A stretch of 64,000 nucleotides of DNA from Candidatus Methanoplasma cognatum (GTDB taxonomy: Archaea; Thermoplasmatota; Thermoplasmata; Methanomassiliicoccales; Methanomethylophilaceae), in the NCBI GenBank assembly GCA_009777615.1, contig WRLM01000001.1, positions 186,001 through 250,000 on the forward strand. The letters run 5' to 3'. The translations under genes were made by a program, and so were the position numbers. Positions 1 through 64,000 of this stretch are shown one piece after another. The number at the start of each line of letters is the position of its first letter. Position 1 is the stretch's first letter. The notes under the pieces were generated by a model. The model ran no database searches. It was not told the origin of the DNA and saw only the letters and a list, made by a program, of their open reading frames with translations.

Positions 1-2
1 GG

Positions 3-134
3 ATCGCCACGAGCAACAAAAGACTCGCGGACGTATTGGCCTTCGGATCCGACAGGAGGACAGAGATATGCATGAGCATCCTCGGCACAAGGCGCATGGG
101 CAACCTCATCAGGTGCAAGCGCATATTCCCATGA
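3..134 (+). CDS. C-terminal end of an unidentified protein (partial)
   Basis: An open frame enters from the left edge and runs for 43 codons to a TGA at 132-134. The visible tail is basic, with several Arg/Lys and a GTRRMGNL stretch, and I do not recognise the family. It ends one base before the convergent nob1 stop codon, the tight packing expected of a real gene. Its start and main domains lie outside the window, so no function is proposed. Confidence 0.5.
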   Translation: MATSNKRLADVLAFGSDRRTEICMSILGTRRMGNLIRCKRIFP

Positions 135-593
135 TCATCGTTTTCTGTGCGCTTTCATCCCGGAGCCGCAGATCGGGCACTCGTCGATCTTTTCTTTGAA
201 CCACTTTCCGCACCCTATGCACCGGTAGTTCCATTTTTCCACTTTCTTTATCGCGGCCATCCCGACCGGCCTGAAAGGGATCCCCATGATGCGGGACACG
301 TTCTGGATGGAATAGTCGTCTGTAAGTATGGCCCCTCCGGTGTCAAGCGCAAGAGCCAGCACAGTGATGTCAACGGGCGACAGCCTCCCGAGGTCGCCGC
401 TTTTTCTGGCGATTTCGGTCACCTTTTCGACAGATTCCTTTGTGCAGTCGGAGATCCTGAGGAGGTCCCCCCAAAGATCTATCCTCCTGTCGTCATGCTT
501 AGCAAGCTCGTCGACGACGCCGGGAGGACATAGGAACTCCTCATCGGGCAACCCTTCCATCGAAAAAAGCGCCGAACTGTCCAAGATTAGCAT
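135..593 (-). CDS. nob1: Nob1-type PIN endoribonuclease (small-subunit rRNA 3'-end maturation)
   Basis: A 152-residue protein with an N-terminal PIN domain and a C-terminal zinc ribbon, the standard archaeal Nob1 architecture. The metal-binding acidic residues of a PIN nuclease are visible as Asp5, Glu29, Asp75 and Asp92. The ribbon has two CxxC knuckles at Cys125/128 and Cys139/142. Nob1 cuts the 16S rRNA precursor at its mature 3' end in late 30S assembly. Length is normal and the ATG start gives the usual MLILDSSAL beginning. It faces the partial gene at the left edge and appears to be transcribed alone. Confidence 0.93.
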   Translation of the reverse strand: MLILDSSALFSMEGLPDEEFLCPPGVVDELAKHDDRRIDLWGDLLRISDCTKESVEKVTEIARKSGDLGRLSPVDITVLALALDTGGAILTDDYSIQNVSRIMGIPFRPVGMAAIKKVEKWNYRCIGCGKWFKEKIDECPICGSGMKAHRKR

Positions 594-691
594 ACCTAAG
601 CATACGCTAAAGGAGTTATTTATTTTCCTGAAAGGGATTCAAAAATACACATCTCAGACATCAAAAATGCCGTGCTCCGTGGTCAGAGGGA

Positions 692-1231
692 TCAAATAAT
701 GGCTACCATTTGATTCAGGGTCCCGTTGTGGTTTTTTCCCGTCAAGGTAAATCCGCAGGACTCATAATATTCTTTTAATCTGTCTTTGCAGTCTAAGCGT
801 ATCACCTTGCACCCGAACATCTCATTTCCTTTGGAGAATATGTCAAAGGCGCGTTCAATCATCTCTCTCCCGAATCCTTTCTCCGTGCCGTCCGCTTTTG
901 CCAACTGCCCTAAGAGATACGCCTGCGCAACCCCGCGGTCGATGTTCATCTGCATGAGTACGTCTTCCGGGATGCTGTGATGTTCATCAACCGCAAGGCA
1001 TTTGACCGCCAGTGTGAAGAACCCTTTGATAATGTCTACGCCGGGGTCGGTTTCTTCCAGAAACAGATATGTTCTGGAAATACCATTTTTCTCATGCATG
1101 ACCGCAATCCTGTTCAGGAAGTTCTCGGCGGCCGGTTCAGCCGAGCACCTGAATGAAGATAAAAGGGAGCGGAGTTCGCTTTCACTCATCTCTGAGATCA
1201 GAGTGCGAAGTCTGTTGAAGAAACGACTCAC
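692..1231 (-). CDS. GNAT-family acetyltransferase, probable toxin of a two-gene module
   Basis: A 179-residue GNAT protein. The central LLGQLAKAD strand followed by a glycine-containing acetyl-CoA loop (KGFGREMIERAF) and the terminal YYESCGF motif match the layout of TacT-type GNAT toxins, which acetylate charged tRNAs. The GTG start overlaps the stop of the small upstream gene by four bases (GTGA), so the two are translationally coupled. An ordinary metabolic or protein N-acetyltransferase is the alternative; the coupled small acidic partner favours a toxin-antitoxin reading. GNAT membership is clear, the toxin role is inference. Confidence 0.75.
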   Translation of the reverse strand: MSRFFNRLRTLISEMSESELRSLLSSFRCSAEPAAENFLNRIAVMHEKNGISRTYLFLEETDPGVDIIKGFFTLAVKCLAVDEHHSIPEDVLMQMNIDRGVAQAYLLGQLAKADGTEKGFGREMIERAFDIFSKGNEMFGCKVIRLDCKDRLKEYYESCGFTLTGKNHNGTLNQMVAII

Positions 1232-1434
1232 TGGGAACTCTCCTTGTTCTTCTCTGATCTGCGTTTCTCTAAGATCTCTTTCATGATCCTTTCGTCCTCT
1301 TCGAGTTCTTTCATCACATCGTGTTTGGGTACATAGGGTCCTCTCTGTTCCGCGGCTTCGAAAGCTTCCACTAACTTTCGCGCCTTTTCAGGAGTATCTA
1401 TGACCAGCATTTCGTAGAAAGATTCGATCGGCAT
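1228..1434 (-). CDS. Small charged protein, candidate antitoxin of the GNAT
   Basis: A 68-residue protein starting at the ATG of MPIESFYEML. A longer frame upstream is open to 1590, but a TATA-like element (minus strand, about 1465-1475) sits just before the chosen start, giving a nearly leaderless transcript. The N-terminal half looks foldable and the C-terminal half is a charged helix rich in Glu, Lys and Arg, a plausible toxin-wrapping tail. I see no ribbon-helix-helix motif such as the DUF1778 antitoxins that normally accompany TacT toxins. Function is inferred from size, charge and overlap with the GNAT gene. Confidence 0.6.
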   Translation of the reverse strand: MPIESFYEMLVIDTPEKARKLVEAFEAAEQRGPYVPKHDVMKELEEDERIMKEILEKRRSEKNKESSQ

Positions 1435-1608
1435 GTTATTCTTGCCTTTCCGATTGGTATGGGGGTATATATCTTTGCTGAATACAGTCAGCCTAATTGT
1501 TTCATCGAAGCCGCAGACGCACCGATCTATGGATGGCACAGGGGTTTTTTTGTAAAAGGTTCTCCGAAAGCTTATACGGTCAATCCGCAATCAGCGTCCG
1601 AGAGACCG

Positions 1609-2181
1609 ATGGATATCGCCGAAGTTATTCTGATAATGCTCAACGGCCTGTGGCTGTTCATACCCGCAATGCTCCCCAATTCAGCGGCCGCTGCCGTGGG
1701 CGGCGGCGCGAAGATCGACTTCGGAAGGATGTGGAGAGGGAAGAGGATACTCGGAGACGGAAAGACCTGGAGGGGCCTGTTCGGAGGAGGCTTCGCAGGC
1801 GTCCTCATCGGACTTATAATGATCGCCGCCGCGTCCCTGTGGGATTCGGAGAACTACTGGGGTTTCGGGTCATTCTGGGGCAACGTCGGGATATTGTTCT
1901 GTCTTTCATTCGGAGCCATACTGGGGGATCTTATGGGGGCGTTCATAAAAAGAAGGCTCGGAATGGAAAGAGGCCAGAAAGCGCCCGTGCTGGATCAGTA
2001 TGATTTCGTGTTCGGAGCCTTTCTGGTAACGGCCGTGTTCTTCCCCGGTTGGGTGTACTCGATGTTCATCGAAGGTTGGCACATAGCGGCGTTGATATTC
2101 ATACTGGCACTTATGTTCGTCATACACAGAGGCGTTAATATAATAGGATATAAACTCGGTTTCAAGAAGGAACCCTGGTGA
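1609..2181 (+). CDS. carS: CDP-archaeol synthase
   Basis: A 190-residue integral membrane protein that would activate unsaturated archaetidic acid with CTP, the step after the two prenyl-ether transfers in archaeal lipid synthesis. Several hydrophobic helices are evident. The signature region contains a KRILGDGKTWRG loop and a later KRRLGMERGQ...LDQYDFVFGA stretch, which resembles the CDP-diglyceride synthase motif with its acidic pair. The start chosen is MDIAEV, since upstream residues in the open frame are poorly hydrophobic and overlap the divergent promoter region. It is followed at 4 bases by pyrE. The two preceding pathway enzymes are at 53992-55541. Confidence 0.88.
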   Translation: MDIAEVILIMLNGLWLFIPAMLPNSAAAAVGGGAKIDFGRMWRGKRILGDGKTWRGLFGGGFAGVLIGLIMIAAASLWDSENYWGFGSFWGNVGILFCLSFGAILGDLMGAFIKRRLGMERGQKAPVLDQYDFVFGAFLVTAVFFPGWVYSMFIEGWHIAALIFILALMFVIHRGVNIIGYKLGFKKEPW

Positions 2182-2185
2182 TAAG

Positions 2186-2719
2186 ATGAGCGAGATTTCA
2201 AGAGCACTTGAGGAATGCGGGGCGCTTCAGTACGGGGAGTTCACGCTGGCGTCCGGAGCGAAGAGCGATTACTACATTAACATAAAGAAAGCGAGCACTA
2301 ACCCGAAAGTGCTCTATCTGATATCCCAGCTCATGGCTGAGAAGTTGCAGACCGAGAACCTGCGTCCTGACAGAATAGCCGGGGTGGTCCTCGGATCCAT
2401 ACCGCTGGCGGCCGCACTCTCAATGGCGACCGGCATCCCGTATGTCATGGTCAGGAAGGAGCAGAAGGACCACGGCACAAAGGAGCTGATAGAAGGGGAT
2501 ATTGAGCCGGGGGACAGGGTGCTCGTGGTGGAGGATGTGATAACCACCGCAGGTTCCAGCATCAAGGCCATATCTCTCCTGAGGGAGAGCGGTGCGGCCG
2601 TCAGCGACGTACTGACCGTGGTGGACAGAGAAGGCGGCGGGAAAGAGAGCCTGGAAAAGATAGGGGTTTCGCTAATATCCCTTGTAAAGGGTTCAGAAAT
2701 CGTGAAGGGAAGGAAATGA
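2186..2719 (+). CDS. pyrE: Orotate phosphoribosyltransferase
   Basis: A 177-residue type I phosphoribosyltransferase that converts orotate and PRPP to OMP in pyrimidine synthesis. The PRPP-binding loop VLVVEDVITTAGSS is present near residue 115, and the flexible catalytic loop region VRKEQKDHGT precedes it. Length and start are normal for the archaeal enzyme. It sits 4 bases after carS and overlaps the uracil-DNA glycosylase gene by four bases (ATGA), so the three plus the HAD gene form one operon. Confidence 0.93.
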   Translation: MSEISRALEECGALQYGEFTLASGAKSDYYINIKKASTNPKVLYLISQLMAEKLQTENLRPDRIAGVVLGSIPLAAALSMATGIPYVMVRKEQKDHGTKELIEGDIEPGDRVLVVEDVITTAGSSIKAISLLRESGAAVSDVLTVVDREGGGKESLEKIGVSLISLVKGSEIVKGRK

Positions 2720-3252
2720 GACCAGACCCTGACTGCAGATTGTGCGGGCTTTGCGAGCTCCGCACGAAGATCGTCCTCCCGAGCGGAGATCTGAATTCTC
2801 CCGTGGTGTTCGTAGGCGAGGCCCCCGGGGAGAGGGAGGACATTCTCGGGAGACCATTCGTGGGGAGGTCGGGAAAGCTTCTGGACGCGATAATGGAAGA
2901 GGAAGGAGTGGACCGATCGAAAGTGATGATCACCAACACGGTCAAGTGCCGCCCTCCTGACAACAGGGACCCGACGAAAGAGGAGATGGAGGCATGCCGC
3001 CCGTTCCTGGATCACGAATTATCGGGGAGGAAGGTCATCATCGGTCTGGGGAAATCGGCGTGCCGCGACCTTTTAGGCTATGAAGGAAAGATGTCCGCCA
3101 TAGCGAACACGAAGATGTCGATAAAGATCATGGGGAAAGATGTTCTGTTCATACCGACATATCATCCTGCGGCCTGCATATACAGCAGAGAGTCCAGAGA
3201 CGCGCTCAGGACAACAATGAGGATCCTGAGGGAAGAGTACCTGGAGGGATGA
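2716..3252 (+). CDS. Family 4 uracil-DNA glycosylase (Fe-S)
   Basis: A 178-residue type 4 uracil-DNA glycosylase, which removes uracil arising from cytosine deamination. Visible features are the N-terminal CxxCxxC region for the iron-sulfur cluster with further Cys at NTVKCRPP and EACRPF, the catalytic GEAPGxxE motif, and a C-terminal TYHPAA motif corresponding to the substrate-binding His loop. The start overlaps pyrE by ATGA. The family is well represented in archaea and thermophilic bacteria. Confidence in the family is high; damage specificity beyond uracil is not determinable here. Confidence 0.92.
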   Translation: MRPDPDCRLCGLCELRTKIVLPSGDLNSPVVFVGEAPGEREDILGRPFVGRSGKLLDAIMEEEGVDRSKVMITNTVKCRPPDNRDPTKEEMEACRPFLDHELSGRKVIIGLGKSACRDLLGYEGKMSAIANTKMSIKIMGKDVLFIPTYHPAACIYSRESRDALRTTMRILREEYLEG

Positions 3253-3253
3253 G

Positions 3254-4042
3254 TTGAGACCTTCCGGGCTGATGATAGACATGGACGGTACCATCTACAA
3301 AGGCGGAGACGTCATACCCGGAGCAAAAGAGTTCACAGAATTCCTCACCGAAGAGAAGATACCGTTCGTCTTTCTGACCAACAATTCTTCGCATACGAGG
3401 GAATACTATTTCGATAAGCTGAGGTCGATGGGATTCGGCATCGGCAAAGAGCGCATCCTCACTTCGACCATAGCCACGGCCAGATTCATCAGGGAAAGGA
3501 GGGCCGGAAAGAGGGCGTTCGTTATTGCGGCCCCGGATGTGGCCAAAGAGATAGAGGATCTCGGGATCGCAAGCGATGATGAAGACCCGGACATAGTCCT
3601 TCTGACTTTCGACAGGACCATCACCTTTGACAAGATCAACAAGGCATATCACCACATAATGAACGGCGCCGAACTGATAGCCACCCACCCGGACGACCTG
3701 TGCCCGACGGAGGATTCGTATGACGTGGATATAGGGCAGTTCATCCGTATGCTCTCTTACCTCACAGGAACAACCCCAGTGATCATCGGCAAGCCGAGCG
3801 GGCTGATGCTGGAGATGGCCGCAGGCGAGATGGGAGTCGAGAAGAACAATACAATGATGATAGGCGACCGGTTGTATACGGACATGAAGATGGCATCCAA
3901 TGCCGGTATCGCCTCCGTTCTGGTGCTCACCGGCGAGGCCAAGGCGTCCGACCTCGAGGATATGGAAACAAAGCCAACGCATGTCATAGGGTCGGTGGCC
4001 GACATGCCGGAACTCCTGCGGAGGATAAGCAATACGGAGTGA
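3254..4042 (+). CDS. HAD-superfamily phosphatase, NagD/phosphoglycolate-phosphatase-like
   Basis: A 262-residue HAD hydrolase with the nucleophile motif IDMDGTI (Asp9, Asp11), a C2-type cap, and a C-terminal GKPSGLM...MIGDRLYTDMKMA segment carrying the catalytic Lys and acidic metal ligands. This is the layout of the NagD/4-nitrophenylphosphatase group. It begins at a TTG one base after the glycosylase stop; the first ATG would cut the beta strand that carries the nucleophile. The substrate cannot be told from sequence; phosphoglycolate or nucleotide monophosphates are typical for the group. Confidence 0.85.
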   Translation: MRPSGLMIDMDGTIYKGGDVIPGAKEFTEFLTEEKIPFVFLTNNSSHTREYYFDKLRSMGFGIGKERILTSTIATARFIRERRAGKRAFVIAAPDVAKEIEDLGIASDDEDPDIVLLTFDRTITFDKINKAYHHIMNGAELIATHPDDLCPTEDSYDVDIGQFIRMLSYLTGTTPVIIGKPSGLMLEMAAGEMGVEKNNTMMIGDRLYTDMKMASNAGIASVLVLTGEAKASDLEDMETKPTHVIGSVADMPELLRRISNTE

Positions 4043-4055
4043 GGGAGGGGAAACT

Positions 4056-4088
4056 GGCGCGAGATTAGATATATATACGATTCTCGCC
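4056..4088 (+). promoter_or_regulatory. TATA box flanked by an inverted repeat, upstream of the VOC gene
   Basis: A strong archaeal TATA element (agatatatatac, about 4066-4078) lies 35-45 bases before the VOC start at 4112. It is bracketed by an imperfect inverted repeat, GGCGCGAGA at 4056-4064 and TTCTCGCC at 4081-4088. A dyad around the TATA box is a common arrangement for a repressor operator. The regulator is unknown. Confidence 0.5.
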
Positions 4089-4111
4089 CTGGCTCAGCAA
4101 GTGAGTCCATT

Positions 4112-4597
4112 ATGAAGTTTCACAGCCCAATGATCATCGTCGCAGACATAGAGAAGAGCAAGAATTTTTACAAAGACGTCCTAAGCGAGACAATATCGCT
4201 GGATCTGGGCGCATATGTCGTCATGGGCGGTTTCGCTATGATGGCACGGGACACGTGGAAAGAGCAGACAAAAGACAGCCTCGTTCCGGATAAAAACACC
4301 GCACGCTGTTTCGAACTTTATTTCGAGGAGAGCAGATTCGACGACTTCGTCGCGGGGTTGCAAAAGAACACCGAGGTCAGAGGGTTCCAGCCGCTCACCG
4401 AGGCGCCATGGGGGCAGCGTACCGTCCGTTTCCTCGACCCCGACGGCCATGTGGTCGAAGTATCGGAGCCGATGGATGAAGTGGTCAAGAGGTTGCTCGC
4501 GTCCGGCATGACCCCGCAAGAGGTCTCCGAAAAATCGATGATGCCCATCGAGTTCGTGTTGGAGTGCGAGGCGGAGCGCGGCAAAGCCAAGCGATGA
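4112..4597 (+). CDS. Glyoxalase/dioxygenase (VOC) superfamily protein
   Basis: A 161-residue protein with one VOC-type beta-alpha-beta-beta-beta unit at each end, opening with MIIVADIEKSKNFYKDVL and closing the fold with FLDPDGHVVEVSEPMD, where a C-terminal metal-ligand Glu is retained. A helical extension of about 35 residues follows. Members act as glyoxalases, dioxygenases or antibiotic-binding proteins, and the substrate cannot be assigned. It has its own TATA box and overlaps the next gene by ATGA, so the two are cotranscribed. Confidence 0.8.
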   Translation: MKFHSPMIIVADIEKSKNFYKDVLSETISLDLGAYVVMGGFAMMARDTWKEQTKDSLVPDKNTARCFELYFEESRFDDFVAGLQKNTEVRGFQPLTEAPWGQRTVRFLDPDGHVVEVSEPMDEVVKRLLASGMTPQEVSEKSMMPIEFVLECEAERGKAKR

Positions 4598-4986
4598 CGG
4601 GGGACAGGTTCATGGGCTATCCGTGGTTAGAAGAGTACTGCGTGTCGAAAAAAGGCGCGGCAAAGGAGCTCAAAGAGGAATGGGGAGCGATAAGGTACAC
4701 AGTCGGCGGTAAAATGTTCGCAATGCAGGGCAACGACGGCACGGGCAGACCGATAATAACGTTGAAACTGGTGCCCGCGGAAGGACTTCTTCTTCGCGGA
4801 CAATATGAGGACATCACGGCAGGATACTATATGAACAAAGACCATTGGAACTCCCTCTACCTCGACGGCTCTGTGCCAGAGGATGTCCTTCGGGACATGA
4901 TCGACAAGTCTTATGCGATCCTTTTTGACTCGCTGCCAAAGAAAGTTCAGAATGAAATAAAACAAGCCGCGCACCTCAAACCATGA
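4594..4986 (+). CDS. MmcQ/YjbR-family protein
   Basis: A 130-residue protein of the MmcQ/YjbR fold, recognised from the YPWLEEYCVSKKGAAKE opening, the KMFAMQGND central strand, and the C-terminal MIDKSYAILFDSLPKK segment. Members have a double-wing fold thought to bind DNA, without a known enzymatic role. The start at 4594 overlaps the VOC stop as ATGA; an alternative ATG at 4612 (MGYPWLEE) would give a more typical N terminus. Cotranscription with the VOC gene is clear from the overlap. Confidence 0.75.
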   Translation: MTGDRFMGYPWLEEYCVSKKGAAKELKEEWGAIRYTVGGKMFAMQGNDGTGRPIITLKLVPAEGLLLRGQYEDITAGYYMNKDHWNSLYLDGSVPEDVLRDMIDKSYAILFDSLPKKVQNEIKQAAHLKP

Positions 4987-5021
4987 GTCCAGGAGGACAT
5001 CAGCGGGCTTTTCCTGGGTTG

Positions 5022-5068
5022 TATTTAAATATCGCGCTTGCGTTATTATATTTCGTTCGTGCGCGAAC
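5022..5068 (+). promoter_or_regulatory. smc: Promoter region of smc with a downstream palindrome
   Basis: Two TATA-like elements precede smc: tatttaaatat at about 5022-5032 and ttattatatttcg at about 5043-5053. A 14-base dyad, GTTCGTGCGCGAAC at 5055-5068, lies directly after the second. The dyad could be an operator or a hairpin in the 5' leader. No other signal is visible before the GTG start at 5127. Confidence 0.45.
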
Positions 5069-5126
5069 AATGGGATGCATTCGGAGTGTAAAGCTTGCGT
5101 TTGCCCTTTGAAAAGGGGTCAATGAC

Positions 5127-8100
5127 GTGTACTTGAAGCAAGTAGAACTAGAGAACTTCAAATCATTCGGAGGGAAACTTATGATACCTCTGATGGAAGG
5201 CTACATGGCAGTCACGGGACCGAATGGCTCCGGGAAATCGAACATCACGGATGCGATCCTTTTTGTGCTCGGACCTAAGAGCTCCAAGGCCATAAGGGCC
5301 GGAAAACTCACCGACCTGATATTCGACGGCGGGAAGTCGAAGGGCAAGGCGGGATTCATGAAAGTTTCCCTAGTATTCGACAACTCGGACAGAATGATGC
5401 CTTGGGACGACGACGTCGTCCGTCTCACCAGGCACGTCAAGATAACGGACGACGGGAAGGATTACGTTTCGTACTTTTACATCAACGACAGAAAATCGTC
5501 GCTGACTGAGTTCGACGGTCTCCTCACCAAGGCGAGGATAAGCGCCGACGGCTACAACATGGTGCAGCAGGGAGACGTCACAAGGATCGTGCAGATGGGC
5601 AACATGGAGAGAAGGAGGGTCCTGGACGCGATATCCGGGATAGCAAGCTACGACGCAGACATAGAGAAAGCGAGAGGGGAGCGTCAGGAAGCAGAACTCA
5701 ACATGGAAAGGATCAAGATCGTCGTCGAAGAACTGGAGAAGCAGATCGAGAAACTGGAGAAGGACAAGGAAGATGCGAAGAAGTACATCCAGACCCAGGG
5801 CCTTTTAGAGATGGCAAAAGCGCAATCCGTCCACAGGCAGATGCAGATAGAGGAGGCAAAGCTGGAAGGACTGGCCGAGCAGATAGCCTCGATCATTAAC
5901 GAGATCCAGAAATTGAACGAGAAGAAGGAATCGCTGAAGAGGGAATACGCAGAGAACGAGATAGCCGTCAAAGCGAAAGAGAAAGAGATAGAGGACCGTG
6001 TCGGGCCGGAGTACAAAGAGATCAAGGGCAAGATAGAGAAGGCCAAGATCGACATGGCAATGGAGAAGGACCGCGCCGAGCGCGCCGAAGAGGACATTGA
6101 AGATCAGGAGTCGGTCAAAGAAGGGCTCGAAAGATCCCTGGGAGAGATCCTGGACGAGCACAAGGGTCTGTCGGCATCGCTTTCAGCCGTCGCCGAACAG
6201 CTCGAAGGCCGCGAAAAGGAACTGGCCGCCGCAAAGACGGAAGACGCAAAGATCAGCGAGGAGATGTCCAAACACGGAGGGGAGCATACAAAACTCCAGA
6301 ACAGGCTCAATGAACTGGAGGCTCTCATCGATTCAAACGAAGAGGCGGAACACGAAGCGGGGATTGCCGCAGCCAAAGCTTTGGCAATAGCGGAAGAGCT
6401 CAAAAGATCCAAGGCCGCGCTTGACGAAAGGCTCCAATCCGCCGATTTCGATATCAAAGATGCGGAGTGGAACCTGAAAGAGGTGAAGCAGGAAGCCGGT
6501 CCGATGGGCGGGACCGATGAGATATCTAAAAAGATAATCGAAGCCAAGAGGAGAGAGGCCGAGCTGGAAAAGCAGGAGTCGGAGCTCAAGGAGGCGATCA
6601 GAAGATTGGATTCCCAGTACAGCGAGCTCATGGCCGAAAAGAAGGTCTCCAACAGGATCAACAAAGGGGACGAAGCGACCGATGCGATAATCGAGCTCAG
6701 GAATAAAGGCATGGCGACCGGAATCCACGGAACTGTCCAGGAGCTTGCCACTGTCCAGCCGGGTTACGAGACGGCCCTGTCGGTGGCCGCCGGAGGGAAG
6801 ATGAGGGCCATCGTCGTCAGCGACGACCAGGTGGCATCAGACTGCATATCATATCTCAAAAAGGAGAAGCTGGGCAGGGTGACGTTCCTGCCGTTGAACA
6901 AGATGATGAGCGGCAAGCCCAGGGCTAAGGCGATAATGACCGTCAAGCAGACGGAAGGATACGCCACTGACCTCATTGATTTCGATCAGAAATACACGGA
7001 CGTGTTCTGGTATGTGTTCCAGGATACCATGGTGGTCAATACGATAGCGGAAGCGAGAACGCTCATGGGAGGCGTCAGGCTGGTTACCAAGAGCGGGGAG
7101 CTCCTTGAAGCATCGGGCGCGATGACAGGCGGAACTCTGAGCCCGCAGAGCGTGCTGAAATTCGGCGCGGCGTCGGAATCTAAGCTCGACGAAGTAAGTT
7201 CAAAACTGAGGGCGGCCAACGATTCGATGGACCACCTCAGATCCAAACTGAAAGAACTGCGGGACAGCATCCGCGCTATGGACGACGAGATGAGGAAACT
7301 GTCCAGCGCAGGCATGGGCGCCCAGGCACAGATCGGACAGCTCACGGCGAAGATATCCGAGCTGAAGAGGTCCAGGCAGCAGCTTGCGGATGAGCTTACG
7401 GCAAAGAAGAACGAGTGCGGCGCTGCGGAGAAGCAGCAATCAGATCTTAAATTGAATCTGGACAAGATATCCGCCTCCCTGGCCGCGCTGAGGGATGAAA
7501 GGACAGCCGTCAGAGAAAGGATCACGGCGATCGCTCCGGCGGAGATGCAGGAAAGGATACAGAGAGTAAGGGACAGCGTATACGGGCTTTCGAACGAGGT
7601 ATCGGACCTGCGCTCGCAGAAGAATTCTCTTGAGACGGAGATATCGGGTCTCAACAAGCAGCGCGAATCCCTTGAAAAGCAGATGAGGTCCGCTGAAAAG
7701 AAGATCGGGGAAAGCAGAGAACAAATAACCGCCCACGAGAAAGAGATAGAGAGGATAACCATCGAGCTTGATGCCCTCAGAAGGATCGAGAGCGAGATGG
7801 AAAAGGGCATAGAAGGGCTGAGGGACGAGAAGGACGCCCTGGTGGAAAAAGGATTCAAACTGAACAGCGAAAAGGACTCCGTTCAGGATAAGATAGAGGT
7901 CAAGGACGGGATGAAACTGTCCAACGAAGCTCAGGTCAACATCGCCAAAGAGAACCTGGCCCAGATAAAGGCGGAGATGGCGGAGATAAGGATACAGGTG
8001 GAACTCCCCATTCCTTCGGAAGAGGAGATAAAACGCACCATAAGGTCTTGCGAAGGTATCCTTTCCAGGATAGGCAACGTGAACCTCCGCGCGATCGAAG

Positions 8101-8717
8101 ATTACGAAGAACGCAAGACCAGGTACGACGGCCTGATGGCCGACATCGGAAAACTCAAGAATCAGATAAAGGAGCTCAGCGATCTAACCGATTCCCTGAA
8201 CTCGCAGAAGAAGGGGCTGTTCATGCAGTCCTATGACGCGGTGAACAAGAACTTCAAGCAGATATACGAGCAACTCTCCGGCGGAGGGGAAGCGTTCATG
8301 GGCCTTGAGAACGAGGACGACCCCTTCCTGGGAGGGCTGACGATAAACGCAAAGCCCAAGAACGGCAAGCTGCTGAGACTGGAAGCGCTCTCCGGAGGAG
8401 AGAAGTCCCTGACGGCGCTGGCGTTCATCTTCGCGATCCAAGAATATCAGCCGTCGCCGTTCTACGTGCTGGACGAAGTGGACATGTTCCTGGATTCGGT
8501 GAACGCGGAGATGGTGGCGAAGAGGATCAAAGAGAGCTCGGGCAGGGCTCAGTTCATACAGGTGTCCTTAAGGAAAGTGACACTGGCAACGGCCGATCAC
8601 CTGATCGGGGTGACTAGGCCGCCGTCCGGCATAAGCAAGGTCATAATGCAGCCGGACCTCGCAGAGGTATCAAGATACGAAGAAGAAATTCTTAGAAAAC
8701 AGGAAACGGAAACTTAA
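5127..8717 (+). CDS. smc: Chromosome segregation ATPase SMC
   Basis: A full-length 1196-residue SMC. The N-terminal Walker A GPNGSGKSN is at residues 31-39. Long coiled coils follow, broken near residues 520-680 by the hinge (GIHGTVQEL... and EASGAMTGG). The C-terminal head has the signature LSGGEKSL near 1088 and Walker B FYVLDEVDMFLD near 1111. It forms the ring that compacts and segregates the chromosome with ScpA and ScpB, encoded 5 bases and then 1 base downstream. The GTG start gives MYLKQVELENFKSFG, the expected first strand. Confidence 0.97.
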   Translation: MYLKQVELENFKSFGGKLMIPLMEGYMAVTGPNGSGKSNITDAILFVLGPKSSKAIRAGKLTDLIFDGGKSKGKAGFMKVSLVFDNSDRMMPWDDDVVRLTRHVKITDDGKDYVSYFYINDRKSSLTEFDGLLTKARISADGYNMVQQGDVTRIVQMGNMERRRVLDAISGIASYDADIEKARGERQEAELNMERIKIVVEELEKQIEKLEKDKEDAKKYIQTQGLLEMAKAQSVHRQMQIEEAKLEGLAEQIASIINEIQKLNEKKESLKREYAENEIAVKAKEKEIEDRVGPEYKEIKGKIEKAKIDMAMEKDRAERAEEDIEDQESVKEGLERSLGEILDEHKGLSASLSAVAEQLEGREKELAAAKTEDAKISEEMSKHGGEHTKLQNRLNELEALIDSNEEAEHEAGIAAAKALAIAEELKRSKAALDERLQSADFDIKDAEWNLKEVKQEAGPMGGTDEISKKIIEAKRREAELEKQESELKEAIRRLDSQYSELMAEKKVSNRINKGDEATDAIIELRNKGMATGIHGTVQELATVQPGYETALSVAAGGKMRAIVVSDDQVASDCISYLKKEKLGRVTFLPLNKMMSGKPRAKAIMTVKQTEGYATDLIDFDQKYTDVFWYVFQDTMVVNTIAEARTLMGGVRLVTKSGELLEASGAMTGGTLSPQSVLKFGAASESKLDEVSSKLRAANDSMDHLRSKLKELRDSIRAMDDEMRKLSSAGMGAQAQIGQLTAKISELKRSRQQLADELTAKKNECGAAEKQQSDLKLNLDKISASLAALRDERTAVRERITAIAPAEMQERIQRVRDSVYGLSNEVSDLRSQKNSLETEISGLNKQRESLEKQMRSAEKKIGESREQITAHEKEIERITIELDALRRIESEMEKGIEGLRDEKDALVEKGFKLNSEKDSVQDKIEVKDGMKLSNEAQVNIAKENLAQIKAEMAEIRIQVELPIPSEEEIKRTIRSCEGILSRIGNVNLRAIEDYEERKTRYDGLMADIGKLKNQIKELSDLTDSLNSQKKGLFMQSYDAVNKNFKQIYEQLSGGGEAFMGLENEDDPFLGGLTINAKPKNGKLLRLEALSGGEKSLTALAFIFAIQEYQPSPFYVLDEVDMFLDSVNAEMVAKRIKESSGRAQFIQVSLRKVTLATADHLIGVTRPPSGISKVIMQPDLAEVSRYEEEILRKQETET

Positions 8718-8722
8718 AAAAG

Positions 8723-9601
8723 ATGGATGGGATGCAAATGGATGAAACAATGAAGAAAGAAGATATGGAACAGCACTTGTTGTTCCATAAGGCCCTGGCG
8801 GAGGACAGCGATGCGTATGTCAGGATAAACGGGTATATGGACATACTCGGGAAGGCCGGCTCCGGAGAGAGACTGAACGACCCTGTCGACGAGTCGATAA
8901 GGGCGGCTTTCAGCCTGGTCCTGGAGAACGGGATAGACCCCTGGGAGATAGATCTCAGAGAATTCGTCAAATTATATTCGAAAAAGGTGAACGAGAACAG
9001 ATTCGATATGATCGTGGCTGGAAAGCTCATGCTGATGGCATGGAGGATCCTGAGACTGCAGTCGGAGGCGACCTGTTCCAAATCGGACGAGCCCTTTGAA
9101 GAGGAATTCTTCGATTTCTCCTTTGAGGACGAGGACGAGTCGCTCATAGTGCCAGAAGTTTCGTTCAGGCACGCATACAGCAGGGATCCGGTCCGCCCGG
9201 TGACGATGTATGAACTGCTTGACGCGTTCGAGGAAGCGAGAGAGGAGATGGACATCTACCTCGAGAGGGAAAGGGTCAGGATAGGACTTGAGGACAGGAT
9301 ACCGAAGAAATTCGACAACAAGGCCCATGATGAGGACGATAAGCAGGATGTGGAGTTCGTCTGGGAAAGGATAGTCAGGCTCGGCGCCGGTCCGATGCAG
9401 ATCGACGAGCTTTACACAAGGGACATAATGGCGAATCTGAGGATATTCATCGCGGTCCTTCACCTCGTAAGGGACGGAAGACTGGAGATATCCCAGGCAT
9501 CGCTGCCGAGAGGCGTGATCACCATAGAGATGAAAGTGCCGGGGATACCGACGACGCTGGAAAGCAAAGAGGACCAGGAAGAAGCAGAGGCGGTGAACTG
9601 A
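8723..9601 (+). CDS. scpA: Segregation and condensation protein A (kleisin)
   Basis: A 292-residue kleisin that bridges the SMC heads. The N-terminal part contains the ENGIDPWEIDLREFVKLY signature followed by the helix that binds the SMC neck. A long acidic linker (FEEEFFDFSFEDEDES) precedes the C-terminal winged helix that binds the SMC cap. The gene starts 5 bases after smc and ends 1 base before scpB. Several Met codons lie near the start (residues 1, 4, 6, 10), so the exact N terminus is uncertain by a few residues. Confidence 0.92.
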   Translation: MDGMQMDETMKKEDMEQHLLFHKALAEDSDAYVRINGYMDILGKAGSGERLNDPVDESIRAAFSLVLENGIDPWEIDLREFVKLYSKKVNENRFDMIVAGKLMLMAWRILRLQSEATCSKSDEPFEEEFFDFSFEDEDESLIVPEVSFRHAYSRDPVRPVTMYELLDAFEEAREEMDIYLERERVRIGLEDRIPKKFDNKAHDEDDKQDVEFVWERIVRLGAGPMQIDELYTRDIMANLRIFIAVLHLVRDGRLEISQASLPRGVITIEMKVPGIPTTLESKEDQEEAEAVN

Positions 9602-9602
9602 G

Positions 9603-10115
9603 GTGGATGAGAAGGGCGCGGTCGAGGCGGCACTCTTCTCCAGCGCCGAAAAGATCAGCGTTTCCGGCATAGCCGAGAAGACCGGACTCCCGGAGGAAAA
9701 GATAAGGTACGCTTTGAAGGACCTCAGGAAAGAGTATGATGATCGGAACTCGGCGATAATGATCGCCAAGATCGGAAACGAATACAAGATGATGCTCAGA
9801 ACAGAGTACGCCGATTTCACCGGACAGTTCGCAAAGGCAGAGATGACCGGAGGGATGATGCGCACCCTCAGCACCATCGCCTATAATCAGCCTGTCCTGC
9901 AGTCGGAACTGTTCAAAACGCGCGGCGTCAGGACATACGACGACGTCCGCGCGCTGATAGAGATGGATTTCGTATCGGGGAAAAGGACAGGGCAGACGCT
10001 GGAACTGACCACGACGAAGAAATTCTCCGAGTATTTCGGAATAGGGAGCACAAGGGTCTCCGACATAAAAAAGTGGATAGAGTCTCAGGCCAAGAACATC
10101 GGCCCCGATCAGTGA
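9603..10115 (+). CDS. scpB: Segregation and condensation protein B
   Basis: A 170-residue protein with two winged-helix units typical of ScpB: an N-terminal VEAALFSSAEKISVSGIAEKTG helix-turn-helix and a second RTLSTIAYNQPVLQSELFKTRGV module. It binds the kleisin linker as a dimer and regulates SMC head engagement. It starts at a GTG one base after scpA, so SMC, kleisin and ScpB come from one message. The order smc-scpA-scpB is complete here. Confidence 0.92.
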   Translation: MDEKGAVEAALFSSAEKISVSGIAEKTGLPEEKIRYALKDLRKEYDDRNSAIMIAKIGNEYKMMLRTEYADFTGQFAKAEMTGGMMRTLSTIAYNQPVLQSELFKTRGVRTYDDVRALIEMDFVSGKRTGQTLELTTTKKFSEYFGIGSTRVSDIKKWIESQAKNIGPDQ

Positions 10116-10215
10116 TATCCCGGCACAGCAAGGGCACAAGCGCCAATTTTTTAATGATGGCGGCCGCACAGGGCTAAGTCAAACCGCAGGATCAACGGCG
10201 CCCCTTCTCCAATAG

Positions 10216-10228
10216 GAAAAAGCTTTTA
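10216..10228 (+). promoter_or_regulatory. TATA box of the LSm gene
   Basis: The AT-rich element aaaaagcttttaatc, about 35 bases before the LSm start at 10258, fits an archaeal TATA box with a short leader. The interval from 10116 to 10215 shows nothing else that I can identify. Confidence 0.5.
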
Positions 10229-10257
10229 ATCAAACACCTTATGGTCAGCCCGATAAT

Positions 10258-10479
10258 ATGGTAATGCCGCAAACGCTGTTGGAAAAATCGTTGGACAAAC
10301 GCGTCTCACTCCTTCTCAAGGACGGGAGGGTATTGGAAGGCAAATTCACCGGTTTCGACGAGTACATGAACATGGTACTGGACGAGACCGTAGAGAACAA
10401 TGTCGCCGGTGAGGAACAGAGGCGTTTGGGCACGGTCGTGCTCCGCGGGAACAACGTTGTGAGCATATCTATCCTTTGA
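10258..10479 (+). CDS. Archaeal Sm-like (LSm) RNA-binding protein
   Basis: A 73-residue Sm-like protein. The Sm1 motif is visible around KDGRVLEGKFTGFDEYMNMVLDE and the Sm2 motif as LGTVVLRGNNVVSIS. These proteins form heptameric rings that bind U-rich RNA and act in RNA processing. Length is normal for a minimal LSm. An alternative start two codons in (MPQTLLEK) is possible. It precedes the ABC transporter operon by 43 bases, but is probably a separate unit with its own TATA box. Confidence 0.92.
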   Translation: MVMPQTLLEKSLDKRVSLLLKDGRVLEGKFTGFDEYMNMVLDETVENNVAGEEQRRLGTVVLRGNNVVSISIL

Positions 10480-10522
10480 TATCGTGTTTTGATGATAACA
10501 CATCAAAGAAGGTGCTTCCCAC

Positions 10523-12157
10523 ATGTCCCTTTTCAAATGGATAAACGACATCTCCAATAACGAAAGGTCGAGGAAAGCGTGGTTCTCCTTTGTCTGTTTA
10601 GTTTTTCTTATAATTATAATAATCCCGTCCATCTACGTCGTATTCAGGATGTTCACCGAATGGGGGACGGTCAGCGATGTGTTCGACGACCCGTCGATGA
10701 TCTCCACGATAAAAGGCGCTCTGTGGAACTCATTCAGCATAGCCGGGATCGTGACGGTGATCGATATCATCGTGGGCATACCCATGGCCTGGATCTTTGT
10801 GAGGAAACAGTTCAAGGGGAAGAAATACCTCGACACGCTTATGGATATGCCTCTGGCATTCCCCACGGCGGTCCTCGGCATATCCGTGGTGATGTTCTGG
10901 GGGGCCCCCAATGGAATAAGCATACCCGGGCTGGGGCTCGTGATGTCCCCGTACATCATGCTGATCCTTCTACATATAATATTCACATATCCTTACATGG
11001 TAAGGTCTCTGTCCGCCATCCTGGAGCAGATAGAGCCCAATTACGAAACGGCCGCAATGACCCTCTCGGCGTCAAGGTTCACCGCCGTGAGGACGATAAC
11101 CCTCCCCCTTTTCCGCGCCGGACTGGTGACGGGCACGATCCTTTGTTTTGCCAGGTCGCTTTCTGAAACGGGAGGAACGTACATCGCCCTGAAGATGATG
11201 GGCGTCGGCGACTCGTTCTTCACAGGACCGACCTTCATAGCATTCATGAAAGCGGATTTCGGCACTGACGCCGCAATGGGCCCGATGATACTGATCAGCG
11301 TTCTGATGATAATACTGGCGCTTCTTCTGCTGGTGGTCGTCAAAGTATTGATCATGAGGTTCAAGATACCGATAAAAAGAGTGTGGCCCGACTTCGGGAG
11401 GATGATAAGCAGAGGGACGGTGCCGAAGCTCAAAGATGCATTCTCTATCGCCTTCCTTGCGGTGATCGTTCTTCTTCCCACTTTCTACATATTCACTTAT
11501 ATGACGCAGCCTATGGCCGACATCGACTACGGCATGCTACTGTACTCGATCGGGATATCGTTCTTCATCGCCGGGGTCGCCGTGATTTTCGATATCGTGT
11601 TCGGAATCCCCGTCGCGCTGTACATCGCAAGGAAAAGGAATACTAAGTTCGGCAAGATCCTGGACAGCCTGGTAAACGTGCCCCTCATAATCCCCACGAC
11701 AGCGCTCGGCTTCTCGCTGGCACTGTTCTGGGGCAGCATTTATTCGGGCGGTTCGCTGGGTCTGCTGATGGTGATAATGGGGCACATAGCGTTCACTTTC
11801 CCCCTTGTGGTGAGGAACATCACCGGCGCCGTCGAAGAGGTGGACGCTTCGTACGAGGAGGTGGCTATGACGCTTGGGGCAAAGCCGTTCCAGGCGTTCT
11901 CCAAAGTATTGGTGCCTATCATAAAGTCATCGATAATAGCGGGCGCGGTGCTTGCGTTCACCAGAAGTCTGGGGGAGACGGGAGCGACAATCGCCATAAG
12001 CAACTCTGTGAAGACGGTGCCGGTCTACATCATGGATCTGATCAATGTGCAGAATTATTCCGAAGCGGCATTCTGTTCGATAATCCTCATAGCTATATGT
12101 TTCGTGTTCATGTTCATCATAAGGATGGCGGTCAACAGAGGTGGTCACCATGCCTGA
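10523..12157 (+). CDS. ABC transporter permease, two fused MetI-type domains
   Basis: A 544-residue permease with about twelve predicted membrane helices, made of two tandem binding-protein-dependent transport domains as in FbpB and ThiP. Each half has the cytoplasmic EAA loop that contacts the ATPase: ETAAMTLSASRFTAVRTITLP in the first and EEVAMTLGAKPFQAFSKVLVP in the second. Because both domains are in one chain, a single polypeptide can form the channel. Two different ATPase genes follow. The substrate is not evident; iron, thiamine, polyamine and oxyanion importers share this layout, and no solute-binding protein is encoded nearby. Confidence 0.88.
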   Translation: MSLFKWINDISNNERSRKAWFSFVCLVFLIIIIIPSIYVVFRMFTEWGTVSDVFDDPSMISTIKGALWNSFSIAGIVTVIDIIVGIPMAWIFVRKQFKGKKYLDTLMDMPLAFPTAVLGISVVMFWGAPNGISIPGLGLVMSPYIMLILLHIIFTYPYMVRSLSAILEQIEPNYETAAMTLSASRFTAVRTITLPLFRAGLVTGTILCFARSLSETGGTYIALKMMGVGDSFFTGPTFIAFMKADFGTDAAMGPMILISVLMIILALLLLVVVKVLIMRFKIPIKRVWPDFGRMISRGTVPKLKDAFSIAFLAVIVLLPTFYIFTYMTQPMADIDYGMLLYSIGISFFIAGVAVIFDIVFGIPVALYIARKRNTKFGKILDSLVNVPLIIPTTALGFSLALFWGSIYSGGSLGLLMVIMGHIAFTFPLVVRNITGAVEEVDASYEEVAMTLGAKPFQAFSKVLVPIIKSSIIAGAVLAFTRSLGETGATIAISNSVKTVPVYIMDLINVQNYSEAAFCSIILIAICFVFMFIIRMAVNRGGHHA

Positions 12158-13280
12158 GATCGTTCTGGACGGGTTGTCCAAGGACTATGGCGGAGTTCCG
12201 GCCGCCGACGGACTGTCGCTAAAGGTGAACAACGGAGAATACCTTTGCATACTGGGGCCAACCGGGTCCGGGAAAACGACATGCCTCAGAATGATATGCG
12301 GCCTAACTAAGCCGGATGGCGGAAGGATCCTTTTCGGCGGAGCGGATGTGACGAATATGCCGGTCACCGAGAGGAAGGCGGCGATGCTGTCACAGGTATA
12401 TTCCCTGTTCCCGCCGAAGACCGTCTACGGAAACGTGATGTTCTCACCCGAGATCAAAGAGTGGGAGGAGGAGGATGCCAAACAACTGGTCAGAAGCATG
12501 ATAAAAATGGTGCACATGGAGAATAAGGTAGATTCTTATCCGCACGAGCTCAGCGGAGGCCAGCAGCAGAGGACTGCCCTTGCGAGAGCGCTTGCGTCCA
12601 ATTCAGACATACTGCTTCTCGACGAGCCCCTAAGGGCGCTGGACGCCAGACTCAGACTTGAGCTCAGGCAGGAGCTGAGGTCCCTCGTGAAAGAGATGGG
12701 GCTCACTGCCATACACGTCACCCACGATCAGGATGAAGCCCTTGAGATGGCTGACCGCATAGCGGTGATCAGGAAAGGAAAGATAATCCAAGTAGGTACG
12801 CCGATGGAGGTCTTTCAGGACCCGAAGACACCATTCGTGGCGAATTTCGTAGGAAGGTCAAACATATTCTTGGGAAAGGTCCGTTCCGTCAGCGAGACGA
12901 CATCTGAGGTGGAGCTGGAGAACGGCGTCGTCATAAAAGCGCGCAGGACCGACATCCCCATAGGCGGGGACGTAGCGGTGGCGATCAAAATAGGGAGCAC
13001 AAGGATCCCGCCGATCCCGAAACCGACGGAGGAGAAGCCGGAGCCGGAGACGCCGCAGGGATTCTTTGCAGGAAAGGTCGAAAGGATACTGTACGAGGGG
13101 GCGACGATCACCATAGAGGTGGACGCCAAAGGAGTCGGGCTGGTGTCCTCCAAGCTTCCCAACAGAAAATACGACGATTATAAGGCGGGAGATGAAGTGA
13201 TGGTCTATTGGCAGCCGGAGAAGGCCAGCGTTTTCGAGATACCTCCGGAAGGAATAGAAGAAGAGCTGAGGTTGGACTGA
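12150..13280 (+). CDS. ABC transporter ATPase 1 (CysA/PotA/WtpC type with TOBE domain)
   Basis: A 376-residue ATPase with Walker A GPTGSGKTT, Q-loop region LSQVYSLFPPKT, signature LSGGQQQRTALARALA, Walker B ILLLDEPLRALDARLR and the switch His in VTHDQDEA. A C-terminal TOBE-like beta domain is interrupted by a Pro/Glu-rich linker (IPKPTEEKPEPETPQG). The ATG at 12150 follows a good AGAGGTGG ribosome site and overlaps the permease stop by 8 bases. It is one of two ATPase paralogues in the operon, which suggests a heterodimeric motor. Confidence 0.9.
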   Translation: MPEIVLDGLSKDYGGVPAADGLSLKVNNGEYLCILGPTGSGKTTCLRMICGLTKPDGGRILFGGADVTNMPVTERKAAMLSQVYSLFPPKTVYGNVMFSPEIKEWEEEDAKQLVRSMIKMVHMENKVDSYPHELSGGQQQRTALARALASNSDILLLDEPLRALDARLRLELRQELRSLVKEMGLTAIHVTHDQDEALEMADRIAVIRKGKIIQVGTPMEVFQDPKTPFVANFVGRSNIFLGKVRSVSETTSEVELENGVVIKARRTDIPIGGDVAVAIKIGSTRIPPIPKPTEEKPEPETPQGFFAGKVERILYEGATITIEVDAKGVGLVSSKLPNRKYDDYKAGDEVMVYWQPEKASVFEIPPEGIEEELRLD

Positions 13281-14362
13281 TGAAGATAAAACTCGAGAAC
13301 GTATCAATGAAATTCGGGGATTTCTATGCCATCAGGAACGTCAGCCTATCTATAGACAAAGGCGAATACCTCACCTTGCTCGGACCGTCGGGATGCGGCA
13401 AGACAACGCTGATAAAGGTAATATCTGGGATATGGAAGCCTACCGAGGGGAGGGTCTTCGTCGACGGGGAAGACGTAACCGATGTTCCCATTGAAGACAG
13501 GGACACGGGATATGTGTTCCAGAACATAGCGCTGTTCCCCAACATGAACATCAAAGACAATGTGGGGTACAGCCCGAGGGTCAAGGACATGTCCCAGGAA
13601 GAGGTCGATCGTATCTCAAAGGATAACCTGGAACTTGTCAAGATGTTCGACAGGGCGAAGATGTTCCCCTCCGAGCTCTCGGGCGGAGAGCAGCAGAAGG
13701 CCGCGCTCGCAAGGGCGCTGGCGTCTGGGTCGAAGATGCTCATGCTGGACGAACCCCTTTCCGCACTGGATGCCCGCGTCCGCGTCGAACTGAGATATGA
13801 GATAAGAAGGCTTGTGAAAAAGCTCGGGATAACCGTTCTGCATGTGACACACGATCAGGAAGAGGCTATGTCTGTGTCCGACAGGATAATACTGATGAGG
13901 GCCGGAGGGATCCAGGAGGTCGGTACTCCGCTGGATCTGTACAGGAATCCAAGATCGCTGTTCGCCGCATATTTCATAGGCGAGACGAACCTCCTGGAGT
14001 GCGCCGTATCGGGCAAGACCAGGACCGGGAAAACGGCCGTAAGGCTCAGAGGAGGCCAGACGGTAAGAGCGGCCAGATCGGATTTCTATACGGGAGATCC
14101 GGTGGTCATATCTGTCCGTCCGGAGAGCGTTTATACGGCGACCGACGGTCTCAAGGCAAAGGTGATCGGAGTGGTGTTCATGGGGACGTATTGGAGAATA
14201 AGGACGCTTGCCGAAACAAGCGATTACATAGACTATAATGTTTCATCGAACGACGAGGTGCCCGCGATAGGCGATAAACTGTACCTTGTGTTCAACAAAA
14301 AGGCGACGAAGGTGTTCGCAAGACCGGAAGAAGGATTAGAGGAGGCGATCAAGCTTGAATGA
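13280..14362 (+). CDS. ABC transporter ATPase 2 (same type, paralogue)
   Basis: A 360-residue ATPase with Walker A GPSGCGKTT, signature LSGGEQQKAALARALA, Walker B LMLDEPLSALDARVR and HVTHDQEEAM. The C-terminal region is TOBE-like. The start MKIKLENVSMKF overlaps the previous stop by one base (TGATG); an upstream in-frame GTG exists inside the first ATPase but would add non-homologous residues. It is distinct from ATPase 1, so the pair most likely heterodimerises on the fused permease. Confidence 0.9.
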   Translation: MKIKLENVSMKFGDFYAIRNVSLSIDKGEYLTLLGPSGCGKTTLIKVISGIWKPTEGRVFVDGEDVTDVPIEDRDTGYVFQNIALFPNMNIKDNVGYSPRVKDMSQEEVDRISKDNLELVKMFDRAKMFPSELSGGEQQKAALARALASGSKMLMLDEPLSALDARVRVELRYEIRRLVKKLGITVLHVTHDQEEAMSVSDRIILMRAGGIQEVGTPLDLYRNPRSLFAAYFIGETNLLECAVSGKTRTGKTAVRLRGGQTVRAARSDFYTGDPVVISVRPESVYTATDGLKAKVIGVVFMGTYWRIRTLAETSDYIDYNVSSNDEVPAIGDKLYLVFNKKATKVFARPEEGLEEAIKLE

Positions 14363-15032
14363 TAAGAAGGGAATGCTTGGATGGTTTTCCAAGAGGAAGG
14401 AAGAAGTCGTCAGAATGGGTTCGAGGAGCCACGGCCTGGTGGTCCAGGACGCGGTCACCGAGCTGAATCTGGCGCTGACAGCAATGGGAAAGGGCGACCA
14501 GGTCAACGCGATGAAGTGTATCGAGAGACTGATGATACTGGAAAGAGAGGCCGACAAGATAGAGGATAAACTCTGCGCCGACGTCTCTGGAGGGGAACTG
14601 AGCGTTCAGGAAAGAGAGGATCTGATCCACTTCATAAGAAAAATGGACCAGATCGCAAACTGGTGCAAAGAGGGTGCGATCCACATACAGCTTCTGAAAG
14701 AGACGAATGCCCTTGTACCAGAGTATATATGGCTGGAGATCGGGAAGATGTCCGAGGAACTCATACCGGCCGTAAAGCATCTGGTGAAGATCGTCGAGAA
14801 CATGGACAACGCATCCACGGAGACGGTCAGGAACATAGAGGCGGTATATGATCAGGAGAAGATAGTCGACGGACTGTACTTCTCCTGCATAAAGCAGGTC
14901 CATCTTTCTCCAATGGACCCGCGGGCGGTAATGCTGGTAAGGGAGCTCATTTTCACACTGGAGATGGCCGCGGACACATGCAAGAATTGTGCAGACACGC
15001 TCTCGATACTGCTGGTCGCAAGGAGGATGTGA
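14355..15032 (+). CDS. PhoU-like DUF47 protein
   Basis: A 225-residue all-helical protein of the PhoU-related DUF47 family, opening with the typical MLGWFSKRKEE and containing heptad-like repeats with acidic clusters (EREADKIEDKLCADV, HFIRKMDQIANWCKEGAIHI). Such proteins regulate or accompany phosphate and anion transporters. The TTG at 14355 has a GGAGG site about 10 bases upstream and overlaps the ATPase gene by 8 bases; the ATG at 14373 is an alternative. Its place at the end of an ABC operon hints at feedback control of that transporter. Confidence 0.8.
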   Translation: MNDKKGMLGWFSKRKEEVVRMGSRSHGLVVQDAVTELNLALTAMGKGDQVNAMKCIERLMILEREADKIEDKLCADVSGGELSVQEREDLIHFIRKMDQIANWCKEGAIHIQLLKETNALVPEYIWLEIGKMSEELIPAVKHLVKIVENMDNASTETVRNIEAVYDQEKIVDGLYFSCIKQVHLSPMDPRAVMLVRELIFTLEMAADTCKNCADTLSILLVARRM

Positions 15033-16391
15033 GTGTCGGGGAGGCTTTTCGGCACAGGCGGAGTGAGAGGGGTCATAAACGAAGACATGACCTCAGACCT
15101 GGCGCTCCGGATGGGAAAGGCCATAGGCGCAGTTATGGGAGGCGTCGTGGCCGTTGCCACGGATACGAGGATCTCCGCCGACATGATGAAGATGGCGGTA
15201 TCGTCGGGGATAATGGCCGCAGGGGCCGATGTCCTGGACCTGGGTGTGCTGCCCACTCCGGCCCTGCAATATTATGTCAAAACTCATGACAGTGTGAACG
15301 GCGGAGTGATGATCACCGCCTCCTACAGCCCCCCGCAGTTCAACGGGATCAGGTGCATCTCATCCGACGGCACGGAAGCAAGCCGGAAAGAGGAAGAAAT
15401 GATTGAAGCCCGGTTTTCTGAGGACATACCATGCGCGCCCTGGAATTCGATCGGGGATATGCATAGAATAAGCAGCGCGGGAGAAGAATATGTTAACGCG
15501 GTGATCTCTAAGGTGGACGCGGAAATGATAAGGAAGGCGGGACTGAAAGTTTGTCTCGACTGTGCGAACGGCGCCTCTTATGAGACGTCCCCGCTCCTTC
15601 TCAAAAAGCTGAATGTCAGAACGGTGACCATCAACTGCAATCCGCAGGGAGAGTCCCCGGGACATCCGAGCGAACCGACCGAAGAGAATCTTAAGGACCT
15701 CCTTTCGCTGACAAGAGCCACGAGGTCCAACATAGGGATAGCTCACGACGGAGATGCCGGCAGGTGCGTATTCGCGACCAGCGAAGGAAGATACATAAGC
15801 GGGGATAAGAGCCTGGCACTTATGTCAAGACACGCCCTCTTAAAAGATAAAGGAACGGTCGTTACGCCGGTAAGCTCATCATCGCTCGTCGAAGATATCG
15901 TAAAAGGATCTGGCGGGTCGATCGAGTACACAGCGGTGGGATCCGCTGCCGTCGCCGGAAGGATGATCGAAACGGGAGCGGTGTTCGGCGGAGAGGAGGA
16001 CGGAGGGCTGATCTTCCCGGAGCACCAATACTGCAGGGATGGCTGCATGGCCATCGCAAAGATGCTGGAATGCATCGCAAGGGAAGGGCCGCTCAAGAGC
16101 CAGATATCCAAGCTCCCCGTTTATTACAAAGTTAAGAGGAAGGTCGACTGCCCCGACGAAATGAAAAAGTATGTCCTTGAGCGGATTGCGGAAGAAAGCG
16201 CCGGAGAGAGGATGGACAACACCGACGGCATAAAGGTGATGTTCGATGACGGATGGGTCCTCGCCAGACCGTCTGGGAAAGAACCTGCGTTCAAGATCCT
16301 TTCCGAGTCAAAAGACGAAGAGATCGCAAGAACGATGGCAGAAAAGTACGAAGGCGTGGTCAGAGAGTATCTGAGCCAGGGTTTCAATTAA
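15033..16391 (+). CDS. Divergent phosphohexomutase (GlmM/ManB family)
   Basis: A 452-residue alpha-D-phosphohexomutase with all four domains recognisable, beginning GRLFGTGGVRG. The active-site loop near residue 95 is TASYSPPQFNG rather than TASHNPP, keeping the phosphorylated Ser. The metal loop near 239 is DGDAGR rather than DGDADR, losing one Asp. The sugar loop near 318 is GGEEDGG, and the phosphate loop near 411 is RPSGKEP rather than RPSGTEP. Isomerisation of a hexose or hexosamine phosphate is the family role, but these changes make substrate and activity uncertain. It starts at a GTG immediately after the DUF47 stop. Confidence 0.8.
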   Translation: MSGRLFGTGGVRGVINEDMTSDLALRMGKAIGAVMGGVVAVATDTRISADMMKMAVSSGIMAAGADVLDLGVLPTPALQYYVKTHDSVNGGVMITASYSPPQFNGIRCISSDGTEASRKEEEMIEARFSEDIPCAPWNSIGDMHRISSAGEEYVNAVISKVDAEMIRKAGLKVCLDCANGASYETSPLLLKKLNVRTVTINCNPQGESPGHPSEPTEENLKDLLSLTRATRSNIGIAHDGDAGRCVFATSEGRYISGDKSLALMSRHALLKDKGTVVTPVSSSSLVEDIVKGSGGSIEYTAVGSAAVAGRMIETGAVFGGEEDGGLIFPEHQYCRDGCMAIAKMLECIAREGPLKSQISKLPVYYKVKRKVDCPDEMKKYVLERIAEESAGERMDNTDGIKVMFDDGWVLARPSGKEPAFKILSESKDEEIARTMAEKYEGVVREYLSQGFN

Positions 16392-17253
16392 GACTTTTTG
16401 AGTGAACGGCAAGGACCTCTTTGATGAGCCTTGCCGCCAGTATTGAGGTTATGCCGCTCGGATCGGCCGGGGGGCACACTTCCGTCACATCAAAACCTAC
16501 CAGTCTGTCCCCGATGATGTTTATTGCCTTCTTCACATCCATGGGATCAAGACCGAAGGGCTCCGGAGTGCCTGTTCCGGGCGCGAAAGCGGGATCGATG
16601 CCGTCAATGTCCAGAGAAAGGTACACGCGTTCGCTCCTTACGCTGTCCAGCGCTTTTCTCACCGCTTTTTCGATTCCGCTCTCTTTGATCTCAAAGGATG
16701 TTACATGAGGGATGACGTCGTCCCTTTCCAGCTCTTCCCTGGAGATCGACCTCACTCCCAGCGAGAATACGTTATCGATGCCCAGGTGCTCCGCGGCGCG
16801 TCTCGTGACGCAGGCGTGGCTGTACCTCGTCCCAAGATATTCGTCCCGGGAGTCAAGATGGGCATCTATTGTTATCAGGGCAACGTCTTTTTTCTTGAAG
16901 CACTGCATGATGGGAATGTTCACCGAGTGCTCTCCCCCCATCGCAATGGTGAACTTCCCGTCGTTGATGGCAGGCGCCATGAAGAATTTCACTTCATCGA
17001 TCATATCCTCTGGAAGAAAAGGATCTTCGCAGTTGCCCTGATCGAATATGTTGAGGGGGGGAAGGCCGAGGCCGTGCTCGAAATGTATCTCCTCGAAATT
17101 ATACGAGGATCTTCTTATGTGGAAGGGCGCCTCCCTGGCGCCCGGTCTGAAACTTGAGGTCCGGTCATAAGGGATACCCAAAATGAAGACATCGGCGGAG
17201 TCGTATTCCGATTCCGCGCCCGCGTAGGATATCCCATAAGGCACGAGCGTCAC
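16384..17253 (-). CDS. Agmatinase/arginase-family ureohydrolase
   Basis: A 289-residue ureohydrolase with the binuclear Mn site visible as GGEHSV, DAHLDSR and SLDIDGIDPAFAPGTGTPEP. Archaeal members are usually agmatinases that make putrescine from agmatine. The frame is open for 38 more codons upstream, but these run into the aIF5A gene; the GTG at 17253, one base after the aIF5A stop, gives the expected VTLVPYGISYAG start. Its operon with aIF5A fits a polyamine supply for deoxyhypusine-type modification. The 3' end overlaps the convergent phosphohexomutase gene by 8 bases. Confidence 0.88.
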   Translation of the reverse strand: MTLVPYGISYAGAESEYDSADVFILGIPYDRTSSFRPGAREAPFHIRRSSYNFEEIHFEHGLGLPPLNIFDQGNCEDPFLPEDMIDEVKFFMAPAINDGKFTIAMGGEHSVNIPIMQCFKKKDVALITIDAHLDSRDEYLGTRYSHACVTRRAAEHLGIDNVFSLGVRSISREELERDDVIPHVTSFEIKESGIEKAVRKALDSVRSERVYLSLDIDGIDPAFAPGTGTPEPFGLDPMDVKKAINIIGDRLVGFDVTEVCPPADPSGITSILAARLIKEVLAVHSKSLN

Positions 17254-17254
17254 C

Positions 17255-17632
17255 TTACAGGAGTTTGTTCCTTCCCATAGCAACGATGTACATGACCTCT
17301 CCGCCCGCCTCAATGGTGCCTTCGTGATCCTCATTGATGGCCATGGAGAAGTTCTCGAACGTCTCAAGGTCCATTATCTGAACTTCGTTGCCCTGTATGG
17401 ACAGCACCTGTCCTTTCCTTCTGTCTATCTGGGGGACCTGTACTTTTGTGCTCACCGGCGCGTTGATGGATTTCTTGGCGCCCGTGAAAATGTCCGCTGC
17501 CTCGATGTTCGCTTTTGCGGATCCGTGCTTTCCTGGTTTTGACGTGCTTATCGATATGATCTTGCAGGGGGACTCGTCAATGTTGACATACCTTCCGACC
17601 TTCAACTCTCTGATCTCTTTCATTTCCCACAT
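17255..17632 (-). CDS. Translation initiation factor 5A
   Basis: A 125-residue aIF5A with the N-terminal SH3-like domain and C-terminal OB domain. The hypusine loop is SKPGKHGSAK with the modified lysine at position 35. It relieves ribosome stalling at difficult peptide motifs and requires a polyamine-derived modification. The downstream agmatinase gene is separated by one base. A start at Met4 would also be possible. The rest of the sequence is conventional. Confidence 0.95.
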   Translation of the reverse strand: MWEMKEIRELKVGRYVNIDESPCKIISISTSKPGKHGSAKANIEAADIFTGAKKSINAPVSTKVQVPQIDRRKGQVLSIQGNEVQIMDLETFENFSMAINEDHEGTIEAGGEVMYIVAMGRNKLL

Positions 17633-17764
17633 TTTTGACCCTCCTCATGCCGCCGGCAGGCAGTCCGACCCTTCGAAACATAGGACGGACTGTAACAAAT
17701 CGGATAATGGCAATATTTTATTAGAGCCCTATCCCTGCCGTATTTAATATATTTTGTGGACAGC

Positions 17765-18847
17765 TCAACGTCTGGGTTTGTTGCCGCGTTTTTTCCGCGG
17801 CGCACTCTGGCTCTGCGGTCTTTTCGGCGCTTCGGGGTAGCGTTCTCTGATGTCCTTGAGGCGCAATTCGAATCCCTCTTTGAGCGCGTCCCCTCTGAAC
17901 TCTCCCTTGTTAGCGTCGATCTTCGCGGCGATCAGCACCTTCCCGGCAAGGGCTCTGGCTATCTTACCCCTCTGCCAGTACGGCGACCGGTGCACATCGG
18001 GATGCTGATATATCACTCCGTGCTTCGGAGGCCGTTTACCGGACCTGAGGTGCCTGAACATGGCCTTCTCGGCGCCCAGCAACTGTATCGTGGAAGAAGG
18101 CAGTGAGGACAGCCTCCCCAGACCTCCGGCCAAGGATATGAGTCTGGCCGAAAGCGGGGCGTCCACCAGGGCGCACATGTTCGGCGCGGCCTCCGAAGCT
18201 ATCTCGGCGATATAATCCTCCATTCTTTTCCTCTCCTCGTACAGCCGCATCAGGGCATCGGCGAGGCCCATTATCTCCTTCAGGTCGCCGTCGTCGAGGT
18301 CGGCCCCTATTGAGCTGATGCCGAGGCCGAGTTCTTCGATTATCCTTTCCCGGCCGCCGTGTTCGCCGATCAGCGAAGCATAACGATCGTCCTTAGCGAT
18401 GTCCGACAGCTCCGGGAAATGCATCCCGTACCATTCGTGAAGCCTTTCGTTCAAAAGGTTGGAGCTTTCTATGAGATCATCCAGCCCCCTTATCGCATGC
18501 ACAAGGTTCCTGTCCCGCGGAACGGGTTCGGATGTTCTCAGCTTTCCGAGACCCAGCATGGCACGGTGCATGATATCTTCGGTGAATCCGAACGACATTG
18601 GATCAAGGAACGAGGAGTCATAGAACATAGGCTTTCCAAGCTCCGACTGCCTGGAGTCGGAGACGAATACCTTTGGCATCTTCCCGGCAAGTTCCCTTTC
18701 TTCGTCGAGGATGGAGCCTCTCTGCATATATGCGAGCTTCTCCGCGATAAGGTCCGGATCACCCGGCATGAGTTTTTTGTCAATGATCCTCCCGCTCTTC
18801 TCATCTATGAGAAATGTTCCGAACCATTTTGTCACAAGTACTGCCAT
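17765..18847 (-). CDS. nop5: C/D box RNP core protein Nop5 (Nop56/58-like)
   Basis: A 360-residue Nop5. The central coiled coil is followed by the NOP domain, with the conserved APNMCALVDAPLSARLISLAGGL and IQLLGAEKAMFRHL...PPKHGVIYQHP segments, then a basic tail ending KKRGNKPRR. It scaffolds fibrillarin and L7Ae on C/D guide RNAs for 2'-O-methylation of rRNA and tRNA. In many archaea the fibrillarin gene is adjacent; here the neighbours are the aldolase and aIF5A genes, and no fibrillarin is present in the window. Confidence 0.93.
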   Translation of the reverse strand: MAVLVTKWFGTFLIDEKSGRIIDKKLMPGDPDLIAEKLAYMQRGSILDEERELAGKMPKVFVSDSRQSELGKPMFYDSSFLDPMSFGFTEDIMHRAMLGLGKLRTSEPVPRDRNLVHAIRGLDDLIESSNLLNERLHEWYGMHFPELSDIAKDDRYASLIGEHGGRERIIEELGLGISSIGADLDDGDLKEIMGLADALMRLYEERKRMEDYIAEIASEAAPNMCALVDAPLSARLISLAGGLGRLSSLPSSTIQLLGAEKAMFRHLRSGKRPPKHGVIYQHPDVHRSPYWQRGKIARALAGKVLIAAKIDANKGEFRGDALKEGFELRLKDIRERYPEAPKRPQSQSAPRKKRGNKPRR

Positions 18848-18851
18848 GCGA

Positions 18852-19457
18852 TCACATCTTCAAGAGTCTCTTTATCTCGGAAGGAGGGAGTTCATCCGTG
18901 TTCCCCGCCAGTATCTGCAGCCTTGCCTGGAACTCCAGTTCTTCCATCCTGTTGAACGCTTCCTCCAGGGTCCTTCCCTGGGTTATCGCCCCGTGTCTTT
19001 CCATCAGCATCGCCTTGCATGACGAGTGCTCGGCAACTGCGTCAACCAGTTTCTTTGATCCCGGCGTAAAGTAGCCGATCATGGGGACGTCGCCAAGCAG
19101 GATGACGCCTTCTGGTGTAAGTGAGCTTCTTATCTTTTCTCCTCTGACCGCGAGCGCGGTGCAGTACAGGGGGTGGCAGTGTATCACCGCCGCCGTATCC
19201 GGGTCAGCTTTGAAAAGTGCGATGTGGAACCTCTTTTCCATGGACGGTTTTCCGTCGGAGAGCACTCTTCCCCTCACGTCCATCAGCACCATGTCCTCGG
19301 GCCTGAGCAGGCCTTTGTTCCTGCCGCTCGGAGTTATGATGAATTCTTTATCGTTGAGGCGCAGACTCATGTTGCCTCCCGCCGATACGGTGAGGTTCCG
19401 GTCGTAAAGAAGCTTGCAGACCTCCGTCAGCTTGTTGCGCGCGAACTGTTCATTCAT
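18852..19457 (-). CDS. Class II aldolase/adducin-family protein (fuculose-phosphate-aldolase-like)
   Basis: A 201-residue class II aldolase with zinc ligands HCHPLY and ERHGAIT, and the N-terminal SAGGNMSLRL phosphate-binding segment. Candidates are L-fuculose-1-phosphate aldolase, 5-deoxyribulose-1-phosphate aldolase or methylthioribulose-1-phosphate dehydratase. The start overlaps the stop of the MtnA-type isomerase by 8 bases. That pairing, with the deaminase at 63515, favours a role in 5'-deoxyadenosine or methylthioadenosine salvage, where the aldolase would release DHAP and an aldehyde. nop5 follows after 4 bases. Confidence 0.85.
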   Translation of the reverse strand: MNEQFARNKLTEVCKLLYDRNLTVSAGGNMSLRLNDKEFIITPSGRNKGLLRPEDMVLMDVRGRVLSDGKPSMEKRFHIALFKADPDTAAVIHCHPLYCTALAVRGEKIRSSLTPEGVILLGDVPMIGYFTPGSKKLVDAVAEHSSCKAMLMERHGAITQGRTLEEAFNRMEELEFQARLQILAGNTDELPPSEIKRLLKM

Positions 19458-20454
19458 TGTCCATCACCTTTCTGATATCTTTCGGTTTTAGTATCCCCCT
19501 TTCCGTTATGAAGCCGGTGACGAGTTCCGCCGGAGTCACGTCGAATGCGGGGTTAAGGGCAGGAGACCCTTCGGGAGCTATCCTCATCCCGCAGACCTCC
19601 GTGACCTCTTTCTCGGACCTCTGCTCTATCTCTATTTCCTTTCCTTCCTTCATTTTGAAATCGAAGGTGGAGACGGGCGCGGCGACGTAGAAAGGTATGC
19701 CGAAATGCTTAGCGGCGATCGCTTTGTCGAAGGTCCCTATCTTGTTGGCGAAGTCGCCGTTGGCAGTGATGCGGTCCGCACCCGTTATTATCATGTCCAC
19801 GCCTTTTTCCATATAGTAGGCGGATGCGCCGTCGGGGATCACGGCGTGGTTGATCCCCTCCTGATTCAGTTCCCAGGCGGTAAGCTGCATGCCTTGAAGC
19901 CTGGGCCTTGTTTCTGAGGCAAATACAAAGAACCTTTTGCCGTCTGCCCACGCTCTTCTTATCGGAGCCAGCGCCGTGCCGACATCGACAGTAGCGAGGG
20001 CTCCGGCGTTACAGTGGGTCATGACCTTCATTCCGTTTCTGATGAGCTGCGAACCGTGCTCTCCGATCTTTGTACATTTATTGACTATCATATCCGCATA
20101 ATCGTCGGCGGCTTCGATCGGATCCGAACCGCCCTTGAGAAGACCGTACATATGGTCCACCGCAAAGAAGAGGTCGTTTGCGGTGGGCCTTGCAGCCTTG
20201 AGATCTTTTGACGCCTGGTCCGGATCTATCCCGGAAAGGGATGCCAGACACATTCCGTAAGCGGCGGCGGCCCCTATGGAGGGAGCGCCGCGCGTGGTCA
20301 TGTTCCTTATGGCCTCCGCGACTTCTCTGTGATCGTTAAAAGAGACTATCTCCACCTTATGCGGAAGTTCCCGCTGGTCGATCATCTTTACGCTTCCGCT
20401 TTCGAACCATACTGCTCTGAGATCCCTGATCCCGCTCTCCGTTCTTACTTTCAA
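19450..20454 (-). CDS. MtnA-family isomerase (methylthioribose-1-phosphate isomerase-like)
   Basis: A 334-residue protein of the eIF2B-related isomerase family. The MtnA hallmarks are present: TRGAPSIGAAAAYG, the catalytic Cys in MTHCNAGALAT, and GADRITANGDFANKIGT with the catalytic Asp. It would convert 5-methylthioribose-1-phosphate or 5-deoxyribose-1-phosphate to the ribulose form. Ribose-1,5-bisphosphate isomerase is a related alternative, but the overlap with a class II aldolase gene supports the salvage role. The start is about 55 bases from the next upstream gene. Confidence 0.87.
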   Translation of the reverse strand: MKVRTESGIRDLRAVWFESGSVKMIDQRELPHKVEIVSFNDHREVAEAIRNMTTRGAPSIGAAAAYGMCLASLSGIDPDQASKDLKAARPTANDLFFAVDHMYGLLKGGSDPIEAADDYADMIVNKCTKIGEHGSQLIRNGMKVMTHCNAGALATVDVGTALAPIRRAWADGKRFFVFASETRPRLQGMQLTAWELNQEGINHAVIPDGASAYYMEKGVDMIITGADRITANGDFANKIGTFDKAIAAKHFGIPFYVAAPVSTFDFKMKEGKEIEIEQRSEKEVTEVCGMRIAPEGSPALNPAFDVTPAELVTGFITERGILKPKDIRKVMDNE

Positions 20455-20510
20455 AACCGATTCTCCTTATTCTGTCATTCGGTTAGGATTATAAAGGCGT
20501 TGGCGTGAGG

Positions 20511-21143
20511 TCATTTCCTTTCAGGTTCGAAGGTAAGGACCACTCCGTTACCCATCACCATGCTGTCCTTGAGCACAAGCCTTACGCCGCCTTCTAGGAC
20601 CCAGCCGTTCCCGCCGGCCGGCGTCGGGGCGTCCCTTCCGCCGATGATCAGCCCCCCGACGAACACTGTGTACCTATCCACCAGTCCTTCTCTGAAAAAG
20701 GAGGCGATCGTCTCCCCGCCCCCCTCTACAAGGATGCTCTCGATCCCTATGTCCTCGGCAAGTTCTTCCAGTACCTTTGAAAGGCAGATCTCGCCGTCAT
20801 AACGTATCGTTTCTTCGCAATCCCATTCTTTTTCGCAGTCCGAGGATGTTATGATGACGGTCGGCGCCCGCTCGTCCAGCACCAGCGCGTCGTCGGGCGT
20901 CCTTCCGTGGGGATCTATCACGATACGTATGGGGTTGGTGTCATAATCCGATCCTTTCACGGTGAGGTGGGGATTGTCGGCAAGAACGGTACCGACGCCG
21001 ACCAGGATAGCGTCGTATTTTTTTCTCAGCCCTTTAACTCGGTTCATGTCCTCATCCGAGGATATCCTGACCTGTTTCCTCTCTATGCCGGCGATCTTCC
21101 CGTCGGCGGACATGGCGCAGTTGACGTGAATGAAAGGTCTCAC
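20511..21143 (-). CDS. 2,5-diamino-6-(ribosylamino)pyrimidinone 5'-phosphate reductase (RibD C-domain type)
   Basis: A 210-residue NADPH-dependent reductase of the RibD C-terminal type, the archaeal stand-alone enzyme of the riboflavin and F420 precursor route. It shows the N-terminal NCAMSADGKIAG strand, a GLRKKYDAILVGVGTVLADNPHLTV segment that lines the substrate pocket, and the C-terminal ILVEGGGETIASFF cofactor loop. The start overlaps the rtcA stop by four bases, so the two genes are cotranscribed although functionally unrelated. Confidence 0.9.
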   Translation of the reverse strand: MRPFIHVNCAMSADGKIAGIERKQVRISSDEDMNRVKGLRKKYDAILVGVGTVLADNPHLTVKGSDYDTNPIRIVIDPHGRTPDDALVLDERAPTVIITSSDCEKEWDCEETIRYDGEICLSKVLEELAEDIGIESILVEGGGETIASFFREGLVDRYTVFVGGLIIGGRDAPTPAGGNGWVLEGGVRLVLKDSMVMGNGVVLTFEPERK

Positions 21144-22171
21144 GGATATCCCTCCGACGATACGGAGAAATGGTATCCGTCGCTTTTCCTTTCCACACCG
21201 AACCGGACGTTGAGGAAGGATTCCAAAGTATCCATCTGGCTCAGAAGGTGTTTGCTTATTCTGGAGACCACGAAGCTGCTCTTGCCCTCCGCCATGGCCA
21301 TGTAGGGCAGGAGCTGGTCCGCAGTGTGTACGTCTATCGTGGAACTGTTCTCCATTTCCTGGAGGAGGTCTTTGGCCGCATCTATCCCGGACCGCTCCGC
21401 CGGATGCCCTCTCGACGTGAGGACATTACTCGAAAGTCTGCCGTTCTCATAGTTTGCGACGAGGACAAGCCCGGCCCCCCTTGAGGTTCCGGTGCAGTTC
21501 TGGACCTCCGTCTCCACGTCGTGTTCTTCCCCCAGGGTCCTTACGCAGGCGTTCACCATCTCTCTGTTAATCTTTTCAGAAAGGTGCTGGGTGAAACATC
21601 TGACCTTTATGTACTTCAGTCTGCCCAGGTCATTGAGCTCGATAGGCGTTATCTTTCCGATAGGGTCCATTGTGACCGTCACATGCCCCCCGCCGATGGG
21701 ATAGAATCCTCTTTCGATTATGTTCAGATGGGCGTTGATACCCATTCTTCTCATGAGCGGGAAAAGGACAAGCTCATATGAGTCCAAAGGGGGGGCCCAC
21801 ATGACATTCGTCCCGCCGTTTATGTCGATGGTCAGCTTTTCTTTGTTCTTCCTCGCCGCCAGTAGGACGGCCTGAAGCACCAGGCTTATGCTGCCCGCCG
21901 ATCCGATATCCATCTTCAGGAAGGAGTGCTCCTCGTTGCCCGGATAGAACGTGAGCTCGCTTGAACCGATGGTGTTCCCCTCGACCTTCGAACCGGTCAT
22001 CATGGCCACAGCGTTTATGGCGGTGGTGTGCTGTTTCGAAAGGCCGTTGGTGGGCCGGTTCTCCCTTATCCTTGTCAACCTGGTAGGTGTGCCTGTGATC
22101 GCTGACAGCGCTACGGAAGTCCGGACCATCTGTCCGCCACCCTCTCCTCTGGAACTGTCTATCTCAAGCAT
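21140..22171 (-). CDS. rtcA: RNA 3'-terminal phosphate cyclase
   Basis: A 343-residue RtcA. The opening SRGEGGGQMVRTSVALS and the nucleophilic His in VHTADQLLPYMAMA are diagnostic. It converts RNA 3'-phosphates to 2',3'-cyclic phosphates using ATP. The frame is open 20 codons further upstream, but the ATG at 22171 gives the canonical MLEIDSSRGEGGG start. No RtcB ligase is seen in the window. It is followed by the RibD-type reductase with a 4-base overlap. Confidence 0.92.
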   Translation of the reverse strand: MLEIDSSRGEGGGQMVRTSVALSAITGTPTRLTRIRENRPTNGLSKQHTTAINAVAMMTGSKVEGNTIGSSELTFYPGNEEHSFLKMDIGSAGSISLVLQAVLLAARKNKEKLTIDINGGTNVMWAPPLDSYELVLFPLMRRMGINAHLNIIERGFYPIGGGHVTVTMDPIGKITPIELNDLGRLKYIKVRCFTQHLSEKINREMVNACVRTLGEEHDVETEVQNCTGTSRGAGLVLVANYENGRLSSNVLTSRGHPAERSGIDAAKDLLQEMENSSTIDVHTADQLLPYMAMAEGKSSFVVSRISKHLLSQMDTLESFLNVRFGVERKSDGYHFSVSSEGYP

Positions 22172-22328
22172 GGTATCACTGGCAGGAATGCAAGGAATGA
22201 TATAAAACCTATAATAGAGAATGCGCTGCAAACCCCGATAAGATGAGGGATTTATCCTATTCTTTTCATAAACTCTTCGAAAACGGCGCGTTCATTGGTG
22301 TATATGCGGCGCGGAGCATGACGGAAGG

Positions 22329-22400
22329 TGCGATTGCCGGGATTCGAACCCGGGCTAGAAGCTTGGGAAGCTTCAGTCCTAACCACTAGACTACAATCGC
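22329..22400 (-). tRNA. tRNA-Gly (CCC)
   Basis: A complete cloverleaf on the minus strand. Acceptor GCGATTG pairs with CAATCGC, the anticodon arm GAAGC-TTCCCAA-GCTTC gives anticodon CCC, and the T arm is CCGGG-TTCGAAT-CCCGG. The discriminator base is A. CCA is not encoded (ACCT follows), unlike the other three tRNA genes here. A TATA-like element lies at about 22423-22431. Confidence 0.95.
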
Positions 22401-22635
22401 TTGACCGCACATATTCACGGGACAGTTATATCTTTTTCCTTATTGGCTGAGTTCGATAATATGCCCTCACTTTTTTGGACCGGCGGAAAGAAGACGTCTT
22501 CGTGCCGCCGCTCTGTCTCAGTTCCAGCCCGCTTCACAGAGATCAAAAAGTTTGCAGGCCGTCAGCAGATTCACGCATCAAATTAACAAATCAAATGGAC
22601 AGTTTTTAATAATTCTTCAGTGATGGTGGCGCACC

Positions 22636-22711
22636 GGGCTCGTGGTCTAGGGGTTATGACGTCGCCCTTACAAGGCGGAGGTCGCCGGTTCAAATCCGGC
22701 CGGGCCCACCA
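22636..22711 (+). tRNA. tRNA-Val (TAC)
   Basis: A complete cloverleaf. Acceptor GGGCTCG pairs with CGGGCCC, the anticodon loop CTTACAA gives anticodon TAC, and the T arm is GCCGG-TTCAAAT-CCGGC. The terminal CCA is encoded. A TATA element (tttttaataat, about 22603-22613) lies at the right distance. It is nearly identical to tRNA-Val(CAC) on the opposite strand at 23195. Confidence 0.96.
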
Positions 22712-23194
22712 GTTTTACTCATATGGACCTTCGGCACAATTGTTTATATATAATGTAAGCTATATTGTTGGATGATACTTCCAACCAAGGCATATCACTC
22801 CGAACCGTAAGAATAACCATTCTTCTTCCTCCGTTCTTACGGTTCGAGAAACATTTTAAAAAAATGGCCGGAAACAATTGCGGCCAGATGAGAAAAGCGG
22901 CCCCCGCACATCATTTTTTCGACGTGTCATAAGGGCCCCCCGATCAGACTGGCCCGCGTCTTTTACCTTTGACCTATCATTGGTGAAGCGTCCATTTTTG
23001 TCCCTCGGCGAAGGGACTTGGACTCCTGCTGAAAAACCATCTGAAACCCATTCTATCACCGGCCCCATCAATAGGGAGATAATTCCCGCAGAGAGACATA
23101 TAACCAAGGGCGCGGTTGTTACTGGAAATCAAGTCATGCGGCCTTACTGCGCCCTTCAGTCGAATAAAGGGCTCTAGCGATGTTGATCTATATA
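22712..23194. other. Gene-free interval between the two tRNA-Val genes with several strong hairpins
   Basis: I find no convincing protein gene in these 483 bases. The interval has a good TATA box (tttatatataatg, about 22743-22754) and a row of perfect inverted repeats: 22801-22813 with 22834-22846 (13 bp), 22865-22870 with 22881-22886 (6 bp), a nested pair at 22990-22994/23019-23023 and 23000-23005/23012-23017, and 23106-23113 with 23149-23156 (8 bp). This density suggests a structured non-coding RNA. I looked for RNase P and SRP RNA signatures and saw none. Confidence 0.45.
22801..22846 (+). ncRNA. Candidate small RNA hairpin
   Basis: Arms CGAACCGTAAGAA (22801-22813) and TTCTTACGGTTCG (22834-22846) are perfectly complementary over 13 bp with a 20-base loop. 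A TATA box about 50 bases upstream predicts a transcript start near 22775. An alternative inner pairing, AAGAAT with ATTCTT around AACC, is mutually exclusive with the long stem. No downstream gene on this strand would be controlled by it before the tRNA. The RNA identity is unknown. Confidence 0.4.
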
Positions 23195-23270
23195 TGGTGG
23201 GCCCGGCCGGATTTGAACCGGCGACCTTCGCCGTGTGAAGGCGACGTCATAACCCCTAGACCACAGGCCC
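23195..23270 (-). tRNA. tRNA-Val (CAC)
   Basis: A complete cloverleaf on the minus strand. Acceptor GGGCCTG pairs with CGGGCCC (one G-U), the anticodon loop TTCACAC gives anticodon CAC, and the T arm is identical to that of tRNA-Val(TAC). CCA is encoded. A TATA-like element lies at about 23298-23305. With the TAC gene it forms a long inverted repeat of about 76 bases around the structured interval. Confidence 0.96.
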
Positions 23271-23427
23271 GTGTCCCGACCTATTATAATTGGGGTATTT
23301 AACGATTGAGAGTGCATCCCCTGCCGAATTTCCCGCAGCGGCCGGCTAATTACCTATATAGAATACTCATTATCGCAGGCTTAGCAGAATCAGCATAAAA
23401 TATGAGAAATGAATATGTATTGTTACA

Positions 23428-23769
23428 ATGGGAAAAACATGTCTAGGTTGCGGTAAGGCCATGGGCGGCATGCTGGGAGCGTACGGGGTCAAACTCCTAT
23501 ACGGAGAGGTATGTCTCACCTGCAACAAGAAATTGAATTCGATACCGAACCATCAGTTCCTCACCCCCACTCAGATAAAGGACGTCATCAGCGGCAGGGT
23601 CCGTAAAGAGGATGTCAGGGTATCGTCCAACTTCGTGCATCCGGGCGAGGCCACCGAGAAAAAACTGTCTCCCGCCGAGGAGATCAGGCAGTACAAGGAA
23701 CTGCTGGATGACGGCATCATATCGCAGGAAGAGTTCGATACGGTCAAAAGACGAATTATGAACCTCTGA
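23428..23769 (+). CDS. Small zinc-binding protein with C-terminal SHOCT domain
   Basis: A 113-residue protein. The N terminus carries two Cys pairs, TCLGCGKAMGG and VCLTCNKK, forming a likely zinc knuckle. The C-terminal 30 residues (EEIRQYKELLDDGIISQEEFDTVKRRIM) are a SHOCT domain, a short oligomerisation motif found at protein ends. An ATG start with an upstream AT-rich promoter region is evident. The role is unknown; proteins of this build are frequently encoded beside stress or membrane functions, which is not the case here. Confidence 0.75.
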   Translation: MGKTCLGCGKAMGGMLGAYGVKLLYGEVCLTCNKKLNSIPNHQFLTPTQIKDVISGRVRKEDVRVSSNFVHPGEATEKKLSPAEEIRQYKELLDDGIISQEEFDTVKRRIMNL

Positions 23770-23826
23770 TCGCGGGATCGGATCCCGCCGAAGGCAGGGC
23801 GTTGCGTAAGGTTAACATAGCTATGC

Positions 23827-25227
23827 ATGGTTTTGGTGGATATGGCGAATTCAGATCATCCCCCGTACGACGATGAGAAGTTCGAGACCGCTTTCCAAGC
23901 GGCCCTCCAAATAAAAAAGAGGGACTATCCTTCATACATAGGGGGCATGAAAGTAGCGTCCGGCGCGGAGTTCATTGTAAAAAGCCCTATCGACAGCAGT
24001 ATCAGCTTCGGGGCGTTCCAGGAGCCGGAGGACGGGATAACCGACCTTGCCGTAGATGCGGCGGTGAAGGCCCACTCCTCATGGGCCAGCATGCCGGCGC
24101 AGGATAGGATAGGTTATTTTGATAGCCTGCTGGAGACCATCAGGACACAAAGATACAGGCTGGCCGCGATCGTCCTTCTGAGTTCAGGTATGACAAGGCA
24201 GGAATCGGTCGCGGAGGTTGACAGGCTCATAGAGATCATATCAGAGTGTGCCACGGCAAAGAGCATCAAGAAAGGAAAGACCGGAGTCTGGGGTATAATA
24301 ACGTCGTACAACTCGCCGCTGGCGTCCCCCGTCGGCCATGCGGTCGCGGCGATGATCGCCGGCAATACGGTAGTGGTCATGCCTTCGAGATACTGCCCCG
24401 TTCCCGTTTATATGGCTTATGAAATGATGGAGAACGCCGGCCTCCCGCCGGGCGTGATGAATCTTATCGTCGACAAGAAGAACAGGACATACGAGCAGCT
24501 GGCCAACGACCTCAGACTGGAAGGCATACTGATATCCGGATCCGCCGACTATCTGGAGGATATGATGTTCCTTCAGATAGACGATGAACTGAAGGTCCTG
24601 AATGAGCTCAAAGGGATGAATCCCATAATCGTTCACAGGCCAGGCGATATAAACACGGCGGCGAAAGACATACTTTCGTCGGCGTTCAGATACAGCGGCC
24701 AGAGACTCTTCTCCTCGTCAAAACTGATCGTGACCTCTGAGGACAGCAACAGACTGATCAACGCGCTTCTGGAAAAAGTAAAAGAACTGAAGACAGGGGA
24801 CCCGGCGGATGCGGACACCTTCGCAGGGCCGATGATATCCGAAGCCGCCGGAAAGGAGTTCGTGAATAAGACAGATAAGGTCAGAGGCAACATATTGTAC
24901 GGGGCCAGGAAGGTCGAGGACGAGTTCACCCGCAACGGCTCGTATTTTACTCCCGCCGTCATCAGCGGACTCGGCGACGACAACGAGCTGATGTACATGG
25001 ACTCCGGGCTGCCGATACTCAGCATAAAGATAGTACAGGATATGGACTCGGCAATAGAGGAGCTCGAAGAAACGGAATGCGGGCTTTCCGCCGGCATCAT
25101 GTCAAAAGATCAGAGGGCGGTAGACAGGTTCCTTTCTGAGGCCGACGTCAAATTCAAGTTCGTGAACGAGAGCAGCACCTCGCTCCGCCCGGCGGCGTAC
25201 GCCAGGGCGGAAGAGTTCCTCAAGTGA
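23827..25227 (+). CDS. Aldehyde-dehydrogenase-superfamily protein lacking the catalytic Cys
   Basis: A 466-residue ALDH-fold protein closest in look to succinate-semialdehyde or pyrroline-carboxylate dehydrogenases. The cofactor region WGIITSYNSPLASPVGHAVAAMIAGNTVVVMPS and the catalytic-base strand LNELKGMNPIIV (Glu260) are retained. At the nucleophile position, however, the motif reads SGQRLFSSSK, with Leu294 where GQxC is expected. The codon is CTC, so this is not a single-base slip from TGC. A non-canonical or structural role is likely. Alternative starts at Met6 are possible. It converges with the radical SAM gene, the stop codons abutting. Confidence 0.75.
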   Translation: MVLVDMANSDHPPYDDEKFETAFQAALQIKKRDYPSYIGGMKVASGAEFIVKSPIDSSISFGAFQEPEDGITDLAVDAAVKAHSSWASMPAQDRIGYFDSLLETIRTQRYRLAAIVLLSSGMTRQESVAEVDRLIEIISECATAKSIKKGKTGVWGIITSYNSPLASPVGHAVAAMIAGNTVVVMPSRYCPVPVYMAYEMMENAGLPPGVMNLIVDKKNRTYEQLANDLRLEGILISGSADYLEDMMFLQIDDELKVLNELKGMNPIIVHRPGDINTAAKDILSSAFRYSGQRLFSSSKLIVTSEDSNRLINALLEKVKELKTGDPADADTFAGPMISEAAGKEFVNKTDKVRGNILYGARKVEDEFTRNGSYFTPAVISGLGDDNELMYMDSGLPILSIKIVQDMDSAIEELEETECGLSAGIMSKDQRAVDRFLSEADVKFKFVNESSTSLRPAAYARAEEFLK

Positions 25228-25917
25228 TCAGACGCCCCTGATCCTTACTTTTTCGATATGTCCTTTGGCCGTCTCGGCCATCTTCACCAGCGCGGGCTTG
25301 GGATATGGCGTGACGTTCATTTTCGGGTCGAGGGTGACCCTCGGATCGAACTGCTGTATGATCATGCTTTTCGAACCGTCAAGGTCCGCGAGCATCTTTC
25401 CGAACGATCCGTGGGTTACGATGCCCGGGACCGCGACCGTCCGTATCTCATACGGCATCTCCGATTCGTGAATTATCCTGAGGCTTCTTTTTATCCGCTC
25501 TATATCGACGTCCGTCCCCGCAGCCTTGGAGTATGACGACGGATCGAGAGGGGCCATTATGTGTATGCAGACCTTGTCCACAAGCTTCGCTCCGACAAGG
25601 TCGTCCAATATGTCCGGATAATATCCGTTCGTATCCAGTTTTATCTTGATCTTAAGCTTCCTAAGATCGCCGATAAGTTTGTACAGGTCATTGTGCATAG
25701 TAGGCTCCCCGCCGGAGATCACGACTGCCTCCAAAAAGTCCTTGTTATCCTTTATGTATCCGAGAATCAGGGACAGGTCCATATCGCCGGTTCCGTCTAG
25801 GAGGTCCGGTCTGTTGCAGAAGGGGCATCTGAAGTTGCATCCCCCTAACAATATCATGCAGGCGTTCTTCCCCTCCCAATCCTGGAGGGTGGTCTTCACG
25901 AACCCCGCGATCCTCAT
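25228..25917 (-). CDS. Radical SAM activase, NrdG-like (anaerobic ribonucleotide reductase activation)
   Basis: A 229-residue radical SAM protein with the cluster motif CNFRCPFCN and the SAM-binding strand VVISGGEPTMH. The opening IAGFVKTTLQDWEGKNACMI is characteristic of the NrdG2-type activating enzymes that install a glycyl radical on anaerobic ribonucleotide reductase. No NrdD gene is in the window. It ends exactly where the convergent ALDH-like gene ends, and follows the ACT-domain gene after 4 bases in the same direction, so the two are cotranscribed. Confidence 0.85.
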   Translation of the reverse strand: MRIAGFVKTTLQDWEGKNACMILLGGCNFRCPFCNRPDLLDGTGDMDLSLILGYIKDNKDFLEAVVISGGEPTMHNDLYKLIGDLRKLKIKIKLDTNGYYPDILDDLVGAKLVDKVCIHIMAPLDPSSYSKAAGTDVDIERIKRSLRIIHESEMPYEIRTVAVPGIVTHGSFGKMLADLDGSKSMIIQQFDPRVTLDPKMNVTPYPKPALVKMAETAKGHIEKVRIRGV

Positions 25918-25921
25918 GTCA

Positions 25922-26830
25922 TCATCCTAAACCGGATATGTCTATGACCTCGAAGATGCCGTTCTGCTTTGAAAGATAGGCGTCAAGCATCTTTCTGAGC
26001 TCGGCGATGGTAAGGCCGCTGTTCTTCATGTCGGCCACCACCTCCAGCGACATCATCTGGTATGATATCACCACTTTTGAGAAGATGGAGATGATGTTTA
26101 TCTTTTCCCTGGCAAGGGGTTCAAGCGCGATGTTGATGCTGCCGGGGCAGTCCGGGATGTCGATGTTGACCTTTATGAGCCTGGTATCCTGTTTGAAGAA
26201 CACCACCGATACCAACCAGGACGAGGGATCCACAATGATCATTACTTCAGTTCCTTCGACATCGTTCAAAATATCCCCGTATTCGATGTTGAGGTCGAAG
26301 GTTCCGGAGTGGAAGGTCGTCGGCGAGCCGTGGCGCACCTCTTCTTTTACCTGGCCCTCGGATTCCTTTCTGAACATGCGGCCGATGTTCGCAGGTTTTA
26401 TGCTTATGTATTTTATCAGAGAAACGGAGGGGTCGTTCTCAGCTTTGAGCTTCGCAAATCTTTCTTTGATGATGTCCCCCTCGCCGGCGAAATTCAGTTC
26501 GCACATGATGTTCCAAATTATCGTCGTTTCCGATATTCCGTTAAGAGATACGGAATTCAGGATGTTGATGCCCTGTTCGGCAAGGAATTTTGCGGACTGG
26601 ACCGTCGATCCCGGTATGTCCTCCATGTAAACGTCGATACGGGTAAGGGCGCGGAAGTTCTCCTGAGGGTACATCGACAATATCAGTTCGTATCTCTTCG
26701 GTCCCTTCTCGGGATGTTTGAAAAGCGAGCTGTAGATGTAACCTCCTTCTACGAGCCCCATTATGTCGGTGAGCCACTTGTCCATGTGGATCTTGTTGTC
26801 CTCTATCTTGGCGAACTCCCAGTTCTTCAT
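25922..26830 (-). CDS. Protein with two ACT-like regulatory domains
   Basis: A 302-residue protein. An ACT-type beta-alpha-beta-beta-alpha-beta unit is visible around residues 55-130 (RIDVYMEDIPGSTVQSAKFLAEQGINI) and another near the C terminus (VNIDIPDCPGSINIALEPLAREKINIISI). ACT domains bind amino acids or other small ligands. No catalytic or DNA-binding domain is evident. The ATG at 26830 (MKNWEFAK) has a minus-strand TATA element at 26859-26866; the longer open frame to 27004 is not supported. Coupling with the radical SAM activase suggests ligand control of deoxynucleotide synthesis, which is inference. Confidence 0.65.
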   Translation of the reverse strand: MKNWEFAKIEDNKIHMDKWLTDIMGLVEGGYIYSSLFKHPEKGPKRYELILSMYPQENFRALTRIDVYMEDIPGSTVQSAKFLAEQGINILNSVSLNGISETTIIWNIMCELNFAGEGDIIKERFAKLKAENDPSVSLIKYISIKPANIGRMFRKESEGQVKEEVRHGSPTTFHSGTFDLNIEYGDILNDVEGTEVMIIVDPSSWLVSVVFFKQDTRLIKVNIDIPDCPGSINIALEPLAREKINIISIFSKVVISYQMMSLEVVADMKNSGLTIAELRKMLDAYLSKQNGIFEVIDISGLG

Positions 26831-26945
26831 TTTAATCCTGTTTGGTAATCGGCTTTGCTCATATATCCTTTCGGTTAGGGAGCCTTGCCGAACAGAACGG
26901 GACATTGTCGCGTCCGAGGATACTGGAACGAAGAACAAGCCGGGA

Positions 26946-27623
26946 TCAGAACTTCTCAGGGTTCCTTGACCGCAGGTCCTGCTCCCATTTTTCAATATAC
27001 TCATCGGAGAGGTTGCACATCTCCTTCAAAATGGGTACTAGTATCCCCTTGCCTTCAAGTTCTTCGAGTCTGACGGTGATCCATGTTATCCATACGCCCT
27101 GCCCGGTCTTTGATTGTTCCTGAGCCTCCTTCAGTACGATATCCCAATTTACCAAATGCTCATAGTTTATGCGCACACAGTCCTCTATATCCCCAATTCT
27201 TTCGGTCATGCATTTGAACAGAAGTATGTCCTCAGGCGAACACACGCGCAGTATGATCGTTCCGAACCGTCCCGCCATGCTCGCCCTTTCCATCATGCCT
27301 CCGGAAAGTGAGAATCCGCCGCATACTGTTCTGCAGAAAAGATCTATCCTGAATTCGCCTCTTATGAATATCTGGGATATCGCCAATCTTGAATAGGTGT
27401 TGTGGTCCGGCAGCATCGACGTGAATCCCGCATTCTCCAATGACCGCAGAAGAGAATCGAATTCCTTTTCCGAGTTCACGACGAGATCGATATCTTTTGT
27501 GAGGTTCTTGCTTTTGTGATACATCAAAGCCCCGCCGCCTATGAGGTAAACGTCCACATCCTCTTTGATGAATGATGATATCTCGTTGAACAGCGAGCTT
27601 ATCTGTTCGAACTCAGTTATCAT
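26946..27623 (-). CDS. AbiEii-like nucleotidyltransferase (predicted toxin)
   Basis: A 225-residue minimal nucleotidyltransferase of the AbiEii/DUF6036 group. The motif GGGALMYHKSKNLTKDIDLVV gives the glycine-rich turn and the DxD metal site, and the SPEDILLFKCM stretch is the typical third motif. AbiEii-type enzymes transfer nucleotides to tRNA or other targets and act as toxins in abortive infection. It overlaps the upstream winged-helix gene by 11 bases, the antitoxin-then-toxin order of AbiE modules. Confidence 0.82.
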   Translation of the reverse strand: MITEFEQISSLFNEISSFIKEDVDVYLIGGGALMYHKSKNLTKDIDLVVNSEKEFDSLLRSLENAGFTSMLPDHNTYSRLAISQIFIRGEFRIDLFCRTVCGGFSLSGGMMERASMAGRFGTIILRVCSPEDILLFKCMTERIGDIEDCVRINYEHLVNWDIVLKEAQEQSKTGQGVWITWITVRLEELEGKGILVPILKEMCNLSDEYIEKWEQDLRSRNPEKF

Positions 27624-28485
27624 ACAGGTCCGCTCCGTACATCTTTGCGCGTTCGTTCATCTCCTCAAGCGGAGCCCATCCCTCAACGCCCCCGCCGCTC
27701 AGAACCGTCCGCATATCGTCTACGATGGGGTGCGGAACATCTTTCAATTCATGTTTGTGCATAACATAGAATATCAAAGCAAGCATCTTACTCCTCCAGT
27801 TTTTGTCCTTCTCAACCACATATAGGGAATGGAGAAAGACATTTCTTATATCCGGCTCAGTGTCAGAACTGCAGTAATAGTTTGTTCCCGGATGGATGTT
27901 CATCCCGAAATCCCCATACTTCGAGAACGCAGTCCTTGTGTTGTTCAGCACTCTGTCGTTTGAGAACACCAAGAGACCGCCCGACGAATGATATACTTCG
28001 GATCCGAGCGGCATTCTTGGATCGGTGAGTCTTGCATATGCGCCATATGAACGTGCGAATTCCATGATCTTGGGCCACAGTTCTTCGTTCACTGAGTATG
28101 TCGAACCCTCTTTCCTTACCATTCCCATTCTTCTCATCAGGCCGATCTTCCTTGTTATGGTGGTCTGGTGCAGTCCGGTCATGATGGATATTTCCGAAAC
28201 CGTGCGCGGTTCGATGAGCGTTCTGATTATCTCCATCCCGCTGTCTGAAAGAGCTATGTACGAGTCAGGGGAGTCGTTGAGTATATCGATGAGGATCGCG
28301 ACGTGCGTCTTTCTTTCTATGAAAAGGGTGCCTTGTTCAAGAAAGGCGATCTCTTTTTCAAAAAGGGTTCCCACGACCTTATATGTCTGAGACAAGCTGA
28401 GATCCAAAACCCTCGAAAGGGTAGGAACATCAACGGCCCCGTTACCGATCTCCGAAAGCGCACGCAACTCTCCTTTAGACAACAT
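27613..28485 (-). CDS. Winged-helix regulator, AbiEi-like antitoxin
   Basis: A 290-residue protein with two N-terminal winged-helix segments: LSEIGNGAVDVPTLSRVLDLSLSQTYKV, and ISIMTGLHQTTITRKIGLMRRMGMV near residue 100. A C-terminal alpha/beta region carries no recognised motif. It is cotranscribed with the nucleotidyltransferase. The minus-strand TATA box at 28505-28514 puts transcription start at about the ATG, so the message is probably leaderless. Inverted arms flank that TATA box, fitting autorepression as reported for AbiEi. Confidence 0.72.
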   Translation of the reverse strand: MLSKGELRALSEIGNGAVDVPTLSRVLDLSLSQTYKVVGTLFEKEIAFLEQGTLFIERKTHVAILIDILNDSPDSYIALSDSGMEIIRTLIEPRTVSEISIMTGLHQTTITRKIGLMRRMGMVRKEGSTYSVNEELWPKIMEFARSYGAYARLTDPRMPLGSEVYHSSGGLLVFSNDRVLNNTRTAFSKYGDFGMNIHPGTNYYCSSDTEPDIRNVFLHSLYVVEKDKNWRSKMLALIFYVMHKHELKDVPHPIVDDMRTVLSGGGVEGWAPLEEMNERAKMYGADLYDN

Positions 28486-28486
28486 A

Positions 28487-28534
28487 AATGCGCATAAGTA
28501 TAATCATATATAAATCATTCTCATCTTATGCATT
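28487..28534. promoter_or_regulatory. Operator-promoter of the AbiE-like module
   Basis: Arms AATGCGCATAAG (28487-28498) and CTTATGCATT (28525-28534) form an imperfect inverted repeat around the minus-strand TATA element (atttatatatg, about 28505-28514). The repeat lies across the promoter and the translation start, where a bound dimer would block initiation. The regulator is presumed to be the winged-helix protein encoded downstream. Confidence 0.55.
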
Positions 28535-28605
28535 TTTATTTTATGAGTTCAAAGATTTGACATCATGAACCTTCCCGGGCCCTCTTGGTCGAAGGCCGCT
28601 GCCAG

Positions 28606-29238
28606 TCAAGGATCATTCTTTCGGGCGGCTGGAAATGTGCCACTTTGTTTGATATCGGAAGATATGCTCTTTATCCCTATGTCTGCGGAGTCGATCATCT
28701 CCCTGAGACGGGACGAGAGTTCTGTTCCCTTTTCTTCGAACTCCGTTCCATCGACGGCTTCGGCGATCAGATCGATGGATTCTCTTATCTTCGCGCCGGC
28801 CTTCCTTAATTTTCGGACAGAGATATCCTGCGGGGAAATCCCGCTGTCCTTGGAACGGGAGAAGGAATACCTTCCCGGCACGAGCACGTTCTTTCCCACA
28901 GTGTATGGGCAGAGGGTGCATTTTCTCTTTATTTCGACGTATTCACCTTCGAGGGATCTGTTCATCACCGGGGACATTGCGTTCCTGCACACCGGACAGA
29001 TGTGAGGAAGGTCTTCGAGGTCAGATTCCCGGTATTCGATAGAGATCTTCACGAGCCCCTTTTCAACACCGATCCTCCTTATCCTCTCCCCGCTTACTCT
29101 GTATTCCTCATCCGCCTTGGACAGTTCTTTCCTTACAAGTCTTAAGAATTCCTTCTGGGTATCGATGTGAGGATTTCTGGTCATGACAGTTCTGATGGCG
29201 GAGGATACGGCATCTTCGTCGGGGATCTTATGAGGCAT
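28606..29238 (-). CDS. Hypothetical zinc-ribbon protein
   Basis: A 210-residue protein with a central zinc ribbon: PHICPVCRNAM and KRKCTLCPYTV place two CxxC pairs about 25 residues apart. The N-terminal 75 residues read like a small helical domain (DTQKEFLRLVRKELSKADEEYRVSGERIRRIGVEKG) and the C-terminal part is a charged helix. I do not recognise the family. Zinc ribbons of this spacing are often nucleic-acid binding. It is a single gene between the AbiE-like promoter and the tRNA-Leu gene. Confidence 0.65.
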   Translation of the reverse strand: MPHKIPDEDAVSSAIRTVMTRNPHIDTQKEFLRLVRKELSKADEEYRVSGERIRRIGVEKGLVKISIEYRESDLEDLPHICPVCRNAMSPVMNRSLEGEYVEIKRKCTLCPYTVGKNVLVPGRYSFSRSKDSGISPQDISVRKLRKAGAKIRESIDLIAEAVDGTEFEEKGTELSSRLREMIDSADIGIKSISSDIKQSGTFPAARKNDP

Positions 29239-29427
29239 GTCATCGTTATGAAGGTCGGAGGTATTAACAATTTCGAGCGCACCAGCCTAAGCGCCAAATC
29301 ATGATTCGTTAATCGTAATTTGAACATGCAATTACTGCAGACGCTTCATACACCCGCCTGCGTGTACGCCGAGAGGACAAGATCGAGTATGAAAGTTTTT
29401 AACATCGGCCCGCTTTCAGAGTGTCAG

Positions 29428-29530
29428 GCGAGGGTAGCCGAGCTGGCCAAAGGCGCAGGACTTAAGACTCCAAAGGGAAGAAATTCTGTCCCGCAGGGGT
29501 TCAGGGGTTCGAATCCCCTCCCTCGCACCA
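29428..29530 (+). tRNA. tRNA-Leu (TAA) with a 16-base intron
   Basis: Acceptor GCGAGGG pairs with CCCTCGC and ACCA is encoded. The D arm GCC...GGC, the long variable arm TCCC-GCA-GGGG and the T arm AGGGG-TTCGAAT-CCCCT are those of a leucine tRNA. The anticodon arm folds only if bases 29467-29482 are removed: CAGGA-CTTAAG then A-TTCTG, giving anticodon TAA and an intron at the canonical 37/38 position. A TATA-like stretch (gtttttaaca) is 28-34 bases upstream. The accessory island begins directly after it. Confidence 0.93.
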
Positions 29531-29668
29531 TTACATTATGCCAGCAACCGTATGGGTTCAAGAGCATGAGTAATCTGTTGTCGAATATAGCGGAAATCTG
29601 TGCATAAAGAGGAGATTAACCATTATATACAAATTATCTTGTTATCGCACTATATAGGTGAATATAGA

Positions 29669-32600
29669 ATGAGCATGGTTCGGTGGTTGCACATTTCAGA
29701 TTTACATTATGGTTATGAAAGCTACGTTACAATAGAGATGCGAACCAACATGATTAAGTCACTTCCAGAAATATTGAAAGTTAAAAATCCACCCGAGTAT
29801 ATTTTCATCACAGGGGATCTCCGCTATGCAAAAAACTGCGGAAATGAGTTTCCAGGCGAAATAGCCGACAGCATCAATGAGTTGATTAATGAGCTAAACA
29901 TATCTCCCAATAACGTCCACATCGTAATGGGCAATCATGATGTTACGCAAGAATATTGTCGAAAAGATATTGCCCCTTTGGTTCAAAAAGAATATGCAGA
30001 GACCCGAGCTGTAAGTGACGACCGAAAAAATACTCTCGAGAAATCACAGCACAAGTTCTACGAAGTCTACAAAGCCATCTGCGAACGCGAACCATCACCA
30101 TACCATTATTTTGTCGATGAAAATAACTTTAACATAATCTGTCTTAACACGGCATTTGCCTGTCCGGGTGGTGGTGATGGTGGCAACTTAATTGTTGATA
30201 TGAACATGGTGCAGGAAGCGCTTAATGACATTGATGCGACCAAGCCAGGAATTGTTCTGGCTCACCACGGCTTTGAGAGCTTGCAGAGTAGAGAGAAAGA
30301 ACAACTTGAAATTAAATTAAAGGAAAGCGGTGCACTTCTATATCTTTGTGGCCATGAGCATATGGCAAATCATCGAATTATCGCCGAAATGCGCGAGAAA
30401 ATTCGGCTGCATGAGTACGTGTGCGGAACTGGCATGGATAAGCTACCAACAGGTCAAGAAGCAGAGATGGTCATATTTTCTGGCGAGCTAGACACAGAAA
30501 AAAAAGAAGGGCACGTCCAGGCTTGGATATGGTCCGCCCGTTATGGAGAATGGCTCCCTCATCAAGGCTTTTCCTCTAAACAAGATGGCCTCAAACATGG
30601 CCGTAATTACTTCGACCAGAACCCTCCACAGAACCCTCCAAAGAATGCTATTACGCCAGATTTACAGGAAAAGTCAATAGGAATGTACAAAAAATACATA
30701 CAACATCAATGCGGGGAAATCAAGCTTGATGGAATGCCTGAGGATGATAAGATAGGGAGCAAAAACCTTACACTAGAAAAATTATTTATACCGACTAAAT
30801 TGGAGAAAGCATCTCACTTAATTCCATCATCTTCTGACGGAGGTGAATTCAAACCAATAACACGATCGGACTTTAGAGGAATTGTTCCATTCGAACTTAT
30901 TGCTGAACAACTTGCTCAAATTGAAAAAGGAGAGTGGAATCAGTATCAAGATGAAGATCTCTCTATAATCAAAAAATCTCTGGAATTCCTGAAAAGAGAT
31001 ATTTTAGTCCCAGACTCCAATAGAAACCAACACCTTTCGCAAGAAGAGACCGACTTCCAAGAAGCTATAGAGTCTCTTTTGTCACAAATAAAGGTGCTCA
31101 GGGACCAACTGCGCGAAAAAAATTTAATTATCCCCCCCAAACAGTCGGGGTTCCGCCGAGTAATTCTATCTGGCCCCGGCGGAGGCAAGACAACGCTATT
31201 GAAACGCCTGGCCACAGCGTATGCATTTCCTGAACGCCGGGTGGATTCAGAAATCGATGATTTTTTACCGGAACGTGAGCTGTTTCCAATATGGATTCGG
31301 TGCCGTGATCTAAAGGAAAAAGCAAAAGAGAAACTGGCTACAATCATAGAAACCATCCCATCTGGGTTCGGATTTCATTCAAATGATCAAGATATTGCCA
31401 CTGCATTCAAAGAAGAGGTGTTTACCCGTATTGAGAAGGGAGAAGTGCTTATATTGATTGATGGGTTAGATGAAATTACCCGTAAGGATCTACGCAAAAG
31501 TTTTGCTGAAGGAATCATTCAATTTTTAGATTTTCACCCCGAAGCGAACATCATCATTACTAGTCGCATCAGGGGATTTGAACACATAAGTGGTGGAAAG
31601 CTTGGTGAATTCCCACTGGCAGAGATTTCCCACCTTGATGATGAAGACATACGGCTACTCTGTTACAGGTGGCATAAAGTAATATACGGTGACCAAGCCG
31701 AAAAAAGCATACAAGATGCAAAAGTGCTCGCAGATATGATATTGGACAATGAAAAGATTCGTTTTTTGGCAAGAACTCCTCTTTTGCTCATGACTCTTTT
31801 ATTAGTAAAACGCCGCGTTGGGAAGTTACATACAAAGCGTGCTACACTGTATGAGGACTCTATCAAAGTGCTCCTAGAGACATGGAACCAGGAGGCGCAT
31901 GAACCGATTGATTTTGAAAAAGCTATGTGCCAGTTATCATATGTTGCATTTGAGATGATGCGAGAGGGGATTCAGACTATCGGAAAGCGAAAGCTCGTGT
32001 CACTATTAAAAAAGGTACGAAAAGACCTGCTCTCCTCAGATATTGAATCTCCGGCGGAATTCCTCGATCGTGTTGAGTTACGCAGTAGTTTATTGTCAAA
32101 ACGTGGTTATCGGCAAACAGGCAGTGGACTGGAGGAAGAATATGAGTTCCAGCATTTAACTTTTCAAGAATATATGGCGGCATTTGCGGTTGTGAAAGGT
32201 TACTATAGGGATGCAGACAAGGAAAAAAATTATCTGGATGTGTTAAAGAAGTTCTATGTTGATGAAAGCAAGGAAGAAATAATCCTTCTAGTTGCCGCAC
32301 AGGGGACCCGGAAAGATGTCACCCATATGGTTGAGTCGATCATAAGTCAGATCAAACGTGTTGATAAAAGAAAAGAAGATTCGGACGACACAATTCCCAC
32401 GTTGAGGAACTTGCTTATGAAAATTGTACACGACGAGGCACCGCTGACTGAAGAAACAAGAAATCAAATTTTTGTGGAAGTATTGCGTGATTCTATTCGG
32501 AGCAGTCAAATTCCGCTCTTCATCGATGTGTTAGAATCCAATCAAGGAGAAAAGTTCCGAATGTTCTTAAGAAATAATGAAAGAGGGGCCCCACTCCTTT

Positions 32601-33247
32601 CCGCCTTCGATCTTCAAAAAAATGAAGATGATCCGATTGATAAATGTGTCCATATGGTTATATCGGGAAGTAACGAGTACGAGAGTCGAAAATATGCATT
32701 GGATGTGCTCGATAATTTACTTTGGATGGCGCCGCCCCTATATACCTCTTCGAGAGAGGATGGCTTCTTAGAAAATGTTTTAAATTTTCTTGTTGAGATA
32801 GTTATGGAGCCTAGTAATGGAGGAGAGTCAATTAGTTCCGCATCTTGTTTGTATTGGATTTTACGGCCAGGTGTTAATACTTCTTCTGATTGGATTCCAA
32901 ATGGGTTTTCAAAACGGTTGATGAGCCTCAGTTATGAAAAAAGGAAAACGTGGAAGTTGGTTCGTCTGTTTGACGTATTGCCTATCTGCAATGAAAATGC
33001 TCATAGATTGCTTTATCTTGACTGCCAGAGCGAAATAAAGCAATTTTTACTAGAGAGTTTAACTAATGCAAACAATAATGAAAAAAGTGGCCTATATTGG
33101 GCTAATGTTTTGACCGGCGCGTGGCGATGGGATGAGGCTGAGGCAATGCTGGAAAGAATGTTTGCGGAAAAGTATGCACCCATACGCGATGAAATGAAGA
33201 AAAAGTTACAAATTATTAGGGCGGCCGCCGAAAGCGAGGAGATTTAA
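29669..33247 (+). CDS. Metallophosphoesterase-NACHT NTPase fusion (predicted STAND defence protein)
   Basis: A 1192-residue protein. Residues 1-290 form a calcineurin-like phosphoesterase with the metal motifs SDLH (11-13), TGDL, MGNHD, AHHG and GHEH. A linker leads to a NACHT NTPase: Walker A SGPGGGKTT (501-509), Walker B ILIDGLDEI (Asp598-Glu602), then ITSRIRGFE and the winged-helix region FQHLTFQEYMAAF. The last 350 residues look like helical sensor repeats. The ATG at 29669 follows AGGTG; a TATA box lies near 29623. NACHT STAND proteins sense invaders and unleash an effector; here the effector would be the phosphoesterase. The codon use is AT-rich against its upstream neighbours. Confidence 0.85.
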   Translation: MSMVRWLHISDLHYGYESYVTIEMRTNMIKSLPEILKVKNPPEYIFITGDLRYAKNCGNEFPGEIADSINELINELNISPNNVHIVMGNHDVTQEYCRKDIAPLVQKEYAETRAVSDDRKNTLEKSQHKFYEVYKAICEREPSPYHYFVDENNFNIICLNTAFACPGGGDGGNLIVDMNMVQEALNDIDATKPGIVLAHHGFESLQSREKEQLEIKLKESGALLYLCGHEHMANHRIIAEMREKIRLHEYVCGTGMDKLPTGQEAEMVIFSGELDTEKKEGHVQAWIWSARYGEWLPHQGFSSKQDGLKHGRNYFDQNPPQNPPKNAITPDLQEKSIGMYKKYIQHQCGEIKLDGMPEDDKIGSKNLTLEKLFIPTKLEKASHLIPSSSDGGEFKPITRSDFRGIVPFELIAEQLAQIEKGEWNQYQDEDLSIIKKSLEFLKRDILVPDSNRNQHLSQEETDFQEAIESLLSQIKVLRDQLREKNLIIPPKQSGFRRVILSGPGGGKTTLLKRLATAYAFPERRVDSEIDDFLPERELFPIWIRCRDLKEKAKEKLATIIETIPSGFGFHSNDQDIATAFKEEVFTRIEKGEVLILIDGLDEITRKDLRKSFAEGIIQFLDFHPEANIIITSRIRGFEHISGGKLGEFPLAEISHLDDEDIRLLCYRWHKVIYGDQAEKSIQDAKVLADMILDNEKIRFLARTPLLLMTLLLVKRRVGKLHTKRATLYEDSIKVLLETWNQEAHEPIDFEKAMCQLSYVAFEMMREGIQTIGKRKLVSLLKKVRKDLLSSDIESPAEFLDRVELRSSLLSKRGYRQTGSGLEEEYEFQHLTFQEYMAAFAVVKGYYRDADKEKNYLDVLKKFYVDESKEEIILLVAAQGTRKDVTHMVESIISQIKRVDKRKEDSDDTIPTLRNLLMKIVHDEAPLTEETRNQIFVEVLRDSIRSSQIPLFIDVLESNQGEKFRMFLRNNERGAPLLSAFDLQKNEDDPIDKCVHMVISGSNEYESRKYALDVLDNLLWMAPPLYTSSREDGFLENVLNFLVEIVMEPSNGGESISSASCLYWILRPGVNTSSDWIPNGFSKRLMSLSYEKRKTWKLVRLFDVLPICNENAHRLLYLDCQSEIKQFLLESLTNANNNEKSGLYWANVLTGAWRWDEAEAMLERMFAEKYAPIRDEMKKKLQIIRAAAESEEI

Positions 33248-33375
33248 CACAACATCCTCAGCTTTCCCCAAAGTCTCTGCATAGTTGAGAGGGGCCTCTT
33301 TATCCGACTATACCGAATGACAGGGGCGCATCGTCCCTGGGCAGATAAGAGTATTGAAGGCTACCCACAATATAA

Positions 33376-34872
33376 TTAGTCTGTCTTGATAGTAGCTACT
33401 CCAATATTATTTTCATGTCCGGAGTAGTGACTTAATTTAAATACTCGATTTAAACAGATTGCGACATAAAGAAATAGGTTTTTCTTTTTTTCTTCATCGT
33501 CTTTCTTTTTTTCTTCATCGTATTCGTCCTCTTTTTTATTAGCATGACAGAAGAACTTTATTCCCGCGGCGACTCTGGCTAAAGCAAGTTGCATTTCGAT
33601 ATTACTTACTTGTTTTTCTAGATGTTTTTCCGTTGCCCACTTTTTTATTCCATTACAGATTGAATTCCTCATGGCAAGTGCAATTAGTGTGATACTTTCT
33701 TCACATTTGTTTTGGAATGATGTTTCAACCAGTTTCTTCATGTCATTTTCCCATTTTTCCCAGCCCTTTATTTTGCCATATATGTGCAGATATCTGTCTA
33801 TCTCGAGATATGCATGGTCATATAGCAAATAACCATCGTTTTTGAAGTGAGAGTAATCTATTATTCTATATTTCATATCCATTTCTTTATCGGTATCAAT
33901 ACATATGATGTTATCTCCATGGAAATCACCGTGTATTCTCCCTTTGTACATACCTTTAGAATTAAACCAATCAAAATCACTTGTGCTTTTTATGTAATAG
34001 AAGGGGTTAGGATAAGTACCGTTACGGGTTGAGACCCATGGACGGTCGGGATAATCAAGTACTTTTTTAGCGCCCTCTTCAAACCTTTCATCTGGCCCTA
34101 AACGATTTATTAAAAGAGAAGTGAAAAAATCGTTCTGTTCTCTTGATTGTGTCGGCACAGCATTCCATTTTTTCAAGAGATCGTAAGATATCGCTTCTAT
34201 GTACTTTGAATGATTCGCAGTATTTTTTAATTTGCAAAGAGCCGTACTTCCAAGCAAATCATCTGTTGCATAATCAAAAATCATTACTTTTTTCATAATG
34301 TGTTCATCATTTATGGTGTCGGAATGCTGAGGTCTTACTAAGTGATTATCTCTAAAATCGTCCGGGGAGTTTTCATAAATGCTTTGAGAGGTTCGCACCT
34401 CGTTTGCTGCAGTCCCGGTAACTTTTTCTGTATCAAAACTTTTTACGATGTAATGTCCTGATTTTGCGTAATCTTTGCATATAACTTTAATTAAGTGTAT
34501 GACTGCTCCCGATTTCCCATCGCCTAATTCTTTAATATCGCCTATTATTTCTTCAACTACGAGTTGCTCTACAATGTATTTTTCCATTTCTTCTGTCAAG
34601 ATATTAGAATCATCATTCCATGAATCTAGGGATGCAACCATGTTTCTTATTTCTGTGATTTTTTTAATGAAATAATCTTTGTTAAAAGGCCTGCTAATAT
34701 GTTGGTTGATATCGTCTACTAAGGAACGTGCTTTCTCATAATTGTTCAAAGTTTTTTTTATAAAAATGGCAGAACTCTCTTGAAAGCTCTTGCTTTCATC
34801 TGTATCTCCTACTACTGCCGCTGAAGCAATCATATCATTGAGAGCTCTTATGCACTCATCTTTTTTTATCAT
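33376..34872 (-). CDS. Kinase-like (aminoglycoside-phosphotransferase fold) protein
   Basis: A 498-residue protein. The C-lobe carries the catalytic loop GRIHGDFHGDNIICID near residue 310 and the metal-binding Asp in YRIIDYSHF near 337, the order seen in APH and choline kinases. The N-terminal 110 residues are helical with no recognised motif. Near the C terminus is a low-complexity run of Lys, Glu and Asp encoded by a short DNA repeat (about 33478-33540). It resembles kinase-like domains reported in predicted NTP-dependent conflict systems, but that match is from memory. Divergent from the STAND-TPR gene. Confidence 0.65.
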   Translation of the reverse strand: MIKKDECIRALNDMIASAAVVGDTDESKSFQESSAIFIKKTLNNYEKARSLVDDINQHISRPFNKDYFIKKITEIRNMVASLDSWNDDSNILTEEMEKYIVEQLVVEEIIGDIKELGDGKSGAVIHLIKVICKDYAKSGHYIVKSFDTEKVTGTAANEVRTSQSIYENSPDDFRDNHLVRPQHSDTINDEHIMKKVMIFDYATDDLLGSTALCKLKNTANHSKYIEAISYDLLKKWNAVPTQSREQNDFFTSLLINRLGPDERFEEGAKKVLDYPDRPWVSTRNGTYPNPFYYIKSTSDFDWFNSKGMYKGRIHGDFHGDNIICIDTDKEMDMKYRIIDYSHFKNDGYLLYDHAYLEIDRYLHIYGKIKGWEKWENDMKKLVETSFQNKCEESITLIALAMRNSICNGIKKWATEKHLEKQVSNIEMQLALARVAAGIKFFCHANKKEDEYDEEKKKDDEEKKKNLFLYVAICLNRVFKLSHYSGHENNIGVATIKTD

Positions 34873-35020
34873 AGATCATCCACCCATCATTATTTGCCCA
34901 ATGGAATAAACGTGCTCGTATTGCTCGTCCACTAACAGAATAACCCGCATTACTCTTTGGTGGCGCTTCACCATGCTACAGTGTCGCTACACAGTTATTG
35001 GGTGAATATTAATATCCTGA

Positions 35021-35033
35021 TATATATTTACGG
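35021..35033 (+). promoter_or_regulatory. TATA box of the STAND-TPR gene
   Basis: The element gatatatatttacg lies about 20-26 bases before the ATG at 35047, so the message would be leaderless or nearly so. The 174-base divergent region also holds a weak dyad (CCCAAT / ATTGGG, near 34909 and 34999). Confidence 0.5.
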
Positions 35034-35046
35034 GTCACGCATAGAT

Positions 35047-37371
35047 ATGTCCGATAAACCGCCATCATTCTGTGATCGTGTTGAATACAACATACTCATC
35101 GATAAACTGAAAGAAAATATGATGGTAGTCGTTGATGCCGGAACCGGGAGAGGCGTATCGTCTTTCGCAAGAAACTTCAAAGACAAACGCAAAGGAACAA
35201 TGGTGATCTATAGACCAGACTGGAACATGGAAAATTTACACAGTCTTCTTATTGATGCAATTTTCTCCGACATTGGAAAAAAACCAATAAAAGAACTGCA
35301 CTCCTATGAGAAAAATTTTCTATTAGATATAGAAGCACATAAACATATGGGCGGCGACTATCAGAGGTTACATGCAGCGTGTGAGGAGATCCGAGATTTC
35401 GAAGCACTGCCAAAAAATTTGGGAAAACGGGCCAAAGATATTAACGAATCTTTCAAAAGATATTTCGAAGGAATGCATGAAACGCTGGTCGGCGTACGCT
35501 ATCCTGTGGTGATCATCGACACAGCGGATAATTTGAATAAAAAAGATAGGTATCTGCTGGAATATTTAATACGTTCTGAATGCGTACAACTTGTTCTCAT
35601 TTTTAAAGTAATAGTAAATGAGAGAGAGATTGAGAGTTATGATTCAGCTTCTCCCATGATTTTCTCCAACCTCCCCATGAGTCTTATTGAAAAACTTTTT
35701 AATTCTGACACTCCCAAAAATCTAAGGATAAGCGAGAAGGAGATTAAAGCTTTGGAGGGGAGAAGGAATGTGCAGGAAGTTATGCAAAAATATTGGGAGG
35801 TCCGAGGAGGATTTCCAAAGCCAGATGAATATGGAAAATGTATCCACAATATTGTTTCATCATGTGGTAAAATTAACATAATTGATCTCAGAAAGATTAT
35901 GGAAAATATTTTCAGACCCGAGATATTCTATAAAAAGAAAGAAAAAATCAACAATGCAATCGAAAGCCAAAAACAAAATATCTTGTTTGATATTAACTAC
36001 AGTAATGGCTATTTATCTTCAGAAGAAACCTCACAAATATACTCTGTAGATAATGTTGAATGGGATGGCGAGACCATCAAACATTTTCTCGATAAGTACA
36101 GAGGCCCCAATAAAAATAAAGATATTCGTACGGCACAAATACTCTATAAAATTTTAACAGAAGATAAAGTCAGCAAAGATCTGATTATTTTTTCAGATGT
36201 AGATGAAAAAGAATGTGCTCGATCTGTATTAAAATGCAAATTGAGGTCTGGTGCGGATATAGAAGGAGAAGAGTGTGAACTGATAATAACTAATGAGGAC
36301 GACAAATTAGATGCAGAATTGAAAATATTGTCATTTTGTCGTCGATATGATTACGAAAAGGCACTGAAAAAAATTGAAGAAAAAGAATTACATAAAAATA
36401 ATTCAGAATACAGGAGACTTCGTGCGGTGTTGCTAAACCGCACGTATAAGTTTCACACCGGTTTAGTGGAATTGAATATGGCTTATGCTTTTGAAAAAGA
36501 CTCTGCCATGAAAAATATCTTGGCAAGCTACATAATCGCATCATATATTCACCTGGGGAGATATGAAGAGGCGAAACCATTTTTTGAAAGCCATATGGCC
36601 TCTTCACCTGTTGAAGAAAATCTAGGATATGTTTACAGGAACTTTGCATCAACGATGGGGGAGTTAGAAAAACGCATTCCATGTTATGAAAAAGCAAAAA
36701 GATTATTCGAAAATAAGGATGATTTTGGATTTTTTTCTACTGAAAGCAATCTGGGTTATGTGTTGACGCGGCTGAAAAAACCCGGAATAAGTGAAAGTTT
36801 AAATAATGCTTTAGCTGGCCTTACCCAAACCGATGGCGGAGAAAAAGAAAGAGATCTTTGTATTATCCTTAATAATATTGGAATTTCCCTTCTATATGAT
36901 GAAGATCCTGAACGCAGACGTGAATTCATGGAGTTATACAAAAGAGCTCGAAAACTTGAAAAAACACCAGTGCAAGAATGCTTCATTACAATCAATCTGG
37001 CATATTATTACATATCGGAAAAAAATTATCCTGAGGCGTCTGCTTGTTTGAAAGGGATTGAAGAAAAAGTTGAGAAATTAGGCAGTATTGTTAAGCAACA
37101 GTACTATCCCGCATGTGCATTAGCAGCCTACTATAACATGAACAGAGACGAATTAATTAAATACGTCAATGAATCCGAGTACTATGGGAACAGAACCGAT
37201 TTGGAAATGGTCAAAGCAAATAATGCGATATATTACTCATTTATTAAAAACAAAACCAAAAAGTGTAAAACTGACTGGAAAGATTTTTTCATACCCGGAG
37301 GCCTTTTCTACTATTACGTCGACCCATTGCGCCTTATTTCACAAAAAACGATTGATGAGATTATTTCTTGA
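35047..37371 (+). CDS. STAND-like ATPase with degenerate Walker A and C-terminal TPR repeats
   Basis: A 774-residue protein. The P-loop region reads DAGTGRGVSSFARNF, with Val37 where the Walker A Lys is expected, so nucleotide hydrolysis is doubtful. A Walker-B-like strand VVIIDTADN follows near residue 155. From about residue 440 the protein is a run of helical hairpins of TPR type (for example DYEKALKKIEEKELHKNNSEYRRLRAVLLNRT). The start chosen is MSDKPPSF, next to a TATA box; the open frame extends upstream without support. It diverges from the kinase-like gene and its 3' end overlaps the convergent ATP-grasp gene by 33 bases. Confidence 0.65.
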   Translation: MSDKPPSFCDRVEYNILIDKLKENMMVVVDAGTGRGVSSFARNFKDKRKGTMVIYRPDWNMENLHSLLIDAIFSDIGKKPIKELHSYEKNFLLDIEAHKHMGGDYQRLHAACEEIRDFEALPKNLGKRAKDINESFKRYFEGMHETLVGVRYPVVIIDTADNLNKKDRYLLEYLIRSECVQLVLIFKVIVNEREIESYDSASPMIFSNLPMSLIEKLFNSDTPKNLRISEKEIKALEGRRNVQEVMQKYWEVRGGFPKPDEYGKCIHNIVSSCGKINIIDLRKIMENIFRPEIFYKKKEKINNAIESQKQNILFDINYSNGYLSSEETSQIYSVDNVEWDGETIKHFLDKYRGPNKNKDIRTAQILYKILTEDKVSKDLIIFSDVDEKECARSVLKCKLRSGADIEGEECELIITNEDDKLDAELKILSFCRRYDYEKALKKIEEKELHKNNSEYRRLRAVLLNRTYKFHTGLVELNMAYAFEKDSAMKNILASYIIASYIHLGRYEEAKPFFESHMASSPVEENLGYVYRNFASTMGELEKRIPCYEKAKRLFENKDDFGFFSTESNLGYVLTRLKKPGISESLNNALAGLTQTDGGEKERDLCIILNNIGISLLYDEDPERRREFMELYKRARKLEKTPVQECFITINLAYYYISEKNYPEASACLKGIEEKVEKLGSIVKQQYYPACALAAYYNMNRDELIKYVNESEYYGNRTDLEMVKANNAIYYSFIKNKTKKCKTDWKDFFIPGGLFYYYVDPLRLISQKTIDEIIS

Positions 37372-38355
37372 AAGGCTTGAATAAACAATATTCTTTACAA
37401 GATTTTCATGGGATATTCCCACATGAGCTGCAGATAGAGCAATACTTGCATGACTCCCCAAGTTGCAGCACACGTTAAATTCAAGAAAAAATGGTTGCCC
37501 ATCACTTTTTACCATGTAGTCAACTCTTATGTAATCAGTCGGGTCGATGAATCCAAATATTTTCTTTGTGTATTTTGAAAGTAGATCTGACATGGGCGCA
37601 TCAGCAATCTCTCTCCTGATCCCGCCTTCAACCTCTTTCTTTTGTCTATATGTAATGATGCCTGCTTCATTGGATGACTCTATCCGGACCGCCTGTAAGA
37701 GAATCGGTGTACCATAATTCCACAACATTGCCTGAGAATATAATGTACCGAATACTGCCTCTTCTACGATTACATCGACTCCTTTCTCAATTAGTCCGTA
37801 AATATGTTCTACCGCTTCAGGCCAATCTCTACATAATGACGAGGTTGTGATGTGCTCTGATGCTGCCCCATACCTCGGTTTAACAAAGTATGGTCCATTG
37901 AAATCCGGCATAGAAAAATTGATAGACAGTTTATCATAAATGCGCCATTTTGGAGTTGGTATACTGAGGTGGTGTGCTAGAACTTTTGCATACGCTTTAT
38001 CTTCCGCTACCGCACGCACGTTCGGTTTTCCTCCAAGATAGGGCATCTCATAATACTCAAGAAGTGATGATACAAATATTTCAGAGTTTCTGAATGGCAT
38101 ACGGTTGTACAAAGAAAAAACGTAATCATATTTACTCTTAAGATCTTCATCCAATAGTATTGAAAGATCAGATGAGCAGCATAGATTAGGAAATAATTCT
38201 GAAAGGATTTTTGCTATTTCTCCATTGTACCTTATGACTATGACATCTTCTTTTTTTGTTGCTTTTTTTTCATCGCCTTTGTAGTCTGCAAATTTTGCAA
38301 GAAACAGCACCCTAATGTCTTTAATTCTGCCTGCATCAAGTATAGATCTTTTCAT
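37339..38355 (-). CDS. ATP-grasp ligase, D-Ala-D-Ala-ligase-like (copy 1)
   Basis: A 338-residue ATP-grasp protein. The central FNGPYFVKPRYGAASEHI strand-loop is the ATP-binding segment and FFLEFNVCCNLGSHASIALSAAH near the C terminus provides the metal-binding Glu and Asn. The substrate-side SLYNRMPFRNSEIFVSSLLEYYEMPYLG region matches the N-domain of D-Ala-D-Ala ligases. Archaea have no murein, so the product is more likely another peptide-like bond or modified peptide. It is clearly paralogous to 40805-41797. The 3' end overlaps the STAND-TPR gene. Confidence 0.72.
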   Translation of the reverse strand: MKRSILDAGRIKDIRVLFLAKFADYKGDEKKATKKEDVIVIRYNGEIAKILSELFPNLCCSSDLSILLDEDLKSKYDYVFSLYNRMPFRNSEIFVSSLLEYYEMPYLGGKPNVRAVAEDKAYAKVLAHHLSIPTPKWRIYDKLSINFSMPDFNGPYFVKPRYGAASEHITTSSLCRDWPEAVEHIYGLIEKGVDVIVEEAVFGTLYSQAMLWNYGTPILLQAVRIESSNEAGIITYRQKKEVEGGIRREIADAPMSDLLSKYTKKIFGFIDPTDYIRVDYMVKSDGQPFFLEFNVCCNLGSHASIALSAAHVGISHENLVKNIVYSSLSRNNLINRFL

Positions 38356-38478
38356 TTTTCCTCTTTCGATAGTGGGAGTGTTTTTCTGCCCCTACAATAT
38401 ATAATAATCATTCAACAAGATATGTAGAGAATTACCAAAAGACTTAGATTTCTAAGACTTCAATGTACGCGGGCAATT

Positions 38479-38940
38479 GTGAAAATAGTACTATATTTAT
38501 CAAAAAAAGAATTGACCGAAATGATATCTGAAACAGAGCATGGAAGTCAATTTCACATGAGGCTTTTTTTCATTTGTTTGTTATATTCCGGACAGACCGT
38601 AGAGGAAGCGGCAAGATCAATAGGGGTATCAAGATCCACGGGATACAATATCCTGAAACGATGGAATGAAGGTGGTCCGGACACATTGCGCCCTCAAAAA
38701 ATTCCAGGAAGGCCGTCAAAGATGACTGATGAGCAAAGTGAACAAATCAAAAAAATTTTGATTAAAAAACCCATGGAAACAAAAAACGTGAGGTCACTCA
38801 TTGAGCAGAAATATGGCATAGATTACTCTATGAAGCAGATACATATAATTTTAGTAAAAATGGGATTCCATCATGTGAAGCCGGAGGTTGAACGTCTTGG
38901 TCGGTTCAAAAACACATCAAATATGGTGTGGATATTATAA
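38479..38940 (+). pseudogene. Orphan N-terminal part of an IS630-type transposase (helix-turn-helix only)
   Basis: A 153-residue frame with two helix-turn-helix segments, SGQTVEEAARSIGVSRSTGYNILKRWNEGG and a winged-helix region ending IHIILVKMGFHHVKPEVERLGRF. This is the DNA-binding half of an IS630/Tc1-like transposase. The DDE catalytic half is missing and the sequence runs into a stop after 11 unrelated residues. It is probably IS debris; a domesticated DNA-binding protein is the alternative. The GTG start is not strongly supported. Confidence 0.65.
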
Positions 38941-39128
38941 AATGTACTTTTAAAATTACATTAATGCCGAAGTTTGAAACTTATGCTTGAACAATCCCCT
39001 CATTGCATCCGCTGATATATCACTCTTATAAGGCAAATAAAGCGGGCAGAGAATGAACATGTGAGGGATATCGAGTAATGCTACTGTATTGTGCCGGTTC
39101 AAAAAAGGCCTGCAGCGGTCGGCAAACC

Positions 39129-39715
39129 ATGACAAAAGACACACAGAAGGCCAGAACAACAAACACCGGCAGACATGCCGAAAAGAGATCGAACAGACCG
39201 TCAGACAAAGCTGCCGTAAAGAAGGAGTCGGAACCTCTGAACTCAGTTCGCCCGCAACGGTTAATGATATGCAGGTCGTTGAAAAAGAGTTGTTCAAGGA
39301 CATCCGAGAAGTTCTGAACGTAGCTAAGAACAAGGCATATGCTGCCGTCAACAACGCTATGGTCGAGGCTATTGGAACATAGGGCGGCTCATCGTAGAGA
39401 AACAGGGCGGCGCCGACCGCGCCGCATATGGAGAAGGACTCATCAAAAAACTCTCCGAAATGCTGACCTCCGAATACGGAAAGGGATTTACCCCTACGTG
39501 TTTGAAAGACACCCGGCAGTTCTATCTAACTTTCCAAAAAAGCCACGCACTGCGTGGCGAATTGTCATGGACACATTATCGGTTGCTCATGCGAGTCGAA
39601 AAATTACGAGCCAGCGAATACTACTTGGAGGAAAGCATAAGGGGCAATTGGAGCACTCGGCGATCTGAATGATAGATAAACAGCTTCTGCTATGAAATAC
39701 TCTGTTGCATAATTC
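39129..39715 (+). pseudogene. Decayed copy of the DUF1016 N-terminal gene
   Basis: This stretch aligns base for base, with many substitutions, to the start of the DUF1016 gene at 47959, including about 35 bases before the ATG. It has at least two frameshifts, one near 39236 and one near 39368 where an A is missing from GGCATATTGG, and loses all similarity shortly before the IS left end at 39736. The nuclease half is absent. The IS insertion with flanking deletion probably truncated it. Confidence 0.8.
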
Positions 39716-39735
39716 CTGATCCGAGTATATTTCCT

Positions 39736-40756
39736 GCTCTGGTGAAACCATAAGGAAGGATTAACCTCCCGCAGTGCAATTCACTCCCACGGCCGGCTGC
39801 TCCCTTAGAAAGAATGGCCGGCCTAGGATGGGATTGGTGTGCGCAGGAGGAGGTCAACCTCTGAACGCGATAGGCTGGCTTATGTTATTAAGGTCACGTC
39901 TATGGTGCTGGAGGGACTAGGTGTTCCGAGGTATTCCTCGGAACGCAGCAACAGGCTGTATGACGATCATATGAAGGTATCGCTGCTGATACTGAAACAG
40001 TATCTGGACGTTTCCTACATGGAGCTGTGTTCTATGTTGTCCTCTTTGAGGTTCTGGCGGAAGGACCGTGTTCCAGACCATTCCACGCTGGTGAAGTTCT
40101 CGAAAAGGTTCGGGACAGGTATCCTGGACAAGGTCCTGAGATATACTGCGCTGATGGTCTGCGGCGACGGAATGACCGCTGCCGTGGACTCGACGGGGTT
40201 CACATGTTCCTGCGCGTCCAGGCACTTCGTGAAGAGGCTGAGAGAGACGGGAGGGGAGACAGCATACGTGAACGTGGCCGTCAGAGGTTTTGCGAAAGCA
40301 TCCGTTGCCGTGGATACGTCCTCAAAGGTCATACTGGCCTGCGACTGCGTGGATTCGAACCATGCCGATGTGAAGAGGTTCACGTTCCTGGCCGACGATC
40401 TGGCGGAGGGCGGGTTCTCGATAAGGTATTTGGTCGCGGACAAAGGATACGATGCAGAGTACGTCCACAGGGAGATAACGGACAGGCTGGGGACGGATGC
40501 GATGATCCCCCTCAGGAACATGGCGGAGCCCTCATCGAACGGCAGGGTGAAGGCCAGAGGCTTCGACCGGGCCGTATACAATTCAAGATCCCAGGTGGAG
40601 GCCACGGATTCGATGGTCAAACGCAAGGCGGGGGATGTCGTATATGGAAGGACAAAAGCGGCGAGACACAGGTAGGTGCTGTTCAAATGTATAGCCCACA
40701 ACATCAGAAAGCTCATAGATCTGAAGCATTCACTTTAAGGATGGTTTCACAAGAGC
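39736..40756 (+). mobile_element. Insertion sequence of the IS4/IS5 superfamily with terminal inverted repeats
   Basis: Ends are GCTCTGGTGAAACCAT (39736-39751) and, inverted, ATGGTTTCACAAGAGC (40741-40756), matching at 15 of 16 positions. One transposase frame lies between them. No clear target-site duplication is visible in the immediate flanks. The element sits between a truncated DUF1016 pseudogene and the second ATP-grasp gene, and its GC-rich sequence contrasts with the AT-rich island around it. Confidence 0.85.
39839..40738 (+). CDS. IS transposase (DDE type) with an in-frame TAG
   Basis: A DDE transposase of the IS4/IS5 superfamily: first Asp in AAVDSTGFTCS, second in LVADKGYDAEY, and the Glu in YNSRSQVEATDSMVKRK. 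The frame meets TAG at 40673-40675, after 278 residues. It then continues in the same frame for 20 more residues that fit the family C terminus (VLFKCIAHNIRKLIDLKHSL) to a TAA at 40736. The TAG may be a nonsense mutation or may be read as pyrrolysine. The GTG at 39839 is the first start in the frame. Confidence 0.8.
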
Positions 40757-40804
40757 CAACAAGCGTAAAAATATAAAGCTATGTGCTAATAATGTGAATA
40801 TACA

Positions 40805-41797
40805 ATGACCAACATCAATGGAATACGCCCGCTCTATTTGGCCCGTTATGCGCCGGGGTTTAATCAAGCAGACGGAGGAATCAACGAAAAAGAGGTTTTG
40901 TATGCGAACTATCACAGGGATGTTCATGACGTTCTGAAGAAGCACTTCCCGGAAATGATTTCTTCCGATGATCTCAGTTGTCTTCTTTCCCCAAATCTCA
41001 GAAATGATGTGGATTACATATTTTCGCTGTATAACAGAATGCCATTCAAAAATTCAGAGATCTTTGTTTCGTCTTTGGCGGAATACCATCAGATACCTTA
41101 TTTGGGGGCACCGCCCAACATAAGGGCAGTCGGAGAGGACAAGCACCTTGCAAAAATAATTGCCGGATTTGCAAATGTCCCCACAATTCAATGGAAGAGG
41201 TATGATGTTGGTGCAAAATTATCACCTCCGGATTTCGAAGGTCCATATTTTGTCAAGCCAAGATTTGAAGCGACATCGCTACATATCAATGAGGAGTCGA
41301 TTTCAGATGATTGGAGCAATGCAAGTAAGAGAATTCAATATCTGAACGAAATGGGATATGATGCTATATTGGAAAAACAAATATTTGGTAAACAATATGC
41401 ATCGCCAATTATCCATAATTTTGGGGATCCGCTTACCTTACCTTGTGTGGAGGAAACATCTAACCTTAAAGGTAACGTAATAACATTTAATCAAAAAAGG
41501 ATGATAGACGGCGGACTGAAAAGAGAGGTATGCAGAGACGAAGAAATTCAAAAATTGGTCCGAAAGCAGACAGAAAAAATGATGGATGCGCTGGGCCCGA
41601 TAGATTATGTGCGTTTCGACTACATCATTGATGAGAAATCGGGCATAGCATATTTCAGTGAGTTCAATATCTGTTGTAATCTTGGAAAACAATCTTCAAT
41701 GGCACAGTCCGCAAAATCTGTTAATATTGATTATGAAAACCTTATTGAAAATATACTCTTCTCCAGCCTGCAGAGAAACAAAATCATCAATAAATAA
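40805..41797 (+). CDS. ATP-grasp ligase, D-Ala-D-Ala-ligase-like (copy 2)
   Basis: A 330-residue paralogue of the gene at 37339-38355, sharing the SLYNRMPF(R/K)NSEIFVSSL segment, FEGPYFVKPRFEATSLHI and the metal-binding FSEFNICCNLGKQSSMAQSA. The Glu and Asn ligands of the ATP-grasp site are retained, so it should be active. The two copies are in opposite orientation with IS debris and an intact IS between them. The start is an ATG after an AT-rich promoter-like stretch (aaatataaagc). The substrate is unknown; it is not expected to be murein-related. Confidence 0.72.
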   Translation: MTNINGIRPLYLARYAPGFNQADGGINEKEVLYANYHRDVHDVLKKHFPEMISSDDLSCLLSPNLRNDVDYIFSLYNRMPFKNSEIFVSSLAEYHQIPYLGAPPNIRAVGEDKHLAKIIAGFANVPTIQWKRYDVGAKLSPPDFEGPYFVKPRFEATSLHINEESISDDWSNASKRIQYLNEMGYDAILEKQIFGKQYASPIIHNFGDPLTLPCVEETSNLKGNVITFNQKRMIDGGLKREVCRDEEIQKLVRKQTEKMMDALGPIDYVRFDYIIDEKSGIAYFSEFNICCNLGKQSSMAQSAKSVNIDYENLIENILFSSLQRNKIINK

Positions 41798-41832
41798 TGT
41801 AGGAAATTGAATAATTTCTTCCTGTATATTGT

Positions 41833-43014
41833 TCATACGGATAGGTGTTCATATAAGGCTATGCCTGCCCATACTAAAACTATGCAAGTAGCAATACAAA
41901 AGACTGCATAACTAATACTTATGAGATCCATTTTGCGATCCTTTTCAAAAATTCTAAGAACAATGGTGATAAGAACCATAAGCACCAGTATCAAAATGCC
42001 CCCCGTTATTAGGAGCAACCCAGCCGCCTTCGGGAAGTCTGAGTTGAAGGTCGATTGAAGAGATATTGTTATGAATGGCAGTAATGTAGCGAATATCACG
42101 AGGATTTGCATATATCTTTTTGAATTCTCTTCGCTTCTATTGACTGCATCTTTAATTTCAGGTATATTGGCGACTACCTTTTCAATTTCAGCTTGTTGTT
42201 TGTCCATTTTAGCATGTTTTTCAAATAGTTCCTTTTTTAGCTCCAGTACATCGATGTATCCCTTGATTGCTATGTACTCCGTTATTCTTGGCCAATAGTT
42301 GAACCTATCTGGATCTTCAGAGGCTATGGCACTGATCACACATTCTCTTGCCTCACTGAACTTACCCTCTTGGGCAAATAATTTGGCAATTATTGATTCA
42401 AGTTTTGAGTTCCTTCCGCCGTCTTTTATTCCCGTTAGGTGCATTGCATAATAATGATTCTTATAGGCGATCGCCTCATCAATTTGTTCCTTCTTCGATT
42501 CGCATATTTCCTCATAGTCTTTTTCAAAGTATTCTTTCGTTGTAGCCAGCACATTGAGGATACATTGTTTCTTATTGAATGTGGGTTCTAACTCGGATAA
42601 AAGTTCGAGGCATTTTTTTACTTCATTGATATTTGTTATTCCTTTATTTGCTAAAAAAGCGGCCTCGATCATGTTAAATGACTTGACTGATCTGAACAAT
42701 TCTCTATATTTTTCGATGTATTCTTTTTCTTTATTGTGCTGTGACATCCATCTTTGATAAGTGCACAGAACCCTCAGTGCAAAGAATCTTGAATCCAGGG
42801 TGTTTTTATCATTATCGAGAAATTTCTTTAGATATTTAAGGTGGTCTTCGTTATGGCCAACTTTTTTCGTAAATTTGAAAACAAAGTTTTCGATTTCCTG
42901 TTCATCATCCATAATCCATTCTTTTGGCACATCTTCTTTGCCGCATACTTTTTCTATAATCTCTGACGCATCTTCCAAATTAAACTGGGTTGGAAACTTT
43001 TTTCGAGGTTGCAT
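41833..43014 (-). CDS. Helical-repeat protein with three C-terminal membrane helices
   Basis: A 393-residue protein that I do not recognise. Residues 1-250 are helical and resemble degenerate TPR-type hairpins (for example KYLKKFLDNDKNTLDSRFFALRVLCTYQRW). A short coiled coil (KMDKQQAEIEKVVANIPEIKDAVNRSEENSKRY) leads to three hydrophobic helices at about 297-315, 324-350 and 362-385. A soluble sensor with a membrane-embedded C terminus is the layout of predicted pore or membrane effectors in conflict systems. It is the last gene of the minus-strand cassette, 173 bases after the TIR-like gene. Confidence 0.55.
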   Translation of the reverse strand: MQPRKKFPTQFNLEDASEIIEKVCGKEDVPKEWIMDDEQEIENFVFKFTKKVGHNEDHLKYLKKFLDNDKNTLDSRFFALRVLCTYQRWMSQHNKEKEYIEKYRELFRSVKSFNMIEAAFLANKGITNINEVKKCLELLSELEPTFNKKQCILNVLATTKEYFEKDYEEICESKKEQIDEAIAYKNHYYAMHLTGIKDGGRNSKLESIIAKLFAQEGKFSEARECVISAIASEDPDRFNYWPRITEYIAIKGYIDVLELKKELFEKHAKMDKQQAEIEKVVANIPEIKDAVNRSEENSKRYMQILVIFATLLPFITISLQSTFNSDFPKAAGLLLITGGILILVLMVLITIVLRIFEKDRKMDLISISYAVFCIATCIVLVWAGIALYEHLSV

Positions 43015-43187
43015 CTGGTATCGGCCAATATAGAATATGGATAAGATACTATTATAATCTTAGTTTGACTGTATTAAACACTAATCTTATGAATGCCAGG
43101 TCTAACCAGAATCCTCACTTCACGGCACATAGAGTAAAGACAAGCATTCTCTTTCTCGTCCTTCTCTTAGGTGCAGCATAAGTGAGT

Positions 43188-44030
43188 TCAGCCAAAGAAG
43201 TTGACGATACTGTCCCAATTGTTATAGAGCATGAGCAAGCATAAACCGAATACTCCGATGAACAGTATCATCATGATGATTGGCGTATTTTTTTCCGCTT
43301 CAGAATAAGATTTATATCCTCCCCCAATCGGATTGGTCATGTCCTTCCACTCTGCGTAAAACATCTTCGCCGGTAGTTCCTTCTCCATGATCTGGATGAT
43401 CCTGTATTTGCTGCGGTTTATCTTCCCTAAAGACTTGATGAACCTGAACCAAGACCATGAAATGAAGATCCCGGTACCGGAAAGAATAGTTGCTACTAAA
43501 GGTGTAAATCCGGAGTCGAGATCACTCAATACGATGATTGTGCCGATTATTGTAAGTATGGCACAACATATTGTTGCATATCTGTCTCCTGTTGTCTGCC
43601 TTCTTGTAATAAGGGACTCTGAGGAATCTATCAGAGTTCTGTACTGTCTCTCTAAAAGTTCTTTATCGCCTTCGGATAGTATTTCTATTTTCAAATTCTC
43701 TTCTGTCCAGGGTTCAAGGGCATCTTTTATTTTCTCAGGACATTTCTCACGATCACCTTTTTGTATCTCTATTATCTGTTTTTTGTTTTCTTCGGCTATT
43801 TTTTTCTCAATTCTCATATTATCTGTGTAATTATCTGCGGAAGTGAGGAAAGCCAGGACCAGCTCTGAGTTCATTATTTCCTTTTCTGCGATACCCTCCC
43901 AATCATCCACGTCGTTCTTAAGAATAAAGAATTTGAAATGTTTGAAGTTTTTATATACAAGGTTAGTACACTCGATGATGTCTTTTTGTTCTTTGAACGG
44001 ATGGATTACAAAAACATTCGATTTTTTCAT
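43188..44030 (-). CDS. TIR-like domain fused to a RipA-like membrane module
   Basis: A 280-residue protein. The N-terminal 110 residues form a Rossmann-like domain that resembles TIR-like (ThsB-type) domains: VFVIHPFKEQKDIIE, SELVLAFLTSADNYTD and IEKKIAEENKKQIIEI, with an acidic position (Glu75 or Glu80) where a TIR catalytic Glu would lie. Hydrophobic helices follow at about 152-169 and 176-194, then FRFIKSLGKINRSKYRIIQIMEKELPA, which recalls the RipA family of small membrane proteins, and a last helix at 250-268. A minus-strand TATA element at 44062-44069 may give it its own promoter. Confidence 0.6.
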   Translation of the reverse strand: MKKSNVFVIHPFKEQKDIIECTNLVYKNFKHFKFFILKNDVDDWEGIAEKEIMNSELVLAFLTSADNYTDNMRIEKKIAEENKKQIIEIQKGDREKCPEKIKDALEPWTEENLKIEILSEGDKELLERQYRTLIDSSESLITRRQTTGDRYATICCAILTIIGTIIVLSDLDSGFTPLVATILSGTGIFISWSWFRFIKSLGKINRSKYRIIQIMEKELPAKMFYAEWKDMTNPIGGGYKSYSEAEKNTPIIMMILFIGVFGLCLLMLYNNWDSIVNFFG

Positions 44031-44118
44031 GAACTCCTTTGCCGAAGGTTCTTGTTTCTTTATATAATGTTCTGGTTTCGATCACATCATATGTTTTGGA
44101 TTCTGAGGATACTGGACC

Positions 44119-44739
44119 TCATTCGAACTCGAGACGCATTTTTAGTTCCAAGTTGCCCCGGTAGTCTTTTTGCTCGGCGCCAATCTGCTTGAAACCGAAC
44201 TTTTCATATAATTTAATCGCTGCGATATTTTCTTTCAATACGACCAATTCTATGCGTGGCTCTCCGGTTTTTTTCGATATTTCTATAATCTTTTCCACAA
44301 TGGACGCTCCTATTCCCTGCCCTCGGTAATTTTCATCGACAGTAACATTACAAAGGGCATATTCTGTAGAAGCGGATTGTTTTTTGAAATAACTTATCAC
44401 ATTTTCATACTGATCCGGAACTTTCAGCCCATTTTTTTTGAAGGTATCGGCTATTATCTTATGATCATCATTTTCTTCTTTCCTCTGTAGCGCGGCCAAT
44501 CCTACAATCTCTTCCTTTCCGTTCCTCTCCATCGTTGCGACATGGTAATGATCATGGTAAAACCGTGACCCCTCTTTGTTAAGGAGGGTCTTCAATACAA
44601 AACGAGACGAATCACCATCTCCGAATAAATCGGGGTATAGGTACTTGTCTGTATCATAAATGAGATTGACTATTTGGTCCAAATCATCTCCTGACTCAAT
44701 TTTTCTTAATTTGAGATTACCCTTCAAGTGTCTGCCCAA
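44119..44739 (-). CDS. GNAT-family acetyltransferase
   Basis: A 206-residue GNAT with the acetyl-CoA loop ENYRGQGIGASIVEKII and the terminal AAIKLYEKFGFKQIG motif. The N-terminal half contains YLYPDLFGDGD, a fairly common segment in uncharacterised GNATs. It begins at TTG, about 53 bases after the toroid gene. A dyad CAACATA/TATGTTG (44757-44763 and 44774-44780) spans a TATA-like element ahead of it, so it may be independently regulated. Whether it modifies a cassette protein, a metabolite or a host target is unknown. Confidence 0.78.
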   Translation of the reverse strand: MGRHLKGNLKLRKIESGDDLDQIVNLIYDTDKYLYPDLFGDGDSSRFVLKTLLNKEGSRFYHDHYHVATMERNGKEEIVGLAALQRKEENDDHKIIADTFKKNGLKVPDQYENVISYFKKQSASTEYALCNVTVDENYRGQGIGASIVEKIIEISKKTGEPRIELVVLKENIAAIKLYEKFGFKQIGAEQKDYRGNLELKMRLEFE

Positions 44740-44756
44740 TTGACGGACTACTAAAA

Positions 44757-44780
44757 CAACATAAATACTATTCTATGTTG
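44757..44780. promoter_or_regulatory. Inverted repeat ahead of the GNAT gene
   Basis: CAACATA (44757-44763) and TATGTTG (44774-44780) are exact inverted arms around a TATA-like sequence on the minus strand, 18 bases upstream of the GNAT start. It may be an operator for the GNAT or a hairpin after the toroid gene, whose stop is 13 bases away. Confidence 0.4.
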
Positions 44781-44792
44781 GATTTTGTCACT

Positions 44793-46343
44793 TCAATTTC
44801 GTCTATTTCCGAATCGTTTGACATTGGGTAAGATTTGGACAATACCAATTACGATTAAGACAATGGACACGATGATCGATGCAGAACTCGCTGCTGAACC
44901 TAAGACATCATCCAACCAGAAATAACTAATAAGCACAATCGCCGCTGCTGCAGAAAGGATTACCAATATCGTAAAGTGTCGTAGGAACTGGTTTTTGTAC
45001 TTGGCGCGGTCAAGCTCAAGCTCAAGTCTGTGTATTTTTCTCCTTTCTTCATCTTTTCGATCAAGCCTTAGTACATAGTCATAAAGGTCATATGAAGTAT
45101 ACCTTTCGAGTTTTAATGCTTCATCTTCCAGCCATTCTATGGATTTTGTAACTGCATTGACATAGAATGTCGTCAGAAATGTTGTGTGTAAATAGCTCCC
45201 ATCATCAAATGCGCGTTTTTCATCGTTAATCCACCTAAGGACCCTGAAAACGACTCCAACATCAGCCTTAACGGCAGTTTTACATTTTTTCGATTTTCTT
45301 AAACATGAATCCGCAAGAAGATAGGAGTATAAACATCGCAATGTGTCATAGGATCCTCCCCAATTGCCTGTACAGTCTTCACTGGCTTCCAGATATTCGC
45401 ATGCCGATTTTATGTATTTTCCAATTTCATAGGTTTTTTCGTTATTGCCATTTACATTAAGGACGTTGCTTGAATATTCATTGTATGATGCCAGTGCCTC
45501 CAATGCATCTGCGGTGCTGTTGTAGTCAGACCAATAATATCCTTTGTTCGATTTTTCTACGTCGACGCTTATTAGCAGGTGCTCTATCAAGTCGTCTAAG
45601 CACCCTCCGAGTGTCTTTACAGTCTGGTTATCTTTTAATTTCTTAGATTCCATCAGACATATGAACGTTATAGCTATCTGTGAAACGTCTGATATGGAGA
45701 TTTGTGAAAGTTCTGCTCCTGAGGAGGATATTTCCTCTCCTTTATCTTTCAGCCATTTGATACTAGCTTCCAGCCTCGTCATTACCTCGGCCTTTTCTTT
45801 TTCAATTGTCTTTTCTATTTTGTCCCACTCAAAGCTGTCAATTACTCTCACCATCGATGATATCACAATAGATGTGTCCCATATCGCAAAGTCATTCTCC
45901 ATAAATGGGTTGTATTTTATTTTGTCAAGTAGCCAGTTTAAATTATCCAGGCAGAATTTTTCTACTTCACTTTTACATTTCTCACCCTTTTCGCAGTTCT
46001 GTTTATAGCACCATATGAAAAAGTCTAAAGCTAATGCAGCTTCCCAGCAACTACCGGTTTTTTCAAAAAGAGGCCCGTTTTTCATGAACCATCCGAGTGA
46101 TGACTGGTCAGAACCAAAATTCTCAGCAGATGCTCCCAACTTTTTTCTGAGATTTTCGGAAAGAACCTCATCAGGTCCAAAAGGAGAGCGACATTTTTTC
46201 TGCTTCACATCGGATATTGTCATCTCTCCAGTATTTTCATTTCTCCATAAAATATTTATTATTACTGCCTTAGCCACATACTTCATCGGCGGAATGTTGA
46301 GGTCGGGACCAATCAGTTTCATCTCATAGAAGAACACAATCAT
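44793..46343 (-). CDS. Alpha/alpha-toroid-like protein with two C-terminal membrane helices
   Basis: A 516-residue protein. Repeats such as YYWSDYNSTADALEALASYNEY and GNWGGSYDTLRCLYSYLLAD have the spacing and aromatic/Gly pattern of the alpha/alpha toroid found in terpene cyclases and prenyltransferases. No catalytic DXDD-type motif is visible, so it is more likely a sensor scaffold. A charged coiled coil (RKDEERRKIHRLELELDRAKYKNQFLRH) leads to two membrane helices near 455-475 and 483-505. Its start overlaps the TIR-methyltransferase stop by ATGA, so the two are translationally coupled. Confidence 0.6.
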   Translation of the reverse strand: MIVFFYEMKLIGPDLNIPPMKYVAKAVIINILWRNENTGEMTISDVKQKKCRSPFGPDEVLSENLRKKLGASAENFGSDQSSLGWFMKNGPLFEKTGSCWEAALALDFFIWCYKQNCEKGEKCKSEVEKFCLDNLNWLLDKIKYNPFMENDFAIWDTSIVISSMVRVIDSFEWDKIEKTIEKEKAEVMTRLEASIKWLKDKGEEISSSGAELSQISISDVSQIAITFICLMESKKLKDNQTVKTLGGCLDDLIEHLLISVDVEKSNKGYYWSDYNSTADALEALASYNEYSSNVLNVNGNNEKTYEIGKYIKSACEYLEASEDCTGNWGGSYDTLRCLYSYLLADSCLRKSKKCKTAVKADVGVVFRVLRWINDEKRAFDDGSYLHTTFLTTFYVNAVTKSIEWLEDEALKLERYTSYDLYDYVLRLDRKDEERRKIHRLELELDRAKYKNQFLRHFTILVILSAAAAIVLISYFWLDDVLGSAASSASIIVSIVLIVIGIVQILPNVKRFGNRRN

Positions 46344-47659
46344 TTTGCGACATACACAATAATCCCTGCAATCATCATGAACTCTTTGCCGTAAAATTCA
46401 TCCTCAATATTTTTCTTGTTTTTACAATACCACTCGGTATCGGTTATTGCATATGGATTATTATCATCAATAGACAGTGCTTCTTCTAAAACAATTGGGA
46501 TCAGACCAAAGTACGTTTGGAAAAGATCTTTTTTCACTTCGATCGGGACGCCGATCGTACTCAGCCCCGTATGTTTTAAGGAAATGTCATTGATGTCCGC
46601 TCCTTTTAGCGTGTAATATATCTCTCTTCCGCTTTTCCTGTATCCGCTTGTGTTGTATTTCGACAGGATATCGAATGCCTCTTCAAAGATCAAGTTGTTG
46701 TCCGGATATGCGATTAAAAAACCATCATCGATGTCGGCGATGATCAGACATCCGTTTTCTGATAATACTCTTTTCAGGACCATGATGACTTTGGATGGAT
46801 CCTTAAGGAAGAGTAACAAAAATGAAATGTTTATAATATCAAAGGAACAGATGTCATTTTCCTTCATTACTTCTAACAGTTTATCTTCAAATTCGCGCGA
46901 TTCGCAATCGGAGCAATAAAATTTGATTTTGTCGGACCCGTATTTTTCGTTTGAAAGTTTTATGGCTTCTTCGTTGATATCCATGCCGATTACTTTGTTC
47001 AACTCGGGCCTAATTACGACCGAAGTGGAAATCTGATGTCCTCCGCCGGATCCGACATCCAGCACATTAAATGATTTAAGATCCTTTGTTATATTTTCAT
47101 AGATTCTATCCAGATAAAAGTTCACAAATCTCGCTTGGGCCATACTGCGCGATAATTCCTTCTCTATAGACGGTGTATCTCCGAGGAAATCGTTCTTTCT
47201 TCGCTCAGATGAAGCTTTGGCCTTTTGTGAGGTTGGTCCAACAATGTTCTCTACCTTTGTTACCAGCTCGCCGATAAATCTCTCGAGATCGGATGTCATG
47301 GCGTCTATCCAGTTCATCCTGTTGATGTAATACTCCATTTCATCGGATACTTTCGGGGAGTCCACTTTGAACGGAATTATCACAAGCCCGTTATCAACTC
47401 TTTTGTAAGCTTTTTCAACCTCGTTCAAAACATGGTGCGAATCTGATGCTTCTGTGTTCAAAATAACAACAAACACCTTGCAGCTGTTGATCGCATTGGT
47501 AATGGCGCGGGCATATGGGCCGGTTCCCGCGTCTCTAGGCGCATACCAACATCTTATCCTTTTATCCTCAAGCGCATGGCAGACAGCATCCGCGACAGGT
47601 TTGGAAGTTTCGTGTTTATAGCTTATGAAGACATCAATATCATTCATAGACATATGCAT
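46340..47659 (-). CDS. TIR domain fused to a class I SAM-dependent methyltransferase
   Basis: A 439-residue protein. The TIR domain covers residues 8-140, with DVFISYKHE, the conserved CWYAPRDAGTGPYARAI box and the likely catalytic Glu80 in HHVLNEVEKAY. A short linker leads to a class I methyltransferase with motif I VLDVGSGGG (199-207), the acidic strand end VIGMDINEEAI and FDIINISFLLLFL. TIR domains of this kind often cleave NAD or make cyclic ADP-ribose signals. A TIR-methyltransferase fusion is unusual. Met1, Met3 and Met5 are all possible starts. The next gene overlaps its stop by four bases. Confidence 0.8.
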   Translation of the reverse strand: MHMSMNDIDVFISYKHETSKPVADAVCHALEDKRIRCWYAPRDAGTGPYARAITNAINSCKVFVVILNTEASDSHHVLNEVEKAYKRVDNGLVIIPFKVDSPKVSDEMEYYINRMNWIDAMTSDLERFIGELVTKVENIVGPTSQKAKASSERRKNDFLGDTPSIEKELSRSMAQARFVNFYLDRIYENITKDLKSFNVLDVGSGGGHQISTSVVIRPELNKVIGMDINEEAIKLSNEKYGSDKIKFYCSDCESREFEDKLLEVMKENDICSFDIINISFLLLFLKDPSKVIMVLKRVLSENGCLIIADIDDGFLIAYPDNNLIFEEAFDILSKYNTSGYRKSGREIYYTLKGADINDISLKHTGLSTIGVPIEVKKDLFQTYFGLIPIVLEEALSIDDNNPYAITDTEWYCKNKKNIEDEFYGKEFMMIAGIIVYVAK

Positions 47660-47958
47660 GAAAGAAAATAAGGGTATTTTTTACTTTTCAAAATATCATC
47701 CTGCCGGTTCAACCGGCGGATATCTAACCATTTTTTGAATGATAATCATAACTCTATTTTTTTGGAAGTCGTGGCATAATCAAGGTGAGATGTCAATCAT
47801 AAAAGTATCGAGTTATGCGCAAGCGGTATCGAGGCACAACTGTCAAATGACCACTACCTCAAATTCTCAGCTATTAAACGTCAAGTTCAGGCTGAATGTT
47901 TGAGTAATACTAACTGTACTGTGTCGGTTCAAAAAAGGTCTGCCTTGGTTGGCAAACC
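47660..47958. other. Gene-free interval upstream of the TIR cassette, with a palindrome
   Basis: This AT-rich stretch separates the divergent TIR-methyltransferase and DUF1016 genes. It contains a perfect 15-base palindrome, GCCGGTTCAACCGGC (47703-47717), about 45 bases before the TIR gene start, a good place for an operator. From about 47912 the sequence matches the region before the DUF1016 pseudogene at 39129, so the duplicated unit includes the DUF1016 promoter. No small gene was found. Confidence 0.5.
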
Positions 47959-49136
47959 ATGACAAAAGATACACAGAAGGCCGGAACAGCAGACACCGAC
48001 AGACATGCCGAAAAGAGACCGAACAGACCGTCAGACAAAACTGCCGTAAAGAAGGAATCGGAACCTTCCGAACTCGGTCCGCCCGCAATGGTGAATGATA
48101 AGCAGGGCATTGAAAAAGAGTTGTTCAATGATGTCCGAGAAGTTCTGAACATAGCGAGGAACAAAGCATATGCTGCCGTCAACAACGCTATGGTCGAGGC
48201 ATATTGGAACATTGGGCGGCTCATCGTAGAGAAACAGGGCGGCGCAGACCGAGCGGCATACGGTAACCGGTTGATTGAAGGATTGTCGAGACAGCTCACT
48301 GCCGAATTCAGAAGGGGATTTGATATGACCAACCTTAGACGAATGCGTCAACTCTATTTGATGATCCCAAATGATGGCACAGTGTGCCACGAATTGAGTT
48401 GGTCTCATTACCGTCTAATAATGAGGGTAGAAGACCCTAAAGCCAGAGAGTTCTATATCGGCGAAAGCGTCAGGAGCGGTTGGAGTACACGCCAGCTCGA
48501 ACGGCAGATCAACACGCTCTTCTACGAGCGTTTCCTGGCCACTCGGGCGGAGAGCAGACAGGCCATAGCGGAGGAGATACTGACCAAAAACAGGGGCTGA
48601 CCCCTGCGGATGTCATTAAAGATCCTTATGTCCTTGAATTCCTAGGCCTCGGACACGATAAGGAATTCTTCGAGAGCGATCTGGAAAGCGCTCTTTTATC
48701 GCACATCCAGAAATTCCTTCTTGAACTGGGCAGAGGCTTCGCTTTCGAGGCCCGCCAGAAAAGGATAAGCTTCGACGGACGCCACTTCTACATTGACCTG
48801 GTCTTTTACAACTACCGTCTGAAATGCTTTGTCCTGATAGACCTCAAAACGGGTGACCTGACTCATCAGGATATGGGCCAGATGCAGATGTATGTGAACT
48901 ATTACACCAGAGAGATGATGGAGGAGGGCGACAACGAACCCATAGGGATGATCCTCTGTGCGGATAAGAGCGAAAGCATCGTGAGGTACACACTCCCGGA
49001 GGGAGGGAATAAGCAGATATTCACATCGAAATACAAGCTGCATCTGCCGACGGAAGAAGAACTCGCCCGCGAGCTCTCTGCGGAAAGAGAAATGCTGTTG
49101 CGCGAGAAAAAGCTCAGGAGGGAAACAGACAACTGA
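47959..49136 (+). pseudogene. DUF1016 (YhcG-type) PDDEXK nuclease gene, interrupted by a -1 frameshift
   Basis: The first frame (47959-48600, 213 residues) is the DUF1016 N-terminal domain, with AYWNIGRLIVEKQGG and the RRMRQLYLMIP helix. The second frame carries the PDDEXK domain from LTPADVIKDPYVLEFLGL, with FYIDLVFYN and the ...VLIDLKTG strand. The two are joined if ribosomes shift -1 at the A5 run in ACCAAAAACAGG (48583-48594). A one-base indel in that run, an assembly error or true frameshifting would all explain it. Intact relatives are restriction-system-associated or anti-plasmid nucleases. A related, more decayed copy lies at 39129. Confidence 0.82.
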
Positions 49137-49248
49137 GAACGGACACAGTCCATCTTTTATGGAATACCGTATTTAGTCGATCGATCGTTTACACCTTAGA
49201 TCTTTGGATTATGCATGTTTTACAAACCATACTGTTGCGGCTGTGTCA

Positions 49249-49932
49249 TCATATGGAATTGACTATCGATGCTATGTGTATCTGCGCTGTGTCAAGGATC
49301 AAAACACCCAGATCCTCTTCTTTGATCATCAGCGGCAGTTCCGTGCAGGCGAGGGCCACTGCATCAGCTTCATGTTCTGTTATCAGCCGGTTCACGATCT
49401 CGAGCATTCTTTGTCTGTCTTCCGGCACGACGATGCCGTTCTCAAGGTTCGGGAATATGAACCCGTGGATATCCGCTTGTTCTTCCTCGGACGGAACGAC
49501 CGCCTCTATTCCGTACTTTCCCAATGCTTCGGAATAAAGGCCGCTGCCCATAGTGAAACGTGTGCCGGTTATGAGGATCCTTTTACACCCCTTTCTCTGT
49601 GCGTACTTGCATGTTTCCTCAACTATGCTTATCAACGGCACAGGGGATAGTTTTCGGACTCTTTCGAACACTATATGCGGAGTATTGGAGGCGATGGCCG
49701 CGATGTCCGCACCGGCATTTGCAAGATCGTTCACTGCGTCCGCAAGCATTTTGACAAGTGAATCCCAGTCTTTGTTCTGAACGAACGACATCATCTCGCT
49801 CATGCTGACACTGTTGATGACGACCTCAGGATAACTGCCGCCCGTTCTTGCTCTGTACCCTTCGATGACGCCTCTGTAGTAATCCAGTGTTGAAGCCGGC
49901 CCGATCCCGCCCACTATTCCCGCTTTTTTCAT
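49249..49932 (-). CDS. Aspartate/glutamate racemase-family protein
   Basis: A 227-residue protein of the PLP-independent Asp/Glu racemase family. It opens with MKKAGIVGGIGPASTLDYYR. The two catalytic positions are IASNTPH, where Ala replaces the usual Cys, and LACTELPLM, where Cys is kept. A one-Cys protein cannot racemise by the standard two-base mechanism, so decarboxylase, isomerase or other chemistry is possible. The ATG at 49932 is chosen over an upstream open stretch that overlaps the DUF3795 gene. It follows that gene in the same direction. Confidence 0.8.
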   Translation of the reverse strand: MKKAGIVGGIGPASTLDYYRGVIEGYRARTGGSYPEVVINSVSMSEMMSFVQNKDWDSLVKMLADAVNDLANAGADIAAIASNTPHIVFERVRKLSPVPLISIVEETCKYAQRKGCKRILITGTRFTMGSGLYSEALGKYGIEAVVPSEEEQADIHGFIFPNLENGIVVPEDRQRMLEIVNRLITEHEADAVALACTELPLMIKEEDLGVLILDTAQIHIASIVNSI

Positions 49933-49955
49933 AACTGACCCATATTGTAGGCAGA

Positions 49956-50393
49956 TCATTCTTTATTATTCTGATGCACGAATCCTCTTGCGCGGCGTTC
50001 GTCCTGAATCTGCGACCAGGCTTCCATCCCCTTTTCGCGGAGCAGCGCGTTGTCTTGTTTCAGCAGAGGATACGCAAGGAGGAATTTGTCAAAACGTCCG
50101 CAGGGATAGCTTTCGCACAACGCGCACATTTCAACCCCTCTGTTCTTTGCGCATGTTCTTATGCCGCACCCCGGATGCCCGCCCCCTTCGCGACATGAGG
50201 TGCATGTACCGTTCTCCGCCATATTTTTCAGGAACGGCCAGAAGCCGTCTCCGCCGGGGATAAAATGTATGACCTCTTCGAATCCGGCAGATTTCATTTC
50301 TTCGTATAGGTTCTTTGCAGTCGGATCGATCTTCGTCTTCACTGCGCAGTTTTCGCAGTAAAGGCCGCAGTAGCAGGTGTATTTTTCATCCAT
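49956..50393 (-). CDS. DUF3795 cysteine-rich protein
   Basis: A 145-residue protein with about 11 cysteines in the DUF3795 arrangement: YCGLYCENCAV, a central CTSCREGGGHPGCGIRTCAK block, and MCALCESYPCGRF. The pattern suggests zinc or iron-sulfur binding. Function is unknown. An aspartate-racemase-like gene follows after 23 bases and may be cotranscribed. Confidence 0.75.
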   Translation of the reverse strand: MDEKYTCYCGLYCENCAVKTKIDPTAKNLYEEMKSAGFEEVIHFIPGGDGFWPFLKNMAENGTCTSCREGGGHPGCGIRTCAKNRGVEMCALCESYPCGRFDKFLLAYPLLKQDNALLREKGMEAWSQIQDERRARGFVHQNNKE

Positions 50394-50602
50394 ATTAGCG
50401 CGCCCCTCATCACAGCGGGCAGCCGGACCGCCCGATTTGGTCTAACTCTTCACATATATTTCATTATATGGCGGACGAGACAGAAAATGATGTTTGGTGC
50501 AAGTTCGTTATTTCATTCCTAAAAGGACAGAAGGATATATCCAGATCAAACCGGGACGTGGTCCGCGGCACCGGACCGATCTCCCGTCAGTCCATGTTTT
50601 CC

Positions 50603-51103
50603 TCACCGCCCCTTGCTCTGTGCCCTCACGAGCACCGATGGGTTCGGAAGTTTTTTCTCCAGCTTCGACAGGAACTCCTGTTTTTTCTCAGGGGCGATGT
50701 AAATCTTCTTGGTCGCGCCGTACCCGATCAATATCTGGTCCAGCGAAAGGGCGGTCGCCGGGCCGAAGGTCCCCGGATAGTAGAACGCGGCAAAGCTGTC
50801 ATCCTCCGTCACATGCGTGATCGATGAATACCCTATCTCGTATTTTCTGAGAATGCCGTTGATCAAAAGGCCGTTCTCTTTGAATGTGAATCTGACCCTG
50901 GAACGTACGCAGATAATGAATATGGTCAAAGTAGAGAGTAAGACCGAGCAAAACAGAAGCATGCCGAAATAATCTTGACTCAGCATATATTCGTAAAAGA
51001 ACATCAGGCATACTGCCGAAAGAATCAAGGCCACGACTCCCGCCGATGCAATAGCATAATAGAATACGCTTATCTTTGGTTTGTATGTATCCTCACCCGA
51101 CAT
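50603..51103 (-). CDS. Membrane protein with a bacterial PH-like domain
   Basis: A 166-residue protein with two membrane helices near residues 14-34 and 43-64, followed by a beta-rich cytoplasmic part (RVRFTFKENGLLINGILRKYEIGYSSITHV) that resembles bacterial PH domains. A C-terminal helix (KKQEFLSKLEKKLPN) ends the protein. A minus-strand TATA element (gataaatatacg, 51123-51134) lies ahead of the ATG. Function unknown. Confidence 0.65.
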   Translation of the reverse strand: MSGEDTYKPKISVFYYAIASAGVVALILSAVCLMFFYEYMLSQDYFGMLLFCSVLLSTLTIFIICVRSRVRFTFKENGLLINGILRKYEIGYSSITHVTEDDSFAAFYYPGTFGPATALSLDQILIGYGATKKIYIAPEKKQEFLSKLEKKLPNPSVLVRAQSKGR

Positions 51104-51273
51104 AGAAGCTTATTGCTCTACGTATATTTATCACGTACAGAATGGAATTCTCCATTTCGTTGCTCTGAGTAATTCTGAGACCAGGCATACATTAAGTTGC
51201 GGCCTTGCAGGGGGTCATTAGTTAAGTATTTTGTAATGCATATAGGTACATTCTCTAGTAAGGAGGAAAAAAT

Positions 51274-51531
51274 ATGGATACAGAGACAAAACTCCAGTTT
51301 GTTACGACCTTCTCAGCCCTTATAACGGCCGCATTCGGCCTCGTGGCGGCGCTGGCATGGAACGAAGCCATCAAAGAGGCGGTAAAGCAGGTCTTTGGTG
51401 AGAACAGCGGACTCTGGGCCTTATTCATATATGCCATTCTGGTCACGGTAATGGCAGTGATAATGACGATATGGATAGCCAGGACCTCTAAAAAACTGAG
51501 CGACCAGATAAAGGCGGAAAAGAAGGAGTGA
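51274..51531 (+). CDS. DUF5654-type small membrane protein
   Basis: An 85-residue protein with two membrane helices (FSALITAAFGLVAALAWNEAI and WALFIYAILVTVMAVIMTIWIA) and a charged C-terminal tail. It looks like the DUF5654 family common in archaea. A strong AGGAGG ribosome site lies 6 bases before the ATG. It converges with the AlbA-like gene, the stop codons two bases apart. Role unknown. Confidence 0.75.
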   Translation: MDTETKLQFVTTFSALITAAFGLVAALAWNEAIKEAVKQVFGENSGLWALFIYAILVTVMAVIMTIWIARTSKKLSDQIKAEKKE

Positions 51532-51533
51532 TC

Positions 51534-52703
51534 TCACTCCTCAAACAACTTCCTCTTTCTTCTTTTGAAACGGTTGTCAACGTAGTTCAGAGTGTCCATC
51601 CCGTTAAGTTCGACACTTGAAGGTCCCGATCTTACGAAGAACGCTTCCTGTTTCCCCTCTTTCAGGAAAACGGGGCTGTCGCTCTTTCTGCAGACGATCC
51701 TCATCACTCCCTTTCCCTCATAATCCGACAATCGGAATGAGATGTACGGAAGGAACTCATTCCCGATCTGGCTTGCGATCAAGTTCGTAAGGTGAAGGTT
51801 CAGCTTATCTCTGCTGTCGAAGCTGGATTCGTCTATTCCGGCAACCGTTCCGTCGTCCGCGATCCCGATGAGAAGGGTCCCGCCTCTGCTGTTAAGGAAT
51901 GCCACCAGCGTTTTCATGACGGCCTTTTCCATCCTGGCGTCCTTCTCTCCCGTGGCGAGGTTCGTTCTCAATGTGGATTTATACTCCACCTTCTCGCCTT
52001 CGCCGCTTTTGATGGCCTTCTCTATCTCCATCGTCTCATATTCTTCTATTCCCAGCGTCGCGGCGTTGTTCTCAAGGTACCTCCTAACAGCTTTCTTCAC
52101 TACGAGCGAACGTCTTCCGGAATAGAATATCAGAACGACCGATAAGGCGCCGAGTATCACCAGAAGAAGCTGCTCCATCGTTTCATCCATGGTCTTGGCC
52201 GGCACGTCAAGAGCTAAGCCGAGGTAATACTGCAGCATCAGCATCAGGGTGAACATCGAAAGCGCGACAGATATGGAAACAAAGACCACTCTCGCCGCCC
52301 TCCCTCCCGCTGCATCAGGCGCAATGCCCATGAAGGAATACGTCACCGCCAATCCGCCTAGCCCCATCACAGCTCCGAAAAGACAGTCCATGACGATCCC
52401 CAGCGGGGTCCCGCTGCCGAAGGACCTTCCGAGAACGATAAGGATCATCAGCCCCACGATCAGGAATATCACGAAAGGCGGGATATGCACCGTCGTCCTG
52501 TCTGTGAACAGAGCGTCCGCAAGTATGATGATAACCGGTACGGCAATGAACACTCCCAGGAAATTCCCGAGGAATATTCCTCCAACCAGGACCATCACGG
52601 AAAAGATCATCATTGCCGCATAGCTTGCGTAAAGCAACCTGCTGACGTATCTTCCTACCGAATCTCCCCCTTCCGCAGGAGGTTCCGTTCCTTCGGGCAT
52701 CAT
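51534..52703 (-). CDS. Membrane protein with a Schlafen/AlbA_2-type domain
   Basis: A 389-residue protein. Residues 1-190 contain about seven hydrophobic helices. The C-terminal part, from EGEKVEYKSTLRTNL, is an AlbA_2 (Schlafen AlbA-like) domain with the FLNSRGGTLLIGIADDGTVAGI and NEFLPYISFRLSD segments. These domains bind nucleotides or nucleic acid, and here they would face the cytoplasm from a membrane anchor. The start at the double ATG (52698-52703) avoids a long unrelated extension. No partner gene is obvious. Confidence 0.7.
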   Translation of the reverse strand: MMPEGTEPPAEGGDSVGRYVSRLLYASYAAMMIFSVMVLVGGIFLGNFLGVFIAVPVIIILADALFTDRTTVHIPPFVIFLIVGLMILIVLGRSFGSGTPLGIVMDCLFGAVMGLGGLAVTYSFMGIAPDAAGGRAARVVFVSISVALSMFTLMLMLQYYLGLALDVPAKTMDETMEQLLLVILGALSVVLIFYSGRRSLVVKKAVRRYLENNAATLGIEEYETMEIEKAIKSGEGEKVEYKSTLRTNLATGEKDARMEKAVMKTLVAFLNSRGGTLLIGIADDGTVAGIDESSFDSRDKLNLHLTNLIASQIGNEFLPYISFRLSDYEGKGVMRIVCRKSDSPVFLKEGKQEAFFVRSGPSSVELNGMDTLNYVDNRFKRRKRKLFEE

Positions 52704-52834
52704 TTCTCTATGAGCGGGCCCGTATTTATTATTACTCTGGTCAGCCAGATGCCGGCCGGCACCGTTGGATATGCGGGATTCCACCAGAGACTATTAAATA
52801 ACATAAGGAGGTCAGGTGTTTCGGAGTAATCGCA

Positions 52835-53194
52835 TTGGCAGATGTAAAAGAAGGAGCAGCAAAGAAAGCCCCCGTACAAGGTAAGGCGCCCGCGGATAAA
52901 CCCGGAAGCAGAAGACCTAAGCCTAAACCAAAGATAGGGAGCAAAAGACAATCCATGCTGAACACTCAAAAACTGGCGCCCTTCAAATATGACATGAACG
53001 AGGTTCTATCCGCGTCCGCCATGGACCCGGCCAAAGCGTCATCTTTTCTTGCCACAATAATAGCGAAGGCGTCGAGAGTATCCACCAAGGACGCCAAGGA
53101 GTTCGCGAAGACATTTCTGGAGTCCGGGGATCTTACCAAGGAAGAGTTCGATAAGATCGGCAGACTAATGGATAAATACAGCAAATATCGTTGA
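52835..53194 (+). CDS. Small basic protein, unknown family
   Basis: A 119-residue protein starting at TTG with GGAG 8 bases upstream. The first 45 residues are rich in Lys, Arg, Pro and Ala (KPGSRRPKPKPKIGSKRQ), a disordered basic tail that could contact nucleic acid. The rest is helical (LATIIAKASRVSTKDAKEFAKTFLESGDL and a terminal acid-basic helix), not unlike a short SHOCT-type end. I do not recognise it. It precedes the PPC-domain gene by 6 bases and may be cotranscribed. Confidence 0.6.
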   Translation: MADVKEGAAKKAPVQGKAPADKPGSRRPKPKPKIGSKRQSMLNTQKLAPFKYDMNEVLSASAMDPAKASSFLATIIAKASRVSTKDAKEFAKTFLESGDLTKEEFDKIGRLMDKYSKYR

Positions 53195-53200
53195 CCCATC

Positions 53201-53641
53201 ATGAGATCCCTCGAGATGGAAAAGGGCAGGGTCTTCGTTCTCAGATTGGAGACGGGGGAGGTCCTTCACGAAGTTTTGGAGAGGTTCTCCCGCGAGAACG
53301 GGATAAAGAACGCTCTGGTGACCGCCGTCGGAGGCATAGGGGAGGGTTCGCGCATGACCGTTGGCCCCGAGATGCCTTATGATAACGGAATAGTCCCCAT
53401 CATAATAACATTGGACGCACCTCACGAGCTGACGGCGTCGGGTACGATCTTCCCGGATGAGAACGGGGACCCCATGATCCACATGCACGGGTCCGCGGGA
53501 AGGGAGGGTAAAGCGGTAACAGGCTGTCTCAGAACCGGCGTGATAGCGTGGCTTGTGCTGGAGGTCGTGCTGGTCGAACTGATCGGGGAAGGCGCCGTGA
53601 GGAAAAAGGGAGCATCAGGAATGAAGGTCCTGGAACTTTGA
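53201..53641 (+). CDS. PPC/DUF296-domain protein
   Basis: A 146-residue protein of the PCC/DUF296 fold, which trimerises. The conserved segments are RLETGEVLHEVLERFSRENGI, VTAVGGIGEGSR and MIHMHGSAGREGKAVTGCL. The plant relatives are AT-hook nuclear proteins; prokaryotic members are single-domain proteins of unknown function, some DNA binding. An internal start at Met6 is possible. Confidence 0.85.
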   Translation: MRSLEMEKGRVFVLRLETGEVLHEVLERFSRENGIKNALVTAVGGIGEGSRMTVGPEMPYDNGIVPIIITLDAPHELTASGTIFPDENGDPMIHMHGSAGREGKAVTGCLRTGVIAWLVLEVVLVELIGEGAVRKKGASGMKVLEL

Positions 53642-53642
53642 A

Positions 53643-53990
53643 TCATCTTCTGTTATACGTATCGTCAAAATTGTTGAATACAGTGTCGGCATACTTGTTC
53701 ATGTGGACCCTGTCCTCTTTGTCCGGGACTATGAACCCCTGTATCGGGAATTCTGAGTCACAATGGGGACAGCGTACGTTCGGGCAATTCTGATTCGCTT
53801 TGGAACAGTACTTGCAGGCTATGGCCCTGGACTGAAAAAGGCTGAACTCTTTGCCGCAGTTGGGGCAGAGGAACCTTCTGGCCGCTATCTTGAGTTCCTT
53901 GGTGATATTGGCGGACCTCTCCTCCGGCGTGATCCACATCGGGGCCTTGGGAGACACGGGGACACGGTATGCGGGGGGTTCCGACATCAC
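53643..53990 (-). CDS. Zinc-ribbon protein of unknown function
   Basis: A 115-residue protein with two zinc-binding CxxC pairs, FLCPNCGKEF with AIACKYCSK, and a further RCPHCDSEF after CPNV, giving a double-ribbon arrangement. N-terminal residues are proline-rich. It starts directly after the GGGP synthase gene ends (1 base) on the same strand, so it is in the lipid-synthesis operon by position. A nucleic-acid or protein-binding role is plausible but not shown. Confidence 0.7.
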   Translation of the reverse strand: MMSEPPAYRVPVSPKAPMWITPEERSANITKELKIAARRFLCPNCGKEFSLFQSRAIACKYCSKANQNCPNVRCPHCDSEFPIQGFIVPDKEDRVHMNKYADTVFNNFDDTYNRR

Positions 53991-53991
53991 T

Positions 53992-54729
53992 TCACCTTCC
54001 TTTCGACGCTTCGACGACAGATCTCAGCATCGTGCCGTCGGAGCATCTCTCTACGAATGTTCCCGTAACGACGGCGTCTGCGCCAGCCACCCTGGCCGCC
54101 TCTGCGGCCTCCGGGGTCCTGATCCCGCCCCCCACGATGAGCGGTATCGATACCGCTTTTTTGACTGCGGATATCATTGCCGGAGGCACCGGCCGATCGG
54201 CGCCGCTTCCAGCCTCAAGATAAACGAGGTCCATTCCGAACATCTCGCATGCCAGCGCATATCCCACGGCGCGGTCGATATCGTCATGCTTTATCACGTC
54301 CGCTTTTCCTACTTCCCCCACTTTCATTCCGGGTTCCACGATGATGTATCCTAAGGAAATGGTCTCTATCCCAAGTTTCTTGATGTACCTGGAAGCGCCG
54401 GCCTGGGCGTTCATTATCCAGAAGGGGTCGGTGCTGTTGACCATGCTCATGAAGAGTATCGAATCGACGTCTTTGGAAAGGGCGGTCGGGCTTCCTGGGA
54501 AATGTATCGTCGGGAGACCGGATGCTTCTTTGATGGACCTCGCCGTTTCGCTTAGATTCTCGGAGGTAACGCCGGTGGAGCCGCCGATCATTATCGCGTC
54601 CGTTCCGGCGTCCTTCATCTTCTTCGCTATGACGCCAGCCTCTCGGCTGTCCTGTTTGTCCGGATCCAAGAGCGCCATGTGAATGGTCCCTTGTTTCATT
54701 CTGTCGATAAGATATTCCTTTATGCCCAT
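53992..54729 (-). CDS. Geranylgeranylglyceryl phosphate synthase
   Basis: A 245-residue TIM-barrel enzyme that joins geranylgeranyl diphosphate to sn-glycerol-1-phosphate, the first ether-bond step of archaeal lipids. Seen are MALLDPDK, IMIGGSTGV, the YLEAGSGADRPVP loop that binds the glycerol phosphate, and IVGGGIRTPEAA. The start overlaps the DGGGP synthase gene by 10 bases. The next pathway step is therefore encoded in the same message. Confidence 0.94.
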   Translation of the reverse strand: MGIKEYLIDRMKQGTIHMALLDPDKQDSREAGVIAKKMKDAGTDAIMIGGSTGVTSENLSETARSIKEASGLPTIHFPGSPTALSKDVDSILFMSMVNSTDPFWIMNAQAGASRYIKKLGIETISLGYIIVEPGMKVGEVGKADVIKHDDIDRAVGYALACEMFGMDLVYLEAGSGADRPVPPAMISAVKKAVSIPLIVGGGIRTPEAAEAARVAGADAVVTGTFVERCSDGTMLRSVVEASKGR

Positions 54730-55541
54730 AAGACGACACCCAACACGAATGCGATCAATGCGATGAACATTGCTATCTTCGCCATCTTCTGCGAAACATC
54801 CGCCTTGCGGAAAATAATGAATGCACTATAAATAAAGATTGCATCCGCCGCGAATACTATGCAGTAAAGCGGCCCGAAGGTCTGATCGACCAAGGGCCAT
54901 ATGCTCAGGATGACGCCGGATACGAAGAACACGGCGGCAACGGCCGACGCATTACGTACGCCGATCATCATCGGCAGCGTGCTCCTGCCTTCGTCCGATT
55001 CCATGTCCTGTATATCTTTTGCGATCTCCCTGCCGACGCTGACCAGCGCAGCCATCGCCGCAATGATGATGTTGCCTTCAATGTTGTTCACAGCCGCACC
55101 GCCGAAGAGGAAGATCATCCCGGTCAGAACGGCGATCGTGATATTTCCGACGAACCCCCTTTGTTTAAGGAACAGCTCATAGGACACCATCAACGCGGCG
55201 GCAACGGCGACTATGACCGTGACCATGACAGACATCATCGCTATCGACAGCAGGGATGCGGCCGCAAGCCCGGATATCCCGATGATCAGTGCGGTGCGGG
55301 GCTTGATCTCTCCCTTCGGAAGAGGCCTGTCAGGGTGGGCGGTCTTGTCAATTTCCCTATCGATATAATCGTTCAGGGAGTTCCCGCCTGCCATGAAGGC
55401 AAGGATCACCGCACAGGAGATGATCAGATTCTGAATATGGTCTCCGATATCGAATCCGACGGCGATGAAAGCGCTGACGATGACCCCGAGGATGCCCATG
55501 ATGCCGTTTCCGAACCGGAATAGGCGGAGGAATCTGTTCAC
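54720..55541 (-). CDS. Digeranylgeranylglyceryl phosphate synthase (UbiA family)
   Basis: A 273-residue membrane prenyltransferase with nine or so hydrophobic helices. The first Asp-rich motif is NDYIDREIDK and the second is the DIQDMESDEGRSTLP region, both typical of UbiA prenyltransferases. It adds the second geranylgeranyl chain to the glycerol phosphate and is encoded upstream of GGGP synthase with a 10-base overlap. Together with carS at 1609 the window holds three consecutive steps of archaeal lipid synthesis. Confidence 0.92.
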   Translation of the reverse strand: MNRFLRLFRFGNGIMGILGVIVSAFIAVGFDIGDHIQNLIISCAVILAFMAGGNSLNDYIDREIDKTAHPDRPLPKGEIKPRTALIIGISGLAAASLLSIAMMSVMVTVIVAVAAALMVSYELFLKQRGFVGNITIAVLTGMIFLFGGAAVNNIEGNIIIAAMAALVSVGREIAKDIQDMESDEGRSTLPMMIGVRNASAVAAVFFVSGVILSIWPLVDQTFGPLYCIVFAADAIFIYSAFIIFRKADVSQKMAKIAMFIALIAFVLGVVLWA

Positions 55542-55571
55542 GCTGCTGGGATATGGTAAGAATTGAAATAG

Positions 55572-56570
55572 TTAATGATTGAACATTTTAAAGATGTGAT
55601 AGTAGCGGGAAAGCGATCCGTGGACGTGCTGCCTGAAGGAACGGTCCAGTTCCATTTCCGAGGAACCGGTTTCGTAAGGGAGGATGATCCCCGCCCTGCC
55701 TTCCCGGGTCAGGACCTTCGGGATAGATCGCATTGCGACCTCATGTATGCGCAAAACGTCCTCTCCGCCGGTCTTCGTGGACCTTCCGTAAGGAGGGTCG
55801 GTGACCACTTTATCTATCTCAGAAAATCTTTCCGGGATATCTTTAACGTCGATCACCTCATGGTCGTATAGCCTGAGACCGTAAAACCCCATATTCTCCA
55901 TGCAGCCCAAGACCATGTCCTCATCGAAGTCTGACGCGACAGCTTTCATTCCCATATCGGCGGCCTCGATCATGATCCCTCCCGTGCCGCAGAACGGATC
56001 AAGCACGGTGTCCCCTTTTTTCGCGCCGGTCAGGTTGATGAGAGCTCTGGCATATCTGGGGTGAAGGGATATGGGGGAAAAGAAGGGACGTTCGCCGACC
56101 TTTCTTTTCTCCATGATATTCCTGTCGATCGCCCTCTCTTCAATGTAAAGGTGTACTTTGTCGCAAAGTTGCATCTTAACAATTATATCGGGATCGCGGA
56201 GGTCCACATCGTTGTTCCCGGAAAGCACATTCCCGGCCTCTTTTATCAATTTCTGGGAGTCCGTATCTTTCATCATACCCTCAAATCTTTTGGCCCTGAT
56301 CGCAAACGTGCCCTGCGGCAGATCCGCGCCGGAAAGTCCGCTGACGTCCCAAGGGTCGTACGATCCGAGATATCTTCCGATAGAATGGGTAAGGGCGATG
56401 CGGTCGGCGATCCCGCCGAGACATTCTTCGGGGAAAGAGGCCGTAAGGTATCCCGGGCCTTCTCCGACGATGCTGTGGTATGGACATTCGGCCTCAATGC
56501 ATCTTTTCGCCTCGGCCGCCGGCATGTCCTTGGATTCGCCGGACAATTCAAAAAAGAAAACGGGGTCCAC
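55572..56570 (-). CDS. tRNA (guanine-10) N2-methyltransferase (THUMP-MTase)
   Basis: A 332-residue protein with an N-terminal THUMP-like domain (residues about 40-150) and a Rossmann methyltransferase. Motif I is VLDPFCGTGGIMIEA and the catalytic motif IV is VVTDPPYGRS, the D-P-P-Y signature of base-N methyltransferases. The archaeal members modify G10 of tRNA. It lies 15 bases after radA, so it is cotranscribed with it. Confidence 0.9.
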   Translation of the reverse strand: MDPVFFFELSGESKDMPAAEAKRCIEAECPYHSIVGEGPGYLTASFPEECLGGIADRIALTHSIGRYLGSYDPWDVSGLSGADLPQGTFAIRAKRFEGMMKDTDSQKLIKEAGNVLSGNNDVDLRDPDIIVKMQLCDKVHLYIEERAIDRNIMEKRKVGERPFFSPISLHPRYARALINLTGAKKGDTVLDPFCGTGGIMIEAADMGMKAVASDFDEDMVLGCMENMGFYGLRLYDHEVIDVKDIPERFSEIDKVVTDPPYGRSTKTGGEDVLRIHEVAMRSIPKVLTREGRAGIILPYETGSSEMELDRSFRQHVHGSLSRYYHIFKMFNH

Positions 56571-56585
56571 GGGCCCCTTTAGGTT

Positions 56586-57527
56586 TCAGTCCTTAATACC
56601 ATCTTCGGTCACCGTGAACACAGCCTCTCCTTCCGGAAGGTTCGGAGAGTCGATGAGTCTGGCGATCCTCTTCCCGGCCTTTCCTTTTCTCAGATAAATG
56701 CGGAAGGTAGCCGTGTGTCCTACGATATGTCCGCCGATCGGCCTCGTAGGATCGCCGAAGAACGCATCCGGTTTAGCCGCCACCTGATTCGTTACGGCTA
56801 TTACTGCGTTGTTCAGCGTTGCGAAGTTCAGAAGATCGTGCATGTGACGGTTGAGGATCTGCTGCCTTTCTGCCAGCGCGCCTCTACCGAGATACTCTGC
56901 CCTGAAGTGTGACGTCAGGGAATCGACGACCATCAGCCTGACCTTCTTCTGCTGCGCCAGTTCAAGCGCTTTATCGACGAGGAGGATCTGGTGCTGGGAG
57001 TTGAACGCTCTCGCGACATGTATCCTTCTCAGGACGTCCTCAGGATCCACGCCGAGATAGTTCGACATCTGGATTATACGCTCCGGTCTGAACGTGTTCT
57101 CCGTGTCGATGATGATGACATCGGAGTCCAGCCCTCCCCTTTCCTCGGGAAGCGTGGCGTTGACGGCGAGCTGGAAGCAGACCTGTGTCTTGCAGCTTCC
57201 GAATTCGCCGAAAAATTCTACAATGGATTGGCTCTCCAATCCTCCGTTCATAAGTTCATCGAATGCTTTTGATCCGGTCGTAAGCTTCGCCACCGACTTG
57301 CGGCGTTCCAGGATGCTGTCTCCTGTCTCAAATCCGCCGATATCGGCGCAGAGCTTCGCGCCTTCGATGATGTCCAATGCTTTCTTCTCACCGATCTCGC
57401 AGGTCTCTGCAAGATCTTTCGGTGAAGCGACGGCAATGGTCATTAATTCATTATACCCACCTTCACGGAGTTTCTCTGCTATGGCTGGTCCTACTCCTGG
57501 TATGTCTTCTAGGGTCTTTGCTGCCAT
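56586..57527 (-). CDS. radA: Recombinase RadA
   Basis: A 313-residue RadA with the N-terminal helix-hairpin-helix DNA-binding domain ([14 protein letters not shown]), the RecA core and the L1/L2 loops. Walker A reads GEFGSCKT at 107-114, with Cys112 where most RadA proteins have Gly. Walker B is [12 protein letters not shown] and the [10 protein letters not shown] strand is conventional. It catalyses strand exchange in recombinational repair. The gene has a minus-strand TATA box at about 57560-57569. The Cys substitution was read from the codon TGC. Confidence 0.94.
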
Positions 57528-57874
57528 TGGTTCTCACCATAATCATCAAGTTGCTTTCAATATATAAGGCAAATCAGGGGGTGTCCGAATCGGCCGAAAG
57601 TGAGATTTCCGCACCTCCTGAATTTGCACTAATTTGCATGAATAACCCCCGAATGAGCCTGCAGGACATTTTCACACATCAGAACGGTTTTTATCGGCGC
57701 GGGGTCCGCACAGGTAACGCATTCTCTCCGCAGGAATGACACATTTAGCATATGGTCTCGGGATCTCTTTTCCAACCGTTTCTCCGATATATAACGGGAG
57801 TTAATGTGTAAAAGAATGAGGGCCCCCCTTTTAGCGGATAAATGTTTATATTGCTGATAGGAATCCATGTGGAC
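57528..57874. other. Divergent promoter interval between radA and the membrane-protein gene
   Basis: These 347 bases contain the radA TATA box (minus strand, about 57558-57568) and a TATA-like element before the 57875 gene (aaatgtttatattg). A direct repeat AATTTGCA occurs at 57621-57628 and 57631-57638, one helical turn apart, about 60 bases upstream of the radA TATA element. No protein gene was supported. An 80-codon minus-strand frame is not convincing. Confidence 0.5.
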
Positions 57875-58237
57875 ATGGCAAAGAAGAGAAGGCGCATCAT
57901 CGAGGAAGAAGAAGAGGAGTATCAGTTCACTCCTGCGGAGTTCGATGAGCGCGAGTTCATCCTCAAGGACATCTACGGCACTAAGGTACTGTTCATCATA
58001 ACGGGCCTCGCGCTATTGGTCGGCGTGATAGGCGCTTTGCTGTGCAGAATGGATAACGGCTGGATGTTCGCGACCGCCTTGTCGTTCCTGGTCGTTCTGG
58101 TGATGAAGAAACTGCTCGTGATCATGGGATTCCGTGCGGACCTTCTTGAGATGAAGACCATGCTGATGAATTATCTTATATTCCTGATGCTCGGGCTGGG
58201 CATATGCATGGTCCTGATCAACTCGCCCTTCGTCTGA
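57875..58237 (+). CDS. Small three-helix membrane protein
   Basis: A 120-residue protein. The first 45 residues are very acidic with a basic start (KKRRRIIEEEEEEYQF). Three hydrophobic helices follow: VLFIITGLALLVGVIGALL, MFATALSFLVVLVMKKLLVI and YLIFLMLGLGICMVLI. The ATG at 57875 is used because residues before it in the open frame are not supported by a promoter position. I do not know the family. Confidence 0.65.
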   Translation: MAKKRRRIIEEEEEEYQFTPAEFDEREFILKDIYGTKVLFIITGLALLVGVIGALLCRMDNGWMFATALSFLVVLVMKKLLVIMGFRADLLEMKTMLMNYLIFLMLGLGICMVLINSPFV

Positions 58238-58241
58238 GGGT

Positions 58242-59570
58242 TCATATCTCCCAGCTGTTCTTCGGATCCATCAATTCGGTGAGAAGCAGAGGATCGGTCT
58301 CGTTAAGGGACGATTCATGATCCCTTATCTTCATGTTCCGCGGGTCGAGCTCCCTTCCTATACCTGATACGGCTGCCTCGTCCGCAAGCATCTCCTTCGC
58401 TGTGAAGTACATCCTCTCCGCTATCACCGTCCAGCACCCGTCCTCTATGAAAGGCGGGCCGTAGACGTTGTTCTTCCATTTTGAAAGGAACGAATCCGCC
58501 GCCTTCACCCAGACTGGCGGTCCAGTGTGCTTATACGTTTTGGATAGGACATCGCGCTCAAGCTCGAAGACGATCTCCAGACTCTTTTCATACATCTCCT
58601 GCGCCGCCTTCAGAACATTGTAGTCAAAATCGTTGAGTTTTCTGGTAAGGGCATAGCGGGTCTTCCACAGCTGAGAGTAAAGGTTGTCCATGACCACATC
58701 CGGCCTGTCGAAAACCACCGTTATTATCCTCGAGCCGTTCCTGTCCGCTATCCTCTGCAACTCCTCTCTCGAGCACGGCTGCCTGTCATTGGGAAAGAAG
58801 AACTTTTCCGAAGGCGATGAAAGGTATGCCTTCGACGCCACGATGAAAAGGGCCATGGTCTCAATGTGCACCGCGGACGCGACGTTCCTCTTCTGGTCCA
58901 CCGGATCATAGACAACAAGAGGGCCTATTATCGGCGGACCTTTTTTGTCCACGGATATGCAGGTCCCCTCCTTCCATTCGCTCGCCCCTTCCAGCACCTT
59001 GAGGAAGCTTCCGTAATGCAGGACAAGCAGCTCGCACAGGTATCCCGAGAATCCTCTCGTCACGGGCTCAGCGCCGTATACTCCTATGCCTTTCATGAAC
59101 TTCTTGAGCAACCTTACTTCGTCCTTCTGCTCTTCTTTGAGATTCTCAAGGATGTAGTGCGTGTGGAAAGGGGTCCGGTCAACAGCAGACCTTAGTTTAT
59201 CGGCGGTCTTGATGGAATAGCTGGGCACAAGATCGACGTCCACACCGTCGTATATGCCGCGGGTGTAAGGATGCTCGGAGTACATCTTCACTCCTCTTAT
59301 TATGGCCTCTCCGACGGACAGCCCTACTCTTTCCAGCTCTTTAGAGGAAACGGTCTCCGGGAAAAGAAGGAAAAGGTCGATGTCAGGATCCGACAGGTAA
59401 GTGCCCTTCGCATATGACCCGACGAGCCGGACCTCGACATCTATGTCGTGGTCCCTGACATAATCCTCCACTCTCTTCTTCAGGCCTTTTGCGGCATTGT
59501 CTATAAATTCGACCTCTTCGGCGGTCGGTTTTATCTTTTCCAATACCTCAGACTCAAGGCTCATTGCCAA
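58242..59570 (-). CDS. cca: Archaeal CCA tRNA nucleotidyltransferase
   Basis: A 442-residue class I CCA-adding enzyme. The catalytic core GSYAKGTYLSDPDIDLFLLF provides the GS motif and the two metal-binding Asp residues; the third is in DGVDVDLVPSY. C-terminal body and tail domains follow. It adds or repairs the 3' CCA of tRNAs. In this window three of four tRNA genes encode CCA and one (tRNA-Gly) does not. It converges with the membrane protein at 57875 with 4 bases between stops. Confidence 0.94.
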   Translation of the reverse strand: MAMSLESEVLEKIKPTAEEVEFIDNAAKGLKKRVEDYVRDHDIDVEVRLVGSYAKGTYLSDPDIDLFLLFPETVSSKELERVGLSVGEAIIRGVKMYSEHPYTRGIYDGVDVDLVPSYSIKTADKLRSAVDRTPFHTHYILENLKEEQKDEVRLLKKFMKGIGVYGAEPVTRGFSGYLCELLVLHYGSFLKVLEGASEWKEGTCISVDKKGPPIIGPLVVYDPVDQKRNVASAVHIETMALFIVASKAYLSSPSEKFFFPNDRQPCSREELQRIADRNGSRIITVVFDRPDVVMDNLYSQLWKTRYALTRKLNDFDYNVLKAAQEMYEKSLEIVFELERDVLSKTYKHTGPPVWVKAADSFLSKWKNNVYGPPFIEDGCWTVIAERMYFTAKEMLADEAAVSGIGRELDPRNMKIRDHESSLNETDPLLLTELMDPKNSWEI

Positions 59571-59672
59571 AGATAGGCGTTGAGGATTTAAGCATTGTCC
59601 GATATCTGCGCCGTGAGACCTAGTATCGAATGGTTCATCGCCCGTCCTCCCTTTGACTGATCGGCCGTCAGC

Positions 59673-59879
59673 TTATGTCCGAATGCCCCCTTTGCGATTC
59701 TCTGACCTTTTCACCACAGTCATCAGCAGGGCACGCGCGTCATCAGGGAATAAAAGAGGCACATTGCAATTTGCACAGAAAACGTAATCTGCGTTTATGC
59801 CTATGCACGCTTTTTTTGTCAGCATACAATTTCTGCATTCCTTCGATTCCATGAAGGGATAAGCCGGATAGGTTGCCAT
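59673..59879 (-). CDS. Small Cys-rich protein
   Basis: A 68-residue frame with two CxxC pairs, ECRNCMLTKKAC and FCANCNVPLLF, spaced as in a small zinc ribbon. The ATG at 59879 follows an AT-rich promoter-like stretch (taattaat on the minus strand, about 59903-59910). It ends in a basic tail. A real small zinc-binding protein is plausible; chance is not excluded. Function unknown. Confidence 0.45.
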   Translation of the reverse strand: MATYPAYPFMESKECRNCMLTKKACIGINADYVFCANCNVPLLFPDDARALLMTVVKRSENRKGGIRT

Positions 59880-60028
59880 AGTATGCAAACTCTGCTTTCC
59901 GATTAATTACTTTTCGATGCTGGTCAGTTCGATGAGGATACTCAATTGTCGAAATGCCTGCATACGGCCTTTGCCGCCGGAAAATCATTTAAGCAGATGT
60001 TCCATGTTTTGTATGAGAGGAAGAGCCG

Positions 60029-60613
60029 GTGACGGAAAGACCAGATCTTAATAAGAACCTGGACAGCGGGACATTCCGAAGTTATTACTATCTGAAAGAA
60101 GAGCTGGTGCGGTTCTGCAGACAGGAGGGCCTGCGGGTCTCCGGCGGAAAGGAAGACCTGACGAAGCGGATATCATATTATCTCGATACTGGCAAGGAGC
60201 TTGCGCCGGAGGCAAAAGCGAAACCGCCTTCTGGTAAACGGGAGATCACTGAGGATACCCTTATCGAAAGCGTCCCCTCTTATTCCGAGAGGCACCGCGC
60301 TTTCTTCGAACAGAGGATAGGCAAGAGGTTCACTTTCAACGTTGCTTTCCAAAAATGGCTGAGATCCAACGCCGGAAAAAGCTACGGGGACGCTGTCATA
60401 GCGTACCATTCCGTAATGGAAGAAAAGAAGAAAGGCAAGACCGAGATCGGCAGGCAGTTCGAGTACAACACATACATAAGAGATTTCTTTGCCGATAACG
60501 ACGGGAAGAGCCTTGACGAAGCCATAAGATGTTGGAAATACAAAAAGGGGCTGCAGGGCAGTCACAAGTACGAAAGGGAAGACCTGACCGCGCTTGACCG
60601 GCGGCAAAGCTGA
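60029..60613 (+). CDS. SAP-domain protein
   Basis: A 194-residue protein. An N-terminal SAP-type helix-extended-loop-helix unit is visible (YYLKEELVRFCRQEGLRVSGGKEDLTKRISYYL), a DNA-binding motif. The rest, with IGKRFTFNVAFQKWLRSNAGKSYGDAVIAYH and a partly repeated FEYNTYIRDFFADNDGKSLDEAIRCW, suggests an internal duplication of a DUF6434-like module. It starts at GTG. The role is unknown; a regulator or DNA-bound scaffold is plausible. Confidence 0.7.
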   Translation: MTERPDLNKNLDSGTFRSYYYLKEELVRFCRQEGLRVSGGKEDLTKRISYYLDTGKELAPEAKAKPPSGKREITEDTLIESVPSYSERHRAFFEQRIGKRFTFNVAFQKWLRSNAGKSYGDAVIAYHSVMEEKKKGKTEIGRQFEYNTYIRDFFADNDGKSLDEAIRCWKYKKGLQGSHKYEREDLTALDRRQS

Positions 60614-60668
60614 CACGAGGCCGGCGAATTATTTATTAGGAAGGAATCATAACAGCAGACGTTCGAAC

Positions 60669-61190
60669 ATGACCTGCGATCAATCCTTTCAGCAAGAATA
60701 TGAAAAAGCTCTGCGGATAGCAACAGAGGCACATGAGGGACAAAAGGACAAGTCCGGTAATGACTACATCCTGCACCCTGTCGCCGTATCGGGATACTGC
60801 AGAACAGCAGGTGGAAAGATCGCCGCTCTGCTGCACGATGTGGTCGAGGATACCCACGTCACCCTCGGCGACCTCCGTGCGGCGGGTTTCAGCGAGGAAA
60901 TAGTAACGGCGGTGGACTGTGTCTCCAAGCGCAAAGGAGAGGATATAGGCGATTATCTCAAAAGGGTCGCTTCAAGCGACATCGCCGCAGAGGTCAAATT
61001 CGCCGACATGCGGCACAACGGCATGAGATGGTCGGCGGACAGACCGAAAGAAGAGGCGGAAGCGAATTATCAAAAATACAACGGGCGCTCCAGGCAGCTT
61101 CTTCTTATGGTGGGGGAGGAGCGCGCGGCCGGGCTGATGACGGAAGAGACCTACGGATGGGTCACCGGAACCATCCGCTCCGAACTCTGA
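60669..61190 (+). CDS. HD-domain hydrolase of the RelA/SpoT (RSH) hydrolase type
   Basis: A 173-residue HD-domain protein. The motifs match RSH-type (p)ppGpp hydrolases: YILHPVAV, AALLHDVVEDTHV with the metal-binding HD, and VKFADMRHNGM. No synthetase, TGS or ACT domain is attached, so it is like MESH1 or small alarmone hydrolases. The ATG at 60669 is chosen since the upstream open frame overlaps the SAP gene. Whether an archaeon makes alarmones is not known from this window; the enzyme may act on another phosphorylated nucleotide or NADPH. Confidence 0.8.
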   Translation: MTCDQSFQQEYEKALRIATEAHEGQKDKSGNDYILHPVAVSGYCRTAGGKIAALLHDVVEDTHVTLGDLRAAGFSEEIVTAVDCVSKRKGEDIGDYLKRVASSDIAAEVKFADMRHNGMRWSADRPKEEAEANYQKYNGRSRQLLLMVGEERAAGLMTEETYGWVTGTIRSEL

Positions 61191-61218
61191 TATGGCCGAG
61201 CCCGCCTTTCTGCGGCGG

Positions 61219-62043
61219 TCACGGGGAGGTATCGGGGATCCACTCGTCATCATATATTTCGGGCGTCGAAAAAGAAAGCGCCTCTCCGATGTCCAGAACA
61301 TCAAGGTCTCTCGCCGCTATCGTCTTTACTCCGGTTCGTTCCTCGGTCTTGAGCGCCTGTTTATCGGGGCCCCTTTTGATCATGACAATGCCGAGGTGTA
61401 TGAAGATGGCAAGCTCCGGCTTTACGACGTCGATGAAAGAGGCCGCGTCATCGGTGCATAAATGGTAAGAGATCCGCAGGTCGTCCGGCGTCGTGACCGG
61501 AAGGATGAGTACCCTGCTCCCTTTGTGCTGTTCAGCTATCTCCTCTGAATAGCTCGTGTCGCTGACATAGGAGACGATCCCGCTGCCGCTGTCGAACCTG
61601 AAACCCACATTCGTAGGGTCGCTGTGGTCTGTTCTGCAGACCTCGGTCCTCAGGCCGTTTATGTCAAGGACCGCGCCCGGTTCTGTCACTGTCACACCTT
61701 TGACCGTCCCGAGATGATACCTCGAGATGCACGGACCAAGCAGACCCTCCCCCCGGATGACGGTAGGGCTGCCGTACAGATGCCCTCTCCTCTTCCACCC
61801 GCCGAAGGTCATCCCCTCTATCACCGACTCGGCATCCGAATAATGGTCGGGATGCGCATGCGATACGATAAGAGAATCCGTTCTCGTGAGGTCATAATGT
61901 ATCCTTTTCATCTGGGTCAGGGCGCCAGGTCCCGGATCTATGTGAAGGTGTTTTCCGTCCCCGTGCTCAATAAGTATCCCTCCGGTGCTGCGGGTCTGAT
62001 ACATGGCGGTATGCCTTCCGCCGCCCGTCCCGAGGAATGTCAT
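61219..62043 (-). CDS. Metallo-beta-lactamase-fold hydrolase
   Basis: A 274-residue MBL-fold protein with the metal motif SHAHPDH and later ligands in CRTDHSDPTNVGF and the VSDTSY strand. The build recalls PhnP- or RNase Z-like phosphodiesterases. The ATG at 62043 follows a minus-strand TATA element (ggatatatcgata, about 62070-62080), giving a short leader. Starts at 62055 (ATG) or at a GTG at 62121 that overlaps the Sel1-repeat stop are alternatives. The substrate is unknown. Confidence 0.78.
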   Translation of the reverse strand: MTFLGTGGGRHTAMYQTRSTGGILIEHGDGKHLHIDPGPGALTQMKRIHYDLTRTDSLIVSHAHPDHYSDAESVIEGMTFGGWKRRGHLYGSPTVIRGEGLLGPCISRYHLGTVKGVTVTEPGAVLDINGLRTEVCRTDHSDPTNVGFRFDSGSGIVSYVSDTSYSEEIAEQHKGSRVLILPVTTPDDLRISYHLCTDDAASFIDVVKPELAIFIHLGIVMIKRGPDKQALKTEERTGVKTIAARDLDVLDIGEALSFSTPEIYDDEWIPDTSP

Positions 62044-62117
62044 CCGGAACACCATACCGCCCCATAGCGGTATCGATATATCCTTTTTTTCGAGACTTTG
62101 CCGCTCCCCGCACCGGA

Positions 62118-63410
62118 TCACTGATGCTCCTGTCTTTGCCGCATCCTGTTCAGGTTGTATAATGCCATCTCATGCCCCTGTTCCGCGGCAAGCGCGTACA
62201 GTCTCATAGCCTCCTCAGGATCCATAGGCACGCCTTCTCCGTCCTCGTACATCACACCCAGGTTGTTCTGTGCCGCCGCTATCCCTTGTTCGGCGGAAAG
62301 CAGGTACCATCTCGCCGCCTCCTCATGGTCCTGAGGCACACCTTTCCCGCTGCTGTACATGCGGCCGATGTTGTACTGCGCCCACGGATTCCCTTTTTCA
62401 GCGGCAAGTATGTACCGCTCCGCGGCCTCCTCAAGATCCATAGGCACGCCCTTCTCATTCTCATACAGCCAGCCAAGGTTGTTCTGCGCCCAGGAGTTCC
62501 CCTGCTCAGCGGAAAGTCTGTACCATCTCGCCGCTTCTTCATAGTCCATAGGCATGCCGTCCCCGCTCTCATACAGCCAGCCCAGACCGTATTGCGCCTC
62601 TTCGTTCCCTTGTTCGGCGGAAAGTCTGTACCATTTTGCCGTCTCCTCGTGGTCCTGAGGCACGCCTTCTCCTCTCCAGTACAACAGGCCTATGCTGTGC
62701 TGGGCACGCGCATTCCCCTGTTCCGCGGAAAGTCTGTACCACTTCGCAGCCTCCTCCTTACCCATAGGCACGCCGGCCCCGTTCTCGTACATCCAGCCTA
62801 AGTTGCTTTGCGCCTCCGCGTTACCCTGTTCCGCGGAAAGCCGATACCATTTTGCAGCCTCCTCAAGATTCTGAGGCACACCTTTTCCGGTCTGGCACAT
62901 TGTACCGAGGTTATTCTGTCCCCATGAGTGCCCCTGTTCTGCGGAAAGCCGATACCATTTTGCAGCCTCCTCAAGATCCTGAGGCACGCCCTTCCCCCTG
63001 TGATACATCGTGCCGAGATTGTATTGTCCCCCCGGATGACCCTGTTCTGCAGAAAGCCGATACCACTTAGCAGCTTCCTCAAGATCCTGAGGCACGCCCT
63101 CTCCTTTACTGTAGGCCAAACCCAGATTGCTCTGCCCGCCGGGATGACCCTGTTCCGCGGAAAGCCGATACCACCTCACGGCCTCTTTATGATCAAGAGA
63201 CACTCCGTTTCCGGTTCCGTATAAAAAACCAAGACTGTTCTGTCCCCCGGGATGCCCCTGTTCTGCGGAAAGCCGATACCATTTCGCCGCTTCCTCATGA
63301 TCCGGAGGCGTTTCGTCACCGTACATCCGGCCGAGTGCGTATTGCGCTTCAGGATCCCCACTCTGCGCCAGTTCCTTGGTCTTCTCGGTTTCGAACATGC
63401 GTGTAATCAT
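62118..63410 (-). CDS. Sel1-like repeat protein, about twelve 36-residue repeats
   Basis: A 430-residue protein made almost wholly of Sel1-like repeats. Each unit follows the pattern EEAAKWYRLSAEQG..., then A/GxxNLGxxY...GxGVPxD. At least eleven copies are nearly regular. Sel1 repeats form solenoids that bind partner proteins. There is no signal peptide or enzymatic domain. The DNA encoding them is itself a 108-base tandem repeat, so copy number could change by slippage or recombination. It lies upstream of the MBL-fold gene. Confidence 0.92.
   Translation of the reverse strand: MITRMFETEKTKELAQSGDPEAQYALGRMYGDETPPDHEEAAKWYRLSAEQGHPGGQNSLGFLYGTGNGVSLDHKEAVRWYRLSAEQGHPGGQSNLGLAYSKGEGVPQDLEEAAKWYRLSAEQGHPGGQYNLGTMYHRGKGVPQDLEEAAKWYRLSAEQGHSWGQNNLGTMCQTGKGVPQNLEEAAKWYRLSAEQGNAEAQSNLGWMYENGAGVPMGKEEAAKWYRLSAEQGNARAQHSIGLLYWRGEGVPQDHEETAKWYRLSAEQGNEEAQYGLGWLYESGDGMPMDYEEAARWYRLSAEQGNSWAQNNLGWLYENEKGVPMDLEEAAERYILAAEKGNPWAQYNIGRMYSSGKGVPQDHEEAARWYLLSAEQGIAAAQNNLGVMYEDGEGVPMDPEEAMRLYALAAEQGHEMALYNLNRMRQRQEHQ
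62160..63350 (-). repeat. Tandem 108-base repeats in the Sel1-repeat gene
   Basis: The coding segment for YRLSAEQG recurs every 108 bases with only a few differences (for example gcggaaagccgataccattt and variants). Eleven or more units can be counted. This is a coding tandem repeat, not a CRISPR array, since there are no unique spacers of constant length. Confidence 0.85.
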
Positions 63411-63514
63411 CGGCGCCTCCGTATTTTATTCTTTTATTGTAAGGGGTTCCGCAGGGAACTTTTTTGGAGCATGGCCTGCGAAACGGTTATTACATCAAAT
63501 GAAAATCCTGAGGC

Positions 63515-64000
63515 ATGATCACCGCCGTAAGAGATGCATGGATCGTTACGCAGGACCAGCAGAGAAGGATCATCCGAGGCGACGTGGTCGTTGACGGGGA
63601 AAGGATAGTATCCGTTGGAAAAGAGTATAAGGGATCGGCGGACAAGGAGATCGACGCCTCCGGTGACATCGTCATGCCGGGGCTGATCAACACCCATACA
63701 CATGTTGCAATGGCCGTGATGAAGGGCGCCGTAGACGATATCCCTTTCCCGAAATTTTTAGAGAGGGTGTTCAGGATAGATTCCGAGAGGACCGACAGGG
63801 ACATAGACGTCGGCACGAAGATCGGATGCGCCGAGATGATCCGCAGCGGCACTACCACTTTCGTTGACCTGTATTATTCGGAGGACGTCATCGCAAAAGC
63901 GGTGGCGGAAGCGGGCATAAGAGGGGTGCTGTGCTGGTGCGTCCTCGACGAGGAACTGACGACCCAGAAAGGGAATCCCATGCAGAACTGCAAAAGATTC
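63515..64000 (+). CDS. 5'-deoxyadenosine/S-adenosylhomocysteine/methylthioadenosine deaminase (N-terminal part)
   Basis: The first 162 residues of an amidohydrolase, cut by the window edge. It opens with an ATG and the beta strand ITAVRDAWIVTQDQQRR, and carries the metal motif INTHTHVAMAVMKG, typical of the SAH/MTA/5'-deoxyadenosine deaminase group. In Methanocaldococcus the enzyme DadD acts on 5'-deoxyadenosine. With the MtnA-type isomerase and class II aldolase at 18852-20454 it would supply the salvage route, although phosphorylase and the remaining steps are not in the window. Specificity cannot be fixed from this fragment. Confidence 0.85.
   Translation, partial: MITAVRDAWIVTQDQQRRIIRGDVVVDGERIVSVGKEYKGSADKEIDASGDIVMPGLINTHTHVAMAVMKGAVDDIPFPKFLERVFRIDSERTDRDIDVGTKIGCAEMIRSGTTTFVDLYYSEDVIAKAVAEAGIRGVLCWCVLDEELTTQKGNPMQNCKRF

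Follow-up and report, generated by a model that had tools for sequence, protein, structure and literature searches.

A family of TIR-methyltransferase fusion proteins in Candidatus Methanoplasma and gut Firmicutes, with a methyltransferase fold that may act as a ligand sensor

TIR proteins are common to the immunity of bacteria, plants and animals, and the main question about most of them is what they sense. The gene described here, a fusion of a TIR domain with a methyltransferase (MTase) module, has likenesses to several known systems. With Thoeris it shares a TIR enzyme, a possible nucleotide signal and, possibly, a separate gene for a membrane-protein effector. Like the TIR effectors of CBASS, Pycsar and SPARTA (TIR-SAVED, TIR-STING, PycTIR, TIR-APAZ), it places an N-terminal TIR ahead of what would be a ligand-sensing C-terminal module, and its best PADLOC match is the TIR part of the TIR-SAVED model (E 6e-9). 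As in STAND/NLR-like proteins, TIR and PNP are interchangeable as N-terminal effectors on one C-terminal architecture; exchange of these two at the N-terminus is familiar from other modules (PMC8195603). The fold and the SAM motifs are, in turn, those of class I small-molecule MTases of the 3mgg type.

The gene lies in a stretch of 64,000 nucleotides (the window) from the 1.62 Mb genome of the gut archaeon Candidatus Methanoplasma cognatum. It and its parts are as follows.

46340..47659, minus strand: TIR-methyltransferase fusion gene, 439 aa, in a family of 37 non-redundant homologues
47294..47632, minus strand: TIR_2 domain, aa 10-122 (Pfam PF13676, E 3.4e-16)
47420..47422, minus strand: codon of Glu80, the TIR catalytic-type glutamate, aligned with Glu in 34/34 family TIR domains
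46343..47170, minus strand: class I methyltransferase module with C-terminal extension, aa 164-439 (Pfam, model, Foldseek)
47039..47065, minus strand: SAM-binding motif I, VLDVGSGGG, aa 199-207, intact in 33/37 members and decayed in one 4-member clade
46724..46735, minus strand: Asp-Ile-Asp-Asp after strand 5, aa 309-312, on the acceptor side (D311 in 37/37, D312 in 36/37)
46637..46639, minus strand: Arg341 codon (GxRxxGR motif), R in 37/37 members

The reading frame starts with ATG and runs through 439 codons with no internal stop, so the two domains do stand in a single frame, as the first-pass annotation had claimed. The TIR domain is present where it had been placed, with the CWYAPRDAGTGPYARAI box and Glu80, and the combination of the TIR_2 match with this aligned glutamate is that of a predicted TIR NADase/cyclase domain. 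The proposed class I methyltransferase carrying VLDVGSGGG is equally well borne out: Methyltransf_31 is matched at aa 197-311 (E 5.1e-12; this match and that to TIR_2 both exceed the Pfam gathering scores), and the motif, D227 and a seven-strand core, taken from alignment and model, identify a class I SAM-dependent MTase fold. The seven strands appear in order (197-202, 220-227, 245-249, 273-279, 299-310, 359-364, 433-438) in an AlphaFold2 model calculated from a 7-row alignment (mean pLDDT 72, pTM 0.56), a model of moderate confidence that does not give the inter-domain arrangement. In a Foldseek search with this model the best PDB match is 3mgg (E 5.7e-13), and the top matches are small-molecule/peptide-type MTases, with no DNA or rRNA MTases among them. 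Pfam and NCBIfam scans of the 439-aa protein find no NTPase family. With a TIR and an MTase module that carries D311-D312 and R341, the protein has the features by which we define the TIR-MTase family.

Searches with a DNA pattern and with profiles returned 39 related ORFs, 37 of them non-redundant. The same fusion, which the first-pass annotation had proposed to look for elsewhere, is thus recovered, and since the same order of TIR and MTase in one frame recurs in more than 30 relatives from other genomes, it is neither a product of chance nor a chimeric ORF. The hosts are Clostridia and Bacilli of the gut and rumen and one further archaeon, Candidatus Methanoplasma porotermitis (G014), which belongs to the same genus and is the nearest relative of the window genome to have the module; these two are the only carriers of the MTase module among 390 genomes of the phylum Thermoplasmatota. 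The DNA pattern D-x-DD-x6-PDN, which represents the strand-5 motif, yielded five more members over 257 billion bases (Clostridia, Clostridiales, Christensenellaceae, Bacilli), and profile searches were then started from the genomes found with it. In the order of G844, 12/147 sampled genomes have a fused member, and in that of G418, 9/151, that is, approximately 6-8% of the sampled genomes of two Firmicutes orders. Elsewhere they are rare: a sample of 391 genomes spanning the class of G416 contained just one, and none was found in 65 genomes from the class of a Bacteroidales contig, the latter search being run without a positive control. One family member, L174, has no TIR. An exact-peptide scan of genome contigs with the window protein gave no match. 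The TIR-MTase was not found in viral contigs: two-row alignment scans gave no match, 18 viral matches to a related DNA pattern were all due to chance, and a viral candidate (L184) was rejected as a TIR with a different C-terminus. Plasmid and phage sequences searched by tblastn contain no full-length match, one phage record matching the TIR part alone. At one locus a Cas9-like protein of 1070 aa is encoded immediately downstream of the TIR-MTase gene (L149:3757-6969, plus strand).

The first-pass annotation had regarded widespread annotation of the same fusion as evidence against its reading. Although some gut Firmicutes do carry the fusion as well, a full-length model of it is absent from PADLOC 2.0 and NCBIfam, and no description of a TIR-methyltransferase fusion was found in the open-access literature searched. 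Within this literature and these models, the TIR-MTase is a so far undescribed protein family, which current defence finders would probably label just "TIR" or "methyltransferase".

Whether the catalytic residues of the module are conserved, or only those that bind SAM, had also been raised at the outset, and the comparison turns out in favor of the acceptor side. Of the 37 members, 33 have an intact SAM motif I together with the acid that follows strand 2; in all of these 33 position 227 is D or E and Gln175 is invariant. In the other four (L105, L157, L158, L164) motif I is decayed, the ribose-binding acid is found in none (position 227 is C, C, C and A, respectively), and Gln175 is replaced by E or N. 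As these four form one clade in the tree (support 98/97), a single evolutionary event is indicated, a point that counts against the sensor reading given below. Nonetheless they retain D311, D312, R341, F273, P319 and D320, as well as the TIR glutamate. Across the whole family the only departure from D312 is a Glu. In the topology of class I MTases strands 4 and 5 end at the acceptor side, and it is from this topology, rather than from a ligand-bound structure, that we assign these residues to it. In the nearest stand-alone MTases examined D312 is replaced (K in L096, H in L003 and L005) and R341 is unmatched, so that the two residues are marks of the family and not general MTase features. Loss of the SAM site with retention of the acceptor-side residues leads us to infer that selection has kept the ligand pocket, and that one lineage could dispense with the cofactor site. 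At the other end of the protein, placing the TIR subtypes on the MTase tree takes no fewer than 7 changes, an indication that exchange or remodelling has affected the N-terminal part more readily than the module.

A different N-terminus is found in Ca. Methanoplasma porotermitis (G014, locus L064), where a PNP_UDP_1 nucleosidase (Pfam, E 2e-17) takes the place of the TIR. The approximately 160 aa that follow it are not recognised by the family TIR profile, and the possibility that the middle of this protein is a degenerate TIR was therefore rejected. A GNAT gene beside it (L064:2537-3136, plus strand) has a single in-frame TAG, its codon 118, between two stretches of good GNAT sequence; this lineage uses TAG for pyrrolysine, and both readthrough and a pseudogene are possible. 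The locus is adjoined by a gene for a TIR + SLOG protein (L064:3595-5625, minus strand; LD_cluster2, E 3e-47). The first-pass proposal that the MTase domain is the sensor finds partial, indirect support here: TIR subtypes vary and PNP can replace them, while the C-terminal module is constant. Taken with the pattern of conserved residues, this suggests that the MTase half works mainly as a sensor that controls the firing of the TIR.

Around the fusion gene the window contains the following features.

44793..46343, minus strand: 516-aa all-helical protein with a C-terminal two-TM-type segment, possibly an alpha/alpha-toroid; ATGA overlap with the TIR-MTase stop
44119..44739, minus strand: GNAT acetyltransferase of the TIR-MTase-associated subfamily (Pfam Acetyltransf_1, E 8e-16)
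43188..44030, minus strand: 8xMP-family membrane protein (Pfam PF24838, E 7e-22), 88 bases beyond the GNAT; system membership uncertain
41833..43014, minus strand (the same strand): 393-aa membrane protein; system membership uncertain
39839-40675: transposase-like ORF
29600-33247, plus strand: metallophosphatase-NACHT STAND-type protein, 1215 aa (PADLOC "Effector, endonuclease", E 5e-43)
47959-49136, plus strand: YhcG-type nuclease pair, DUF1016_N and PDDEXK halves in two overlapping reading frames

The TIR-MTase gene, the GNAT gene and the membrane-protein gene between them form one apparent operon: the stop of the first overlaps the start of the 516-aa gene as ATGA (46340-46343), and 53 bases separate the latter from the GNAT gene. 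The 516-aa protein has weak NCBIfam matches to SLATT_1 (E 0.008) and to a squalene-cyclase-like family (E 0.054), is all-helix in a single-sequence model of low confidence (pLDDT 45), and has no relative in the 390 Thermoplasmatota genomes. Neither it nor the 8xMP protein has a meaningful sequence match in the PDB; the N-terminal 90 residues of the latter appear Rossmann/TIR-like by eye and match no Pfam family. The two frames of the YhcG-type pair suggest a frameshift in what is usually a single gene.

Besides near-copy loci and apparent housekeeping or surface proteins, clustering of the neighbours reveals one recurrent family, the GNAT. It directly adjoins the fusion gene in L064, L157, L158, L161 and L164, with gaps of -54 to 4 bases, and is one gene away in the window. 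About 36 loci, each spanning about 12 kb, contain no other match to a profile of this subfamily at E <= 1e-15. Among 121 genomes from one order just two sequences match the profile at E <= 1e-20; both adjoin a fusion gene, and both belong to the profile's training set. Two copies lie outside the profile, one beside the PNP-MTase (G014) and one overlapping a TIR gene (G416). The latter TIR (L183:5558-7262, plus strand; E 1e-21) is fused to a segment that is GNAT-like by eye (Pfam E 0.2), and its gene overlaps the GNAT gene by 20 bases, a TIR/transferase pairing with no MTase. A different GNAT, joined to a tryptophanyl-tRNA-synthetase-like (class I, W/Y) domain, is encoded 14 bases upstream of a TIR-MTase at L104:4363-5718 (plus strand). 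All the same, only 6 of the 37 members have the GNAT adjacent, and at most loci a constant partner is lacking; the case for a fixed multi-gene mechanism is the weaker for it. As for membrane proteins, a large TM-containing protein is encoded downstream in L108, L111, L152 and L157, and E-H-x-R-W/Y segments occur either within it or in the gene that follows. In a phage protein RyR domains hold ADP-ribose signals through such H and W residues (PMC13232231). Pfam recognises no RyR domain in these channel-like neighbours, and an assignment made from the H-x-x-W motif is a lead only.

In our judgment the best explanation of these observations, to which we give an even chance, is a TIR effector whose switch is a ligand-binding module derived from an MTase; from its domains and neighbourhood, the protein probably has a role in defence. 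The N-terminal TIR would consume NAD+ or produce a cyclic-ADP-ribose-type signal, under the control of a C-terminal module, sensor rather than catalyst, that would bind a small ligand in what was once the acceptor pocket and, in most members, SAM as a co-ligand. The trigger would be phage infection. The GNAT may set the threshold by acting either on the ligand of the module or on the protein itself, as a dedicated regulator or ligand-modifier, and the membrane protein of the window is the likely executor, a downstream effector that would answer the TIR product.

Other explanations differ in what the MTase fold is supposed to do. One is a bifunctional signalling enzyme, a variant of Thoeris in which MTase and GNAT decorate an ADP-ribose-type product of the TIR, or the carrier of that product, and so make a private signal that the membrane partner would receive. 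We consider this unlikely, even though the SAM site is intact in 33/37 members, the window protein included, the GNAT alongside is a second group-transfer enzyme, the fold is nearest to small-molecule MTases and membrane proteins adjoin several members: the clade with no SAM site retains the TIR and the acceptor-side residues, the PNP version has no recognisable TIR and hence no TIR product to methylate, and the GNAT is missing at most loci. If the module simply held SAM and freed the TIR upon SAM shortage or attack by a phage SAM-degrading enzyme, the TIR glutamate would hardly be expected to persist in a clade devoid of SAM-binding residues, nor would a pure SAM gauge need an acceptor side that is better conserved (D311 and R341 in 37/37) than its cofactor site; the window protein and most of its relatives do have a complete SAM-binding motif, yet a SAM-level sensor seems to us quite improbable. 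The methylation of a TIR product and the sensing of SAM depletion, both advanced by the first-pass annotation, are therefore not general for the family, on account of the SAM-lost clade and, again for both, of the PNP-MTase. They could still apply where the SAM site is kept, as in the window, and with that site intact the window MTase may simply be active.

It is also conceivable that MTase and GNAT modify a component of the cell for self-protection, and that failure or hijack of this modification releases the TIR as a toxin. The linkage of two different group-transfer enzymes to a TIR would fit such a guard, as would the GNAT with a tryptophanyl-tRNA-synthetase-like domain upstream of the L104 member; given neighbourhoods with no conserved target gene and the lack of a GNAT at most loci, we regard it as improbable. 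Least credible of all is the accidental joining of an ordinary metabolic or resistance methyltransferase to a TIR with no immune role: the module does look like generic small-molecule MTases, but an invariant TIR glutamate (34/34) and the repeated pairing of TIR subtypes with the same module speak against accident.

Returning to the ligand-switched TIR effector, the sensing part would be an enzyme fold whose small-molecule pocket can be recognised and in which evolution has split the cofactor site from the acceptor site; this separation makes the question of the ligand testable, by setting members that have the SAM site beside those that have lost it, and the GNAT found alongside hints at the ligand chemistry. 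A wider reading, which we offer tentatively and with some doubt, is that of a new type of TIR/PNP immune system, spread between gut Firmicutes and methanogenic archaea, in which an MTase fold turned into a ligand receptor, with the SAM site abandoned in one clade, has a membrane effector and a dedicated acetyltransferase as its partners.

Set against the known systems, the differences are as follows. In contrast to Thoeris, the TIR is fused to an MTase module and ThsB models match weakly and locally; among the scanned window neighbours (29-53 kb) none matches ThsA (SIR2-SLOG or macro-TM). The module is not SAVED, STING, cyclic-mononucleotide or Argonaute-like, unlike those of CBASS, Pycsar and SPARTA, and the scanned window neighbours include no cyclase (CD-NTase/pyrimidine) or Argonaute gene, except for a weak local match of the gene at 51534-52784 to a pAgo model (PADLOC, E 3e-4). 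While STAND/NLR-like proteins have an NTPase, the TIR-MTase has none, and its constant part is an MTase fold. Finally, that fold departs from MTases of the 3mgg type in its fusion to a TIR and in Asp312 and Arg341, which are specific to the family relative to the nearest stand-alone MTases examined.
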